This document shows positions 1 to 47,744 of a stretch of 47,744 bases of DNA, piece by piece. The stretch comes from a virus. Location of the stretch: the IMG/VR virus record IMGVR_UViG_3300034283_000349, positions 1 to 47,744 of that record. One strand, given 5' to 3'. How positions within the stretch are numbered: the first letter of the stretch is position 1; each line of letters opens with the position of its first letter. The notes beneath the pieces are model-generated. The model did not search any database. It was not told where the DNA came from and was given only the letters and a program-made list of their open reading frames with translations. A program made the position numbers and the translations under genes.

Positions 1-3000
1 TCACCGAGTTCCGAAACCCATGCAGTATATCCAGGATCGTTACCCGCAGGTAGAAGAACGAAACAATATTCTGTATTGTTTTGCAGATATACTGGTGATG
101 GGAATGTGAAGCGAGTTTCTGCGAATGATGTTACTTCACCTGCGAGATTCTCAGTTGATACAGCAACCTCGTCTGCACTCAAAGTAACTTCGCCGAATGG
201 AAGAACCTTCTCTGATGGAAATCCGTTAACCATCTCACGAAGTTGTAGAGTAATTGGAGCAGTTCCCTTAGTTCTGAAGTATACATCCAGACCAGTTGCG
301 AATGTTCCAAATGGCATACCATCAACAAAGAAACTTTGTGCGAGTGGATCTAATGCTCCGAAAGGGCCAATACCAAAGAACCCAAGATTTCCAAAATCTG
401 GAAACCCATTATCGTCGAAATTAAACTCTACCAACTCAGGTTCTGCTGGTGGTCCAGGAGGAGGAGGTGGCGGTGGAGGCGGAGGTGGTGGCGGTATAAT
501 TGGAGGAACTGGAACTTCTCTCTCAACAACAATAGTGGGATTATTAGTAATATTAGTAATTTCTTCCACTAGAGTAATATTATTAACCACCGTATTTACA
601 ACATTGGTTTCATTAACTTCTATTGTATTGTTAGTAACATTAGAAACGTTTGTAGTGTTGTTAACAGTCGTAAAGGTGTTATTTACTGTAGTATTCTGAA
701 TTGTTCCAACTGTTCTCTCGCCGATGCGATTTGCAGTAGTATTGTTTTCAGTCACCGAACGAGAATCACTAACATTAGTGAAAGATACTTTTGCCTCTCT
801 CGTAGAAACAACAGTTCCCTCGACCACCTGCGAAAGACCATTCGCGGAGAATGAATTTGTCGCTGAAGTTGTAATGAATGGTGATCTATTAAATGCATCG
901 TCGCAAACTCTAAAGTTCTTGGTTCCTGTTCTAAACGTACCAGCAGGAATTTTAAACTGAATTGCAAGTTCGCCATTGGCATCAGTAACCAACGGAGCAC
1001 CATAAACACCCGTTGGACCAGCAATAGCATATGCAGAATATTCTGCTGGATCAGTCGGTGATGCAGTTAGAGCAGCACTTGATAGTGGGCGACAATGTGC
1101 TGTAACATCAATACCGTCAAAGAATGGATAGATTCTTGTCAGAGGTTTTAATCTCTTAGTTTTAACTGTAATTGTTACACTTCTCATATATGGAATGATA
1201 GAAGCATTTGTTACGCGATTACCAAGATCCCTCGTCGTAGTTTCTGGAGTAACACCCATAGTCACACCTTGACGTGTTTGACGCTGCGTAGTGGTTGTCG
1301 TTGAGATCTGAATTTGCTCTTGGAAAAGAGTGTCACCAGATACGCGAGTCTGTCCACCTGTTGTAGTTGTATCGGTCGAAATCGAACGACCAGTTACGAT
1401 GTCCTGCCAGTCATTCCATTGAGTTCCCCATGCATTTGCCATGGCAGCAAAGTTGTCGTAGTTGCCGTCAAAGTTTACTGCGAGGTCAGGAAGTTGTGCA
1501 GTATCTGTCCAGTTATCAACTGGAGGATCTAGGGTCATATCTCCAATGTAATTGAATAGGAGTTCTCCAACGCAGTTTCTAGACTTCGAAGCAAATTTAT
1601 TCTGAGTAAGAACACCATAGTTATATGGAAGTGTTAGAAGATCGCCTGTCTTTTTTACGCCAATAGAATTTGCAGAATCAAAAATTAGATCAACATTTTC
1701 GATATTAAAGTAAGGACGGAGTTCTTGATTGACTGCATCAATCGAGCAACTATAGTTGAGATCCTTTGGATTACCTACATTGTGTCCAGTAAACGCATCT
1801 ACTAGAATACCATGTTTAAATCTATTCAACATTTCATCTGTGGCACTCGGAATAAACAGAGACTCTGTTGCTTTTTCGAGAAGTGTCAGAGTAGTATAAT
1901 ATTCTAGGCGAGAAACACGTTGTTCAATTGCACCAATATCGCGCATTGTATAGCGTCGATTATCAAGGGTGCGGAAAGTTACACCATATTCATTGCGCCC
2001 TGTTGACTTTGCAACATTAGGAGCAAGCGAAGGATATGGTGGAATTGTAACGATCGCAATACACATCGCGTTTTCTGGAGTAAGTGGTTCGACAGGAGTT
2101 AGTGATGGAGTTCCACTAACTGCGCTGAACACTCCATGGTCATCCATTACGATCTTGTCTTTACGACCAACGTAATATTCGTAGTTGATATTAATTTCTT
2201 GCTCAGGACGAGGAATAGTAAGATTACTCAATCCCAATGGTTTAAATATTGTTCCAGTTGAATTTGCTGGATTGACTGGTACTGACTCGATTGTTGCAAA
2301 TGTAGCAGGTGTAACTGAGTCGGTAATTCTTACTCGGAAGTCCAGCGTGTCGCGTAGGTCATACGATTCACCAGTCGTTGGTGAAGTATAAATTGGAATC
2401 TCGTATGTCTTGATAAAGGCACTATCAGGTTCTGCACTATCCAATACATCATATGAGTCGACCGCGAAGTAACCAGCATTCGTTGACAATGTGACATGAG
2501 TAAAGTAACTAAACTTGACAATCAGATTAAAACCTTCCAGGGAAGGTGCATTATTTGCTTGTATAAGTTTAGCAAGTTCGTATGTGTTATCACGCTGACC
2601 ATTATCCAACGTATATTGCGAGGTGATATCAGTACCTGTTGTTACAGCGGCCGCACGTGTAGTGGTTCCAACTGGTGCTCTGTAAACAGCATCAACAGAG
2701 AATACGTCAGCAACGCCCAAGTTTAATGACGCAGCGCCATCTACCTTGAAGAAGTATTGATTATTGTTACCTGTACCCGAAAGATTTATTGCTGAACCAC
2801 CCGAAGATGCAGAAACCGAAAATGTATTCGTCCCAAGATTGATTGCGAAATATTCAGTTCCATCAGTAAGTCCGCCGATCGGAGTTCCGCCATTCGCTTT
2901 ATACTTGATTTTATCATTCGTTTGCAGACCGTGATTATTATATGTAATAACTTCAGTGCTAGTATTTACTCCAGTAGTAGGAATTTTTAGTGAAAGGTCA

Positions 3001-4898
3001 AACGCAACATGTCTCGCTCGGTTCAGAGTTTTCCTAAGAGGCGCAGCAAAGTTTGCTTCGACTGTAGAATATACTGTAACCGTATCAGAGAAACCAAGTC
3101 CAGAAAAACTAATAATTTGCGAAGAAGGATCCTGTGCATCAACTGTGCCTACTGTTAGATCAACAATTGCACCACCAGTATCTCGAACCATCAAAAGATT
3201 TCTATTGATGTAAGTTTCAATCGCATCATTTTGATCTTGGATAAAGAACTCATTGCCCGATAGTGTAATGCTACCAACACCCGATGTTATATCAATATTT
3301 TCATATACCTTAGTATAATATAACGATGTTTCATAACTACCAGAAGGAAATGGTGGTTTGATTGTCTTAGTAGCACGCGATGGCATTCTATAGAGTAGTT
3401 TATTATATTGTGATGACTTCAATACAGATTCAACAACGTCAGCATAACCATCGTTGGTTCCACTGGTCGAGTAATACAATCCACTAACGTCGGCGAAGTC
3501 TCCTGCTGTCATCTGAACATCGTAAACGTAGATGTTATACACTGCAGTTGCAGTTCCTGGAGCATCAGGTCCAACATGTTCAATGTGACGAACACGAGCA
3601 GTACCAATTTCAGTACCTTGAACTGCTGTCTGTGAACCAGAAACGCCGTTTTGCGGGTCGGTGCGTAGAGAAATCTTAGAACCATCTAGTGGCAGAACAC
3701 CCTTATAGTCTGTTACTACAACATAGTTGCCATAAGCAGAACTAATGGGAACACTATATTTCTGTACGGTGTCAATACCCTTTTCAGTAATAGCATATTC
3801 TGTCTGGCGAGTTTCGTACTCATAACCGCGAACATATGCTTTACCCGCTTCAAGACCGACTGCAAGAAGAAATTCATCACCACCAAGTTCTTCGGTATAA
3901 AGACCGTTATTGCCACCAACATTTAGATGTTCGCGAACAAGAACAGGAAATGCCTTTGTCGTATAATTACCTGATTCATCATATGTTCTGCGTGCTAGAT
4001 TGTCGCCAAGTTTGGCATAGATGTCAGAGGTATGTGTTCTATTAAGACCACCAGAAACAACTGTTGCAACTTCATAATATCCGTCTGGGATTGTATCCCC
4101 AATATTGACGAAAATTAGGTCAGTCGATACATAGTATCTATCTGCGCCAGGAGCAGCAAAGTTATATGTGCCTTGTGCTGGATCGAGAAGAGTCTCGCCC
4201 ACTACACCGTCTCCCGTGTCTAATACTTGCTCATCTGCACCAACGCATACACTACCAGTTGGGTTGCCAGTATACTTTGAAAGATAAATTGTCTGCGAAC
4301 TATGGAGAATAAATTTACCGTCGATATAAAGAATACCTTCACCGACAGTCATGCGAGTGGCACGACCCCAATAGTTATTTGTCAATACGTCAGTATCAAC
4401 TTCAAGTGCTTGAACAGTAAATATATCATCTGCTAGAGGGTCTGTATCCTCTGGGTCTGGAGTTGGCAAAACTGTAAGAGTTTCTGCGCCAGTGAAGTGG
4501 ACAGCATTTGTGCTACCATCACCGCTTGTGTATCTCAGGTAAAGAGTTCCTGGATCTGTTGCTGTTGCTTCAATTGCGTCTACGATTACTGCTGTAAGAT
4601 TGTTACCGCCCTCGACTGTTCTACCGATATATTCTGGCAGTCGTGCATTTCCAGCAGCATTTGCATCAATTTTTACATATGATAATTCATTATCAATCTG
4701 AACGTCGCAACCTGAAACGATCGCGCCATTCTTGAAAATATGGTCGCCGAACTTATTAACTTGATTTTGGAGAATGGTTTGTAATTGTGTAAGTTCGCGA
4801 GCCTGAACCGCATATCCAGGTTTGAAGAGAATTCTATGAAACTTGTTCGCCTCATCAAAGTCATCATAATACGGAGATGTATTTAAATTCAGTGCCAT
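1..4898 (-). CDS. Large virion structural protein, DUF4815-like N-terminus (partial, 3' end outside window)
   Basis: At least 1632 codons are open in one frame from an ATG at 4898 down to base 1, so the C-terminus lies outside the window. The N-terminus (MALNLNTSPYYDDFDEANKF, then HRILFKPGYAVQARELTQLQ) is the signature of the DUF4815 structural proteins of T4-like marine phages. These sit beside the baseplate genes and are probably baseplate periphery or fibre-attachment parts. Near residues 1410-1480 there is an Asn/Thr/Val-rich stretch of repeated NNT/VVNN motifs, likely a trimeric beta or coiled stalk, followed by a run of twelve prolines (about 460-500). After it comes a second globular domain (DPLAQSFFVDGMPFGTFATG). 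The start follows a purine-rich AAGTAGGAAA stretch. DUF4815 membership is from memory of the family; the fibre role is inference. Confidence 0.85.
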   Translation of the reverse strand, partial: MALNLNTSPYYDDFDEANKFHRILFKPGYAVQARELTQLQTILQNQVNKFGDHIFKNGAIVSGCDVQIDNELSYVKIDANAAGNARLPEYIGRTVEGGNNLTAVIVDAIEATATDPGTLYLRYTSGDGSTNAVHFTGAETLTVLPTPDPEDTDPLADDIFTVQALEVDTDVLTNNYWGRATRMTVGEGILYIDGKFILHSSQTIYLSKYTGNPTGSVCVGADEQVLDTGDGVVGETLLDPAQGTYNFAAPGADRYYVSTDLIFVNIGDTIPDGYYEVATVVSGGLNRTHTSDIYAKLGDNLARRTYDESGNYTTKAFPVLVREHLNVGGNNGLYTEELGGDEFLLAVGLEAGKAYVRGYEYETRQTEYAITEKGIDTVQKYSVPISSAYGNYVVVTDYKGVLPLDGSKISLRTDPQNGVSGSQTAVQGTEIGTARVRHIEHVGPDAPGTATAVYNIYVYDVQMTAGDFADVSGLYYSTSGTNDGYADVVESVLKSSQYNKLLYRMPSRATKTIKPPFPSGSYETSLYYTKVYENIDITSGVGSITLSGNEFFIQDQNDAIETYINRNLLMVRDTGGAIVDLTVGTVDAQDPSSQIISFSGLGFSDTVTVYSTVEANFAAPLRKTLNRARHVAFDLSLKIPTTGVNTSTEVITYNNHGLQTNDKIKYKANGGTPIGGLTDGTEYFAINLGTNTFSVSASSGGSAINLSGTGNNNQYFFKVDGAASLNLGVADVFSVDAVYRAPVGTTTRAAAVTTGTDITSQYTLDNGQRDNTYELAKLIQANNAPSLEGFNLIVKFSYFTHVTLSTNAGYFAVDSYDVLDSAEPDSAFIKTYEIPIYTSPTTGESYDLRDTLDFRVRITDSVTPATFATIESVPVNPANSTGTIFKPLGLSNLTIPRPEQEININYEYYVGRKDKIVMDDHGVFSAVSGTPSLTPVEPLTPENAMCIAIVTIPPYPSLAPNVAKSTGRNEYGVTFRTLDNRRYTMRDIGAIEQRVSRLEYYTTLTLLEKATESLFIPSATDEMLNRFKHGILVDAFTGHNVGNPKDLNYSCSIDAVNQELRPYFNIENVDLIFDSANSIGVKKTGDLLTLPYNYGVLTQNKFASKSRNCVGELLFNYIGDMTLDPPVDNWTDTAQLPDLAVNFDGNYDNFAAMANAWGTQWNDWQDIVTGRSISTDTTTTGGQTRVSGDTLFQEQIQISTTTTTQRQTRQGVTMGVTPETTTRDLGNRVTNASIIPYMRSVTITVKTKRLKPLTRIYPFFDGIDVTAHCRPLSSAALTASPTDPAEYSAYAIAGPTGVYGAPLVTDANGELAIQFKIPAGTFRTGTKNFRVCDDAFNRSPFITTSATNSFSANGLSQVVEGTVVSTREAKVSFTNVSDSRSVTENNTTANRIGERTVGTIQNTTVNNTFTTVNNTTNVSNVTNNTIEVNETNVVNTVVNNITLVEEITNITNNPTIVVEREVPVPPIIPPPPPPPPPPPPPGPPAEPELVEFNFDDNGFPDFGNLGFFGIGPFGALDPLAQSFFVDGMPFGTFATGLDVYFRTKGTAPITLQLREMVNGFPSEKVLPFGEVTLSADEVAVSTENLAGEVTSFAETRFTFPSPVYLQNNTEYCFVLLPAGNDPGYTAWVSELG

Positions 4899-4913
4899 AT
4901 TTTCCTACTTCTT

Positions 4914-7172
4914 TTAAAAATTGATCAATGCTCTGATTTTTTCGACTTGATCAGATGTTCTAATTATTTTAACTCTATTATCTAGATATATGATTTCACC
5001 AGTTCTATTGTCAACTTCTGGTTCCAGATAATCAACAAGAATAGGTTCTGCTACTGTACCTATATTAAAGGAATCGGGTACAATAGATCCTAATGCCACT
5101 TCTGTATTCACATTAGTCAACTGAGTCGATACATAAAGTTTTGGTATAATAGGCAACAAGTGAATTCTATCTACGACACCATCATTATTACTATCTTCTT
5201 TTTGGACAACAATGAATCTTCCTCCATCATCGCCCTCAATAACATCATCATAATCTACCAATTCAGGATTATTTATTACGACAACATAACAACAATTGCC
5301 AGTATTTGAAGTAAAGTTACTAGAAGATCCGAAAATTCTAGGATTCTTTACAATACCTAATTGTCTAAAGTCGTTGTTTAGGAATGTGTCAGAGGTTTCA
5401 TTGGTAAGAGAAACCGTCAACGATAAACTCTTAGCAAACAACTCTTTCTGTGGGTTCGACCCGTGTCCACCATATGGTGAGATAATTGCTCTGAACCTTG
5501 CGCCAGTTCCTGGAGAATTTTCAGAAGCATTAACTACAGAAATTTCAGCAAAACTATAACCAGATCCTGGATTTGTAATAGTAATGCCAGTAACTTCGCC
5601 GTTAGTTAATGTCAATCTTGCTTGCGCATCTTGTCCATCACCTACAATAGAGACAGAGGCATCCCCTTGGATGTAACTATTTCCACTTGAGAGAATTACT
5701 ATTCTGTCAATAGTTCCAGGAATGGCGGCCGCCTCCACATTTTCTTGTGGTGTGCCACCCTCAGTAAATCCAAGCACCGCAGCTGCAGCTGCAGTTTCGG
5801 TAATTGAATCACCAGCGACAGGAATGAAATTGATATTCGCAAACGAGAATCCAGATCCAGGTTCGGTTACTGTGACTGAAACTACTTTACCAGCAGTTGC
5901 ACCTGTTCCCAAAGCAGCAGTTGCTCTGGCACCAGTATAACCTAAACCACCGTTTGTTACAGTAATTCCAGTAATTACACCCCCCGTGATAACTGCAGAA
6001 GCAGTTGCTCCAGTACCAGTACCTCCTGCAAGATACACCTTAGTTCCTTCGAATGTTAGCGAATGTGCATCGCCAATACCGAATGAAGTAAAGTCAATCG
6101 CAACATCTGTATCTGCATCATCATATGAAGTGGCGAGTTTAATTGTATTTGCATCAATACGAATTACATAATACGATCTATTGTGTGTTAATCCACCAAT
6201 AGAATTTCCGCCGCCATTTGAATATTTGACGAGATCAAGGTTCGTAAACCCATGACTAGTGATACTAATTTCGTCGGTCGTGAGTGAAATATCACCCGTA
6301 GAGGATCCATCAAAGGTTTTAGAGAGCGCAGATCTATACCCCGATCCACCATTCGTTACTACGATTTGCGAAACAATATCTTGATTTGCTCCATTTGTAG
6401 CACAAGTAGCAAATGCTTCTGCATCTTGTCCTGTGGTACTGTCGATGATTACATCAGGTGCAGATTTACCGTCGCCCTGAATACGAACATACGGTGCAGA
6501 TGAGTATCCTGAACCACCGAACGTAACATCAATTCTGTCTACAAACCCGTTTACGTCATATTGTGGTTCACCAAACCCAGACATCTTACGAACTGGAATA
6601 TGCGTTGGTGTTAGAAACTTGGTGACATCACCTGCTTCGACACGAAACATAAATTTCCAAATATAACCGTCTGATGTTTCAAACGCATTCGTATCTGTTC
6701 CTGTAGGTTTGACTGTGCTTGCAGATGGAAGATCAGAGGATGCATCACCTCTTTTACCATTACTGATACATTTATATACGTTATATTCATCAGTTATAAC
6801 ATAGAACCTAGCAGTCGATAATGATGATGCACCCCCATCTGGTGCAATCAATCTTCCGTTCGCATTAGTTTGCCCATATAAATCATCATATTGAGCGTAA
6901 ACTGTACCTAGTGTCCAATTATATCTTGGTGCCATTAAGACCGCATCATTTGCATTTATTCTTTTTACAAACAATGTGTTTCTATGAGACGTGTTTGAGT
7001 ATGACACAGAGTCAACAGGTTGCTCTGGGTTTTCCTCACCATGAGGTGGGTTCTCGTCCCATTCGAGAGTGCGGGAGACAAAGAAATAGTAGTAATCGTT
7101 TTCGTTGTAAATGTCACGATAAACGCTTCTTGCTATTTCTTGTCGCCCTTGCGATCTTAGAAGAAGTGGCAT
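4914..7172 (-). CDS. 8: Baseplate wedge protein gp8, enlarged by Gly-rich repeats
   Basis: The product has 752 aa, whereas T4 gp8 has 334. The C-terminus (GEIIYLDNRVKIIRTSDQVE) aligns with the end of T4 gp8 (GEMIYMENRPPIIMAMDQTE), and the N-terminal 220 residues match gp8 in layout (RFYVITDEYNVYKCISNG, then DGYIWKFMFRV). Between them is an insertion of roughly 350 residues with repeated GGSGY/NPGSGYSFA motifs, a beta-rich repeat also present in the neighbouring protein encoded at 7651-10725. gp8 joins gp7, gp10, gp6, gp53 and gp25 in the baseplate wedge. The gene sits between the DUF4815 gene and a small structural gene. No clear Shine-Dalgarno precedes the ATG, so it may be translated by coupling to the gene that ends 6 bases upstream. 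Confidence 0.85.
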   Translation of the reverse strand: MPLLLRSQGRQEIARSVYRDIYNENDYYYFFVSRTLEWDENPPHGEENPEQPVDSVSYSNTSHRNTLFVKRINANDAVLMAPRYNWTLGTVYAQYDDLYGQTNANGRLIAPDGGASSLSTARFYVITDEYNVYKCISNGKRGDASSDLPSASTVKPTGTDTNAFETSDGYIWKFMFRVEAGDVTKFLTPTHIPVRKMSGFGEPQYDVNGFVDRIDVTFGGSGYSSAPYVRIQGDGKSAPDVIIDSTTGQDAEAFATCATNGANQDIVSQIVVTNGGSGYRSALSKTFDGSSTGDISLTTDEISITSHGFTNLDLVKYSNGGGNSIGGLTHNRSYYVIRIDANTIKLATSYDDADTDVAIDFTSFGIGDAHSLTFEGTKVYLAGGTGTGATASAVITGGVITGITVTNGGLGYTGARATAALGTGATAGKVVSVTVTEPGSGFSFANINFIPVAGDSITETAAAAAVLGFTEGGTPQENVEAAAIPGTIDRIVILSSGNSYIQGDASVSIVGDGQDAQARLTLTNGEVTGITITNPGSGYSFAEISVVNASENSPGTGARFRAIISPYGGHGSNPQKELFAKSLSLTVSLTNETSDTFLNNDFRQLGIVKNPRIFGSSSNFTSNTGNCCYVVVINNPELVDYDDVIEGDDGGRFIVVQKEDSNNDGVVDRIHLLPIIPKLYVSTQLTNVNTEVALGSIVPDSFNIGTVAEPILVDYLEPEVDNRTGEIIYLDNRVKIIRTSDQVEKIRALINF

Positions 7173-7178
7173 GTTATA

Positions 7179-7631
7179 TTACGATACAGTAACCGTCCAA
7201 GTGATAGTCATGCTGTCTGATGCGCCCTTGTTGATAACATCAAACACGGTGCGGCAAAGCATATCACCTGATGTTGAAGCATTGAAGATTCCTGCCTCAA
7301 CAACTGCACCAGTACCTTCGCCTGCAGCGAAAGTTGCAACATATTCAACAGCGTTGAGAGTTGCAGTCGAACTTGTCAACGCCTTGCGCGAACCAAGAAT
7401 CGATCCAACGTTGGTATCACCTGCCGCTGCAGCAGTGTCGTCTGAACCAACTGCCATGTGAGACATAACATTCTTTGAAGTCCCGACCATACGCGATGCG
7501 ATATAGTTAAGACCTGTATCAACAACAAGGTTTGTTGTTTCGATATCGTGCTTGATTTCGCCTGTCACTTCGTCTTGAACGACGATGCGAAGTTTACCAG
7601 TAGCACCTGCGATTTTTTCTTTGAGATTCAT
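7179..7631 (-). CDS. Small virion structural protein (tail/baseplate associated)
   Basis: The product has 150 aa and begins MNLKEKIAGATGKLRIVVQD. It has an Ala/Thr/Gly-rich beta-type composition with phrases such as LNYIASRMVG and MSHMAVGSDDTAAA, and an aromatic beta-strand C-terminus (MTITWTVTVS). Proteins of this type occur in many tailed-phage structural operons next to baseplate or fibre genes, but I cannot name a specific T4 equivalent. A good GAAGGTAA ribosome binding site precedes the ATG at 7631. It lies between the gp8 and gp7-position genes and is very likely part of the same late transcript. A structural role is inferred from position and composition. Confidence 0.7.
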   Translation of the reverse strand: MNLKEKIAGATGKLRIVVQDEVTGEIKHDIETTNLVVDTGLNYIASRMVGTSKNVMSHMAVGSDDTAAAAGDTNVGSILGSRKALTSSTATLNAVEYVATFAAGEGTGAVVEAGIFNASTSGDMLCRTVFDVINKGASDSMTITWTVTVS

Positions 7632-7650
7632 TTGAGTTACCTTCTTCTAG

Positions 7651-10600
7651 TTAAAAATAAACGGCTTGACCAACAAAGTCTGAACCAAAATCACCGTTGA
7701 CATAATCTTGAGTGTTAATAATTCCTGAATCAGTTATGCCAAGCATGTCCCCGATTCCTTTATTTATAATCATTCTTGAACTCTCATTCACTCCAACCAT
7801 ATCAATATGCGGAATTTCGTCTTCGATGAAAATAATTTCTGAGGTTTCTGCGCCATCTGCACTGGAGATTTGCAAAACCTTATTATAGTAGTCCAGAGTT
7901 GTTGCAATTTCTGTTTTAGTTAGAAGATTACTAATGATAGAATCTTCAGAAACAATAAATGAATCCGCCAAAGTCGGGAGTGCAGTTGTGATAGATTTGG
8001 CATCTGATGCAAAAATTGTTTCAGACAATACTTTATTGATTACAAATCCTGGACGCTCTATTGATATGCTTGCAGTGTCTGTGATAACTTTGCCAAACGA
8101 AATTATATCAATGATATCGGATGAACTATAAGAATCCGAAACGTTTTTACCAAACGCAACTTCAATTGTTTCCTCTGCATTCCATGCAAATTCAGTACCA
8201 CTATAATCAGGATTTGCCCAGAAATCTCTAGTAACCCAAAGCGGATCTTCTATTAGAGTTTTACCAAAATCGACTGCAGTAGTATGCGAGGTATAGAACG
8301 CATCATTAAATAGTCTAACATATTGAACAACTCTGCTGAAGGAATCGATCAGAGTTGTTTCTTCGTCAAACTCTCTGACATATTGCACGACACGATCGAA
8401 AGAATCGGTCGACGATATTTCTTCATTAAAAAGTCTGACATATTGAACTACACGATCAAATGAATCGCTTAGAGAAGTTCCTTCGTCGAACACTCTAAAA
8501 TATTGCACGACACGATCGAAAGAATCGGTTGGTGTTGCAACATCGTTAAACTCTCTGAAATATTGAACAACACGGTCGAAAGAATCGACCATAGAAGTAG
8601 CATCTTCTTCGGTATCATAGAGTCCCTTGTCGTAAAGTAAATCTACTGAATCTGACAGATTTGTGAGATCAGAAAGAACCTTATAGAAGTGCACTTTTAG
8701 TAAGTCTGAATCTGCTGATGCATATTCAGTTGGGACATAGTCGGGAATCGCATAGTAAGATCTGCGCCCATCAACATTATCTAATAGAACCTTTTCAAAA
8801 TCAACAGATCTAGTTTGGTCATTGATCACCGTAATGTCACCAAAGAATTCATTGAGCACTAGGATTTCTAGAACACCAATATAATCAACCATATCGATTG
8901 TCTGTGTGATGAGCAATTCACCAAATACCGCCATACCAGCAGGATGCACAGTTTTATTAATTATTGGTAACCATGTATTCGAGGTCACGCCAGATTTAAT
9001 TACGTAGGAATAGTTCTGGTAATAATAATTGTCTTGTAGTTTGTTGATGTTCGACAACATACCACGGGAATCTTTAAATCTACCTGCCTTTACGAGAACG
9101 GCACCAGTGGTAAATGCAAGAACTGCTTCACATCCATTTGGAGATATGATGGTTGTTTGGAATTGTTCCTGCTCGAACTCGAATCCTGTATTGAAGATGG
9201 TAACAGCAGTAACGCATCCAGATTCATCAATGGATGAAATTCTAATCGATGCTCTGTTATCGCGATTGACCCTAATATATTCATCACCAATATTGAAGAA
9301 TGGATCATTAATACCATCAGCAAATCTTTCGGCATCATATGTTCCATACTCTAATGGATTTGCATCGATAGCATCGATGAGAGTGTCTGTGACAGCAGAC
9401 ATCGGTGGATCTATTACGTATTGACCGACAACACTTTGCTCGTCGATTTGATAAATCTGCCCGACCCTAAATCCACAATCGTCATCGACGCCATCACCAT
9501 CACAGGAAATAACTTCTACTGTAGATAATTGACGGATAACATAACCATAAATCGTATTGGGATCTGATGGCAGATGAATATGAGTTCGAATAGAGTCTGT
9601 AGAAAAGACTACTTCAATACTTTCTTCTTCATTCTCATCATCATTTTCAATATAACCAGATCCACCTTGGATGACAGCAATCGTATCAACTTCACCATCT
9701 ACAATGTTTGCACGAAGAACTGCACCTGATCCGTTTGTGCCAGTTAAAGTTATTTCTGGGGCAGCATAAAACCCTGATCCACCAGAAACGACTGTTACAC
9801 TTGTGATTACTCCACTAGTTATGTTGAGTGTTGCAACTGCACCTGCACCTGGAACTTTTAGAGGAGAATTCTTAGGAAGTGATACATTGAGTTCGTAAAT
9901 TGCTGGTAGAGTGTATGCTAGTTTCTTTACGCCAGTTACCGTCGTTTCGATTGTCTTTGGAAAAATCTGAACGCCAGTATTTTCGTAATAAACTAAATTA
10001 CAAATCTTACCTTGTAAGGTAAATGGATCAACGTCATCATCACCTTCGATTATTCTAATAATAACATCTTCAATCCAAACACCATCTGATGCTTTTAGGA
10101 TGTGCGTCGAGGGGTAAAAGAATTCTACCGTTTCATCATATAGGATCTTGAACAGAAGTTCGATTGAATCTTCTGCACCCTTAGATTCATAAAAATCGCG
10201 AATCAGTTTTACGAGTCTGCGTTGATTGACAAGCACATTTTTTGGAATGTCTACTGCATATTGCGATCTAAATTGCTCAATGAATGCTTCTAATGTAGTA
10301 TCGACATCAGAATAATCTTTTGCGCTCAAAAGAAAATTGTTGACTTCTCCTGATTGATCAAGAAAACGATAATAACCTTCTAGAAAGGTTACGAATCCAG
10401 TATATTCATTTTGAACAAATTCGGGAAGTTGCTCCTGAATGAGAAACTCTAGTTTATTCTTATATGGAGGATCGCCAATTATTGCAGTTATTGATGCACC
10501 TTCCCCTTCATCATCTTCGATAGTGACAGTAGGGGGAGTAGTGAAACCAGATCCCTGATTGATAATATTCAATGCAGTAATTTTACCGCCAACAACAGTT

Positions 10601-10725
10601 GCTTCTACTGATGCGCCAATACCACCACCACCATCAATTTCAATAGTTGGCGAGACATAGTTATTCCCGCCTGAGATTATGGTAAATCCAGTAACAACTT
10701 TCTTGGATGGTGGAATAAGATTCAT
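7651..10725 (-). CDS. Large baseplate wedge/structural protein at the gp7 position
   Basis: The product has 1024 aa, close to T4 gp7 (1032 aa), and lies immediately after gene 6 with a TAATG overlap. The N-terminus has two Gly-rich GGNNYVSPTIEIDGGGG-type repeats, followed by a helical domain (QLPEFVQNEYTGFVTFLEGY, then RLVKLIRDFYESKGAEDSIE) that I recognise from large structural proteins of T4-like marine phages. Further GGSGFYAAPEI/GGSGY repeats follow around residues 310-365. Residues about 714-813 are five tandem 20-residue repeats beginning DSF(D/S)RVVQY. Size and place suggest the wedge initiator gp7, but sequence similarity to T4 gp7 is not evident to me, so this is a positional call. 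Confidence 0.7.
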   Translation of the reverse strand: MNLIPPSKKVVTGFTIISGGNNYVSPTIEIDGGGGIGASVEATVVGGKITALNIINQGSGFTTPPTVTIEDDEGEGASITAIIGDPPYKNKLEFLIQEQLPEFVQNEYTGFVTFLEGYYRFLDQSGEVNNFLLSAKDYSDVDTTLEAFIEQFRSQYAVDIPKNVLVNQRRLVKLIRDFYESKGAEDSIELLFKILYDETVEFFYPSTHILKASDGVWIEDVIIRIIEGDDDVDPFTLQGKICNLVYYENTGVQIFPKTIETTVTGVKKLAYTLPAIYELNVSLPKNSPLKVPGAGAVATLNITSGVITSVTVVSGGSGFYAAPEITLTGTNGSGAVLRANIVDGEVDTIAVIQGGSGYIENDDENEEESIEVVFSTDSIRTHIHLPSDPNTIYGYVIRQLSTVEVISCDGDGVDDDCGFRVGQIYQIDEQSVVGQYVIDPPMSAVTDTLIDAIDANPLEYGTYDAERFADGINDPFFNIGDEYIRVNRDNRASIRISSIDESGCVTAVTIFNTGFEFEQEQFQTTIISPNGCEAVLAFTTGAVLVKAGRFKDSRGMLSNINKLQDNYYYQNYSYVIKSGVTSNTWLPIINKTVHPAGMAVFGELLITQTIDMVDYIGVLEILVLNEFFGDITVINDQTRSVDFEKVLLDNVDGRRSYYAIPDYVPTEYASADSDLLKVHFYKVLSDLTNLSDSVDLLYDKGLYDTEEDATSMVDSFDRVVQYFREFNDVATPTDSFDRVVQYFRVFDEGTSLSDSFDRVVQYVRLFNEEISSTDSFDRVVQYVREFDEETTLIDSFSRVVQYVRLFNDAFYTSHTTAVDFGKTLIEDPLWVTRDFWANPDYSGTEFAWNAEETIEVAFGKNVSDSYSSSDIIDIISFGKVITDTASISIERPGFVINKVLSETIFASDAKSITTALPTLADSFIVSEDSIISNLLTKTEIATTLDYYNKVLQISSADGAETSEIIFIEDEIPHIDMVGVNESSRMIINKGIGDMLGITDSGIINTQDYVNGDFGSDFVGQAVYF
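8287..8586 (-). repeat. Five in-frame 60-bp tandem repeats (20-aa units)
   Basis: Five consecutive units of exactly 60 bp lie inside the gp7-position gene. Each unit encodes DSF(D/S)RVVQY(F/V)R followed by a variable Phe-(N/D)-acidic tail. The DSF...RVVQY core is nearly invariant in protein and DNA, while the last eight residues differ between copies. The pattern is typical of recent tandem duplication with diversifying linkers, and copy number may vary between relatives. Confidence 0.95.
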
Positions 10726-12641
10726 TATGTTGTAACCGTTACCTGTAGACCCGTAGTAATATTAGCAGCAACATTAGCAGCACTATCTTGATCTAATTTG
10801 AGCAGAGAATTTCTAGAAATCGTAGGAATAATTGCTCCCGTATAATCTTCGAGAGTTCTTGTTAAAATTTTAGTTGTAATATCTGCTGTGACATTTTGTG
10901 GTTTGACGTAAATTCTAAATGCATTTGCACCACCCAACAAAGAGATAAAATAGCAGGTCGGTATAAGTATTTTGCCTGTTCCGTAATTTATTGTTCCGAA
11001 ACTAGAAGATAGAACTACATCAGTGCCAATTTGTTTCAGGTAAATTGTTCCAGTTCCCAATGGATCTGGAGGAGATTGATCTGGAACATCAACCATATAT
11101 GCGTCATAATAGGTATTATTTAACAACGTATTAAAATACGTAGAACGCAAACTATTTGGTTGCACAGGTTGTCCGAAATTTGGATCCAATCTGAATGAAA
11201 TTTGATTTGATACTACACCAGTGAACCGTTTATGTAAAGTAAGATCAATATTATTCGTAATGATCGAACTAGAAGTATCCATGATTTCTGCACTCAATTT
11301 TGAATAGTAGAAATCTTGCGCAAGTTTATTCACATTAAGGTCGAAGTGATCGATTACAGATTGTCTAACTCTAGTAGCAAGTTCGGATGAAGTTTCGAAA
11401 GTTTTCTTCTGATCATATTTAATTGTCGAATTAACACTGATGAATGTATATTCGGGATCAACAAAAACAGGTTGGATCGAGACTACACTCTTTGGTGCGA
11501 TAATATCTCGCGCGATTGTATCCTTATCTGATTCTGTGATAACCGTGCCAGCAACTGGATCTAAACAAATAAACACTCTACCATAAATCGGCGGATCATT
11601 AATTTCTCCACCCCAAACACTGATAGAATTAATTCCAGGGAATCTTCTCTTAATCAGAGTTGCGTAGTCATCAGAGGTTACTGCACGATCTCTGGTTGTA
11701 TTGAATTTTGGTGCATTGAATTTAATACTATCAATGCTCTCTGCTTGCGCACCACGAGAAGCACGTGTAATGACTTCTACTGTTTTAGTCTCTGTCGATC
11801 CAGTAAGGATATTACTCACAGAAAAATTGGATAAGTTATTTGCGCCATCTGCAGAACCAACAAAATATTCAACAGTAATAATATCACCGTATTCTAATTG
11901 CTTCCCTAAAATGTTATCGCCAAATACGATTTGGTATAAACCGTCATAACCCATCTCAATCCAAAACACATTACTATTATTATCGATGTTAAGATATGTA
12001 TCTGAATAATTGAAAGACGTAGTTATATCATCACTTGGGGTTTGAACAGAAACCGTAACCGTAGTAATATCTACATTTTTGTTTGGAATGATAAATGGTC
12101 CAGACAGAGTTGTACTATCTGCAAAGAATGTATTTGCGACTCTGTTGCCTTCGATTAATTTAATATCCCCGAATGTAAATGTTTTTATCGATCCATTTTG
12201 ATCTGATACAGTAACAGTATAATCGTCATCAGGTTTAAATGAGTATACACCACTTGGTACTAGGTCAGAAGGAATTCCTGTCGCAGTAAAAGAAGTGTTT
12301 TTAGATAATGTGAGAGAATCTGGACCGTAGTTTGCTGGTGCGACTACTTCTAATGAGACTTCTGCTCTTGCACAAGTCTGAGAATTTGGTAAATACCCCA
12401 TTGTCTTTGCAATAGAAACAACAGAAGATCTTTTTAACGCACTATCGAGGAACATTTCATTAGCAAGAAGATGTGCAAGAGTAGCATTGTAGTGCGTATT
12501 ATATGCAAGAACATCGAGTAGGACTGACATTGCAGATCCCTCGAAATTATAATCTGAAAATTCATCCTGTGAAGCAAGATATTCTTTCAGGTTTTGCTTG
12601 ATTCCGTGGAAATCAAGTTCTGTTACTCTAAGTTCTGCCAT
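10725..12641 (-). CDS. 6: Baseplate wedge protein gp6
   Basis: The product has 638 aa (T4 gp6: 660). The N-terminus (MAELRVTELDFHGIKQNLKE, then SAMSVLLDVLAYNTHYNATL) is the conserved start of gp6/baseplate J-like proteins of T4-like phages. Later residues include RAVTSDDYATLIKRRFPGI, also characteristic of the family. gp6 dimers form the inner ring that joins the wedges around the hub and rearrange on sheath contraction. The gene starts directly after the stop codon of gene 25 and overlaps the next gene by one base, so these three genes are translationally coupled. The 25-6-7 order is that of T4-like phages. Confidence 0.93.
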   Translation of the reverse strand: MAELRVTELDFHGIKQNLKEYLASQDEFSDYNFEGSAMSVLLDVLAYNTHYNATLAHLLANEMFLDSALKRSSVVSIAKTMGYLPNSQTCARAEVSLEVVAPANYGPDSLTLSKNTSFTATGIPSDLVPSGVYSFKPDDDYTVTVSDQNGSIKTFTFGDIKLIEGNRVANTFFADSTTLSGPFIIPNKNVDITTVTVSVQTPSDDITTSFNYSDTYLNIDNNSNVFWIEMGYDGLYQIVFGDNILGKQLEYGDIITVEYFVGSADGANNLSNFSVSNILTGSTETKTVEVITRASRGAQAESIDSIKFNAPKFNTTRDRAVTSDDYATLIKRRFPGINSISVWGGEINDPPIYGRVFICLDPVAGTVITESDKDTIARDIIAPKSVVSIQPVFVDPEYTFISVNSTIKYDQKKTFETSSELATRVRQSVIDHFDLNVNKLAQDFYYSKLSAEIMDTSSSIITNNIDLTLHKRFTGVVSNQISFRLDPNFGQPVQPNSLRSTYFNTLLNNTYYDAYMVDVPDQSPPDPLGTGTIYLKQIGTDVVLSSSFGTINYGTGKILIPTCYFISLLGGANAFRIYVKPQNVTADITTKILTRTLEDYTGAIIPTISRNSLLKLDQDSAANVAANITTGLQVTVTT

Positions 12642-13031
12642 TTAGCGAGCTCTCTTTAAGAATGTTGAATATGTAATTGGTTCGGGATTGCCGACTACAT
12701 AGAAACTGATGGTTATGTCATATTGATTAAGGTCAAAATTTGGTGACACCTCAACCAATTCAAGTTTACATCTAGGTTCGAACTGAGTGATCAGAAGCGT
12801 AATTTGTGCCTCTAACATGTTTGCAGTAACGAGATCCATAGGTTCAAACAACATCATATAAATCGGCGAACCAACAATATAGTTAAACGGTCTTTCACCG
12901 TTCGCAGTCAACAATAATATTCTAAGCGATTGCTTAACTGAATTGATGTCAAACTTCATCCCCAAGTCACCCGTTCCAGGATGCGGAGTAAAGGAAAGAT
13001 CTAAATCTTTGTATATTCTGACTGTCTTCAT
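12642..13031 (-). CDS. 25: Baseplate wedge protein gp25 (lysozyme-fold, non-enzymatic)
   Basis: The product has 129 aa (T4 gp25: 132). It shows the gp25/IraD family pattern: an N-terminal KTVRIYKDLDLSFTPHPGTG, then DINSVKQSLRILLLTANGER followed by PFNYIVGSPIYMMLFEP. gp25 clamps gp6 in the baseplate wedge and is conserved in all contractile injection systems. The ATG at 13031 has no good Shine-Dalgarno close by. A TATAAATA octamer lies at 13045-13038, so a late transcript could start at or within a few bases of the ATG. gp25 is directly followed by gp6. Confidence 0.93.
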   Translation of the reverse strand: MKTVRIYKDLDLSFTPHPGTGDLGMKFDINSVKQSLRILLLTANGERPFNYIVGSPIYMMLFEPMDLVTANMLEAQITLLITQFEPRCKLELVEVSPNFDLNQYDITISFYVVGNPEPITYSTFLKRAR

Positions 13032-13051
13032 AATACTTATTTATATGCCTT

Positions 13052-16000
13052 TTAGTATTTTTTAAACGATCCATTTGCCGAAACACGTTTGTGATTATAC
13101 ATGGTAAAGTGTTGGTATCGATTCCCAGATTGTTTAAATGAGATATGAATCCAGTGTCCGCCCGAAGGTAGATATTCTAGAAGAACTTGATCGTAAGGAA
13201 CGTTTTTGATAATCCACTGCACAATCTCGTCATGATATTTCGCCTTACTCATACCGTTGAATTTCATATCAACTGCCTGCCCGAGCATATGCTGCGAGGT
13301 TGTTGATCCTCCAGATGGAATATAATCTCGGAATCCTGATGTGAAATACATTCCAGGGAACTTAGTTCTGATTGGATCTAAGCAGTTTACTGCCAAACAG
13401 CGCATGTTTGCAATCATGTCTGCTTTGCTGAATCCACCATACGCTCTCAACTTACCCTTGACCATTACATCTTTTAAGGTAAATTTATCAGAGATTTTCA
13501 TCCCATAATTTACGCCATTTGAAATGTTAATATCTGGGAGTTTGGTTCCAGTCTTAGTTACATTACATGCAGTAGGTGCGACCTTTCCGCTTTCTGGACT
13601 ACTTGATCCATCTTCTCCAGGAGTCGCGCTATCCTCAATACCTGCAGCGTTGCTATCTGCAATACCATCTTCGCCATCATAATCCATACCCTTTGCTTCA
13701 TCCGGAGAGACACCACCGCCACCTCCAACAAATTCAGGTTCACTTGGAGTCATCGGTGAAACTGGATCTGCAACAATAGTAATATCAGGAGGAGTACCAT
13801 CCGATGCGGTCACCGCAGAACCTGCGCTTCCAGGATTTACTGTAATGATTGCACCATCAACATTGGTAGCACCACCACCCTTAACATTCATCGTTGAACC
13901 TGCTTGGATATTTGTCTTACCAGATGCCTTGATGTTTGTCTCTGCGCCGTAAACATTCGCCTTCGCGTCGGACTTAATGTTAATATCAGAGGTAGCATCA
14001 ATATTAATCTTGTTGTTGGACAGAATGTCCACGCTTGTCGCAGATCCAAGACGCCAAGAACCTGAAGTGGCAGAGTCAATATTACCATTGACATCCATTG
14101 AATAATCACCATCGACGCGAGTAGCAAAGGTTCCTTTGACAGCAAGGTTCATGTTGCCACCGACTTTCCAGTCAACGTTTCCGTGTGTATCGATATTCGT
14201 ATTACCACCGACTGTAAGATTACAGTTGTTTGCTACATAGATATTACAACTGCCACCAACGTGAACATTTGCCTTGCCTTCGATCGTAATAACACCATTG
14301 CGATCGATAACCGTATAACCGTCACCAATAATTTTATTTACCTGCGAACCATCTGGTCGCATTTCTTGGAACGTGCCTGATTTATGATTTAGAGAAACAC
14401 GTTCTGCATTCGGCGTATCATCAAATTCCATAGTGTGACCAGATTCACTCTGGTAGGTATGGTTGTATGGATACTCAGCAGCAAAGGCAGACTTCGGTTG
14501 AGAAACAGACTCGCCTGTTCGACCAGCAATAGGTTTCGAAGTTGTCCTTTGTGCATCATGTTGACCGTGGATCGTTTGATCCTGTGGTAGTGCTTTAGTT
14601 TCTCCTGGATTTTTCCCAACCGCGAGTGCATTGACATCACCGTTACCTGCTTCGAGATATTCTTTCTTGGGATAGACATTATTTGGATCTTTATATCCCT
14701 TTGTCGGATCAGTATCTCGAAGTCCCTCGTTTGTGGGTTGATTTGCCACAGTTGGTTTTGCCTGAACAAGTTCTGCTGGGTTGGGTGCAGAGATTGTTGG
14801 TGATCCAGGTTTTGTTTGTAGAAGATCGTCTAATAATTTGTTTGCCGAAAACCCAACCCCAAAGAAATCCATGGAAGTTTTTCCACTAGAACTGGTTTTA
14901 ATCAATCCATTTGCGAACTTAATCGCTGTGTCGATTCCCTGACCATTAGCAACAGACAGCATTCCCATGATAACATCTTTGGGTGAATCCGCTGTAATTG
15001 CCTTTGCAGAAAGAAGAGATTTGATATTTCTATCGAGCAAAGAAACCATAGCATTGTTTTGGGAAGATGGATCGTTTAAAAATCCACCACCACCGCCGCC
15101 AAGATTAGTAATCTGCTCGATGTGAGCATCATCGATAATTTCTGTGACTTCTTTTTCATGTGTATCAACCAAAGAAGTAACTACAGAGACTGCATTCGTT
15201 AAATTTTCAACAGAAGGTGCTATTCTGAATGGATCAAAAGAAACATCAATTGCTTCATTTACTGCAGATGTTTTTCTATCAATTTGGTTGGAAACTAATT
15301 CAAATGCAACCTTAGTTGCAGATGGAAGTTTGACTGAATTAGTAATTAATGCAGTAGCAGATTTTACCGCAGAAGAAGTAAGTGTCTTTGTTATGGTGTT
15401 AACCATTTTATTTGTAGTGCTTAATACTTCATTCGATCCTGAGGCAGATGTTGTCAATGCAATCTTTGTAGTAAGACCAGACCCCTCCTTAGAAAGAGTG
15501 TTTTTAACAGAAGAAACTGCGGATCCTACCGAACCGTTTGCTTGGTTGACAACTGTATTTGCAATCGCTGCTGCACTGCCAATTTTCGCAGTCCAGATTT
15601 TAGGATCAGCGAGAGCAGCAAAGTTTAGATTATTACCAACATTACCAATGTTCGTTGGAATCGGAAGTCCCAATTTATTAAGAGCATCAAGCGCAAAGTT
15701 TTTACCGAGGTTTTTACCAATCAATCCACCAAGACCAAACTTCGCGAGAGAATCAGATGACTGTTCTCTAATCCAAGTTTTCTTTGTCAGTATTGAAATG
15801 TCAGGAATATTCTTTTTAATATTCTCTAATGTTTTTTCGATAGCATTAGGCGCGACTGCACCAACAGTCTGTAGGGCCTCGAGATTGAAACCATATGCCC
15901 CGACTTTACCACTATCTGAAATTGTAGAATGTGAACCGCCGCCAACATCATGCGCGATGGATCCCATCAATTGCTTAATTTCTGTCGCAGAAAGAACCTT

Positions 16001-16060
16001 GCTTATTTTAGTATTATCTAAAATTTTAGATAAATCTTGGTTGAGCAGAACATCCAACAT
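13052..16060 (-). CDS. Tail spike C-terminal part: gp5-type beta-helix fused to M15 peptidase
   Basis: The product has 1002 aa. Residues 1-450 are Ala/Ser/Lys-rich and mostly helical, without a recognised domain. Around residues 540-760 is a gp5C-type spike: SGHTMEFDDTPNAERVSLNH, SGTFQEMRPDGSQVNKIIGD, then many short GN(I/V)N/GKANV beta-helix repeats. After an Asp/Gly/Ser-rich linker, residues about 855-1000 form an M15-type zinc peptidase with SQHMLGQAVDM (His and Asp ligands), a downstream LLEY glutamate and GGHWIHISF (His ligand). All ligands are present. Such enzymes cut peptide stems or crosslinks in peptidoglycan. The gene follows the OB/GH19 gene with a TGATG overlap, so the T4 gp5 functions are divided between two proteins. 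Confidence 0.85.
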   Translation of the reverse strand: MLDVLLNQDLSKILDNTKISKVLSATEIKQLMGSIAHDVGGGSHSTISDSGKVGAYGFNLEALQTVGAVAPNAIEKTLENIKKNIPDISILTKKTWIREQSSDSLAKFGLGGLIGKNLGKNFALDALNKLGLPIPTNIGNVGNNLNFAALADPKIWTAKIGSAAAIANTVVNQANGSVGSAVSSVKNTLSKEGSGLTTKIALTTSASGSNEVLSTTNKMVNTITKTLTSSAVKSATALITNSVKLPSATKVAFELVSNQIDRKTSAVNEAIDVSFDPFRIAPSVENLTNAVSVVTSLVDTHEKEVTEIIDDAHIEQITNLGGGGGGFLNDPSSQNNAMVSLLDRNIKSLLSAKAITADSPKDVIMGMLSVANGQGIDTAIKFANGLIKTSSSGKTSMDFFGVGFSANKLLDDLLQTKPGSPTISAPNPAELVQAKPTVANQPTNEGLRDTDPTKGYKDPNNVYPKKEYLEAGNGDVNALAVGKNPGETKALPQDQTIHGQHDAQRTTSKPIAGRTGESVSQPKSAFAAEYPYNHTYQSESGHTMEFDDTPNAERVSLNHKSGTFQEMRPDGSQVNKIIGDGYTVIDRNGVITIEGKANVHVGGSCNIYVANNCNLTVGGNTNIDTHGNVDWKVGGNMNLAVKGTFATRVDGDYSMDVNGNIDSATSGSWRLGSATSVDILSNNKINIDATSDINIKSDAKANVYGAETNIKASGKTNIQAGSTMNVKGGGATNVDGAIITVNPGSAGSAVTASDGTPPDITIVADPVSPMTPSEPEFVGGGGGVSPDEAKGMDYDGEDGIADSNAAGIEDSATPGEDGSSSPESGKVAPTACNVTKTGTKLPDINISNGVNYGMKISDKFTLKDVMVKGKLRAYGGFSKADMIANMRCLAVNCLDPIRTKFPGMYFTSGFRDYIPSGGSTTSQHMLGQAVDMKFNGMSKAKYHDEIVQWIIKNVPYDQVLLEYLPSGGHWIHISFKQSGNRYQHFTMYNHKRVSANGSFKKY

Positions 16061-17163
16061 CAGATAAAGTTCCCGTTCTTAGTAAAGTTTTCCATAAAGC
16101 ACTTATATAATTCTCGTTTGTGTTGGTGATTCTTATTAATATCAAGACCAGTTTGTTTAATCAAAATTTCAATGGCATTATCACCAACAAGAGAAGAAGT
16201 CTTTACTCCTTTATACTGATAAAATGCAAGGCAGCACTTGGCACTAAATTCGACGCTGGAGTTTACTTTTTGTGGATTGGACACTAGATCCTCTCCAATT
16301 ATCTTACCAATCTTCGCAAATGCATCTTTACCAGTTATTTGCACAAAAGAATGTCCACGGAATTTATAACCATCCAGTGGAGAGGTGGTAATAGTATTGC
16401 AATTGGCATTACCAAGACCCTTACTGGTATCACCATAGATAAAGTTTGCCATGGCAATTGGACCTGCTGACTTTAACTGACGAGCAAATGCTTCACCTCT
16501 ATTACGAACTTTCCTGAAATTCTTCAGCATGGTCTTGACTGACCAATTGGTGTTTTCGGCAATAGGACTAAACGCAGATTCTACACCAGCGATTGCCAGA
16601 AATGCAGCAACTGCATTGTTGCTATATCCTGCTGCTCGACATGCTTTAATGATTTGATTAATATTTGATTTATTACCACGCGCCATAATGTTTTTAGCAA
16701 AACTGCTGCAGTTGCAATTCTTTAACTTTTCTAGAGCAGCAGGATCGACTTTATTAGAACTACCACTACCACTACCACTACCATCACTGCCTCCCGAGGT
16801 AGGAGAGTTACCTGATCCGTCACCCCCACCGCCGCTACCATTGCTCGCAGGAACAGCATTAATTGTCCCAACAAAAGCAGGTTGCTGACCTTCTGCGCCA
16901 TCCATGAAGAATCCCCACACCCAAGTACCTTCTACTGGACCAGTTGGGGACCAACCAATACCAGAAGTGCTGGCACTATTTGCGGGCATAATTGGCATCG
17001 CCCAAGGAAGATCGTCGGTTGGTAACTGTTCTTTATCATCTGTGTGATAACCAAGAATTCGCAATCTTACGCGACCAATACGCATAGGATCTCCACGATC
17101 TTCAACACATCCGAAGAACCAATAAAAGTTTGAATCATTATTTGAAAAGAAATTATCTGCCAT
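16060..17163 (-). CDS. 5: Baseplate hub gp5 N-terminal part: OB fold plus GH19-type lysozyme
   Basis: The product has 367 aa. Residues 1-105 are the gp5/VgrG-type OB domain (NFYWFFGCVEDRGDPMRIGR, VRLRILGYHTDD, DLPWAMPIMPA, WVWGFFMDG). A Gly/Ser linker (about 106-140) leads to a GH19 chitinase/lysozyme-like domain: AFLAIAGVESAF supplies the likely general-acid Glu, and YKFRGHSFVQITGKDAF matches the conserved RGxGxIQLTG motif. T4 gp5 instead carries a T4-lysozyme domain and its own beta-helix; here the beta-helix is encoded by the next gene. The protein should trimerise on the gp27-like hub encoded just upstream and cleave the glycan strands during entry. Confidence 0.85.
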   Translation of the reverse strand: MADNFFSNNDSNFYWFFGCVEDRGDPMRIGRVRLRILGYHTDDKEQLPTDDLPWAMPIMPANSASTSGIGWSPTGPVEGTWVWGFFMDGAEGQQPAFVGTINAVPASNGSGGGGDGSGNSPTSGGSDGSGSGSGSSNKVDPAALEKLKNCNCSSFAKNIMARGNKSNINQIIKACRAAGYSNNAVAAFLAIAGVESAFSPIAENTNWSVKTMLKNFRKVRNRGEAFARQLKSAGPIAMANFIYGDTSKGLGNANCNTITTSPLDGYKFRGHSFVQITGKDAFAKIGKIIGEDLVSNPQKVNSSVEFSAKCCLAFYQYKGVKTSSLVGDNAIEILIKQTGLDINKNHQHKRELYKCFMENFTKNGNFI

Positions 17164-17170
17164 TTTTATC

Positions 17171-19117
17171 TCACGAAATGTAAGGTCCAGGATCTTGGAA
17201 CTTACCGTTTAAATTAATCTCGAAGTGTAGGTGATGTCCTGTAGAATTTCCAGTATTGTTGACCTGCATAATTTGCTGTCCTGCCTTTACCTTATCTCCC
17301 ACTTTTACCTTGAGAGACCCCTCGTTTGCATGGGCATATACAGATGTATAACCTCCACCATGATCAATGGTAATACGTAAACCATATCCAGAACCTTCAC
17401 CATAGTGTTTACCTGCATTTTGCCAACCTGCTTTAATAACTGTACCATCTTTGACTGCGAAAACTGGAGTACCCTTTGGTGCTCCAATATCATACCCTTT
17501 ATGTCCTGTAGATGCACCAGAGGTAGGTGCTTGCCTTGGTCCAGTTTTACTTGTAATTCTACCCTTACCACCAGTTGGGTGAGTCCAACCTGCTTTATTG
17601 ATCGGTCCAGGAGATGACGGAGATACACCATTTTGCTGATCTGCCTGCACTTCAGGATCATCTGCTGCTGGTGGGGTTGGTGCGGGTGCACGTGTGATTG
17701 CTTGGAATGCCGTATGGAAAGAATCCTTAGCAATTTCCAAAATCATATTATGTGCTACTGGAGTCATCTTGTGGTGAATCGCGGTAATCATCCATACACC
17801 AGAAAGAAAGGGATCCCAATGGTTTTTTGGATCTGATTTATCTGCACTGTCTCCGACCTTGGGATATTTAAAGTTGATAATCTTACCAACTTCAGCGTCA
17901 GTTCTTCCAGGAACTGTAATATGCATACGCAATCCAGAAATATCTTCAAGAACGCTTTGTCTCATACCCAACCATTTATCTGGTGCATAGTCTAGTAATT
18001 CATCGTCACTAGTAGTAAGAACTTTTCTATGCACAGGACGGAAGAAACGTTTAGACAATGCTGAACGAGTTACGTTGGCAGGATATGTCATATTATCTTT
18101 TGATTTCTCATCAAATGTTGCTTTACCATTTTCAATACGGTAATTTTCCATATGAATAATATCAGGATATGAATATGAATAATCGTGTGGTGCGTTTGTC
18201 GCTTCTTTAATCATAATATCGAAAATTGTTGTAGTGCTGGCGAATCTTCCTTGATCCTGCGACTTTAGAATATCTACTTGTTCATTAAAACGAATATCAG
18301 ATACAGTGTTGAAACCTTTGTCCAATCCTGGTTTGGAAGTATCAAAAGTTATTCCCCCAGTCAAATTTGTTTCAGGGTTGACAGGTTTTTGTAAATATAC
18401 ATACTCAGCAAATACAGAACTATCGTCTAATTGACTCTTAATCAAATTGTCAATAGAAGTAAAATAGAATTGTCTAGTAGTTTCATAGAACAAGAAACTC
18501 GGCGATTTTTGTTTAGCACCGATAGATCTTTGCGCTACATAATTGAGGCAACGGAATGGTGACCACATATTTGCAACGAATGCAATTTTACCCTCGTGTG
18601 GAGTATCTGCGATGACCATCGGAGTTTCATCTTTATTATCGATTCCACCGAAGCAACGTTTTTGCTTTAGATAATCAGTATAAAGTTTATCTGCGATTTC
18701 ATCGGTAGTACCCTCGTACTTTTTACTTACTTGAGTAATATTATCACTGACTGCTTCCATGGAACAGAAGTATAATGCATACATTTGTTCACGGTCAGCA
18801 TTCAACATTCTATTCTTAATCGAATAAATTGAAAATGTCTTTTTGATACTTTCACCATATTCATCACCAAAAGATGGAGTTTGGACCCAAAGATTTAAAA
18901 GTTCGTCTCCAACGAGAGGTAATCCAGAAAGAAGTTCTTTCGAGTCTACAACAATCAGAACACCCTGTAGTGCATTGGAAAATATATCCTCATAGATGTT
19001 AAGTTCGACAATAAAATTTTTGATGTCAAGAACCTCGCCGTTGACACTTTGAATCTCAACAGTCTTAAAAGAAACGTCACCTGGATTTGATAACTGTTTT
19101 GATTTTGGATCCGACAT
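17171..19117 (-). CDS. 27: Baseplate hub gp27-like protein with C-terminal M23 endopeptidase
   Basis: The product has 648 aa; T4 gp27 has 391. Residues 1-470 have the hub organisation of T4-like marine phages (KTVEIQSVNGEVLDIKNFIV near the start, GVWMITAIHHKMTPVAHNMI near 450). A Pro/Gly linker is followed by an M23 (lysostaphin/LytM-type) domain at about 525-648: GHKGYDIGAPKGTPVFAVKD (His and Asp zinc ligands), GGGYTSVYAHANEG and GHHLHFEINLNG (HxH). The full metal site appears intact. M23 enzymes cut peptidoglycan cross-bridges. The gene precedes the two gp5-like genes, as expected for a hub partner. The gp27 assignment rests mainly on position and general pattern; the M23 call is strong. 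Confidence 0.83.
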   Translation of the reverse strand: MSDPKSKQLSNPGDVSFKTVEIQSVNGEVLDIKNFIVELNIYEDIFSNALQGVLIVVDSKELLSGLPLVGDELLNLWVQTPSFGDEYGESIKKTFSIYSIKNRMLNADREQMYALYFCSMEAVSDNITQVSKKYEGTTDEIADKLYTDYLKQKRCFGGIDNKDETPMVIADTPHEGKIAFVANMWSPFRCLNYVAQRSIGAKQKSPSFLFYETTRQFYFTSIDNLIKSQLDDSSVFAEYVYLQKPVNPETNLTGGITFDTSKPGLDKGFNTVSDIRFNEQVDILKSQDQGRFASTTTIFDIMIKEATNAPHDYSYSYPDIIHMENYRIENGKATFDEKSKDNMTYPANVTRSALSKRFFRPVHRKVLTTSDDELLDYAPDKWLGMRQSVLEDISGLRMHITVPGRTDAEVGKIINFKYPKVGDSADKSDPKNHWDPFLSGVWMITAIHHKMTPVAHNMILEIAKDSFHTAFQAITRAPAPTPPAADDPEVQADQQNGVSPSSPGPINKAGWTHPTGGKGRITSKTGPRQAPTSGASTGHKGYDIGAPKGTPVFAVKDGTVIKAGWQNAGKHYGEGSGYGLRITIDHGGGYTSVYAHANEGSLKVKVGDKVKAGQQIMQVNNTGNSTGHHLHFEINLNGKFQDPGPYIS

Positions 19118-19118
19118 A

Positions 19119-19649
19119 TTATACTCTAATTAATCTTTGGAATTCCGAAACAAACTTACCAATTAAATTCTTTGGAATATACTTTATTTGTCGCTTCTGC
19201 TCATTTAACTCGACTTCATAGTCCCAGTTCGAAACTGGTTCATGTTCACCCGATAGAACTTTTGCCGAATTATAATCAACAATAATTCCTTGTGGGACAC
19301 CTTGTGATGCAAGCATATCTGTAGTCCTGTAATGATGCACTGCTTGGTATATATTATTCTCACCGTATTTTTCTACGCAATACGAATAAAGATCTTTATC
19401 TTTTCTTGGCCATTCTTCGCGAACATCAACGATATTGTTTGTCAGTAGTAGAACCCAATGATAATCTTCTCTTCCATACATTTTATATGCGAGCAATTCT
19501 GGAGTTTCTCCATTTTCAATGTAAGTTGTTTCTAAAAAGTCCACATTTTTAATAGGAGTTTTTGGTGCTACACGAAGAAAAATATCTGTGATGCCCTTAT
19601 AGGTGCCATCGAACTTTCCTCTTAATACTGGAAATTGTCTAAAATACAT
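19119..19649 (-). CDS. 53: Baseplate wedge protein gp53
   Basis: The product has 176 aa (T4 gp53: 196). Family features include the N-terminal MYFRQFPVLRGKFDG, the LysM-like stretch NGETPELLAYKMYGREDYHW and VLLLTNNIVDVREEWPRKDK, which is highly conserved in gp53 of T4-like phages. gp53 encircles the wedge core and helps join wedges to one another. It lies one base downstream of gene 48 and one base upstream of the gp27-like gene, so it is part of one translationally coupled late block. Confidence 0.92.
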   Translation of the reverse strand: MYFRQFPVLRGKFDGTYKGITDIFLRVAPKTPIKNVDFLETTYIENGETPELLAYKMYGREDYHWVLLLTNNIVDVREEWPRKDKDLYSYCVEKYGENNIYQAVHHYRTTDMLASQGVPQGIIVDYNSAKVLSGEHEPVSNWDYEVELNEQKRQIKYIPKNLIGKFVSEFQRLIRV

Positions 19650-19650
19650 C

Positions 19651-20763
19651 TTAATATCCTTGATTGACTCTTTGTGCAGTCATTAGTTCTAGTTCTAAGA
19701 ATTCTAGACGCATAGTCGCATGGGTTGGCATACCATTATCGAATGTAGTAAATCCAGTATCACTTCCATAATCTATTGTCATATTAGTAAGAACGCAAGT
19801 GGAAATTTTGCGAACAAATTGGTTTTCTTTTCCTGCATGATAATATACAATGGTAAATTCTGAAGGATAGTTGAAGAAGTATCCAGAGTCTTTGAGTTCT
19901 GGATGCATATGATATGCAAACTTTTGAATGATTCCCATACTATCCCCCTTTCCGCCAGTTGTGCGATTAAAAATCGCCTTTGCTTCTGCTTCACTTCTTG
20001 GGGCAAAATTATATTCGAATATAAAAGATCTATTACTCATCGATTTGAAGAATTGTTCTTTGTATGGGTTGGTCACAGTTTTAGTTGTGGATTCTAGCAC
20101 TTTATTAACATCAAGCGCATTGTCGCTTAAAACTTTAGAAATTTTACCGCCTGAACGTAATGCCAGTTTCATGTTATCTGTACTTAGTGGATTCATTGCA
20201 CCCAAGAGAGACTGGTTACCAGCACCGATCGCACCGAGCAATGTGCCCATTTCACCTTCTTTCCAAGTTGCTCGATATCCTGCAGACATTTTATTTTCAG
20301 GCATCTGTAGAGCAATGGCACCAGCACCTGTATATAGTTCCTGATTACCTGACAATGCTCCGATGGCACCACCAACAAGTCCACCACCTAAAGTTTTTGC
20401 TGCAACGCTACCAAGGCGACCCAAAAGACTAACGCCACCAGCATTTTTACCGCCACCATTAGTCAACTGTTCTGCGATGCCAAGACCAGCACCAATACCT
20501 GCACCTAGAGCAGCAGTTTGAGCAGTGGCATTTTTTGGTTGTTGTGTATTTTGCTGACTTTTATCAAAGACCTGTCCACCATTGTTCTTGAACGATTCAC
20601 CAAGACGAGAACCTTCTCTTACCAATGGATAAAAGACAACATAATGCGGGGATTGCGTTTCTACATCAAGTGGATACCGAAGCGCACTGCCACTATCGAT
20701 TCCATATTTTTGAATGTGCGCTTCTCTCGCATCATCTTTTGGCGTAAATTTGATTTGCGACAC
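19651..20763 (-). CDS. 48: Baseplate tail-tube cap protein gp48-like
   Basis: The product has 370 aa (T4 gp48: 364). The N-terminus (LRYPLDVETQSPHYVVFYPL) and C-terminal half (AYHMHPELKDSGYFFNYPSE, ATMRLEFLELELMTAQRVNQ) match the tube-cap/tube-initiator family of T4-like phages. There is a central Gly/Ala-rich stretch (GAGIGAGLGIAEQ, GGGLVGGAIGALSG). gp48 and gp54 cap the hub and start tail-tube polymerisation; gp54 has a related fold, so the two names could be exchanged. It is the first gene of the leftward late operon, with a TATAAATA late promoter 33 bases upstream of its ATG. Confidence 0.8.
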   Translation of the reverse strand: MSQIKFTPKDDAREAHIQKYGIDSGSALRYPLDVETQSPHYVVFYPLVREGSRLGESFKNNGGQVFDKSQQNTQQPKNATAQTAALGAGIGAGLGIAEQLTNGGGKNAGGVSLLGRLGSVAAKTLGGGLVGGAIGALSGNQELYTGAGAIALQMPENKMSAGYRATWKEGEMGTLLGAIGAGNQSLLGAMNPLSTDNMKLALRSGGKISKVLSDNALDVNKVLESTTKTVTNPYKEQFFKSMSNRSFIFEYNFAPRSEAEAKAIFNRTTGGKGDSMGIIQKFAYHMHPELKDSGYFFNYPSEFTIVYYHAGKENQFVRKISTCVLTNMTIDYGSDTGFTTFDNGMPTHATMRLEFLELELMTAQRVNQGY

Positions 20764-20764
20764 G

Positions 20765-20772
20765 AATAAATA
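20765..20772 (+). promoter_or_regulatory. Late promoter (AATAAATA) for the rightward tail/head genes
   Basis: AATAAATA lies just outside gene 48 and 31 bases before the ATG of gene 4. It matches the NATAAATA late-promoter octamer of T4-like marine phages, read by the gp55/gp33 sigma system. With the usual short distance to +1, transcription would begin about 20 bases before the gene 4 start. It forms a divergent pair with the octamer at 20803-20796. Confidence 0.55.
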
Positions 20773-20795
20773 TCCCTTAGATTGGTATTTTCTTA

Positions 20796-20803
20796 TATTT
20801 ATA
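20796..20803 (-). promoter_or_regulatory. Late promoter (TATAAATA) for the leftward baseplate operon
   Basis: A perfect T4 late-promoter octamer on the minus strand, 33 bases upstream of the gene 48 ATG at 20763. No -35 box is needed for gp55-type late sigma. It would drive the long structural operon down to the window edge. Its first base overlaps the first base of the gene 4 start codon on the other strand. Confidence 0.65.
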
Positions 20804-21246
20804 TGGTTTATTCAAAAGATTCACTCAAAGGCAGATATAATATACAGAAACCCAATAAGTATATCGGGGATCCGAGCAACATCATCTTCCGTTCTAGTTA
20901 CGAACTAAAGTTTATGAAATGGTGTGATGCGAATGATAATGTTTCGGAGTGGGGTTCAGAAGAACTTGCAATACCATATAGATCTCCTGTTGATGGAAGA
21001 GTCCATAGATACTTCGTCGACTTCTATATTAAAGTCAATGATCAACGTTACTTGATAGAAATTAAACCTGCTAAGTTTACGCAGGAACCCAAAATCCCAA
21101 AACGAAGAACAAAACAGTTTCTCCAAGAAGTAATGAATTGGGGTGTGAATCAAGCAAAGTGGAAAGCAGCAACTGAATTCTGTTTAGATAGAAAATGGAA
21201 ATTCCTGATATTAACTGAAAAAGAATTGGGAATAACGAATAAATAG
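20803..21246 (+). CDS. 4: Head completion protein gp4 (nuclease-fold)
   Basis: The product has 147 aa (T4 gp4: 150) when started at the ATG at 20803, giving MVYSKDSLKGRYNIQKPNKY. This matches T4 gp4 (MAYSGKWVPKNISKYRGDPK) in length and start. Conserved stretches are YIGDPSNIIFRSSYELKFMK, WGSEELAIPY, RYFVDFYIKV, YLIEIKPAK and KWKAATEF. The D...EIKP arrangement is the TnsA/PD-(D/E)XK-like nuclease core of this family. gp4 acts on filled heads just before tail joining. An upstream in-frame ATG at 20782 would add seven residues absent from T4 and lies about where the transcript should start, so I prefer 20803. Confidence 0.92.
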   Translation: MVYSKDSLKGRYNIQKPNKYIGDPSNIIFRSSYELKFMKWCDANDNVSEWGSEELAIPYRSPVDGRVHRYFVDFYIKVNDQRYLIEIKPAKFTQEPKIPKRRTKQFLQEVMNWGVNQAKWKAATEFCLDRKWKFLILTEKELGITNK

Positions 21247-21251
21247 TTATT

Positions 21252-21824
21252 ATGGCAAATCCTTTCGAAAACCTTCGTGCTAAAGCTGGGGATGGACAAA
21301 AGTCTATCTGGTGGTATATGCGCAATGCTCAAAAATTAGTCGGCGCGAGTTTATCGCCGAATACAGCAATGCAATCTGATATTGGAGAACTAAAGTCAAA
21401 CATCGAAATCGGTTCGATGTATATGTACTATTACGATCCAAAATGGAAAAACGAATTACCATTCTATGATGCCTTCCCGTTAGTGCTGCCATTCGGTCCA
21501 GCACCTGGAGGGTTTTATGGTATCAATCTGCACTACGCACCATATCTGGTAAGAGGAAAGATTCTAGGCGAGTTGCTTGATTACACAAATTCAAAAACAT
21601 TTAGTCCCACTACCAAAATTCAAATGTCGTATCAAATGTTACAGAGCATTAGCACTGCAAATGAGGTTAAACCTTGCATCAAGCATTATTTGACAACTCA
21701 TGTGCAATCAAGATTTATGAAGATAAATCCCATCGACTGGAAAAGTGCCATATTTTTACCCCTTGAAGCATTCCAGAAAAAAACAAAAGAAGAAGTATTC
21801 AGAGACTCGAGGAGTAAATACTAA
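21252..21824 (+). CDS. Probable DNA-end protector gp2-like / head-tail structural protein
   Basis: The product has 190 aa, rich in aromatic and basic residues: NLRAKAGDGQKSIWWYMRNA, MYMYYYDPKWKNELPFYDAF, PLVLPFGPAPGGFYGINLHY, VKPCIKHYLTTHVQSRFMKI. The pattern YDPK...LPFYD.FPLV.P...GFYG.NLHY is widespread in T4-like phages and I recall it being annotated as DNA end protector. That fits its place beside gene 4, since genes 2 and 4 are neighbours in T4. T4 gp2 is longer (274 aa), and I cannot confirm homology by eye. The gene overlaps the next one by one base (TAATGG) and starts 5 bases after gene 4. Confidence 0.5.
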   Translation: MANPFENLRAKAGDGQKSIWWYMRNAQKLVGASLSPNTAMQSDIGELKSNIEIGSMYMYYYDPKWKNELPFYDAFPLVLPFGPAPGGFYGINLHYAPYLVRGKILGELLDYTNSKTFSPTTKIQMSYQMLQSISTANEVKPCIKHYLTTHVQSRFMKINPIDWKSAIFLPLEAFQKKTKEEVFRDSRSKY

Positions 21825-22528
21825 TGGCAGCGGCAGGCAACGGGATACAAGAATTTCTCGCAGAAGTGGGTGCAAAGGACTTAGCACGTTCACACAGATT
21901 CGAAGTAATTCTCGGCACACCGAAATGTATGAATGGTTTGGAAAATAGCATTACCAATGCACTTCTAAATATTCCTGGAGTTCCAGAAGCATCAGAATTT
22001 CTTCTGGGACAGAAAAACACTCCCGAAAATAATAACACTGCTTATACATCACTAATGTGCGAAGAAGCAATCTTTCCTGGATTAGTGATGGGTTCAAAAC
22101 CATTCAAGTATAATAACCGTGTCGAGAATCGAGCAACTTTTCTAGACTATACTGGCGAATCTGCAACATTTACTTTCCTTTGTGATAAAGACTGGAAAGT
22201 AAAGAAATACTTCGACACATGGATGCGCAAGATCGTAAATCCTGAGAAACGATATGTTGGATATTATGAGGATTATACGTGTCAAATCGTTTTAAATTCA
22301 CTGGATCAAAACGACCAAGTAACACAAACATGGATCATGGAAGAAGCATGGCCTAGAGCAATGGCACCTGTTTCATTAGCATGGTCCAATACACAATTCG
22401 TTAGACTGCCAATAACCTTTACATTTAGAAATTGGAGACTGCAGCAAAATGTCGGATCAAGAATGGAAAATGTGCTTGGTGGACTGGCTGGCGATACATA
22501 TGCGGACAGAGGGCAACCCCTCGGATAA
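21824..22528 (+). CDS. Tail-tube-fold protein (gp19/gp54-like)
   Basis: The product has 234 aa. It begins AAGNGIQEFLAEVGAKDLAR, then SHRFEVILGTP, followed by CEEAIFPGLVMGSKPFKYNN. This order, with a signature CE.A.FPG.. turn and a WRL C-terminal strand (PITFTFRNWRLQQNVGSRME), is typical of the T4 tail-tube family and its tube-initiator paralogue gp54. Its location before gp26 and the tape measure suggests the tube initiator or an adaptor, not the bulk tube subunit, which normally lies next to the sheath gene outside this window. One-base overlap with the gene upstream. Confidence 0.65.
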   Translation: MAAAGNGIQEFLAEVGAKDLARSHRFEVILGTPKCMNGLENSITNALLNIPGVPEASEFLLGQKNTPENNNTAYTSLMCEEAIFPGLVMGSKPFKYNNRVENRATFLDYTGESATFTFLCDKDWKVKKYFDTWMRKIVNPEKRYVGYYEDYTCQIVLNSLDQNDQVTQTWIMEEAWPRAMAPVSLAWSNTQFVRLPITFTFRNWRLQQNVGSRMENVLGGLAGDTYADRGQPLG

Positions 22529-22545
22529 ATTATTAGGAGAATATT

Positions 22546-23226
22546 ATGTTACCTGTTATGGAAACACCAACGTTTTACGTTGAAATGATTGGAAGTAAAG
22601 AGCGAGTTAAATTCAGACCATTCTTAGTTAGAGAAGAAAAGTTGCTGATCATGGCATCAGAATCTGAAGATCAATCTGAAATGTTAAACGTGATGCAAGA
22701 AATTGTCGACGTTTGTAGTTTCGGTAAATTGGTAGGCAAAGATCTCCCGTTCTTTGAACTCCAAAATATCTTCATTAAACTTCGCTCTGAATCTATTGGT
22801 CAGATTACCGAGTTTAATTTGGTATGTGGTGAGTGCGGTCATAAGACTGCAGCGGAACTTGACTTGACAACAATTAAACCCACCATTACCGAGGGTCATA
22901 CAAATAAAATCGATTTCGGAAACGGTCTTGGGGTTATTATGCGGTATCCAACTTCGATCGATATGGGAGGCGATTCCGTAACATATGATTTAGTAGTTTC
23001 TTGCATCGATAGTGTCTACACTACAGATGAAGTCTTCACAACTAAAGATATTCAACGAAAAGACGTAGAGCAATTTGTTGACAATCTAACCTCTTCACAG
23101 TTTAAGAAGATTACAGAATTCTTTCTTTCTATGCCCAGAGTCGAACATAAGATTGAGTACGATTGCTCGAACTGTTCAACAAATAATGTAATTTTCCTCG
23201 ACGGTGTAGAAAGTTTTTTCGAATAA
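22546..23226 (+). CDS. 26: Baseplate hub/tail assembly chaperone gp26-like
   Basis: The product has 226 aa (T4 gp26: 208). It belongs by sequence style to the T4 baseplate protein family (Pfam T4_baseplate): VKFRPFLVREEKLLIMASES, DVCSFGKLVGKDLPFFELQN, then two CxxC pairs (VCGECG near 93-98 and YDCSNC near 206-211) that probably bind one zinc. It has a strong TAGGAG ribosome binding site. The last codons before the stop form T TTT TTC, and a chaperone-like ORF follows in the -1 frame just ahead of the tape measure gene. This is the same arrangement as lambda gpG/gpGT, so a fraction of translation probably yields a gp26-gp51 fusion. Confidence 0.85.
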   Translation: MLPVMETPTFYVEMIGSKERVKFRPFLVREEKLLIMASESEDQSEMLNVMQEIVDVCSFGKLVGKDLPFFELQNIFIKLRSESIGQITEFNLVCGECGHKTAAELDLTTIKPTITEGHTNKIDFGNGLGVIMRYPTSIDMGGDSVTYDLVVSCIDSVYTTDEVFTTKDIQRKDVEQFVDNLTSSQFKKITEFFLSMPRVEHKIEYDCSNCSTNNVIFLDGVESFFE

Positions 23227-23250
23227 CCCTTTCTCATGACAACATGAGGA
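23214..23250 (+). promoter_or_regulatory. Candidate programmed -1 frameshift site with downstream hairpin
   Basis: The heptamer T TTT TTC (23214-23220) is in the correct register of the gp26 frame and lies 3 bases before its TAA. Ten bases later an 8-bp stem with one G.T wobble and an ACAA loop spans 23231-23250 (core CTCATG/CATGAG). The -1 frame is open from the heptamer straight into the 52-aa gp51-like ORF: CGA ATA ACC CTT TCT CAT then GAC AAC ATG. The ATG of that ORF is buried in the stem and has no Shine-Dalgarno. Confidence 0.7.
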
Positions 23251-23402
23251 ATCATTATAAGACCAACTTTATTTTAATGCACGAACATAAATATTCGTTA
23301 AGTGAACTTGAAAATATGATTCCTTGGGAAAGGGAAGTTTATGTTGGTTTATTGGCAATGCACTTAAAAGAAAAAGCAGATAAGCAAAGGCAGCAACAAT
23401 AA
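23244..23402 (+). CDS. 51: gp51-like tail assembly chaperone ORF (probable frameshift extension of gp26)
   Basis: The ORF encodes 52 aa, with the core SLSELENMIPWEREVYVGLL and a Lys/Gln-rich end. ELE.M.PWER..Y..LL is the hallmark of small tail-assembly chaperones encoded before tape measure genes in T4-like marine phages. Its ATG (23244) lies within a hairpin and has no ribosome binding site. The frame is continuous with the -1 frame of gp26 from base 23214, so the natural product is probably a gp26-gp51 fusion of about 285 aa, as with lambda GT. Independent initiation at 23244 remains possible. It overlaps the tape measure start by one base (TAATG). Confidence 0.8.
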   Translation: MRNHYKTNFILMHEHKYSLSELENMIPWEREVYVGLLAMHLKEKADKQRQQQ

Positions 23403-26068
23403 TGGAAACCAAGTCCGCATCAGAAAGATTTGCGAGGGTAATAGAAACCGCCAAGAACACTTCGAGTTCTGGTGAAAAACCAATGCAATCTGAAGAAAAG
23501 GACAAATTGTTCTCTGAAGTTCGCAAGGTTCTAGATCTTAATAAGAATAGACCTGCTGATAAGGAAGCATCTGCAAGATTGGTAAATAGTTTTATTCAAT
23601 CTATCGAAAGGAATACATCTGATGTAATCCGCACAATGGAATCCCAAGACAAGAAACTCATGGAGGATACGTTGGATGCAATTACAAAATTGCAATTCAA
23701 GACGGTCGACGAGTTTAAGAAATCACTCAAAGACATCAATGACCTTGCATCAAAAATGATTGCTAGAAGCGAAAGTGGTGGTCCAGGACAACTTGGTGAA
23801 ATTGGTAAAGAGTTACAACAGCAAGCTCTAGGCGAACGCTTCAAGGCAGAAGGATTAACACTAGAAGGTAAAGACGACACATTCGTCAATCGTCTGAAAC
23901 AAGAATTGTTTGGAAACTCAAAAGAACCTGGAAGAGAAGGCACGCCAACTAAAGGATTCAGAGAAGGTTTCAAAAACGCTGGCAGCGAATTCATGGGCGG
24001 ATTCAAGAAAGGATTGACGCCGCAGAGCGGAGTTCTTGGGAGCATATTCAAATCTCAAGAATCCCGTCGCGAAGAAATTCGTAATGAAACCAATCAATCG
24101 AATGAAAGACTTTCAGAAGTAGAACGTTTAAAGAAAATGTTTTCTGAGGCAATCGGTAGCAAAACAGAAACCAATAAGTCTACCAATAATAATTCAACGA
24201 CGACCAGTCAGTCAACCAATGACGTTAATAAGTCAACGACGACCAATCAGTCTGCCAATGACGTTAATAAGTCAACGACGACCAGTCAGTCTTCGTCAAA
24301 TGACACCGCAACAGAAACGAATCAGTCTGCAAGTCAATCTGTTGCAGAATTTACATCTGTAGATAAAATGGTAAATCTTACTGAAGAACAAAAGAAGATT
24401 TTAGAGCAGCAAGGCATCAAACCATCTTCCGAGAAAGATTTCTCGTATAGAAAAGATGGTAAACCTGTTTCAATGGAAGAGATTAATAAAACTCTGGAAG
24501 CAAAACACAAAGAATCTATACAACCAAAGGTAAAGATTCAATCTGCAAAAGGTGGAGTTGTAGTAGGAGATAAGAATGATGTTGCATCTATCTTAACTGA
24601 AATCAAACAACTCATCACAGAGATTAAAGATAAGTTATTCAAACGTGCTGGTGTTGCACCTTCTGGCAAAAAACAGTTAGACCCAAGTTCCAGCGTAAAA
24701 GATGTAATGACTCGCAACAAAATAGCACAGGCAGAAGCAGAACAAGCATCTGCAGACGCCCAAAAACGTGCTGAAAATATTGATAAACAAAACGCCGAAA
24801 AGGCATCTGCAACAGTAGAAGCGAAAGAACAATCTACCCCGAAAGTAGTTATCGGCGGAACAGAATCTGCAAACACTAGAGTCACACCAGAAACTCCTAC
24901 AACTGGTAACGGTGAGCAAGATGAAGGTGGAGGATCTCTGTTTGGCGGGATCGCTGCTGGGTATGCTGGGTTCAAAGCTGGCGGTCAGGGTCTATTTAAA
25001 AAACTAGAAAATCAAAGATACTCTAGTCGTCTCTCCAACTTTGGTGCAAAAGCAGGTGGTGTATTCGAGAGAGGCACCAATGCAGTAGATGGTGCTGTTG
25101 ATCGAGTAAGGGGAACTGCAAATACTCTGAGAACAAAGGCGACTGACCTTGTTAAAAACAGAGGTTTACGAGCAGAACAATTATTAGACAAGAATGGTAG
25201 ACCTCTTGCTGGTGCTGCTAAGCAGTCTCGAATTGGTAAAGTGATGCGAGATCGTATTGCGGGAGTTAGTGAAAGCGGTAAAGGGATGTTTAATAAAGCA
25301 TCTCAATTTATCGGCAAAAACACCGCAAAGGGTGCCACCGCTGGTAAAATTGCTGAGAGTGGTATGGGCATGCTCAGTAAAGCAAAAGGTGCTATCAGCA
25401 AGGTCGCAGAAAAGGGAATGTCTAAAGTTGGTGGCAAGATTGCTACAAAGGGTGCTGCTAAAATAGGCGCAAAGGCAGTTGGTAAATCTCTACTGAAAAA
25501 GATTCCAATTATTGGTGCAATTGCTGGTCTTGGGTTTGGTGCCATGCGTGCACTACAAGGAGACTTCGTTGGCGCTGCAGGTGAAGTAGCGTCGGGTGTC
25601 GCCTCTACTGTTCCTGGAGCGGGAACTGCTGCGTCATTTGCAATTGACGCTGGTCTTGCAGCAAGAGATATTTCCAGAGCAGGTAATGAAGACTCAACAG
25701 AGGGTTCAACTGAATCCGTCGACGGAGCGAGAGCAGAAGGTGGTCCAGTATCTGCCAAGGGTTCATATCTGGTTGGTGAAAATGGACCAGAATTATTCAC
25801 ACCTAATACAGCAGGTTCAATTAAAACTAATCAAATTACCAAGAGCAATTTGGAAACTGGGAATAATACTGCTGCGGCGAATTTAAAAGAAATGACAGAT
25901 AGTGCTAGAGAAGATACTGCGCCAGTTATTAATGTTCCACCACCAACTGTAATTCAACAACCTGCTGCACCGCAACAAAATAATGGTAGCGGATCTCTAC
26001 CGATGGATACGGTCAGAACTGAAGACAGTAGTTGGCAAAGGTTCCAGAATAAAAGATCTTTCGGATAA
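23402..26068 (+). CDS. Tail tape measure protein
   Basis: The product has 888 aa and is mostly helical and polar. It contains coiled-coil-rich N-terminal 200 residues, a Ser/Thr/Asn low-complexity region (about 255-310, from a 39-bp DNA repeat), long Ala/Gly/Lys-rich helices (about 515-700), and one hydrophobic segment near 700-760 (KKIPIIGAIAGLGFGAMRAL, then AASFAIDAGLAA) that could insert in the host membrane. The C-terminus carries AEGGPVSAKGSYLVGENGPE followed by LFTP, the motif found at the end of many tape measure proteins. Position after the gp26/gp51 cassette supports the call. Protein length should set the tail length. Transcription ends in the hairpin two bases after the stop. Confidence 0.85.
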   Translation: METKSASERFARVIETAKNTSSSGEKPMQSEEKDKLFSEVRKVLDLNKNRPADKEASARLVNSFIQSIERNTSDVIRTMESQDKKLMEDTLDAITKLQFKTVDEFKKSLKDINDLASKMIARSESGGPGQLGEIGKELQQQALGERFKAEGLTLEGKDDTFVNRLKQELFGNSKEPGREGTPTKGFREGFKNAGSEFMGGFKKGLTPQSGVLGSIFKSQESRREEIRNETNQSNERLSEVERLKKMFSEAIGSKTETNKSTNNNSTTTSQSTNDVNKSTTTNQSANDVNKSTTTSQSSSNDTATETNQSASQSVAEFTSVDKMVNLTEEQKKILEQQGIKPSSEKDFSYRKDGKPVSMEEINKTLEAKHKESIQPKVKIQSAKGGVVVGDKNDVASILTEIKQLITEIKDKLFKRAGVAPSGKKQLDPSSSVKDVMTRNKIAQAEAEQASADAQKRAENIDKQNAEKASATVEAKEQSTPKVVIGGTESANTRVTPETPTTGNGEQDEGGGSLFGGIAAGYAGFKAGGQGLFKKLENQRYSSRLSNFGAKAGGVFERGTNAVDGAVDRVRGTANTLRTKATDLVKNRGLRAEQLLDKNGRPLAGAAKQSRIGKVMRDRIAGVSESGKGMFNKASQFIGKNTAKGATAGKIAESGMGMLSKAKGAISKVAEKGMSKVGGKIATKGAAKIGAKAVGKSLLKKIPIIGAIAGLGFGAMRALQGDFVGAAGEVASGVASTVPGAGTAASFAIDAGLAARDISRAGNEDSTEGSTESVDGARAEGGPVSAKGSYLVGENGPELFTPNTAGSIKTNQITKSNLETGNNTAAANLKEMTDSAREDTAPVINVPPPTVIQQPAAPQQNNGSGSLPMDTVRTEDSSWQRFQNKRSFG
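24194..24291 (+). repeat. 39-bp tandem repeat (2.5 copies) in the tape measure gene
   Basis: The unit starts TCAACGACGACCA and ends GACGTTAATAAG. Copies lie at 24194-24232 and 24233-24271, with a partial third copy to 24291. Each unit encodes 13 residues (STTT(S/N)QS(T/A)NDVNK). Two mismatch clusters separate the full copies. The unit is a multiple of three, so copy changes keep the frame and would alter tape length slightly. Confidence 0.95.
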
Positions 26069-26069
26069 A

Positions 26070-26097
26070 AAAAGGGGGACAATTAAGTCCCCCTTTT
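26070..26097. terminator. Bidirectional rho-independent terminator between tape measure and gene 32
   Basis: An 11-bp perfect stem (AAAAGGGGGAC / GTCCCCCTTTT) with an AATTAA loop. T-runs flank the stem on both strands. It lies between the convergent stop codons of the tape measure gene (+) and gene 32 (-), so it can end both transcripts. Confidence 0.93.
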
Positions 26098-26101
26098 CAT
26101 T

Positions 26102-27022
26102 TTAGTCGTCAGCGAGACTCGAGAAGTAACTCATCGTGTCATCGTCACTGTCTTCCTTCCATGGCGGCGAATCATCGGTCACCGTAGAAGTTGCAGACTT
26201 CATCTTAGTTTCAACGAACAGTTCGTCTTCAGCATCCAGCGGATTAACCTTCTCGGCAGTTGCTACGCGAGCACCACCCGAAAGGACTGCATTCAACTTC
26301 GCCTTCAGTTCGTCATATGACTTGAAGTTTGAAGGATCGAGGAACGCTGCGAGAGAATGGGTCTTACCCCAGATCTGCTCCAACTTATCTTCGTCATCAG
26401 ACAAAGGAGTTGGTCCATCAAATTCCGATTTATCGTAGTTACGATAACCTTCAACCTGACGAATGCGCAACTTGAAGTTAGCACCTTCCCATAGATCGAA
26501 CGGATTGACTGGTTGTTCATCTTCGAACGTAGGTTGCATCACGTCCTTAATCTTATCGAAGATCTTCTTACCGTACTTATACAGGAAGACCTTACCTTCG
26601 TTCTCTGGATTCGCGGGATCGCGAATAACAAGGACGTTCGAGATGTAAGTGAGGCGACGCTTCTGCTTGCGAGCAATTTCCTTGTTCGCTTCGACGCCTG
26701 AGTTCCACAGTTCGGAATTCAGTTCGCCAACAGGATCTGGTTTGTTGAGAGTAGTAAGCGAGTTTTCGATATACCACTTACCAGTTGGACCTTGGAAACC
26801 ATGGTCCCATACGCGAACCCACGGAAGTTCTTCACCTGCAGGAGCAGGGAGGAAGCGAAGCACTGCTTGACCGTTACCTGCCTTATCGACAGTCGGTTTC
26901 CAGAAACGATCATCGTCTCCACGCTTTTCTGTAGTGGGGTTTGCGATTGACTCGACTGCCTTCATGAGCGAGTCAAAATTTCCGCGTTGCTTGCGGAGTT
27001 CGGATAGAGAATTACTTGACAT
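26102..27022 (-). CDS. 32: Single-stranded DNA-binding protein gp32
   Basis: The product has 306 aa (T4 gp32: 301). The N-terminal basic region (SLSELRKQRGNFDSLMKAVE) is the cooperativity domain. The OB core includes RFWKPTVDKAGNGQAVLRFL, then PWVRVWDHGFQGPTGKWYIE and NSLTTLNKPDPVGELNSELW, almost diagnostic of T4-like gp32. The acidic tail (DDSPPWKEDSDDDTMSYFSS) recruits replication partners. Unlike T4 gp32, the protein contains no cysteine at all, so the structural zinc site is missing. A clear AAGGA ribosome binding site precedes the start. Upstream are a 54-aa gene, gp59 and gp33, the same order as in T4. Confidence 0.95.
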   Translation of the reverse strand: MSSNSLSELRKQRGNFDSLMKAVESIANPTTEKRGDDDRFWKPTVDKAGNGQAVLRFLPAPAGEELPWVRVWDHGFQGPTGKWYIENSLTTLNKPDPVGELNSELWNSGVEANKEIARKQKRRLTYISNVLVIRDPANPENEGKVFLYKYGKKIFDKIKDVMQPTFEDEQPVNPFDLWEGANFKLRIRQVEGYRNYDKSEFDGPTPLSDDEDKLEQIWGKTHSLAAFLDPSNFKSYDELKAKLNAVLSGGARVATAEKVNPLDAEDELFVETKMKSATSTVTDDSPPWKEDSDDDTMSYFSSLADD

Positions 27023-27057
27023 ATGTATTGTCCTTATGTTTGCGTTGTATGTTTGGT

Positions 27058-27222
27058 TTATTTTGTATCATAATATAAATCTTCATCAGGATCTTCATCC
27101 CGATTAGTATAGTATTTATACAAATTATTTTTGCTTTTACGTATTTTATTTACGTCTTTTTCATTATGTCTAATGCGGTCGGAACCACGGTCGTCATAAT
27201 CGCTTCTACGAGACTTACCCAT
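27058..27222 (-). CDS. 54-aa charged protein between genes 59 and 32
   Basis: A short ORF of 54 aa, MGKSRRSDYDDRGSDRIRHN at the start and NRDEDPDEDLYYDTK at the end. The N-terminal two-thirds is strongly basic and the C-terminus is acidic and tyrosine-rich. It starts two bases after the gp59 stop, so it is probably translated by coupling, and ends 36 bases before the gene 32 start. Small genes at this place occur in T4-like phages; I do not know a function. Charge pattern suggests nucleic-acid or gp32/gp59 contact, which is only a guess. Confidence 0.75.
   Translation of the reverse strand: MGKSRRSDYDDRGSDRIRHNEKDVNKIRKSKNNLYKYYTNRDEDPDEDLYYDTK
27113..27120 (-). promoter_or_regulatory. Possible late promoter (TATAAATA) upstream of gene 32
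   Basis: A perfect late octamer inside the 54-aa gene, about 90 bases before the gene 32 ATG. T4 gene 32 also has a late promoter close upstream, which supports it. Local AT richness makes chance occurrence possible. Confidence 0.4.
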
Positions 27223-27224
27223 AG

Positions 27225-27809
27225 TTATTTTACCACCGTCCCAATCTCCTGTTCTAGTTGGCGGATGTAGTGATCTTTGTCTATTTTGACAAAGGGTTTA
27301 TATTTCTTTACCAAATGCGCGAAGTCATTCCAAATAAAATCATTCGATAAAGAACTATAGTCGGTATTATCTATTATACCTATTTTTGCCAAAATAGCAA
27401 TAGATTCTAGAGAAATCTTTTTACCAAGATACATTTTTAATACTTTAGGATGTTGCCCATTAATTACTTCGAATGGGTCTCCGTCTGCATAAAGAGTTTG
27501 GATATCCTGTTTAAAAGTATATCCCAATTTCTGCATGCGTGTTTGCCATTCTGCATAGACATCATTCGCCTCTGTATCAAACACACCACCCCACTGATTC
27601 CCAGAAACAAAATTAGCAACTAGAAAATCAATGATTTCAGTTTTTGTTTTTGTTTCTGCCAACTTTCGCAACGCAAATAAGTCTTTACGTTTCAGAAATG
27701 CTTCTCTGGAAACCTTTACCCCTTTACGGGATTTGGTGATATCAAAATCAGGTCGAGTGAAATGTAATCTCAACGAGAGATACAATTGATAAACTTTATA
27801 AGAGTCCAT
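27225..27809 (-). CDS. 59: Helicase loader gp59
   Basis: The product has 194 aa (T4 gp59: 217). Family pattern: YKVYQLYLSLRLHFTRPDFD, then KFxxR-like KRKDLFALRKLA, and LVANFVSGNQWGGVF. gp59 binds fork DNA and gp32 and loads the gp41 helicase onto gp32-coated lagging-strand DNA. The gene overlaps the gp33 stop codon by one base and precedes the small 54-aa gene and gene 32, the same syntenic block as T4. It is probably transcribed from the promoter inside the SleB gene (28179-28207). Confidence 0.92.
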   Translation of the reverse strand: MDSYKVYQLYLSLRLHFTRPDFDITKSRKGVKVSREAFLKRKDLFALRKLAETKTKTEIIDFLVANFVSGNQWGGVFDTEANDVYAEWQTRMQKLGYTFKQDIQTLYADGDPFEVINGQHPKVLKMYLGKKISLESIAILAKIGIIDNTDYSSLSNDFIWNDFAHLVKKYKPFVKIDKDHYIRQLEQEIGTVVK

Positions 27810-28072
27810 CAGAGAGGCAGAATCCCATCATCGTTTTTCAACATGTTGAGTTGTTGTGCCTCGACTCGAATTTTTTCTTTTAGTGATGAACTAATAAGAC
27901 CAGCAACAGAACTAACCTCAATATTTCGTTTCTCACAATAGTCAATGAGAATATCCATACAGGGTGATCTAGAGTCTCTTGCAAGTTTTTCAATAAAGAT
28001 GGAAAACTCTGCTGCTGTCTTAAATTGCTTTGTAATCAAAAATTCATCAGTTACTGGAATTTCTTCCGTCAT
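27809..28072 (-). CDS. 33: Late transcription co-activator gp33
   Basis: The product has 87 aa (T4 gp33: 112). FLITKQFKTAAEFSIFIEKL, SPCMDILIDYCEKRNIEVSS and a hydrophobic-acidic C-terminus (NDDGILPL) are typical of gp33 in T4-like marine phages. gp33 attaches the sliding clamp to RNA polymerase and, with gp55, activates promoters of the TATAAATA type seen at 20803-20796. The adjacent gene 59 overlaps by one base. A sigma-70-like promoter about 100 bases upstream (28207-28179) would allow expression before the late phase. Confidence 0.9.
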   Translation of the reverse strand: MTEEIPVTDEFLITKQFKTAAEFSIFIEKLARDSRSPCMDILIDYCEKRNIEVSSVAGLISSSLKEKIRVEAQQLNMLKNDDGILPL

Positions 28073-28075
28073 AAT

Positions 28076-28696
28076 CTATCCTGCGTAAAAAATATGTCTA
28101 CCGATTTTAGTAACTCTCTGTAACTTCCAACCTGGACTAACATAGTCAGCATGGTAGAATAGAACGTTACTATTAACTACTATACGCGTATTGATCTCAG
28201 AAGTCAATACTTTTTTCGCAATATCTTTTGCTTCAGCATATAATACTGGGTCTTTGGCAGGTCGACGCATACACGTCCAACTGAACTGACAGACCCTACT
28301 TGTTCTCTGATAAACGACAGAGCAAACGTTTGATGGATATTTTGGATTGCGAACTCTATTTAAAGTTACACCTGCAACCGCGATTTTACCCTTTCTGGGT
28401 TCATTACCTGCCTCGTAGTAGATGTTATCTGCTAGACAAGTTATTGCTGCAGAATTTTGTGACAGGTATTTTTGTTTTTCTTTTTTAACGTTTTTTTGTA
28501 TGATTTCTTCTTGTTTTTGTAAAATTTCTTGGTTTTGTCGTTTTACGCTTTCGACTTTCTCATATCCACCGACAGTGTATTCCATTGCGGTGTCTTCGAT
28601 TCTTTCTTTTGCATAACTCAATGATACACAATATATTACAATTACCACTAAAATTGAAGAAAGAATTTTCAATGTCTTCTTATTAAAGGAAGGCAT
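28076..28696 (-). CDS. SleB-type cell-wall hydrolase with N-terminal membrane anchor
   Basis: The product has 206 aa from the ATG at 28696, which has an AAGGAA ribosome binding site; a longer TTG-started reading (28768) is less likely. Residues 8-30 (LKILSSILVVIVIYCVSLSY) form a membrane anchor or signal-anchor, followed by a Lys/Glu/Gln coiled coil (about 40-75). The Hydrolase_2 domain at about 85-205 shows CLADNIYYEAGNEPRKGKIA, VAGVTLNRVRNPKYPSNVCS, VCQFSWTC and NVLFYHADYVSPGW. SleB domains are lytic transglycosylases that open peptidoglycan glycan strands. It is a plausible endolysin of signal-arrest-release type, although it sits among replication genes. No holin is evident in the window. 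Confidence 0.85.
   Translation of the reverse strand: MPSFNKKTLKILSSILVVIVIYCVSLSYAKERIEDTAMEYTVGGYEKVESVKRQNQEILQKQEEIIQKNVKKEKQKYLSQNSAAITCLADNIYYEAGNEPRKGKIAVAGVTLNRVRNPKYPSNVCSVVYQRTSRVCQFSWTCMRRPAKDPVLYAEAKDIAKKVLTSEINTRIVVNSNVLFYHADYVSPGWKLQRVTKIGRHIFYAG
28179..28207 (-). promoter_or_regulatory. Sigma-70-type promoter before gp33-gp59-gp32
   Basis: TTGACT at 28207-28202, a 17-bp spacer and TATAGT at 28184-28179. It lies inside the SleB gene, with a start expected near 28172, 100 bases before gene 33. The same TTGACTT-type -35 occurs at six other sites in the window. Confidence 0.6.
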
Positions 28697-28799
28697 CTCT
28701 ATTCCTTGGATTGTTGAACTGGAGAGAGGATTAACCAGTGACTCCCTACACTGGGCACTTTTTTTCAAAGGTGCATTATATTTAGGGTTTAAAGACTCC

Positions 28800-29197
28800 C
28801 AATAGTCTCTGTTTACCGTTGATTTAGAACGGTTGGCGGTTTATTCTGTTTCGAGGGAAACCGCCGAAAACCCAATGCTAGCTTATGCAGCTAGAGCAAA
28901 GGCAACGTTATCGTTTGCATTTACAGTTTGTGGCGCTTTGCCAGTCAATCAGTCTCGGTATTCCTATTACACGAAAATCGAATTCCAATGTCACCCCCAT
29001 CAACAAGAAACTCATCTTGGCACGTGCCGCAGCAAAAATCATCTTCTAAAATACGTGCTCTTAACTCTTCTCGATTAGTATACTGAGAGTCACGTATATC
29101 ACGACAACTGCATATTACCATAAATTTCCTCTTGGTGGAGGTGGAGGGAGTCGAACCCTCGTCTTTCCGCTTTTATTGTCAACTGTCAACAACTGAT
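28800..29197 (-). ncRNA. ssrA: Circularly permuted, two-piece tmRNA (alphaproteobacterial type)
   Basis: The acceptor piece comes first: a T arm (GAGGG-TTCGACT-CCCTC) and a 3' end CACCTCC-ACCA whose last base is 29133. After a 134-base intervening segment the coding piece begins at 28998 with GGGGGTGACATTGGAATTCG, like the tmRNA 5' end GGGG(C)TGA...GGATTCGA. The acceptor stem pairs 7/7 (GGGGGTG with CACCTCC, one G.T at position 3 as in E. coli). A P2-like helix forms between TTTTCGT and GCGGAAA. The tag frame at 28918-28883 reads GCA AAC GAT AAC GTT GCC then TTT GCT CTA GCT GCA TAA, giving ANDNVAFALAA. It is followed by the CTAGCT/AGCTAG stem and a GGCGGTTT/AAACCGCC stem (28864-28834). CCA is encoded. 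The 5' end fits the promoter at 29232-29204; the 3' limit is approximate. It rescues stalled ribosomes and tags their products for proteolysis. Confidence 0.95.
28945..29121 (-). CDS. Possible Bfd-like [2Fe-2S] mini-protein nested in the tmRNA gene
   Basis: The ORF encodes 58 aa, starting MVICSCRDIRDSQYTNREEL and containing FCCGTCQDEF at residues 29-38. It has a strong AGAGGA ribosome binding site 5 bases before the ATG. The CxC (4,6) plus CxxC (31,34) arrangement resembles bacterioferritin-associated ferredoxin (Bfd) domains that hold a [2Fe-2S] cluster, although the spacing (24 residues) is shorter than in typical Bfd (about 31-33). Residues 1-40 are encoded by the segment between the two mature tmRNA pieces; the rest overlaps the first 54 bases of the coding piece. 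tmRNA processing would destroy this mRNA, so expression must come from the unprocessed precursor. The motif and RBS are seen; the function is inference. Confidence 0.5.
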   Translation of the reverse strand: MVICSCRDIRDSQYTNREELRARILEDDFCCGTCQDEFLVDGGDIGIRFSCNRNTETD

Positions 29198-29203
29198 ATA
29201 TTA

Positions 29204-29232
29204 TTTATACTATAGTTTTGGTCAGAAGTCAA
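29204..29232 (-). promoter_or_regulatory. Promoter of the tmRNA gene (sigma-70 type, overlapping a late octamer)
   Basis: TTGACT at 29232-29227, a 17-bp spacer, TATAAA at 29209-29204. The -10 continues as TATAAATA (29209-29202), so the same site could serve both host sigma-70 and the phage late sigma. The TGA stop of the nuclease gene is contained in the -35 box. Expected start is near 29197. Confidence 0.8.
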
Positions 29233-29906
29233 GCCAAATAATAACCATTTTCATAATAATCACGAGTTCGAAGCAATTCTTTCGCCCAGTTGTCTCGCTT
29301 CTCGATAAACACCTGAGGTTCATCACCCTCGACTGCAATAAGAACTACCAACCACGGAACAGGAATACCAGTTCGTTCTTCATACATGATTGCATATGCT
29401 GCAGTCTGCATAAAGTATGAACTGATATGTTCTTTCTTTTTAGGTTTGCTAGATGTCTTGAAGTCGATGACTGCTCGGAGACGGTTATAATCGGCGATAC
29501 AGTCTACGCGACCTGCCATACGAAGGTGGTCACTATAGAGCGCAAGTTCTTGGCAGTGAATATCGCCAATCGAGTCGAGAACAGGTTTGAACTTCTTGAA
29601 CATCTCAACGTCAAGCAGAGATGCTTTCGTAGTTGTATACGCTTCTTCTAAATCTTCGTTCTTAAGATATGATTCAGTTAATGAGTGAATCTTAGTTCCA
29701 CGAGTTGATGCTTTGTTCGAGATCTTATTCGCTTCTTCTTCACCAACACGTTTTCGCCAAGCAGCGATTCCATCTCTGGATAGAACCCCGAGAACAGTGG
29801 TAGCAGAAGGATACGCTACACCAGAGGCATTAACGTAAACTCTGCTACCATCTTCGTTCGTAGTTGATTGTGCGAAATCTTCATAGTCATATATCGTCTT
29901 AAACAT
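29229..29906 (-). CDS. PD-(D/E)XK exonuclease, MGME1/Cas4-like
   Basis: The product has 225 aa. The N-terminus has VAYPSATTVLGVLSRDGIAA, then WRKRVGEEEANKISNKASTR and GTKIHSLTESYLKN, typical of phage RecB-family nucleases related to mitochondrial MGME1. The active-site core is MAGRVDCIADYNRLRAVIDF followed by KTSSK, giving the D...(D/E)xK pattern as D...DFKT. QTAAYAIMYEERTG is the conserved QxxxY motif. It likely trims single-stranded ends in recombination or replication. A strong promoter (29940-29912) lies so close that its transcript would start at about 29905, at the ATG, with no room for a Shine-Dalgarno; leaderless translation is possible. Confidence 0.88.
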   Translation of the reverse strand: MFKTIYDYEDFAQSTTNEDGSRVYVNASGVAYPSATTVLGVLSRDGIAAWRKRVGEEEANKISNKASTRGTKIHSLTESYLKNEDLEEAYTTTKASLLDVEMFKKFKPVLDSIGDIHCQELALYSDHLRMAGRVDCIADYNRLRAVIDFKTSSKPKKKEHISSYFMQTAAYAIMYEERTGIPVPWLVVLIAVEGDEPQVFIEKRDNWAKELLRTRDYYENGYYLA

Positions 29907-29911
29907 AATTC

Positions 29912-29940
29912 ATTATACTATAATTTTATAGAAAAGTCAA
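29912..29940 (-). promoter_or_regulatory. Strong early promoter before the nuclease gene
   Basis: TTGACT at 29940-29935, 17-bp spacer, perfect TATAAT at 29917-29912. The TGA stop codon of the upstream 96-aa gene lies inside the -35 box. The expected +1 falls on or next to the ATG of the nuclease gene. Confidence 0.85.
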
Positions 29941-30227
29941 GCCATTTCTTCAATAAATTCTTTTAATTTTAAATTATAAAAACCATAATATGCCATCTGA
30001 TCTTCAACCTCGGTATAATTTTCTGCTGCAATCACCGCATTTGCATCGTCAATTTCTCTGGTTAGATGAGCAATAAAATCTGCATTAGCAGGATCTTCTG
30101 CATCTAATGCATCTAATTGATTTTGTAACTGAGATGGGCGCTGTAGTGCAAGACTTTTTGGTTGGATTGGCAGACCCGTAAATGCATCACCGAGTGATGC
30201 ATGAAAATCTTCTAGTAGTGTTGACAT
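29937..30227 (-). CDS. 96-aa phage protein of unknown function
   Basis: The product begins MSTLLEDFHASLGDAFTGLP and is acidic and helical, with QLQNQLDALDAEDPANADFI and AHLTREIDDANAVIAAENYT in the middle and KLKEFIEEM at the end. I do not recognise a family. It follows phoH with a TAGGAGATAAAAATG ribosome binding context and ends within the -35 box of the nuclease promoter. Co-transcribed with phoH. Confidence 0.75.
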   Translation of the reverse strand: MSTLLEDFHASLGDAFTGLPIQPKSLALQRPSQLQNQLDALDAEDPANADFIAHLTREIDDANAVIAAENYTEVEDQMAYYGFYNLKLKEFIEEMA

Positions 30228-30236
30228 TTTTATCTC

Positions 30237-30995
30237 CTATGCTGCGTAACGACTTTCATATTCTAGTCGAGCAATTATATATTCTTTTACAAGTTTTGAT
30301 CGAACGATATCGTCTACAGTAAACTCAACAGTTTTAAATGAAGGCATCATGTCTGCAATTGCAATAAATTTCTGCAACCCAGACATATCGTTCTTCTTAT
30401 ATAGGTCAGTTTGGCGGAAGTCTCCGCAGAAAATGACCTTTGAGTTCTTACCGATACGAGTCATGATAGAATTGAGTTCCATATCTGTCATATTCTGACA
30501 TTCATCGACAACTACGATGGAGTTGTCTAGAGTGATACCACGAACGAATGATGTGATAAGGAAGTGAACCATTTTTTGTTCTTGTAGACGAGCAAATGGT
30601 TGAATATGATTGAAAAGATCTTCACAGATTTCAACATATGGCATAGTGTAAACTTCTGTCTTTTCTTTTTCGTCTCCAGGAAGATGCCCGATCTCGCGCG
30701 AAGGAACTGCTGAGCGCACAATAACGAGACGTTCGAAATTGCTGGAACTATCTAATACTTCTTCTAATGCTTTATATAGAGCGATGAATGTTTTACCAGT
30801 GCCAGCGACACCATGTAGTAGGACTGCGGATGCTTGCTTATCATAAATTTCAAAGAAGGATCTTTGATTGAAATTTAGAGGGGAAATTTGTTTCAAATCA
30901 TTGTATGAAACTTTACACTTAGAACTTCTCTCTTGTTGAATGATAGTTTCGGATGGGGCGACGAGTTGTAGATTATTTTGTTTTCTTCTCGACAT
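30237..30995 (-). CDS. phoH: PhoH-like ATPase
   Basis: The product has 252 aa. Walker A is GVAGTGKT (62-69) and Walker B is SIVVVDECQNM around residue 155-165, followed by LNSIMTRIGKNSKVIFCGDF, then RQTD, the sensor region of PhoH. The domain order and length match phage PhoH proteins common in marine myoviruses. The biochemical role in phages is unsettled; RNA helicase/ATPase activity is known for bacterial relatives. An AAGGA ribosome binding site precedes the ATG. A strong terminator (31032-31060) isolates it from the gene upstream, so it should have its own promoter within 30996-31031, which I cannot define well. Confidence 0.92.
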   Translation of the reverse strand: MSRRKQNNLQLVAPSETIIQQERSSKCKVSYNDLKQISPLNFNQRSFFEIYDKQASAVLLHGVAGTGKTFIALYKALEEVLDSSSNFERLVIVRSAVPSREIGHLPGDEKEKTEVYTMPYVEICEDLFNHIQPFARLQEQKMVHFLITSFVRGITLDNSIVVVDECQNMTDMELNSIMTRIGKNSKVIFCGDFRQTDLYKKNDMSGLQKFIAIADMMPSFKTVEFTVDDIVRSKLVKEYIIARLEYESRYAA

Positions 30996-31031
30996 TTGCA
31001 GTCCTTATTTTAACTAGAGGGTTGATACGAA

Positions 31032-31060
31032 AAAGGCGACTCCACTACGGAGTCGCCTTT
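31032..31060. terminator. Rho-independent terminator
   Basis: GGCGACTCC / GGAGTCGCC with loop ACTAC, extended by three A-T pairs to a 12-bp stem, with T-runs on both sides (TTTTTCG on the minus strand). It ends the transcript of the 179-aa gene before phoH. Confidence 0.93.
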
Positions 31061-31126
31061 ATTTTCCGAGGACATCGGAATCTGAAATTGGGATGGGAGT
31101 TCTTTTTTGTTCCATACAGGTATTTA

Positions 31127-31666
31127 TTAAACTGCGACACTCCACCACTCTGGAATCGGGCGATTTTTCCACTTTGCCATAGTTTTTTTTGCACCGACAT
31201 AATAGTTACGATACGACTGAATAGAGTCAGGAACTTTATATTCATCTGGCATCGCAGGAGTAGGTTGCGTTTTATAACCGATAGGAATATTAATAGGAGG
31301 TTTACGTAACCAATATACTAGACGGTCACAAGAATGGATCTTGCCATATCGGTGAGTGTATTCAGATAAGAGGGATTGGAATAGGCATACAAGCCAATTA
31401 TAATTGTTGTTAGACTGGCGAACCCAAACAGCACTCGGATGATTGATGTGTGTCGCCTTGTATAGTTGCCCCTCAAGAGAAGTATCTTCTAACCGCCATC
31501 GTTTGATCTTTCGTCCAGAGGAAGCATCGATATATTCTTTGCCGTCGAGAACACGGTGCGCAGTTGATAGTAACTGGGCATACTCGAGGATCATCTTTAC
31601 GACATGTTTGTCGTTATGGTATTCTGCGCACTTGGTGACATCGCTGTCAAGATAAAAAATATTCAT
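31127..31666 (-). CDS. Conserved phage protein, possibly pyrimidine-dimer-glycosylase-like
   Basis: The product has 179 aa and begins MNIFYLDSDVTKCAEYHNDK, then HVVKMILEYAQLLSTAHRVL. Proteins with this start are common in large phages and are usually unannotated. Conserved positions include the early HNDKHVVK, NHPSAVWVRQSNNNYNWLVC, EYTHRYGKIH and a C-terminal SYRNYYVGAKKTMAKWKNRP. The His/Tyr/Trp pattern with a final YR.YY..KK.MAKWK resembles the endonuclease V superfamily (T4 denV ends with PTWYKYYGKAIYA), but this is a weak visual resemblance. It is preceded by an internal promoter in the gene upstream. Confidence 0.75.
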   Translation of the reverse strand: MNIFYLDSDVTKCAEYHNDKHVVKMILEYAQLLSTAHRVLDGKEYIDASSGRKIKRWRLEDTSLEGQLYKATHINHPSAVWVRQSNNNYNWLVCLFQSLLSEYTHRYGKIHSCDRLVYWLRKPPINIPIGYKTQPTPAMPDEYKVPDSIQSYRNYYVGAKKTMAKWKNRPIPEWWSVAV

Positions 31667-31672
31667 AATGTA

Positions 31673-31951
31673 TTACTCGTCAAATGGAATCTCTTCCATG
31701 TTATTAATTATGTTTTGTATCGCAACTTTAGCGACATCACTTATTATACTGTTTCCTATCGAAAAGTCAAGTGCTTTTCTGACAAAAATTGGATCTAAGG
31801 TAGTTAATATATCTGCATTGTATTTCTTTTCACATTCTGGATAAGTATTCAATGCAGCAAGAACAAGTTCTACCTCAAAGTCCGTATATAAAGATATACG
31901 ATACCTTCTATGCGATAGAAATCTATCTGGAAAATTAACTACTCTACCCAT
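31673..31951 (-). CDS. 92-aa protein of unknown function
   Basis: The product begins MGRVVNFPDRFLSHRRYRIS and ends with an acidic tail NNMEEIPFDE. It has an amphipathic helical middle (EVELVLAALNTYPECEKKYN). No family recognised. It begins 14 bases after the carbamoyltransferase stop and ends 6 bases before the next gene, so it is part of the same transcript; it also contains the promoter 31770-31743. Confidence 0.65.
   Translation of the reverse strand: MGRVVNFPDRFLSHRRYRISLYTDFEVELVLAALNTYPECEKKYNADILTTLDPIFVRKALDFSIGNSIISDVAKVAIQNIINNMEEIPFDE
31743..31770 (-). promoter_or_regulatory. Early promoter inside the 92-aa gene
   Basis: TTGACT at 31770-31765, 16-bp spacer, perfect TATAAT at 31748-31743. 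It shares the CTTGACTTTT block with the other early promoters. The expected start near 31736 leaves a leader of about 70 bases before the 179-aa gene. Confidence 0.75.
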
Positions 31952-31965
31952 AACAATATTTATTA

Positions 31966-33393
31966 TTAAAAGACCTTTACCTTGTAAATTCCTTCGAACA
32001 TTGCAGCATCTTTTTCATCATTTACCATCGGAAACCCTTTAATGTTCAGACTAGTATTAAGTAACATGGGGCAACCTGTTTCTTCATACCATCGTGTCAA
32101 CAGTTTAAATAATCCTGGATGCTGCTGCTCGTTTACAGTTTGGACGCGAGATGTGCCATCAACGTGAATGATAGCAGGGAACTTTGTAGGAAATTTACAT
32201 CTTGCAGTAAATTGCATGTAAGGGGATACTTCAACTGGCATGTCAAAATACTCTGCTGCATGTTGCTCAAGGATGACTGGTGCGAATGGTCTAAACTTTT
32301 GTCTGCGCTTGATTGCATTTACTCTGTCCTTAATGTCTGGTCTAGTTGGATCGGCGAGGAGACTTCGGTTACCGAATGCTCTCGGACCAAACTCTGCTTT
32401 TCCATTAGCAACACCCACTATACCCTCTTCTTGTAAAGAAGTCAATAGATTTTCTACAGGATATTCAGTATCAATATTTTCACCGAGATATGGACCTTGC
32501 CAATTAAGTTTTCTACGGTTGTTTGCAGCAATAGCACCAAGAGAACTACCAGCGTCTCCTGGATTTGGAATGATCCAAACATTCTTGAAGTATTTCAACG
32601 CGATATGATTCGCAGAGCAGTTAAGCGCACAACCTCCTGATAACACTAGGTTATTTTGTAGAGGGTCTATTTCCTTGGCACGACGGAGCAGTTTATCGAA
32701 TTCTTCTTCATAAATCTTCTGCGCAGAAGCAGCAAGGTCATAATGATCAGGATCTTCGTTTTTCATCCACCACTTGCAACCACGATGCAAATTAGTTCGC
32801 TCGTATAGTTCGCGCATGTCCCAATAGTGCTTATTGGGATTACCATACGCTGCCATGCCCATGAGGATATACTCATCTTCGTTTGGTTTCAATCCAACTC
32901 TGTCTGTTATGGCGGAATAAAACAATCCAAGAGATTTCGGATAATCCATACTCCACCTTTTCTTAAGAGTTTCATCAGCACACAACCAAATAGATGCTGT
33001 GTCAAATTCACCGATAGCATCTATTACTAGAGCAGTCGCAGATTCAAACTGAGAAGTATAAAATCCTGCTGCTGCGTGAGATTCGTGATGCGACGCAAAT
33101 TCTACAGGAACTTGTAGACCAAATTCATCTTCTAGATAGCGCCGAACACTGAAACGAACTAGTCCTTGCCCCGAAAGTAGTCTACGCATTGCTCGTAATT
33201 TTGGTTTCTCATACCAATGTATTTTTTCTGGTTTACCGAACTGCAATGCTGCATTAATAAGATCAGTATTCAGATGCTTATCGTTCTTCACTCCGCTATA
33301 CCGTTCTGCGCTTGCCGCGAATAGGATTTCTCTGCCACTGACAACAGTCAGAGCAGCATCATGCGCACCCGCAGAGATCCCCCACTCAATCAT
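31966..33393 (-). CDS. Carbamoyltransferase, NodU/CmcH/TobZ family
   Basis: The product has 475 aa, shorter than typical members (about 550-600). Motifs: GISAGAHDAALTVVSG (nucleotide/metal site of the Kae1-like domain), FASHHESHAAAGFYTSQFES with the conserved histidines, VLSGGCALNCSANHIALKYF, and GKAEFGPRAFGNRSLLADPT. The C-terminal YrdC-like transfer domain is compact and ends with LLNTSLNIKGFPMVNDEKDA. The enzymes use carbamoyl phosphate and ATP to carbamoylate hydroxyl groups of sugars, antibiotics or nucleosides. It follows the radical-SAM and SGNH genes by 68 bases and may modify the same product, but the acceptor is unknown. Phage relatives could act on sugars or DNA bases. Confidence 0.9.
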   Translation of the reverse strand: MIEWGISAGAHDAALTVVSGREILFAASAERYSGVKNDKHLNTDLINAALQFGKPEKIHWYEKPKLRAMRRLLSGQGLVRFSVRRYLEDEFGLQVPVEFASHHESHAAAGFYTSQFESATALVIDAIGEFDTASIWLCADETLKKRWSMDYPKSLGLFYSAITDRVGLKPNEDEYILMGMAAYGNPNKHYWDMRELYERTNLHRGCKWWMKNEDPDHYDLAASAQKIYEEEFDKLLRRAKEIDPLQNNLVLSGGCALNCSANHIALKYFKNVWIIPNPGDAGSSLGAIAANNRRKLNWQGPYLGENIDTEYPVENLLTSLQEEGIVGVANGKAEFGPRAFGNRSLLADPTRPDIKDRVNAIKRRQKFRPFAPVILEQHAAEYFDMPVEVSPYMQFTARCKFPTKFPAIIHVDGTSRVQTVNEQQHPGLFKLLTRWYEETGCPMLLNTSLNIKGFPMVNDEKDAAMFEGIYKVKVF

Positions 33394-33461
33394 AGATAAA
33401 GGGATCTTGTTTTCTTATTTTTTTCATTCGGCGAATGTGCGATCTCTTTAAGAGATAACTT

Positions 33462-34313
33462 TTAATTTTTTGTATTAATGATTTTATCATACAATTCCTC
33501 TGCAAATAATACATGCGCTATCTCGGGTGGATGTTTAAACCCGCACGGAGGTGATTCCGCACAGTGCCTCGATTCGGTATACCTAGTAAACAAAGATATG
33601 TTTGGGTCGATACAACAATCTAATATCCTTTGAAACATTTCCTTGAATGTCGGCAAATATTGCCAATCAAAATACATGTCTGCAAACATATTGCCATGCT
33701 TTGATTCTGGGTCATTATAAAAAAGAAGTTCTTTTGGGAAAACTGGTTGCATATAAAAATCGAAATTATTTACAATGCAAAAATTCTTAAAATTTTGTAA
33801 CGCAAACAGATATGTTTGCATGACTTTATAGTCATTGTAATGCATGTCGCTATCTTGAATCGAACGGTCGCTCATAACTCTCGATACAGGTACGCCTGTT
33901 TTTTCTGGTGTAAAGGACAAGTATCTATGCGGTGATGTTATTCCCAAAAAGATTAGGTCTGTTTTCGGATTTAATTTCGCGGTATAGTAACCCCGAAATA
34001 AATCTAGTAACATATGATCCACTGCAGATCCAGGTATAGAATAATTAACATGCTCTAGTCCAAGTTTATCTGCCAATTTAGCAGCATAACTTCTTTTTGA
34101 AGAAGCATTAATATACTCTTTGGACGTCATCTTACCTACACGAGAAACATAGTCTTCAAACTTATGTATTGGTTTTCTATCAGCAATCCACTGATGTTTC
34201 ATTTTATTACACTCATCAAAACTGACCCCAAGTAATTCATGGTCTATCAATTCTGCTCCGGAAGTAAACGAACACCCAAAGGAAATTAATCTTGTTTTTC
34301 CATCAAGTTTCAT
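33462..34313 (-). CDS. SGNH-hydrolase-like protein
   Basis: The product has 283 aa from the ATG at 34313, which overlaps the upstream stop as ATGA; the longer reading is unlikely. Block I is RLISFGCSFTSGAEL (GCSFT with the candidate Ser). YAAKLADKLGLEHVNYSIPG corresponds to block II with a Gly, and LIFLGITSPHR to block III, although the usual GxND Asn is replaced. The C-terminal GFKHPPEIAHVLFAEELYDK carries the block V His. SGNH proteins are esterases or acetyltransferases acting on sugars and lipids. It is tied to the radical-SAM operon and may trim or transfer an acyl group on its product. The enzyme may be atypical because of the altered block III. Confidence 0.7.
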   Translation of the reverse strand: MKLDGKTRLISFGCSFTSGAELIDHELLGVSFDECNKMKHQWIADRKPIHKFEDYVSRVGKMTSKEYINASSKRSYAAKLADKLGLEHVNYSIPGSAVDHMLLDLFRGYYTAKLNPKTDLIFLGITSPHRYLSFTPEKTGVPVSRVMSDRSIQDSDMHYNDYKVMQTYLFALQNFKNFCIVNNFDFYMQPVFPKELLFYNDPESKHGNMFADMYFDWQYLPTFKEMFQRILDCCIDPNISLFTRYTESRHCAESPPCGFKHPPEIAHVLFAEELYDKIINTKN

Positions 34314-35455
34314 TTTCTGTGATCTTTTGTCATTGGTCTTGGATTTTCTACTTCCTTCCCATCCAAAAATGAAAATAGACTGTTTCGTAAATCTACGCAC
34401 TGTTTTCGCATTTTACCATCTTGGGGTAAAGAAGGTATCTCAGCGTCATACAATGCAATCACTTCTTCGAGTTCTTTCCGTGACATATTATGACACGCCA
34501 TGTGGTCGGGATAATACAAGTAGTTGAAATTTAATGGGTTTGAATTAGTAAATCGCACATATTGATTCAATATTTTGTAAAGGGGAATTGCATCTCTTAC
34601 GTTCATCTTACTTACCGTCATGACAATCGAGACGTTTGATGTGTGTAAATCGAATTCTTTTGATATAATTTCTTCTTGACAATATTTTAAATTATCTAAA
34701 ACTTGATCCCACTTAGCACCCACTCTTAGTTTCTCGAACTTATCGCCATAAGAATCTATACTGAAGGATAGAATAATTCCTCTGAATTTTTTCCAGATGT
34801 CAATTTCTTTTCTGGTGGGTCTTTGCGTTCCATTTGTATTGTATAACAATATTGTTTTTTCTGGATTCGGTAATTGATCCAACCACTCAAAATGTGTCTT
34901 GTTCATTAGTGGTTCGCCACCTGCGATATCAATTCTGAAATATCCAGTTTCACCAGGATTCAATTTTTTATACTGTTCTACATCATAAGACCAAGCAATC
35001 TCTTCGTTTAAACGATCGTATGTATACCTGTCCAATTTTCCTTCGCGTAAGAGTTCGGTTGCAATTGCAGTTGAACATGCAGGAGTGCATATTGTGCAAC
35101 GGAGATTACATAACCTTCCAGTTTTTAACTGTAAATACTCAAGAGAAACTTCTTCAGGTGGTGTTAGCATTGTTCCATTATGCAACATCCACATATCTTG
35201 TGTTCGTTTACTGTCTCGCCCTTCTTCCTCCGCGAATTTACATTGGTTGCAACCGCTCGGCCAAATACCTTGCGATAACTGGTCACGATATTCCTGGAAT
35301 TCTTCTTGCAGAATAGTCTCTGCATTTTCTATATCCACAAGTTTGCTTTTTTTGTCTTTTTTGTGAATGAAAAGACAGCATGGAGTTAAGTAACCATCAG
35401 TGTCAACATGCACCGATTTCCACATGGACGGACAATAAATTTTAGTTTCGCTCAT
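34310..35455 (-). CDS. Radical SAM protein 5 of the cluster (twitch/SPASM-like)
   Basis: The product has 381 aa from the ATG at 35455, which shares ATGA with the upstream stop; an in-frame TTG lies 15 bases earlier. The radical-SAM cluster is CNLRCTIC (Cys at 116, 120, 123). IDIAGGEPLMNKTHFEWLD is the GGE motif for SAM binding, and FSIDSYG follows. Before the core is a Cys-bearing N-terminal module (SETKIYCPSMWKSVHVDTDG, then LTPCCLF and CNQC) that probably holds an auxiliary iron-sulfur cluster, placed at the N-terminus instead of the usual C-terminal SPASM position. Substrate unknown. It is the last radical-SAM gene in the operon order and precedes the SGNH gene. Confidence 0.88.
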   Translation of the reverse strand: MSETKIYCPSMWKSVHVDTDGYLTPCCLFIHKKDKKSKLVDIENAETILQEEFQEYRDQLSQGIWPSGCNQCKFAEEEGRDSKRTQDMWMLHNGTMLTPPEEVSLEYLQLKTGRLCNLRCTICTPACSTAIATELLREGKLDRYTYDRLNEEIAWSYDVEQYKKLNPGETGYFRIDIAGGEPLMNKTHFEWLDQLPNPEKTILLYNTNGTQRPTRKEIDIWKKFRGIILSFSIDSYGDKFEKLRVGAKWDQVLDNLKYCQEEIISKEFDLHTSNVSIVMTVSKMNVRDAIPLYKILNQYVRFTNSNPLNFNYLYYPDHMACHNMSRKELEEVIALYDAEIPSLPQDGKMRKQCVDLRNSLFSFLDGKEVENPRPMTKDHRK

Positions 35456-36741
35456 ATTGACAAATACCAATCTCTTACCTCTGGGTCAATAATTGCAGTT
35501 AGACTCTCAAAGGTATGTTTCCCTTGAAGAAACTTTTCTCTATATTGCCAGTTTCTCTTCATCAGTTTTAACATTTCCGTATCCGAATAAATTGGATTGT
35601 TGCTTTTGTCCAATTTATACGATTTTAATATTGCAATCGTTCTTTCTTTTCCTCGCAAGGAACACTCTTCAAACCGTTTAATGGCATGGTCAATTATTCT
35701 ATCAAAAATATGTTGAGGGTATAATCGAATATCTAAAAACCCTTGTTGAGTATCTTTATTAATATGATTGAATAATTTGTGTGAATGGAGTTCAGGATCA
35801 TACGGTTCATAAAATTCAAACCATCTGTCAATATCCATAAGAACTGGCGCAGACATAACACTAGAAAGACCAAATTGGTTTCTTTCGTTTAGTCTAGAAT
35901 GGTATTCTTTCCAATTAATAGAAACTGTTTCCCAGGATGCACCATCTCGGCAAAATTCAAAAGTTTCATGCGTCCCATCTAGACTTGCCTGTATACTTGG
36001 TTGATAAAATTTCAGAAGATCAGGTATAAGTTTTCCCTTCCAGTGAAGGCGTGTTAGATTGGTGTTATAATGAATAAAGATATTATATAAAAATGCAGGT
36101 TCTTCGGATTGAATCTCTAATAATTTCTCAACAACTTTCCAATGCACGTGAGACATCATTGGTTCGCCGCCAGCCCAATAAATCTTCGTCAATCTTCGCT
36201 GGTCTAGGCACTCAATAATTTCTTGTGCCATAGAATCTTCAAAATCATAATCTATGACGAATTCTTTACCAGTCGCCCACATTTTAGGTCGCTGTCCCCA
36301 CATATCAGCGAACAGTGAAGCATGTTTAGAACTGTAGATGCTGCCACAACTTAAACACTGCAGATTACAATGTATGGTTCGATAGTCAAAATATGTAGGA
36401 AGTTCTGTGGTAGAACCATCTTCATTGGTTTTGCTTATGGTTTCAGCAATTATTTCTTCTTCGCTCTGTTGACCCTTCCAACTCTGTTGACGCAAGGATT
36501 GAATGTTCTGGTCTTCGTTTTTATAACAGACTGAACAGGCATCAATCTTTTCTCCTGCTATCATCTTTTTTCGAACATCTTTCATTACAGAAGAATTCCA
36601 GAAGTCCTTGGTTTCCGTCTTTTCTTCCGAAACAATGTCATCTGATATACAGCAAAGTTTTCGCTCGTATTGCGATCCGATGTAACTATGATCCCATGGA
36701 TATTTACAAATACTTTTATTATTTTCAGTATTGATAGTCAT
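35452..36741 (-). CDS. Radical SAM protein 4 of the cluster
   Basis: The product has 429 aa. The cluster motif is HCNLQCLSCGS (Cys 125, 129, 132); KIYWAGGEPMMSHVHWKVVE is the GGEP motif. The N-terminal module has SICKYPWDHSY, KLCCIS and ACSVC, again a possible auxiliary cluster. IQASLDGTHETFEFCRDGAS corresponds to the S(L/I)DG substrate strand common in peptide- and sugar-modifying members. Its first 17 bases overlap the upstream gene and its stop overlaps the downstream start (ATGA), indicating coupled translation and matched amounts. Confidence 0.88.
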   Translation of the reverse strand: MTINTENNKSICKYPWDHSYIGSQYERKLCCISDDIVSEEKTETKDFWNSSVMKDVRKKMIAGEKIDACSVCYKNEDQNIQSLRQQSWKGQQSEEEIIAETISKTNEDGSTTELPTYFDYRTIHCNLQCLSCGSIYSSKHASLFADMWGQRPKMWATGKEFVIDYDFEDSMAQEIIECLDQRRLTKIYWAGGEPMMSHVHWKVVEKLLEIQSEEPAFLYNIFIHYNTNLTRLHWKGKLIPDLLKFYQPSIQASLDGTHETFEFCRDGASWETVSINWKEYHSRLNERNQFGLSSVMSAPVLMDIDRWFEFYEPYDPELHSHKLFNHINKDTQQGFLDIRLYPQHIFDRIIDHAIKRFEECSLRGKERTIAILKSYKLDKSNNPIYSDTEMLKLMKRNWQYREKFLQGKHTFESLTAIIDPEVRDWYLSI

Positions 36742-37918
36742 AATTGAATATATCTTTCCACGGACCCATTTTTCTACTTAGTTGAACAACGTCTAAGTAT
36801 TTATTGCCTTGTTGCCAATGCAAATCGTTTTGCGATTCAACACGAAGATAAGATTTCATCGTTTCCGTTAGAATCCAATTTGAGTATGGCGACTCTTCAT
36901 AGAGTTGCGTTAGATCTTTCTTGAATTGTTTAGAGGCACAATTTAATGAAAGGTAATCGGGAAAGACAATAAAGTTTTGGTTTATTGTTGTGTGGGGTTT
37001 TAATTTGGTCAAAGGGACTGCCCACTCATAGAACTCTGGAAGAAATGGTGCATTCAACCATTGTATACTACATGTAATATTTAATGCCGCAATATGTGGA
37101 TTTTCTAACAATTTTCTAATATTTTCATTCGACCTATCCCAATCATTCGGGTAACGAATAAACTTGTTCTTATCTCCGACTGCATCCATGCTACAACCAA
37201 GAGTTACTACCTTAAAGTGTTTCCAGTAATCACTAAACGATTCATCATATGTGGTGCAGTTTGTATTATAACTTATGTGAATATTTTTAGCGACATCCCA
37301 CTCAATCAATCTTTCGAGCAATTTCCAATGCATTGGCATAATGAACGGTTCGCCGCCATTAATATACAAGTATTTTAGCGAATCTTTGTGTTCGTATAAC
37401 TGATCGATAATATCCTCATTGAACCATTGGAAATTATCAAAGTCAGATACATTTTTTGTCATGAATGGTAGTTGATCAGACCATTCTTTATAGTCAGTAA
37501 CAAGAGAAGAACTAGAATCTGGGTAACACATCAAACACTTTAAGTTACAAAGATTGCTCAGGCGAATATCCAGAAACTCCAATTGAGGTTTCTCAATATT
37601 TTCCCATCGGTTATTCTCCGTTATCCGACGAGACTTCCCACCATGTTGTTCAATTTTATAACACCCCTCGCATGCGGTGGGATATTTGTGATCGAGCATT
37701 TCTTCTCGAACTTTATTAACAGAATAACTATTAAAAATATCATTTATAGTGTGCGTTTTAAGATTGAGCATTCTTCCATGTTCATCTTTTGCAAACCCAC
37801 TATCTGGTCCATTCATCTTAGAAACGCAACAAATAGAAACGTTTCCGTTCGGATGAAGATTCATGTGATTGAACGGCAGGGCACAATACCCGTCATTTCT
37901 TAAAGAGTATTGAACCAT
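36725..37918 (-). CDS. Radical SAM protein 3 of the cluster
   Basis: The product has 397 aa. Cluster motif LCNLKCLMCYP (Cys 124, 128, 131) and LYINGGEPFIMPMHWKLLER (GGEP). The N-terminal module is GYCALPFNHMNLHPNGNVSI followed by CC, then CEGCYKIEQHGG, the layout of twitch-type radical SAM proteins seen in T4-like phages. LGCSMDAVGDKNKFIRYPND is the substrate-proximal strand. Overlaps the upstream gene by 19 bases and the downstream gene by 17. Confidence 0.88.
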   Translation of the reverse strand: MVQYSLRNDGYCALPFNHMNLHPNGNVSICCVSKMNGPDSGFAKDEHGRMLNLKTHTINDIFNSYSVNKVREEMLDHKYPTACEGCYKIEQHGGKSRRITENNRWENIEKPQLEFLDIRLSNLCNLKCLMCYPDSSSSLVTDYKEWSDQLPFMTKNVSDFDNFQWFNEDIIDQLYEHKDSLKYLYINGGEPFIMPMHWKLLERLIEWDVAKNIHISYNTNCTTYDESFSDYWKHFKVVTLGCSMDAVGDKNKFIRYPNDWDRSNENIRKLLENPHIAALNITCSIQWLNAPFLPEFYEWAVPLTKLKPHTTINQNFIVFPDYLSLNCASKQFKKDLTQLYEESPYSNWILTETMKSYLRVESQNDLHWQQGNKYLDVVQLSRKMGPWKDIFNYDYQY

Positions 37919-39237
37919 TGTAAAAACTCCTCTGGGAATACATCAATTGGTTTATTTCTACGAGCACTATATTGAGAATAGAACTTTTTAAAATCTTTGC
38001 GATTCTTCTCAAGATCAGTATCGTAAGAATGCGGTGTTTCAATAATATTCACATAAGAAATCAATCGTTTAACATCGCTTCTCTCTGTGAATGTAAGATT
38101 TGGATTGTTGCAATTATCTTCATACCAATCAGAAAGTTGTTGGTGCGATTTTTCTCTCAGAGCATCAGGCAAAACTGTTAAACTTTGAAATGCGGGAAAC
38201 CGCAGGAAATTGATACTCATACTAATACGATTTCGATATTTCTGTTTCCATACCATAACTTGATTCATGAAATCGGTAATATTGAATAGGCACAATGCGT
38301 TAATAGTCATCATAACAACAATGCGCTTGACGTTAGATTCCCCCAAAATCCGCTCAACATTATCACACCAGGATTCATAATCCAACCCATCGCGAATATA
38401 CTCTGCTTGCGCACCCGTAGTTTCCATACTTGTGAATATAGTAAGATTATTAATATCGTGCGACCTCTCTATCAGTCTATCGATAATAGATTTCTTTGCA
38501 CCAAGGTTACTATTGATTCCCAATTCGAATTTGTATTTTTCTTCTGCGAACAGATCGATGAGTTTCCAAACATCTGTACTCATCAGCGGTTCGCCGCCTG
38601 TGACCCTTAGTGTGCGAAGTTCTTTACTAAGTTCTGGCCACCATTCCCAAAATGCCTTGATGTATGGATTTTCTGATTTCTCGTGACAATTATTTGTAGT
38701 GCCATCATGCTTGAATGCTCCACCACCTGAAGTTTCGAGGTCATAATGTCCATGCTTCTTTATATCTCGTTCCCAAGTCGTACTAAAATTGGCATTACAA
38801 TAACTGCACGCAAAGTTACATGTTCTATCAAACATAACTTCTAATGTGGGCGGAATAATACGAGCATCTGCTGGTGTATCGAACCAAGATTGCATTTCTT
38901 CTGGTGTAAACTGCAATGACTTAAAAACACGATCTGAAATATAATCAGAACCCATGCTCTCAATTTTCCAACAGTAGTCACACTCAGAAGGTTTATGTCC
39001 CTCTTTCATGAGTTGGCGCATTTTTATTTTATGGTCAGTATTATGCAGTTTTGCAGGATCTGATAAAATCTGCTCTGGATCTATTTTATGAACAGGAGGA
39101 AGATGGCAACTGCTAGTTTCTCCGCTGTTTAACCACAGAGTGCTATTTCCCCATTTCGCACCACAAAACGATGCAGATTTAGAATTTAGTATACTGTTTC
39201 TGAATTGAAGTAATCCGTCATCCATAATAGTCATCAT
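37900..39237 (-). CDS. Radical SAM protein 2 of the cluster (paralogue of protein 1)
   Basis: The product has 445 aa. Cluster CNFACSYC (Cys 140, 144, 147), TLRVTGGEPLMSTDVWKLID (GGEP). The N-terminal module ASFCGAKWGNSTLWLNSGET, then SSCHLPPVHKI and ECDYCWKIESM closely parallels the neighbouring gene 39218-40642, so the two arose by duplication. The SGETxSCHxPxxHKI signature with the CDYCWKIE pair suggests an auxiliary metal site. Two further ATG/near-start options exist (MMTIM), the first overlapping the upstream gene by 20 bases. The substrate is unknown. Confidence 0.88.
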   Translation of the reverse strand: MMTIMDDGLLQFRNSILNSKSASFCGAKWGNSTLWLNSGETSSCHLPPVHKIDPEQILSDPAKLHNTDHKIKMRQLMKEGHKPSECDYCWKIESMGSDYISDRVFKSLQFTPEEMQSWFDTPADARIIPPTLEVMFDRTCNFACSYCNANFSTTWERDIKKHGHYDLETSGGGAFKHDGTTNNCHEKSENPYIKAFWEWWPELSKELRTLRVTGGEPLMSTDVWKLIDLFAEEKYKFELGINSNLGAKKSIIDRLIERSHDINNLTIFTSMETTGAQAEYIRDGLDYESWCDNVERILGESNVKRIVVMMTINALCLFNITDFMNQVMVWKQKYRNRISMSINFLRFPAFQSLTVLPDALREKSHQQLSDWYEDNCNNPNLTFTERSDVKRLISYVNIIETPHSYDTDLEKNRKDFKKFYSQYSARRNKPIDVFPEEFLQWFNTL

Positions 39238-40642
39238 CCATCAAATATGCAAGTTCTGGGAAAGTATCAACGAATGATGTTTTCCTGCGTTTATCTAAAC
39301 TGCGAGTGTAGTTCCTGAAGTCTTTATACAAAGACTGTGATTCTTTTGTCGATCTCATGTAGTCGACCAATCGTTTTACTTGGTCAACTTCTTCTAAATA
39401 AAATGTTTCTTGAACAGACTTTTTCGAAGTCAATTTATGTTTGTCGATATAATCTATCCACAAATCGCCATACTTCTGTTTATCTTCATCTGACAATAAT
39501 GTTAAGCACAGCATTCGAGGCCAGCGAAGATAAGACAGATGAGTTCTTACTCTGAATTCATGTATCTTACTATAATACTTCAATCGCATTTCTCTGATAT
39601 ACTCTAAATATTCCAGGAGAGTTGGTGCGCTTGTTAAGTTTATTGTTGTCATGTAATGTAATCGTGTTGTATTCGGCGTATTATCTAGAACATATTTACA
39701 GTTCTTTTTGAACTCATCAAATTGCATACCAAATCTAGAATACTCAGCATGTTTACCAGTACTTTCTAATGATGTGTATACGTCAAACAGTTTAATATTG
39801 CAAGAGATTCTATTGATGTATTCCACTAATTTCTCAACCAATTTATCTGGAACATTGAGATTAGTATTAATCGCGAGTGTCAAATTAGGATTTGGGTTCT
39901 CCGCGATATAATCAAGAACTCGCCAAGTATGTTTACTGAGCAAGGGTTCGCCGCCAGTTATTCTAAACGTATGTAAATTCGGATAGAGGTCAGGCCACCA
40001 TTCCCAGAAAGCATCGATATATGGGTTTTGCTCTTTGCGATGGATTGGAAGTTTTCCAACTTCCTTCAACCATCCAAGATCGTGTAATTTGAAATCTTCC
40101 AGTTCGATTGGACCATGCGTTTCGATTTCTTCTTGCCATCTTGAAGAACTTTCTGGACTACAGTAGACGCACTTAAAATTGCATGTTGACTCAAACGCAA
40201 CTTCTAGATACGATGGATCGATATTCGCCCCATCTCCAGATTCGACAATTTCATCAATGTGCGGGAGCGCCCACGAATACGTAGATTTGTATATCCGATC
40301 GCTCATCCAATCTTTATTTAGATTCTCAATTTTCCAACAATAATCACATTCTTTAGTTTGTACGCCATTAAGCATGTCGATACGTGCTGCTTTTTTAACA
40401 GCAGTATTGTGAATACCTCGTGGATTATCTTTAATATCTTCTAGTGTAATCTTGTGTCGTGAAGGGTGGTGACAACTATGTGTCTCGCCACTATACAAAA
40501 GAATGGTTGACTGTTTCCATTTTGCTGCACAAAAAGATGGACTAACTGCGTTGATTACTTCTCGTTTTTCTTTGAGAAAATTCCAGTATGAATCTACTGA
40601 ATGGACGTCTAGATTATGCTCTTCGTGTGCACCATCACTCAT
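39218..40642 (-). CDS. Radical SAM protein 1 of the cluster (paralogue of protein 2)
   Basis: The product has 474 aa. Cluster CNFKCVYCSPESSSRWQEEI (Cys 154, 158, 161) and TFRITGGEPLLSKHTWRVLD (GGEP). The N-terminal module is PSFCAAKWKQSTILLYSGET, then HSCHHPSRHKIT, and ECDYCWKIENL, matching protein 2. The substrate strand is FDVYTSLESTGKHAEYSRFG, equivalent to FTSMETTGAQAEYIRDG in protein 2. It begins within ATGA shared with the methyltransferase stop. It is the largest member and first in transcript order. Confidence 0.88.
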   Translation of the reverse strand: MSDGAHEEHNLDVHSVDSYWNFLKEKREVINAVSPSFCAAKWKQSTILLYSGETHSCHHPSRHKITLEDIKDNPRGIHNTAVKKAARIDMLNGVQTKECDYCWKIENLNKDWMSDRIYKSTYSWALPHIDEIVESGDGANIDPSYLEVAFESTCNFKCVYCSPESSSRWQEEIETHGPIELEDFKLHDLGWLKEVGKLPIHRKEQNPYIDAFWEWWPDLYPNLHTFRITGGEPLLSKHTWRVLDYIAENPNPNLTLAINTNLNVPDKLVEKLVEYINRISCNIKLFDVYTSLESTGKHAEYSRFGMQFDEFKKNCKYVLDNTPNTTRLHYMTTINLTSAPTLLEYLEYIREMRLKYYSKIHEFRVRTHLSYLRWPRMLCLTLLSDEDKQKYGDLWIDYIDKHKLTSKKSVQETFYLEEVDQVKRLVDYMRSTKESQSLYKDFRNYTRSLDKRRKTSFVDTFPELAYLMDDDYYG

Positions 40643-41223
40643 TTTTTATAACCCACTGCCATGTATCTATAGAAATGTCCACACTTCAACATACCTGCAT
40701 ATTGTGGATCTTTAATGTTGTTGATTTTTAAGAATTCCTCTAGACTATTAGCAAGACGAACATGCTCAGGATTTTCTAGATTATTTCCTTGGACGATATA
40801 TTTAGTCGTGCTAGGAATAGAGTCCCACCAAGCATCGTAAACTTCTTGCGTAACATGCTCGCTGCTGGTATTGATCACCAGATCGGGATGTATGTTGATT
40901 GGCATACCATTTTTCATGTCATGTTGACGAAAGACAATATCGTGATAACACTCGTCGATAGCAGCGAATACATGCCTACAACTAGAATCTAAATCTGTGG
41001 TTAGAATTCGGGCATCTGGAAATTTATGTGCAATAAACTGTGCAAGAACTCCATACCATCCACCGAAAATTACGATAGATCGATCCATTGGAGTTACGTG
41101 TTCAAGCAACCATTTCTTACTTTCGATCTGACTCGGCCAAAAGTTTTCCGAGAAACGATATGCATTATCTGGATTATTACGGATATATTGCATCCATAAC
41201 ATTACAACATCAAAATTAACCAC
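40639..41223 (-). CDS. Class I SAM-dependent methyltransferase-like protein
   Basis: The product has 194 aa from a GTG at 41223 with GAGGA just upstream. It overlaps the previous stop by 8 bases; an ATG 21 bases later is the alternative. Motif I is SIVIFGGWYGVLAQFIAHKF (GGWYG replaces the usual GxGxG), and ARILTTDLDSSCRHVFAAID carries the acidic SAM-ribose residue. LVINTSSEHVTQEVYDAWWD lies at the motif IV position. This style of small methyltransferase occurs in marine phages. As first enzyme of the radical-SAM operon it may methylate the same product; SAM binding is inferred. Confidence 0.75.
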   Translation of the reverse strand: MVNFDVVMLWMQYIRNNPDNAYRFSENFWPSQIESKKWLLEHVTPMDRSIVIFGGWYGVLAQFIAHKFPDARILTTDLDSSCRHVFAAIDECYHDIVFRQHDMKNGMPINIHPDLVINTSSEHVTQEVYDAWWDSIPSTTKYIVQGNNLENPEHVRLANSLEEFLKINNIKDPQYAGMLKCGHFYRYMAVGYKK

Positions 41224-41617
41224 GGCGCATCCTCGCTACTTCAATTGCTTGTTCGTCATTCATAATAGGGACCGCATTGGACTTATGCATAGTCGCGATA
41301 CCTTTAATCAATGTTCCAGTATATGTATTCTCTTTGCGAGCGAAGGTAACGCCAATACCATCACCAGAAGGATAAAGTTCGCGATGATTGGAAACATAAC
41401 GCTCTGGCATCGGAGTGCCACGCAGTTTAGGTTTAAAGTTACCTTGACGATACTGAACATATTCGTCAAATGTTTTGGTCGCTGTGCCAAGACGCTTCAT
41501 CTGCTTATTGTGATCGACCCAATCCTGGGCATACTTAGCAGTCACACCCTTGTTTGAAGTTTTGCGCTTGCGAGTGCTAGTGGTAGTGAAGGCATGTGAC
41601 ATAAGTTGCATAGACAT
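41216..41617 (-). CDS. 133-aa basic protein, first gene of the radical-SAM operon
   Basis: The product begins MSMQLMSHAFTTTSTRKRKT and is strongly basic in its first 60 residues (KGVTAKYAQDWVDHNKQMKR), with a later YPSGDGIGVTFARKENTYTG stretch and an end in ARMRRG. I have no family function for it, although similar basic proteins are seen in T4-like marine phages. It has a good AAAGGA ribosome binding site and the strong promoter 41676-41648 directly upstream. Its place at the head of a radical-SAM operon makes it a candidate substrate or accessory protein, but the composition does not look like a classical leader peptide. Confidence 0.75.
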   Translation of the reverse strand: MSMQLMSHAFTTTSTRKRKTSNKGVTAKYAQDWVDHNKQMKRLGTATKTFDEYVQYRQGNFKPKLRGTPMPERYVSNHRELYPSGDGIGVTFARKENTYTGTLIKGIATMHKSNAVPIMNDEQAIEVARMRRG

Positions 41618-41647
41618 AATATAATCCTTTTCATAAACGACATAGTC

Positions 41648-41676
41648 AGTATACCCGTATTCGAGGCAAAAGTCAA
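41648..41676 (-). promoter_or_regulatory. Early promoter for the radical-SAM operon
   Basis: TTGACT at 41676-41671, 17-bp spacer, TATACT at 41653-41648. Expected start near 41641, 24 bases before the ATG of the 133-aa gene. It is back-to-back with the rightward promoter at 41711. Confidence 0.85.
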
Positions 41677-41710
41677 GGGAAAAAAAGATTTTATTTTAGC
41701 AAATGAGTTG

Positions 41711-41739
41711 TTGACTTTTATCTCAGTTTGGGGTATACT
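41711..41739 (+). promoter_or_regulatory. Early promoter for the small rightward genes
   Basis: TTGACT at 41711-41716, 17-bp spacer, TATACT at 41734-41739. The downstream GG-TAATA sequence is shared with the promoter at 41954-41982. Confidence 0.85.
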
Positions 41740-41766
41740 GGTAATACTAAGAAAAGGAAACGTAAA

Positions 41767-41949
41767 ATGAAAACAGCAATCATAAATCAGATTTTAGAAC
41801 TCAAGACCGCAGCAATCAACGCAAATTTCGATTTTCCAACCGAAGACATAGAAAATAGTAACGGAACTTTAGAAGAATTCAAAGCATTTTTACAAGAACT
41901 CAAAGATTATTTAGAAGAAGATAGACAATTTTACGAAAACCTAAAATAA
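41767..41949 (+). CDS. 60-aa acidic early protein
   Basis: Starts at the ATG at 41767, 9 bases after AAGGAA; a longer reading from 41728 would begin upstream of the transcription start and is rejected. Product MKTAIINQILELKTAAINAN, then FDFPTEDIENSNGTLEEFKA and a helical acidic end (DYLEEDRQFYENLK). Predicted to be one or two helices with net negative charge, a composition typical of early phage proteins that bind host proteins. No family recognised. The gene stands alone between two strong promoters. Confidence 0.75.
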   Translation: MKTAIINQILELKTAAINANFDFPTEDIENSNGTLEEFKAFLQELKDYLEEDRQFYENLK

Positions 41950-41953
41950 AGGC

Positions 41954-41982
41954 TTGACTTTTCCCTAGAAATAGGGTATATT
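41954..41982 (+). promoter_or_regulatory. Second early promoter for the small rightward genes
   Basis: TTGACT at 41954-41959, 17-bp spacer containing the inverted repeat CCCTA-GAAA-TAGGG (41963-41976), TATATT at 41977-41982. The spacer palindrome could bind a regulator or be incidental. The -35 begins 4 bases after the stop of the 60-aa gene. Confidence 0.85.
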
Positions 41983-42003
41983 GGTAATAATAAGGAGATT
42001 GTT

Positions 42004-42228
42004 ATGAATGATTTTGAAATTTCTACTGAAGCAGAAACTCTGTTGACTACGCTCGGTTATGAGTGGAATGGTTGGGGATATATCGCCGAAGATTTCCTCG
42101 AAGTCAACTTTGAATTGGAAGCGAATGGTATTCCGCAGTATCAGTCGTTCGAAGAGTTTCTTCGTCGTAAATTGGAATGGAAACAGTCGCTGAAGAGCGA
42201 CATGATTGATGAAAAGGTTGTAGCATAA
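42004..42228 (+). CDS. 74-aa acidic early protein
   Basis: Product MNDFEISTEAETLLTTLGYE, then WNGWGYIAEDFLEVNFELEA and a C-terminal FLRRKLEWKQSLKSDMIDEK. Strong AAGGAG ribosome binding site six bases before the ATG. Mixed aromatic/acidic N-terminal half and a basic helix suggest a folded domain of about 70 residues; not recognised. Its stop overlaps the next start (TAATGG). Confidence 0.75.
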   Translation: MNDFEISTEAETLLTTLGYEWNGWGYIAEDFLEVNFELEANGIPQYQSFEEFLRRKLEWKQSLKSDMIDEKVVA

Positions 42229-42446
42229 TGGTTAGTATTACTACTGAGGTCGATGTTTATCTTGAAGATTTTGATGATGAAGATCTGATCAAAGAACTTG
42301 AATCGAGAAATTACTACGTGAGTAAAGGAACCGAGGATTGTAGAACTCCACTCGAACTTCTATATGAAGCATGGGTCTATAAAACTGGTGATTATGAAGA
42401 TCTATTTCGGAAATTTTGCCAAGAAAACATTGGGAGGAGTTTTTAA
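42228..42446 (+). CDS. 72-aa acidic early protein
   Basis: Product MVSITTEVDVYLEDFDDEDL, then IKELESRNYYVSKGTEDCRT and a helical end (PLELLYEAWVYKTGDYEDLF). The pattern EVDVYLEDFDDEDLIKELE..Y is familiar from small unannotated proteins of many phages and prophages. Function unknown. It is coupled by one-base overlaps on both sides, so the three genes from 42004 form one translational unit. Confidence 0.75.
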   Translation: MVSITTEVDVYLEDFDDEDLIKELESRNYYVSKGTEDCRTPLELLYEAWVYKTGDYEDLFRKFCQENIGRSF

Positions 42447-42616
42447 TGAGTACATCTATCCACGATCAGGAACTCGACCAACATTTCGAGAAAGTCGAAA
42501 GCGAGATGACCAAACAAGAAGTAACAGAAACTCCTGTTGTGTTTTTCCGATTCAACGAGGAAAAGGACAACCCACTACTTACTTGGACGTGGCACGGTAA
42601 ACCCCATCGAAGTTGA
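42446..42616 (+). CDS. 56-aa early protein overlapping the cyclase gene tail
   Basis: Starts at ATG 42446 with GGGAGGAG just upstream; product MSTSIHDQELDQHFEKVESE, ending TPVVFFRFNEEKDNPLLTWT plus WHGKPHRS. No known family. Its last 38 bases overlap, on the opposite strand, the 3' end of the adenylate cyclase gene, and no terminator separates the two convergent operons. Confidence 0.7.
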   Translation: MSTSIHDQELDQHFEKVESEMTKQEVTETPVVFFRFNEEKDNPLLTWTWHGKPHRS

Positions 42617-44630
42617 CAGGAGGTTCGCCCTCCATGCGCTCGAGCATCATGTCATAGTAATTTACCAACTCTCCTTGCCAGCACTTCTTTAAGTCGCTGG
42701 CAAACTTTTTAGCAATTTCCCAATTTCCGCTGCGGTAAAATCCTAAGAATTTCTTATGTTGTAATTCACCAGCAGCATCAAAGAATGGGAATGCTGTATA
42801 TATTCTAGCAGGTTCTGTCTTACCTTTTACAGCAATTAGATCAAGTTCTACTACTTGGTATACATCCCCAACCAATTCGGCAGTTTGTGGTCCGAGGACG
42901 AGTTTGACTCCATAAGGTTTGGATTGACCTTCCAGACGAGCAGCCAGATTAACGCCATCCCCCAAGCAAGTATAGTCAAAACGCTGATCGCTGCCCATAT
43001 TACCAACAACCACAGTGGCAGTGTTAATACCAAGACCCATCCCAAAAGCGGGTATGCCTTCTCTAGTAACTTCTTCATTAAAAGTCTCCAAATCTTTTAG
43101 CATCTGAAAGGCAGTTCTTACTGCATCTAACGCATGCTTGTTATTATCCAACGGTGCATTCCAGAATGCCATCTGAGCATCACCGATATACTTGTCTAGT
43201 GTTCCCTTGTTCTCAAGGATTGCTCTTGTCATCACTGTCATGTAGCGATTCATAATCTTCGTAAGACCTTGAACATCTTCGCCGTAGTGCTCAGAGATCG
43301 TAGTGAAACCTCGAACGTCTGTGAACATAATCGAGAGTTCCCGAGAGTCACCACCAAGTGTCAGAAGTTCTGGTTGTCTTTGTAACTGAGCAACGAGATC
43401 TGGTGACAGATAGGTTCCGAACTGCTTCTTAATTTGCTGCTTCTGTAGATATTCAGAAATATACTTCGCGGTAAAGATGTGAATATAGATAAGAGCAATA
43501 GCAAATATGTTAAATGTTACATCGAACAGAATACCTTTGCTTGCGAACAGATACACAGGCAGATAGAAATATCCACCGAGAATCGCAGCAATATAAATTA
43601 TAGAGAATTTAAAACGAGAAAGAATGATCAATGCCAGAGCAAGACAAAGAAAAGCAGCAAGATCCGCAAGTTGACTCCAAACAGGAATCGACACAGAGTC
43701 TCCATTTATCAGAGTTTCAAGAATACTCGCCTGAAGGACGTGGGGATGTTGCGCACCTGATGGAGTCGCTACAGGGTTCGCAATTCCAGCAGCAGTTACG
43801 CCAAGAATTACAATTTTCCCATCAAGACGAGGAATATCAGAACCTAATTCAACAGATGGAAATACGTAATTGGGATTGATGAACGTTCTTCCATATTCGT
43901 CTGTCTTAATAGTTTCAAAAGAAGGAATTCGTAATGCCTCAACTCCCGTCTGATTTATCTTCGCTTGATATGACGGATCTCCAGCAGCAACACGCAGCAT
44001 CTCTAGAGCAAATGCGGGATAGTATTCGCCAGATGATTGCGCTAGAAGAGGAACTCGCCTTACGACCCCATCTGTTTCGGGTAAAGTCGATGTTATCCCA
44101 ACACCGATTGCGGCTTCTTGAAGAACTGAGACATTACTTAGAACGCATGGATATTGAGGAAGAAATTCAGTTGGTTCTCCATCGCCGACTACGGCAACGC
44201 CTGTTCTCCGAATTGTCGCACTTGCCCGCGAACAAGAGTCGCTTACAGTCTGACTCAGAACTACTGGATACTGATTTAGGGTATCCGCAAGAACTCGATC
44301 AGTCCCCATCCGATCAGACTCAGACATAAGTATAGTGCTACCAACAAGAGTAGCCCCTCTAGCATAAATGTCGCTAATAATTTGAGCATGGACCTCACGT
44401 GGAAACGGCCACTGACCATATTTCTCAATTGCTTTCTCCCCAATATTGATAGTTACAATTTGTTCAGATTGTGTCGGTGAACCGAGCATCAAATAATCAT
44501 AAAACTTCAATCTCGCGGATTCGACCAAGTATGGGTTTGATAATTTTACTACTAACAATAACGCAAAAGTAATCAGTGCCAACCATGGTGAGAGTAGAAC
44601 TTTTTTAGTTTTTTGTATAAGAGTATCCAT
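42579..44630 (-). CDS. CHASE2-domain class III adenylate cyclase (transmembrane)
   Basis: The product has 683 aa. A membrane helix (14-30) leads to an extracytoplasmic CHASE2 sensor (about 40-315: SEQIVTINIGEKAIEKYGQW, FPREVHAQIISDIYARGATL, DGVVRRVPLL), then three membrane helices (323-390), a short linker helix and the cyclase domain (about 430-610). Catalytic residues are complete: metal ligands D438 (MFTDVRGFT) and D484 (KYIGDAQMAFW), adenine-selecting K480 and D552 (RFDYT), and transition-state N561/R565 (GVNLAARLEG). Therefore it should make cAMP. Host-type sensors of this kind are usual in bacteria and rare in phages. Its start lies 26 bases inside the curlin-repeat gene upstream, giving coupled translation. 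Confidence 0.93.
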   Translation of the reverse strand: MDTLIQKTKKVLLSPWLALITFALLLVVKLSNPYLVESARLKFYDYLMLGSPTQSEQIVTINIGEKAIEKYGQWPFPREVHAQIISDIYARGATLVGSTILMSESDRMGTDRVLADTLNQYPVVLSQTVSDSCSRASATIRRTGVAVVGDGEPTEFLPQYPCVLSNVSVLQEAAIGVGITSTLPETDGVVRRVPLLAQSSGEYYPAFALEMLRVAAGDPSYQAKINQTGVEALRIPSFETIKTDEYGRTFINPNYVFPSVELGSDIPRLDGKIVILGVTAAGIANPVATPSGAQHPHVLQASILETLINGDSVSIPVWSQLADLAAFLCLALALIILSRFKFSIIYIAAILGGYFYLPVYLFASKGILFDVTFNIFAIALIYIHIFTAKYISEYLQKQQIKKQFGTYLSPDLVAQLQRQPELLTLGGDSRELSIMFTDVRGFTTISEHYGEDVQGLTKIMNRYMTVMTRAILENKGTLDKYIGDAQMAFWNAPLDNNKHALDAVRTAFQMLKDLETFNEEVTREGIPAFGMGLGINTATVVVGNMGSDQRFDYTCLGDGVNLAARLEGQSKPYGVKLVLGPQTAELVGDVYQVVELDLIAVKGKTEPARIYTAFPFFDAAGELQHKKFLGFYRSGNWEIAKKFASDLKKCWQGELVNYYDMMLERMEGEPPVNFDGVYRATSK

Positions 44631-46059
44631 TACATGGTCCAGTCGTGCATGTTATTTCCATTTTCGCAGAGTCGGCAGCGGTCAAATTATTCTGTGTGAC
44701 AGTTACACCAATTCCAGGACTATTTAGTAAAAGTTGAAATTGCTTCATAGAAGAACCTAATTGGGTGACAGATGCAGTAACTCCGCCGAATGGAGCATTA
44801 ATTTCTAAGAAGTGATTGCCAGTTCCCTGTTGTAAGGTACTGATATTATTAGTGTTTCCTAAAGCATTGATAAACAACGATTTTCCTCCAGCATCTTTTT
44901 GTTGCGCCGAGATTTGATTACCAAGACCATTGGTGATTATCTCGGCATATTTGCTGCCTTGTTGTTGTGTCAATGACAATACGTTGTTATCACCAGTAAC
45001 GGAAACTTCTGCTAAGTTCTTACCGATTGGAGTTGTTGCTGTCCCTTGATTAATAGTTATGCTGTTGCTGTTACCATTAATCGTCATTGCTTGTGCACCA
45101 TTCACACCACGGATTTGGTTCTGTTTAGAGAACTGTTCGATGTAAACAGAATTGCTAGAACCAGATACATTGATGTAGATAGAGTTTTGCGTAATTGCAT
45201 TTGTCTGATTAATCTTCAATGATTGGTTCGCGCTGATAGAAGCGAGAGGATATGTCGGAGCAGGAGGTTCAGGCGCAGGAGGTGGCGGGGCAGAAGAACC
45301 AGCATTCGGTTGAACTGGAGTAAATGCTGTGCCATTCAGCGAGGTGCTGCCTTGCAACTGGTCAATAAACAAAATTGGCGATAATGAAGTATCGCCCAGA
45401 TTGAATGACGCAAATCCTAGATTATAGTTACCATCAGCAGGAACAGTAAATACCGCTACTTGCCAACCTGTTGCACCATATGAGTTTGTCGAATAGTTAC
45501 CTGTTCCTGGATTTGTAAACCCAAGCAGCGCATAGTTTTGTGTAAGACCATTGACGGTTGGTGTTCCTGGACCGCCTGTGAGAGTTATAATTGAACCATC
45601 ATTGAATGGAACGTAATCGGTCGAAAGATATTGCCACGCAAAAGTATAGGTGACACCTGCCTGCAATGCTACACTTCTTCTGACCCAAGATGCATTAGTC
45701 GGTGTTGAGTTTCCACCAAGAGATGTAAGATAGGATCTGATACTAGAAATGTCTGAACCTTGTAAACCAAGCGATGTCATGGCAGGATCGAAGTTGACCG
45801 ACCCTGCTCCTGCTTGAACCGCAAGCATGTAAGAACCATATGGGGTAACTGTCCAACACTTACCACCACCTGGACAATAGTTAGTCATCCCAGTTGTTAC
45901 TTGAGAACCTGAACCGTTTGGACTCCAACTGTTTCTTAGAGTTGTCGAACCATTACTGACCGTCCATTCGGTATAGTTACCGTTTTCAAATCCAAGGTTT
46001 GTTTGTGCGAATGCTGGGACTGTAAAGAATAGTAAGAATAGAGCAATTAGATTTTTCAT
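44605..46059 (-). CDS. Secreted protein: jelly-roll-like domain plus curlin-type repeats
   Basis: The product has 484 aa. A clean signal peptide (MKNLIALFLLFFTVPAFA|Q) directs export. Residues 20-245 form a beta-rich carbohydrate-binding-like domain (NLGFENGNYTEWTVSNGSTT; SWVRRSVALQAGVTYTFAWQ; ILFIDQLQG). A Pro/Ala linker (about 250-270) follows, then Asn/Gln/Ser repeats of curlin type (NGNSNSITINQGTA; VTGDNNVLSLTQQQGSK; GNTNNISTLQQGTGNH), which build amyloid-like beta helices in CsgA/CsgB. Two cysteines close the C-terminus (CTTGPC). It may be deposited on the infected cell surface or on the virion. It overlaps the FecR gene by ATGA. A similar domain pairing is unknown to me. Confidence 0.8.
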   Translation of the reverse strand: MKNLIALFLLFFTVPAFAQTNLGFENGNYTEWTVSNGSTTLRNSWSPNGSGSQVTTGMTNYCPGGGKCWTVTPYGSYMLAVQAGAGSVNFDPAMTSLGLQGSDISSIRSYLTSLGGNSTPTNASWVRRSVALQAGVTYTFAWQYLSTDYVPFNDGSIITLTGGPGTPTVNGLTQNYALLGFTNPGTGNYSTNSYGATGWQVAVFTVPADGNYNLGFASFNLGDTSLSPILFIDQLQGSTSLNGTAFTPVQPNAGSSAPPPPAPEPPAPTYPLASISANQSLKINQTNAITQNSIYINVSGSSNSVYIEQFSKQNQIRGVNGAQAMTINGNSNSITINQGTATTPIGKNLAEVSVTGDNNVLSLTQQQGSKYAEIITNGLGNQISAQQKDAGGKSLFINALGNTNNISTLQQGTGNHFLEINAPFGGVTASVTQLGSSMKQFQLLLNSPGIGVTVTQNNLTAADSAKMEITCTTGPCNGYSYTKN

Positions 46060-47201
46060 CTTGCACCTGTTTCTTGCATCACAGTTATATTACCTTGTGG
46101 TCTACCAGTTCCCGATGTTGTCCACTTATCATCCATAAAGTTATAGACATCAACTAGTCCATTTTGCACCGAAACGACTTGCGCTTCGTTACCCTTCTCT
46201 AACCAGATAGTAACTGCCTGTTGTCTGTCCTCAGATAAACGAGTATACACCCATCCGACCTGAACATTCTTTTTGAATATCGGGGAAACATTAGTGTAGT
46301 AAGTTTCTGCTGGAATGTTGCCTTCATTAAATTCAGCAAAAACGTCTAGTAGTTCTTGCGGTGTTGCTGGTCGACGCATTGTCGCAGCGACTTGTTCGAC
46401 GTTATCATTTGTGCCACCATCTGGATCTTTATTGTCATCCGATGCTGCTTTAGAAGGATTGGTAAATTTCTTTAAACTATCTCTAGCAAGTTGAAGCAAA
46501 CTTTGACCGTCATCTGTTTCCAGCGAAACAAGTTGAACGTTGTTGTCCAGCGCCTTCATCAAAGGATTAACAACTACTGGTGGAGCAGGAGGAGCAAAGT
46601 TATTTTCCACAACTGTTGCTTGGAATGGTTGGTTTAACGTAACTACACCAGATGCAGTAATAACTTCAATCATACCCGTCGGACATTGAGCAGTTTGTTT
46701 TGTAATGTCTAATTCGTTATAACATTCGGGAACCAGCACGACCGTAGAACGACCTGCTTCATCAACCGACATAACGAAGTCTGTGCCACGAACTGCAATG
46801 GTAGCAGTTGGTGTGCGAATGTTTACACCTCGTGGATTTGTTTTTGCGACTTTGCCTGATGCGTATCTGACGGTGCCAAGTGCGACCCGAAGTCCAAGTT
46901 TGCCCTTCGTCTTCCCTCCCCCATCATAGACAAAGTCATCCACAAGAAGTCGAGAGTTTTCTGTAATATTGACTGTAGTCGAGTCATTAAATGTAATCCT
47001 AAATCTGCCTTGACTGTTTGTTGAAACAGTGTCCATCTTTTGAACTCTTGCACCCTTAGATGCAACTGTAGTCTTGGCGCCACGCTTAATAGCACCACCT
47101 CCTCTGAAATCTGTTATCGACCCAATATCCGCAAAGGCAGGAGTCGATAACAGAAAAATCAGTAGAAGATTAGTGACCAGTTTTGATATTAAACGTGCCA
47201 T
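46056..47201 (-). CDS. FecR-domain periplasmic protein
   Basis: The product has 381 aa from the ATG at 47201; a GTG 12 bases earlier is possible. Signal peptide MARLISKLVTNLLLIFLLST-PAFA. FecR domain at about 25-170: GSITDFRGGGAIKRGAK, RVQKMDTVSTNSQGRFRITF, NDSTTVNITENSRLLVDDFV, VNIRTPTATIAVRGTDFVMS, followed by a Pro-rich linker (NNFAPPAPPVVVNPL) and a C-terminal region without recognised fold. Bacterial FecR-domain proteins often pair with CHASE2 cyclases or kinases, so an input role to the adjacent cyclase is plausible. It overlaps the upstream curlin-repeat gene by 32 bases and ATGA-overlaps the next gene. No sigma factor (FecI) is present in the window. Confidence 0.85.
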   Translation of the reverse strand: MARLISKLVTNLLLIFLLSTPAFADIGSITDFRGGGAIKRGAKTTVASKGARVQKMDTVSTNSQGRFRITFNDSTTVNITENSRLLVDDFVYDGGGKTKGKLGLRVALGTVRYASGKVAKTNPRGVNIRTPTATIAVRGTDFVMSVDEAGRSTVVLVPECYNELDITKQTAQCPTGMIEVITASGVVTLNQPFQATVVENNFAPPAPPVVVNPLMKALDNNVQLVSLETDDGQSLLQLARDSLKKFTNPSKAASDDNKDPDGGTNDNVEQVAATMRRPATPQELLDVFAEFNEGNIPAETYYTNVSPIFKKNVQVGWVYTRLSEDRQQAVTIWLEKGNEAQVVSVQNGLVDVYNFMDDKWTTSGTGRPQGNITVMQETGAR

Positions 47202-47744
47202 TTGATCCCACACTATTAATATTGATCACAGTCTCAGATGCGCCATACTGTTGTGTTGTTACAGTGTTTAGCGAACCTGTCAGATTTACATATAGTGAGT
47301 GACCGAATGTTCCACCGAGATCGGTTTGTGTAACATCAAAGTCATTATAGTTGCCTGTCACCAGAATAGTTTGTGACGCATTTGGTGATAGTGCATCCAT
47401 GTTTACGGTGTTATTGTTGCCGTTGAACTCCATCGAGTTACGGATATTAGCACCCGAACCACGGAAAACAAACGAGTTGTTGTTACCAGTAAACTTGGCA
47501 TTCATGTCGAGTTGATTACATGAGGAGTCAGATACTTCAGTTCCACAACGGATAGTAGCAGTGTTCAAATCGCCAATTTGACGAATTGTTACATCGGCGA
47601 TTCCTTGTGCTCCTGTGTCGGATACGACACCCATATAAAGTTGGTTTCCATTGCCTGTCTGTATTGCGATAACGCTCTGGTTATCACCACGTAGGTAAAT
47701 AGGATCAAGAGTAGAACCGATAACGTTAGCAGTACCAGTTTGAA
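47170..47744 (-). CDS. Curlin-repeat protein (partial, 5' end outside window)
   Basis: The frame stays open to the right edge, and only the last 191 codons are seen. Repeats of curlin type: VIAIQTGNGNQLYM, VTIRQIGDLNTATIRCG, QLDMNAKFTGNNNSFVFRGS, MEFNGNNNTVNMD, NYNDFDVTQTDLGG, GSLNTVTTQQYGAS. The x-Q-x-G-x-x-N-x-A pattern is that of CsgA/CsgB subunits, so it is probably exported and fibre-forming. The ATG at 47634 is internal, not the start. It precedes the FecR gene and is likely co-transcribed with it. Confidence 0.8.
   Translation of the reverse strand, partial: QTGTANVIGSTLDPIYLRGDNQSVIAIQTGNGNQLYMGVVSDTGAQGIADVTIRQIGDLNTATIRCGTEVSDSSCNQLDMNAKFTGNNNSFVFRGSGANIRNSMEFNGNNNTVNMDALSPNASQTILVTGNYNDFDVTQTDLGGTFGHSLYVNLTGSLNTVTTQQYGASETVININSVGSNGTFNIKTGH

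Follow-up and report, generated by a model that had tools for sequence, protein, structure and literature searches.

A phage two-piece tmRNA gene with a predicted microprotein gene nested in its intervening segment

A permuted tmRNA gene in a relative of phage Melnitz

The window, by which we mean the whole 47,744-nucleotide stretch analysed here, is a 47.7-kb IMG/VR virus record (IMGVR_UViG_3300034283_000349) from a virus of water bacteria. Pfam and PHROGs matches to gp32, gp59, gp33 and baseplate genes mark it as a T4-like phage. Its nearest isolate by gp32 (60%) is the Methylophilales (OM43) phage Melnitz, and sequence comparison identifies the window phage as a relative of Melnitz, with which it shares the gene order PhoH-nuclease-tmRNA-gp33-gp59-gp32-curli-FecR-cyclase. 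The tmRNA gene follows a PD-(D/E)XK exonuclease gene, a conserved partner of this locus that stands in the same order in Mosig, Melnitz and locus L464. A SleB-type hydrolase gene is inserted between the tmRNA and gp33 in the window; Melnitz and Mosig have none there.

ARAGORN makes a single call across the tmRNA locus, a permuted tmRNA on the minus strand (28792-29227) with the tag ANDNVAFALAA. At the Rfam gathering threshold, tmRNA_permuted (RF04321) matches 29194-28883 with 90.4 bits (E 3.3e-16; cut-off 47) and alpha_tmRNA (RF01849) matches 29236-28835 with 59.6 bits (E 4.8e-14; cut-off 50), the latter scoring best of its clan. The original prediction, which had read the locus as a permuted two-piece tmRNA with an ANDN-type tag and had proposed alpha_tmRNA as the model to run, is upheld by these matches, as is its placing of an alphaproteobacterial-type tmRNA on a T4-like phage. 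Every part that it had listed, namely the T arm, the CCA, the coding piece, the 7/7 acceptor stem, the tag and the TTGACT/TATAAA promoter, is present on the minus strand; what it overlooked was the strand and a small ORF in the space that separates the CCA from the coding piece. The order along the transcript is promoter, T arm, acceptor 3' strand with ACCA, intervening segment (IVS), coding piece, tag and 3' hairpin (Table 1). A RAGATH-19 match at 28794-28870, which scores 24 bits where the cut-off is 85.6, was dismissed as chance.

Table 1. Positions of the tmRNA locus, its nested gene and neighbouring features (window coordinates except for the last row).
Feature	Position	Strand	Basis or remark
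PD-(D/E)XK exonuclease (phrog_298), upstream neighbour	29229..29906	minus	Pfam, PHROGs
Promoter: TTGACT (29232-29227), 17-nt spacer, TATAAATA (29209-29202)	29202..29232	minus	sequence
tRNA-like acceptor piece	29133..29194	minus	ARAGORN, Rfam, acceptor-stem covariation with coding piece
T arm	29160-29144	minus	within acceptor piece
Acceptor 3' strand CACCTCC	29143-29137	minus	discriminator A at 29136
Encoded CCA	29135-29133	minus	
IVS, 134 nt	28999..29132	minus	predicted to be removed from the mature tmRNA
Shine-Dalgarno-like GAGGAAA	29125..29131	minus	directly 3' of CCA; 5' arm of terminal helix
Nested small gene (predicted), 58 codons + TGA	28945..29121	minus	ORF, selection, homologues
mRNA-like coding piece, starts GGGGGTGACATTGG at 28998	28835..28998	minus	ARAGORN tag, Rfam alignments
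Acceptor 5' strand GGGGGTG	28998-28992	minus	
Tag frame ANDNVAFALAA, stop TAA	28918-28883	minus	ARAGORN
3' hairpin with CAGAA motif	end at 28835	minus	coding piece
SleB-type cell wall hydrolase (PF07486), downstream neighbour	28076-28768	minus	Pfam, PHROGs
gp33 late-transcription coactivator	27809-28072	minus	Pfam, PHROGs
gp59 helicase loader	27225-27809	minus	Pfam, PHROGs
Five radical-SAM-like ORFs	34310-35470, 35452-36741, 36725-37918, 37900-39237, 39218-40642		by eye
Melnitz nested ORF, inside annotated SsrA gene	L260 3341-3505		Melnitz, MZ577097

The acceptor stem (GGGGGTG/CACCTCC, seven of seven paired) spans the break between the two pieces and contains a G3-U70 pair. In relatives it takes the forms GGGGGCG/CGCCTCC, GGGGGTG/CACCTCC, GGGGATG/CATCTCC, GGGGCTG/CAGCTCC and GGGCCTG/CAGGTCC, and this joint change of the two halves argues strongly that the two-piece RNA works. 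A tag frame with resume codon, stop and hydrophobic end is likewise present in the window and conserved in relatives. Such conservation bears on the idea that the phage RNA acts as a decoy and inhibits the tmRNA of the host, as a tag-less form of the tmRNA of mycobacteriophage DS6A is reported to do, according to a citation in PMC11915505. Beyond that precedent, a decoy would fit our failure to find an SmpB gene in 12 records of related phages, some of which (several) exceed 90 kb; however, a full tag frame ending in ALAA, the resume region and the G3-U70 pair are kept across relatives and would be needless in a decoy, which we regard as extremely improbable. Since no SmpB was found in these 12 records, the phage tmRNA would have to use that of the host. 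The suggestion that the tag could name the host was not borne out: a degenerate pattern for ANDNVAFALAA, which does not cover every choice of codons, matches nothing in 84,980 species genomes, so the tag names no host, and the looser pattern ANDNVA retrieves other tags, mostly from Bradyrhizobium.

The nested relative L208 is reported under beta_tmRNA rather than alpha_tmRNA. ARAGORN tags with extra leading residues (AANDN, VAANDN, VAVNDN and ARLKVTANDN) occur in L013, L029, L062, L102 and L208, and some of them may be miscalled resume codons.

The second promoter box, TATAAATA, doubles as a match to the T4-type late-promoter sequence. Among the matches listed it lies 5' of the CCA in 93 of 130 ORF-bearing tmRNA genes and 45 of 87 others, compared with 6 and 1, respectively, for TATAAAT in a shuffle control, and its spacing in relatives is near-constant, mostly 76-77 nt before the end of the CCA.

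Phage two-piece tmRNAs as such are already known. A 2022 publication reported them in marine T4-like phages, namely for Melnitz, for Mosig and in viromes; 53 of 133 unique phage tmRNAs were predicted to be two-piece, and 50 of those 53 came from marine or aquatic samples (PMC9004378). The unusual part of the present locus is the nested gene.

The intervening segment and its reading frame

The two ends of the IVS (29132-29122 and 29013-29003) base-pair with each other to form a terminal helix, which is followed by TGAT. In the window, acceptor stem, junction and terminal helix fold as one hairpin (-50 kcal/mol, z -4.74), and none of 200 shuffles of acceptor stem plus IVS gave an equally stable fold. 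Among the matches listed, the terminal helix has a median length of 12 bp with at most one mismatch and reaches at least 6 bp in 98% of ORF-bearing IVSs versus 10% of shuffles. It covaries across the clusters of nested proteins described below: in a sample of one IVS per cluster, with three to five pair types per position, the ten outer positions are 92.8% paired versus 63.5% (maximum 70.3%) after 5' and 3' arms have been exchanged among IVSs. The final TGAT, which faces ACCA, is near-invariant (214 of 221 among the matches listed), partly owing to the search pattern.

The IVS of the window is occupied by an ORF that runs for 41 codons within it (29121-28999) and for another 17 codons into the tmRNA coding piece, where it ends at a TGA (28945). 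Its predicted product is MVICSCRDIRDSQYTNREELRARILEDDFCCGTCQDEFLVD, the part within the IVS, followed by GGDIGIRFSCNRNTETD. At least eight distinct versions of this ORF-type IVS exist (the window, L006, L008, L026, L030, L090, L208 and L293). Changes within the family, over all pairs, number 106, 84 and 295 at the first, second and third codon positions, with a median dN of 0.036 and dS of 0.393; the window compared with the divergent nested L208 gives 9, 6 and 22, and an earlier comparison of five versions had the same third-position bias. By these substitution patterns the nested ORF evolves like a protein gene, with a dN/dS of about 0.1 and change mostly at third positions. In the window, the Shine-Dalgarno (SD) sequence and the start codon are predicted to be paired, and in L026 the SD core is broken, so translation of the nested ORF might be weak.

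Cysteines C4, C6, C31 and C34 (plus C30) are invariant in the microprotein family, a CxC...CxxC pattern that suggests metal binding. Pfam gave no match above the cut-off for the nested microprotein, Shisa_N falling below it, and a PDB sequence search returned chance matches only. For a possible kinship with Bfd-like [2Fe-2S] proteins, hhalign against an approximate E. coli Bfd query gave a probability of 9%, which is not significant, and the AlphaFold2 model (pLDDT 51.7) was unusable. In L100-L106 and L201-L207 the tmRNA is directly preceded by a free-standing homologue of 50-55 residues, and the IVS of these loci is a plain hairpin or 9 nt long. Neither the window ORF, the free-standing form nor the 38-residue family described below had a tblastn match in isolated phages. 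The simplest history that these arrangements suggest is relocation between the IVS and the adjacent upstream site, in either direction.

Most of 80 loci found via the neighbouring nuclease contain a permuted tmRNA, and their IVSs differ strongly even among near-identical phages. The nucleases of L003 and L005 are 99% identical to that of the window, yet both loci have a plain 67-nt hairpin IVS, which indicates that the nested gene is dispensable; the same 67-nt IVS recurs in the more distant tmRNA of L028. Identical or near-identical ORF-less hairpin IVSs of 64-122 nt occur in clearly different tmRNA genes in four pairs of loci (L003/L028, L020/L154, L022/L029 and L027/L100). This distribution implies that IVSs travel between phages, and judged by sequence the IVS behaves as an exchangeable cassette.

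Nested reading frames in related phages and comparison with known systems

Melnitz (Methylophilales phage EXVC044M, MZ577097; PMC9004378) has a two-piece alphaproteobacterial-type tmRNA at the same locus as the window. Its IVS holds an SD sequence and an unannotated 41-codon in-frame ORF with the predicted product MFKWLSKTRLVVITRDYFRERNRKADAKIPKYLSGTRSVYD, arranged as a 19-nt leader plus 123 nt of frame. The two phages differ in the tag (ANDNYVPVDYALAA in Melnitz versus ANDNVAFALAA), in the nested protein (MFKWLSKTRLVVITRDYF... in Melnitz, unrelated to that of the window) and in a glutamine riboswitch that follows the Melnitz tmRNA, whereas RF01739 has no match in the window at the gathering threshold, nor at E 10 in 28600-29300. 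In relatives of Melnitz an in-frame 24-nt insertion keeps the ORF open, and in L275-L278 the ORF is closed by its own stop within the IVS. With 49-codon and self-terminated versions in existence, the notion of a fixed length of 41 codons was dropped. The tmRNA of the Pelagibacter phage Mosig (SsrA, MT647606), also permuted, follows the same nuclease gene and precedes gp33, but its tag is GEDNFALAA and its IVS, a hairpin of 44 nt, contains no nested gene.

Two scans of IMG/VR, aimed at permuted tmRNA genes whose IVS is long, yielded at least 172 unique IVSs. Because the scans selected long IVSs ending in TGAT-GGGGG, the following figures describe this selected sample rather than all phage tmRNAs. 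The matches listed and the earlier loci include 185 IVSs with a length of 118 nt or more, and in 132 of them a single ORF takes up at least 70% of the segment, where shuffles lead one to expect a mean of 26 and a maximum of 36; nearly all of these 132 unique IVSs come from IMG/VR. Of the 132 ORF-bearing IVSs, 80 have an SD core within their first 9 nt, versus 3 of 74 others (among the matches listed). All 16 loci tested with Rfam, chosen mainly as ARAGORN misses, proved to contain a permuted tmRNA.

Under a looser cut (IVSs filled to at least 60%), the nested proteins of the matches listed form at least 50 clusters, at least 18 of them with several members, for which 15-18 families is the better reading: the two-member cluster L292 is a hairpin-type IVS and the two-member cluster L428/L461 reads the 38-residue family in an alternative frame, so that neither is probably a separate protein. 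The long IVSs of L497, L501 and L348 contain GC-rich chance ORFs and were left out of the families. The largest cluster, with at least about 50 unique IVSs, has as its predicted product a membrane-like protein of 38 residues, MKNPLVREVSKWMFKAYIVWSICADITLLAGIIYLVFF, and stands in the order nuclease-tmRNA-gp59-gp32 in the one locus inspected; another family is Pfam DUF6356 (E 2.8e-8). Codon-position bias leans to synonymous change in the well-sampled clusters. In the multi-member clusters among the matches listed, 73 ORFs stop at the TGA of TGAT, 8 earlier, and 35, including the window and Melnitz types, read on into the coding piece. Judged by these sequences, small genes nested in the IVS are widespread in related phages.

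These data bear on another account of the locus, namely an ordinary phage tmRNA that helps or re-specifies ribosome rescue, as first proposed, with the spacer ORF as a passenger that yields no product. The tmRNA is indeed conserved with or without an ORF, and the same lineages include hairpin IVSs that lack one. A productless passenger, however, should show neither third-position bias nor low dN/dS, nor the enrichment of SD sequences and open frames, and we consider this account very unlikely.

Cellular alphaproteobacterial permuted tmRNAs (RF01849/RF04321) share with the window the permuted order, the encoded CCA, an acceptor stem across the break and an ANDN-type tag. Alphaproteobacterial host IVSs are short, about 25-35 nt, with a median of 24 nt in 64 parsed genes listed, a sample biased to Bradyrhizobium in which a few Bradyrhizobium genes lacking an encoded CCA are misparsed; no ORF was seen in the IVSs of these 64 genes. 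Two alphaproteobacterial loci among about 160 matches listed (L539 and L540) have long, repeat-like IVSs with no ORF filling the segment.

Group I introns of tmRNA genes hold nested protein genes, namely homing endonucleases, and thus likewise place a protein gene in the removed part of a functional RNA. Here, in contrast, there is no intron, splicing or endonuclease, and the spacer of a permuted gene would be excised without religation. The open-access literature searched yielded no description of a protein gene nested in the excised portion of a tmRNA gene. A tRNA-Ala and a repetitive element are the only contents of permuted-tmRNA IVSs that a 2025 tmRNA database paper notes as unusual (PMC11915505). 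They too carry extra cargo, but this is an RNA gene and a repeat, whereas the cargo of the window type is predicted to be protein-coding and recurs in phages.

A proposed shared transcript and shared hairpin

We favour, with a probability of roughly 0.78, a reading in which a phage two-piece tmRNA gene uses its excised spacer as a second, protein-coding gene, one transcript giving both a microprotein and a tmRNA by way of a shared hairpin. One transcript from the upstream sigma70/late promoter would comprise the acceptor piece, the small gene and the coding piece. Acceptor stem and terminal helix would combine into a single long hairpin that keeps the two halves of the tmRNA joined for cutting, presumably at the CCA and at GGGGG, and that also buries the ribosome-binding site, its SD sequence lying in the 5' arm. 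The small gene would then be translated from the precursor, mainly from nascent RNA before the 3' arm emerges or from opened RNA. Such a compact unit would yield a tmRNA, acting with host SmpB, and a Cys-rich microprotein of 41-58 residues. With the stop of the window ORF inside the coding piece, translation and processing of one and the same molecule would conflict; for the window and Melnitz types, full-length translation would thus preclude processing and the reverse.

The frame of the window also runs through the acceptor 5' strand, and the SD sequence lies within the terminal helix in most ORF-bearing IVSs. Both features could serve a switch in which ribosomes open the helix and the acceptor stem, thereby allowing or preventing cutting, the ORF being mainly a regulatory leader. 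For a mere leader, though, purifying selection on amino acids in differing clusters, DUF6356 among them, would be needless, and tightly related phages manage without an ORF; we hold this version to be doubtful.

Another possibility takes its lead from the length of the frame. As excised, the IVS would be a non-stop mRNA with a frame of 41 codons, on which stalled ribosomes would be rescued by the newly made tmRNA; the microprotein would receive ANDNVAFALAA and be degraded, its level thus being tied to tmRNA maturation. The IVS consists of an 11-nt leader plus 123 nt in the window and 12 plus 123 nt in L208, so that the frame ends at a codon boundary, and it is open across the cut site in all members of the window family; Melnitz (19 plus 123 nt) and its relatives with the 24-nt insertion hold the frame as well. 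Against this, the stop lies inside the IVS in most multi-member clusters, and L275-L278 have their own. Self-tagging is thus not the general purpose of nested ORFs, and we judge it unlikely.

The co-transcribed microprotein slot, with predicted translation and tmRNA maturation sharing one hairpin, is the most likely reading of the sequences compared here. More tentatively, at somewhat less than even odds, we extend it to T4-like aquatic phages at large: their IVS would be an exchangeable slot for microproteins, filled by many unrelated genes with the ribosome-binding site often in the helix, and translation and maturation would be coupled, perhaps to mutual exclusion.

If translated, these ORFs would amount to a hidden set of phage microproteins, one of them in the isolated phage Melnitz, which annotation misses because the tmRNA call covers them. 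They would allow a direct test of one RNA as both structured-RNA precursor and mRNA, and of what a phage gains from linking a small protein to ribosome rescue.

Two further regions of the window were noted. The segment 42579-47634 encodes a cyclase with a membrane sensor domain, a curlin-repeat protein, FecR and another repeat protein, arranged as in the curli-type operon of Melnitz. Between 34310 and 40642, five large ORFs have CxxxCxxC-type, radical-SAM-like motifs, as judged by eye; by the same criterion a methyltransferase-like ORF (40639-41223) adjoins this run, as does a carbamoyltransferase-like ORF (31966-33393).
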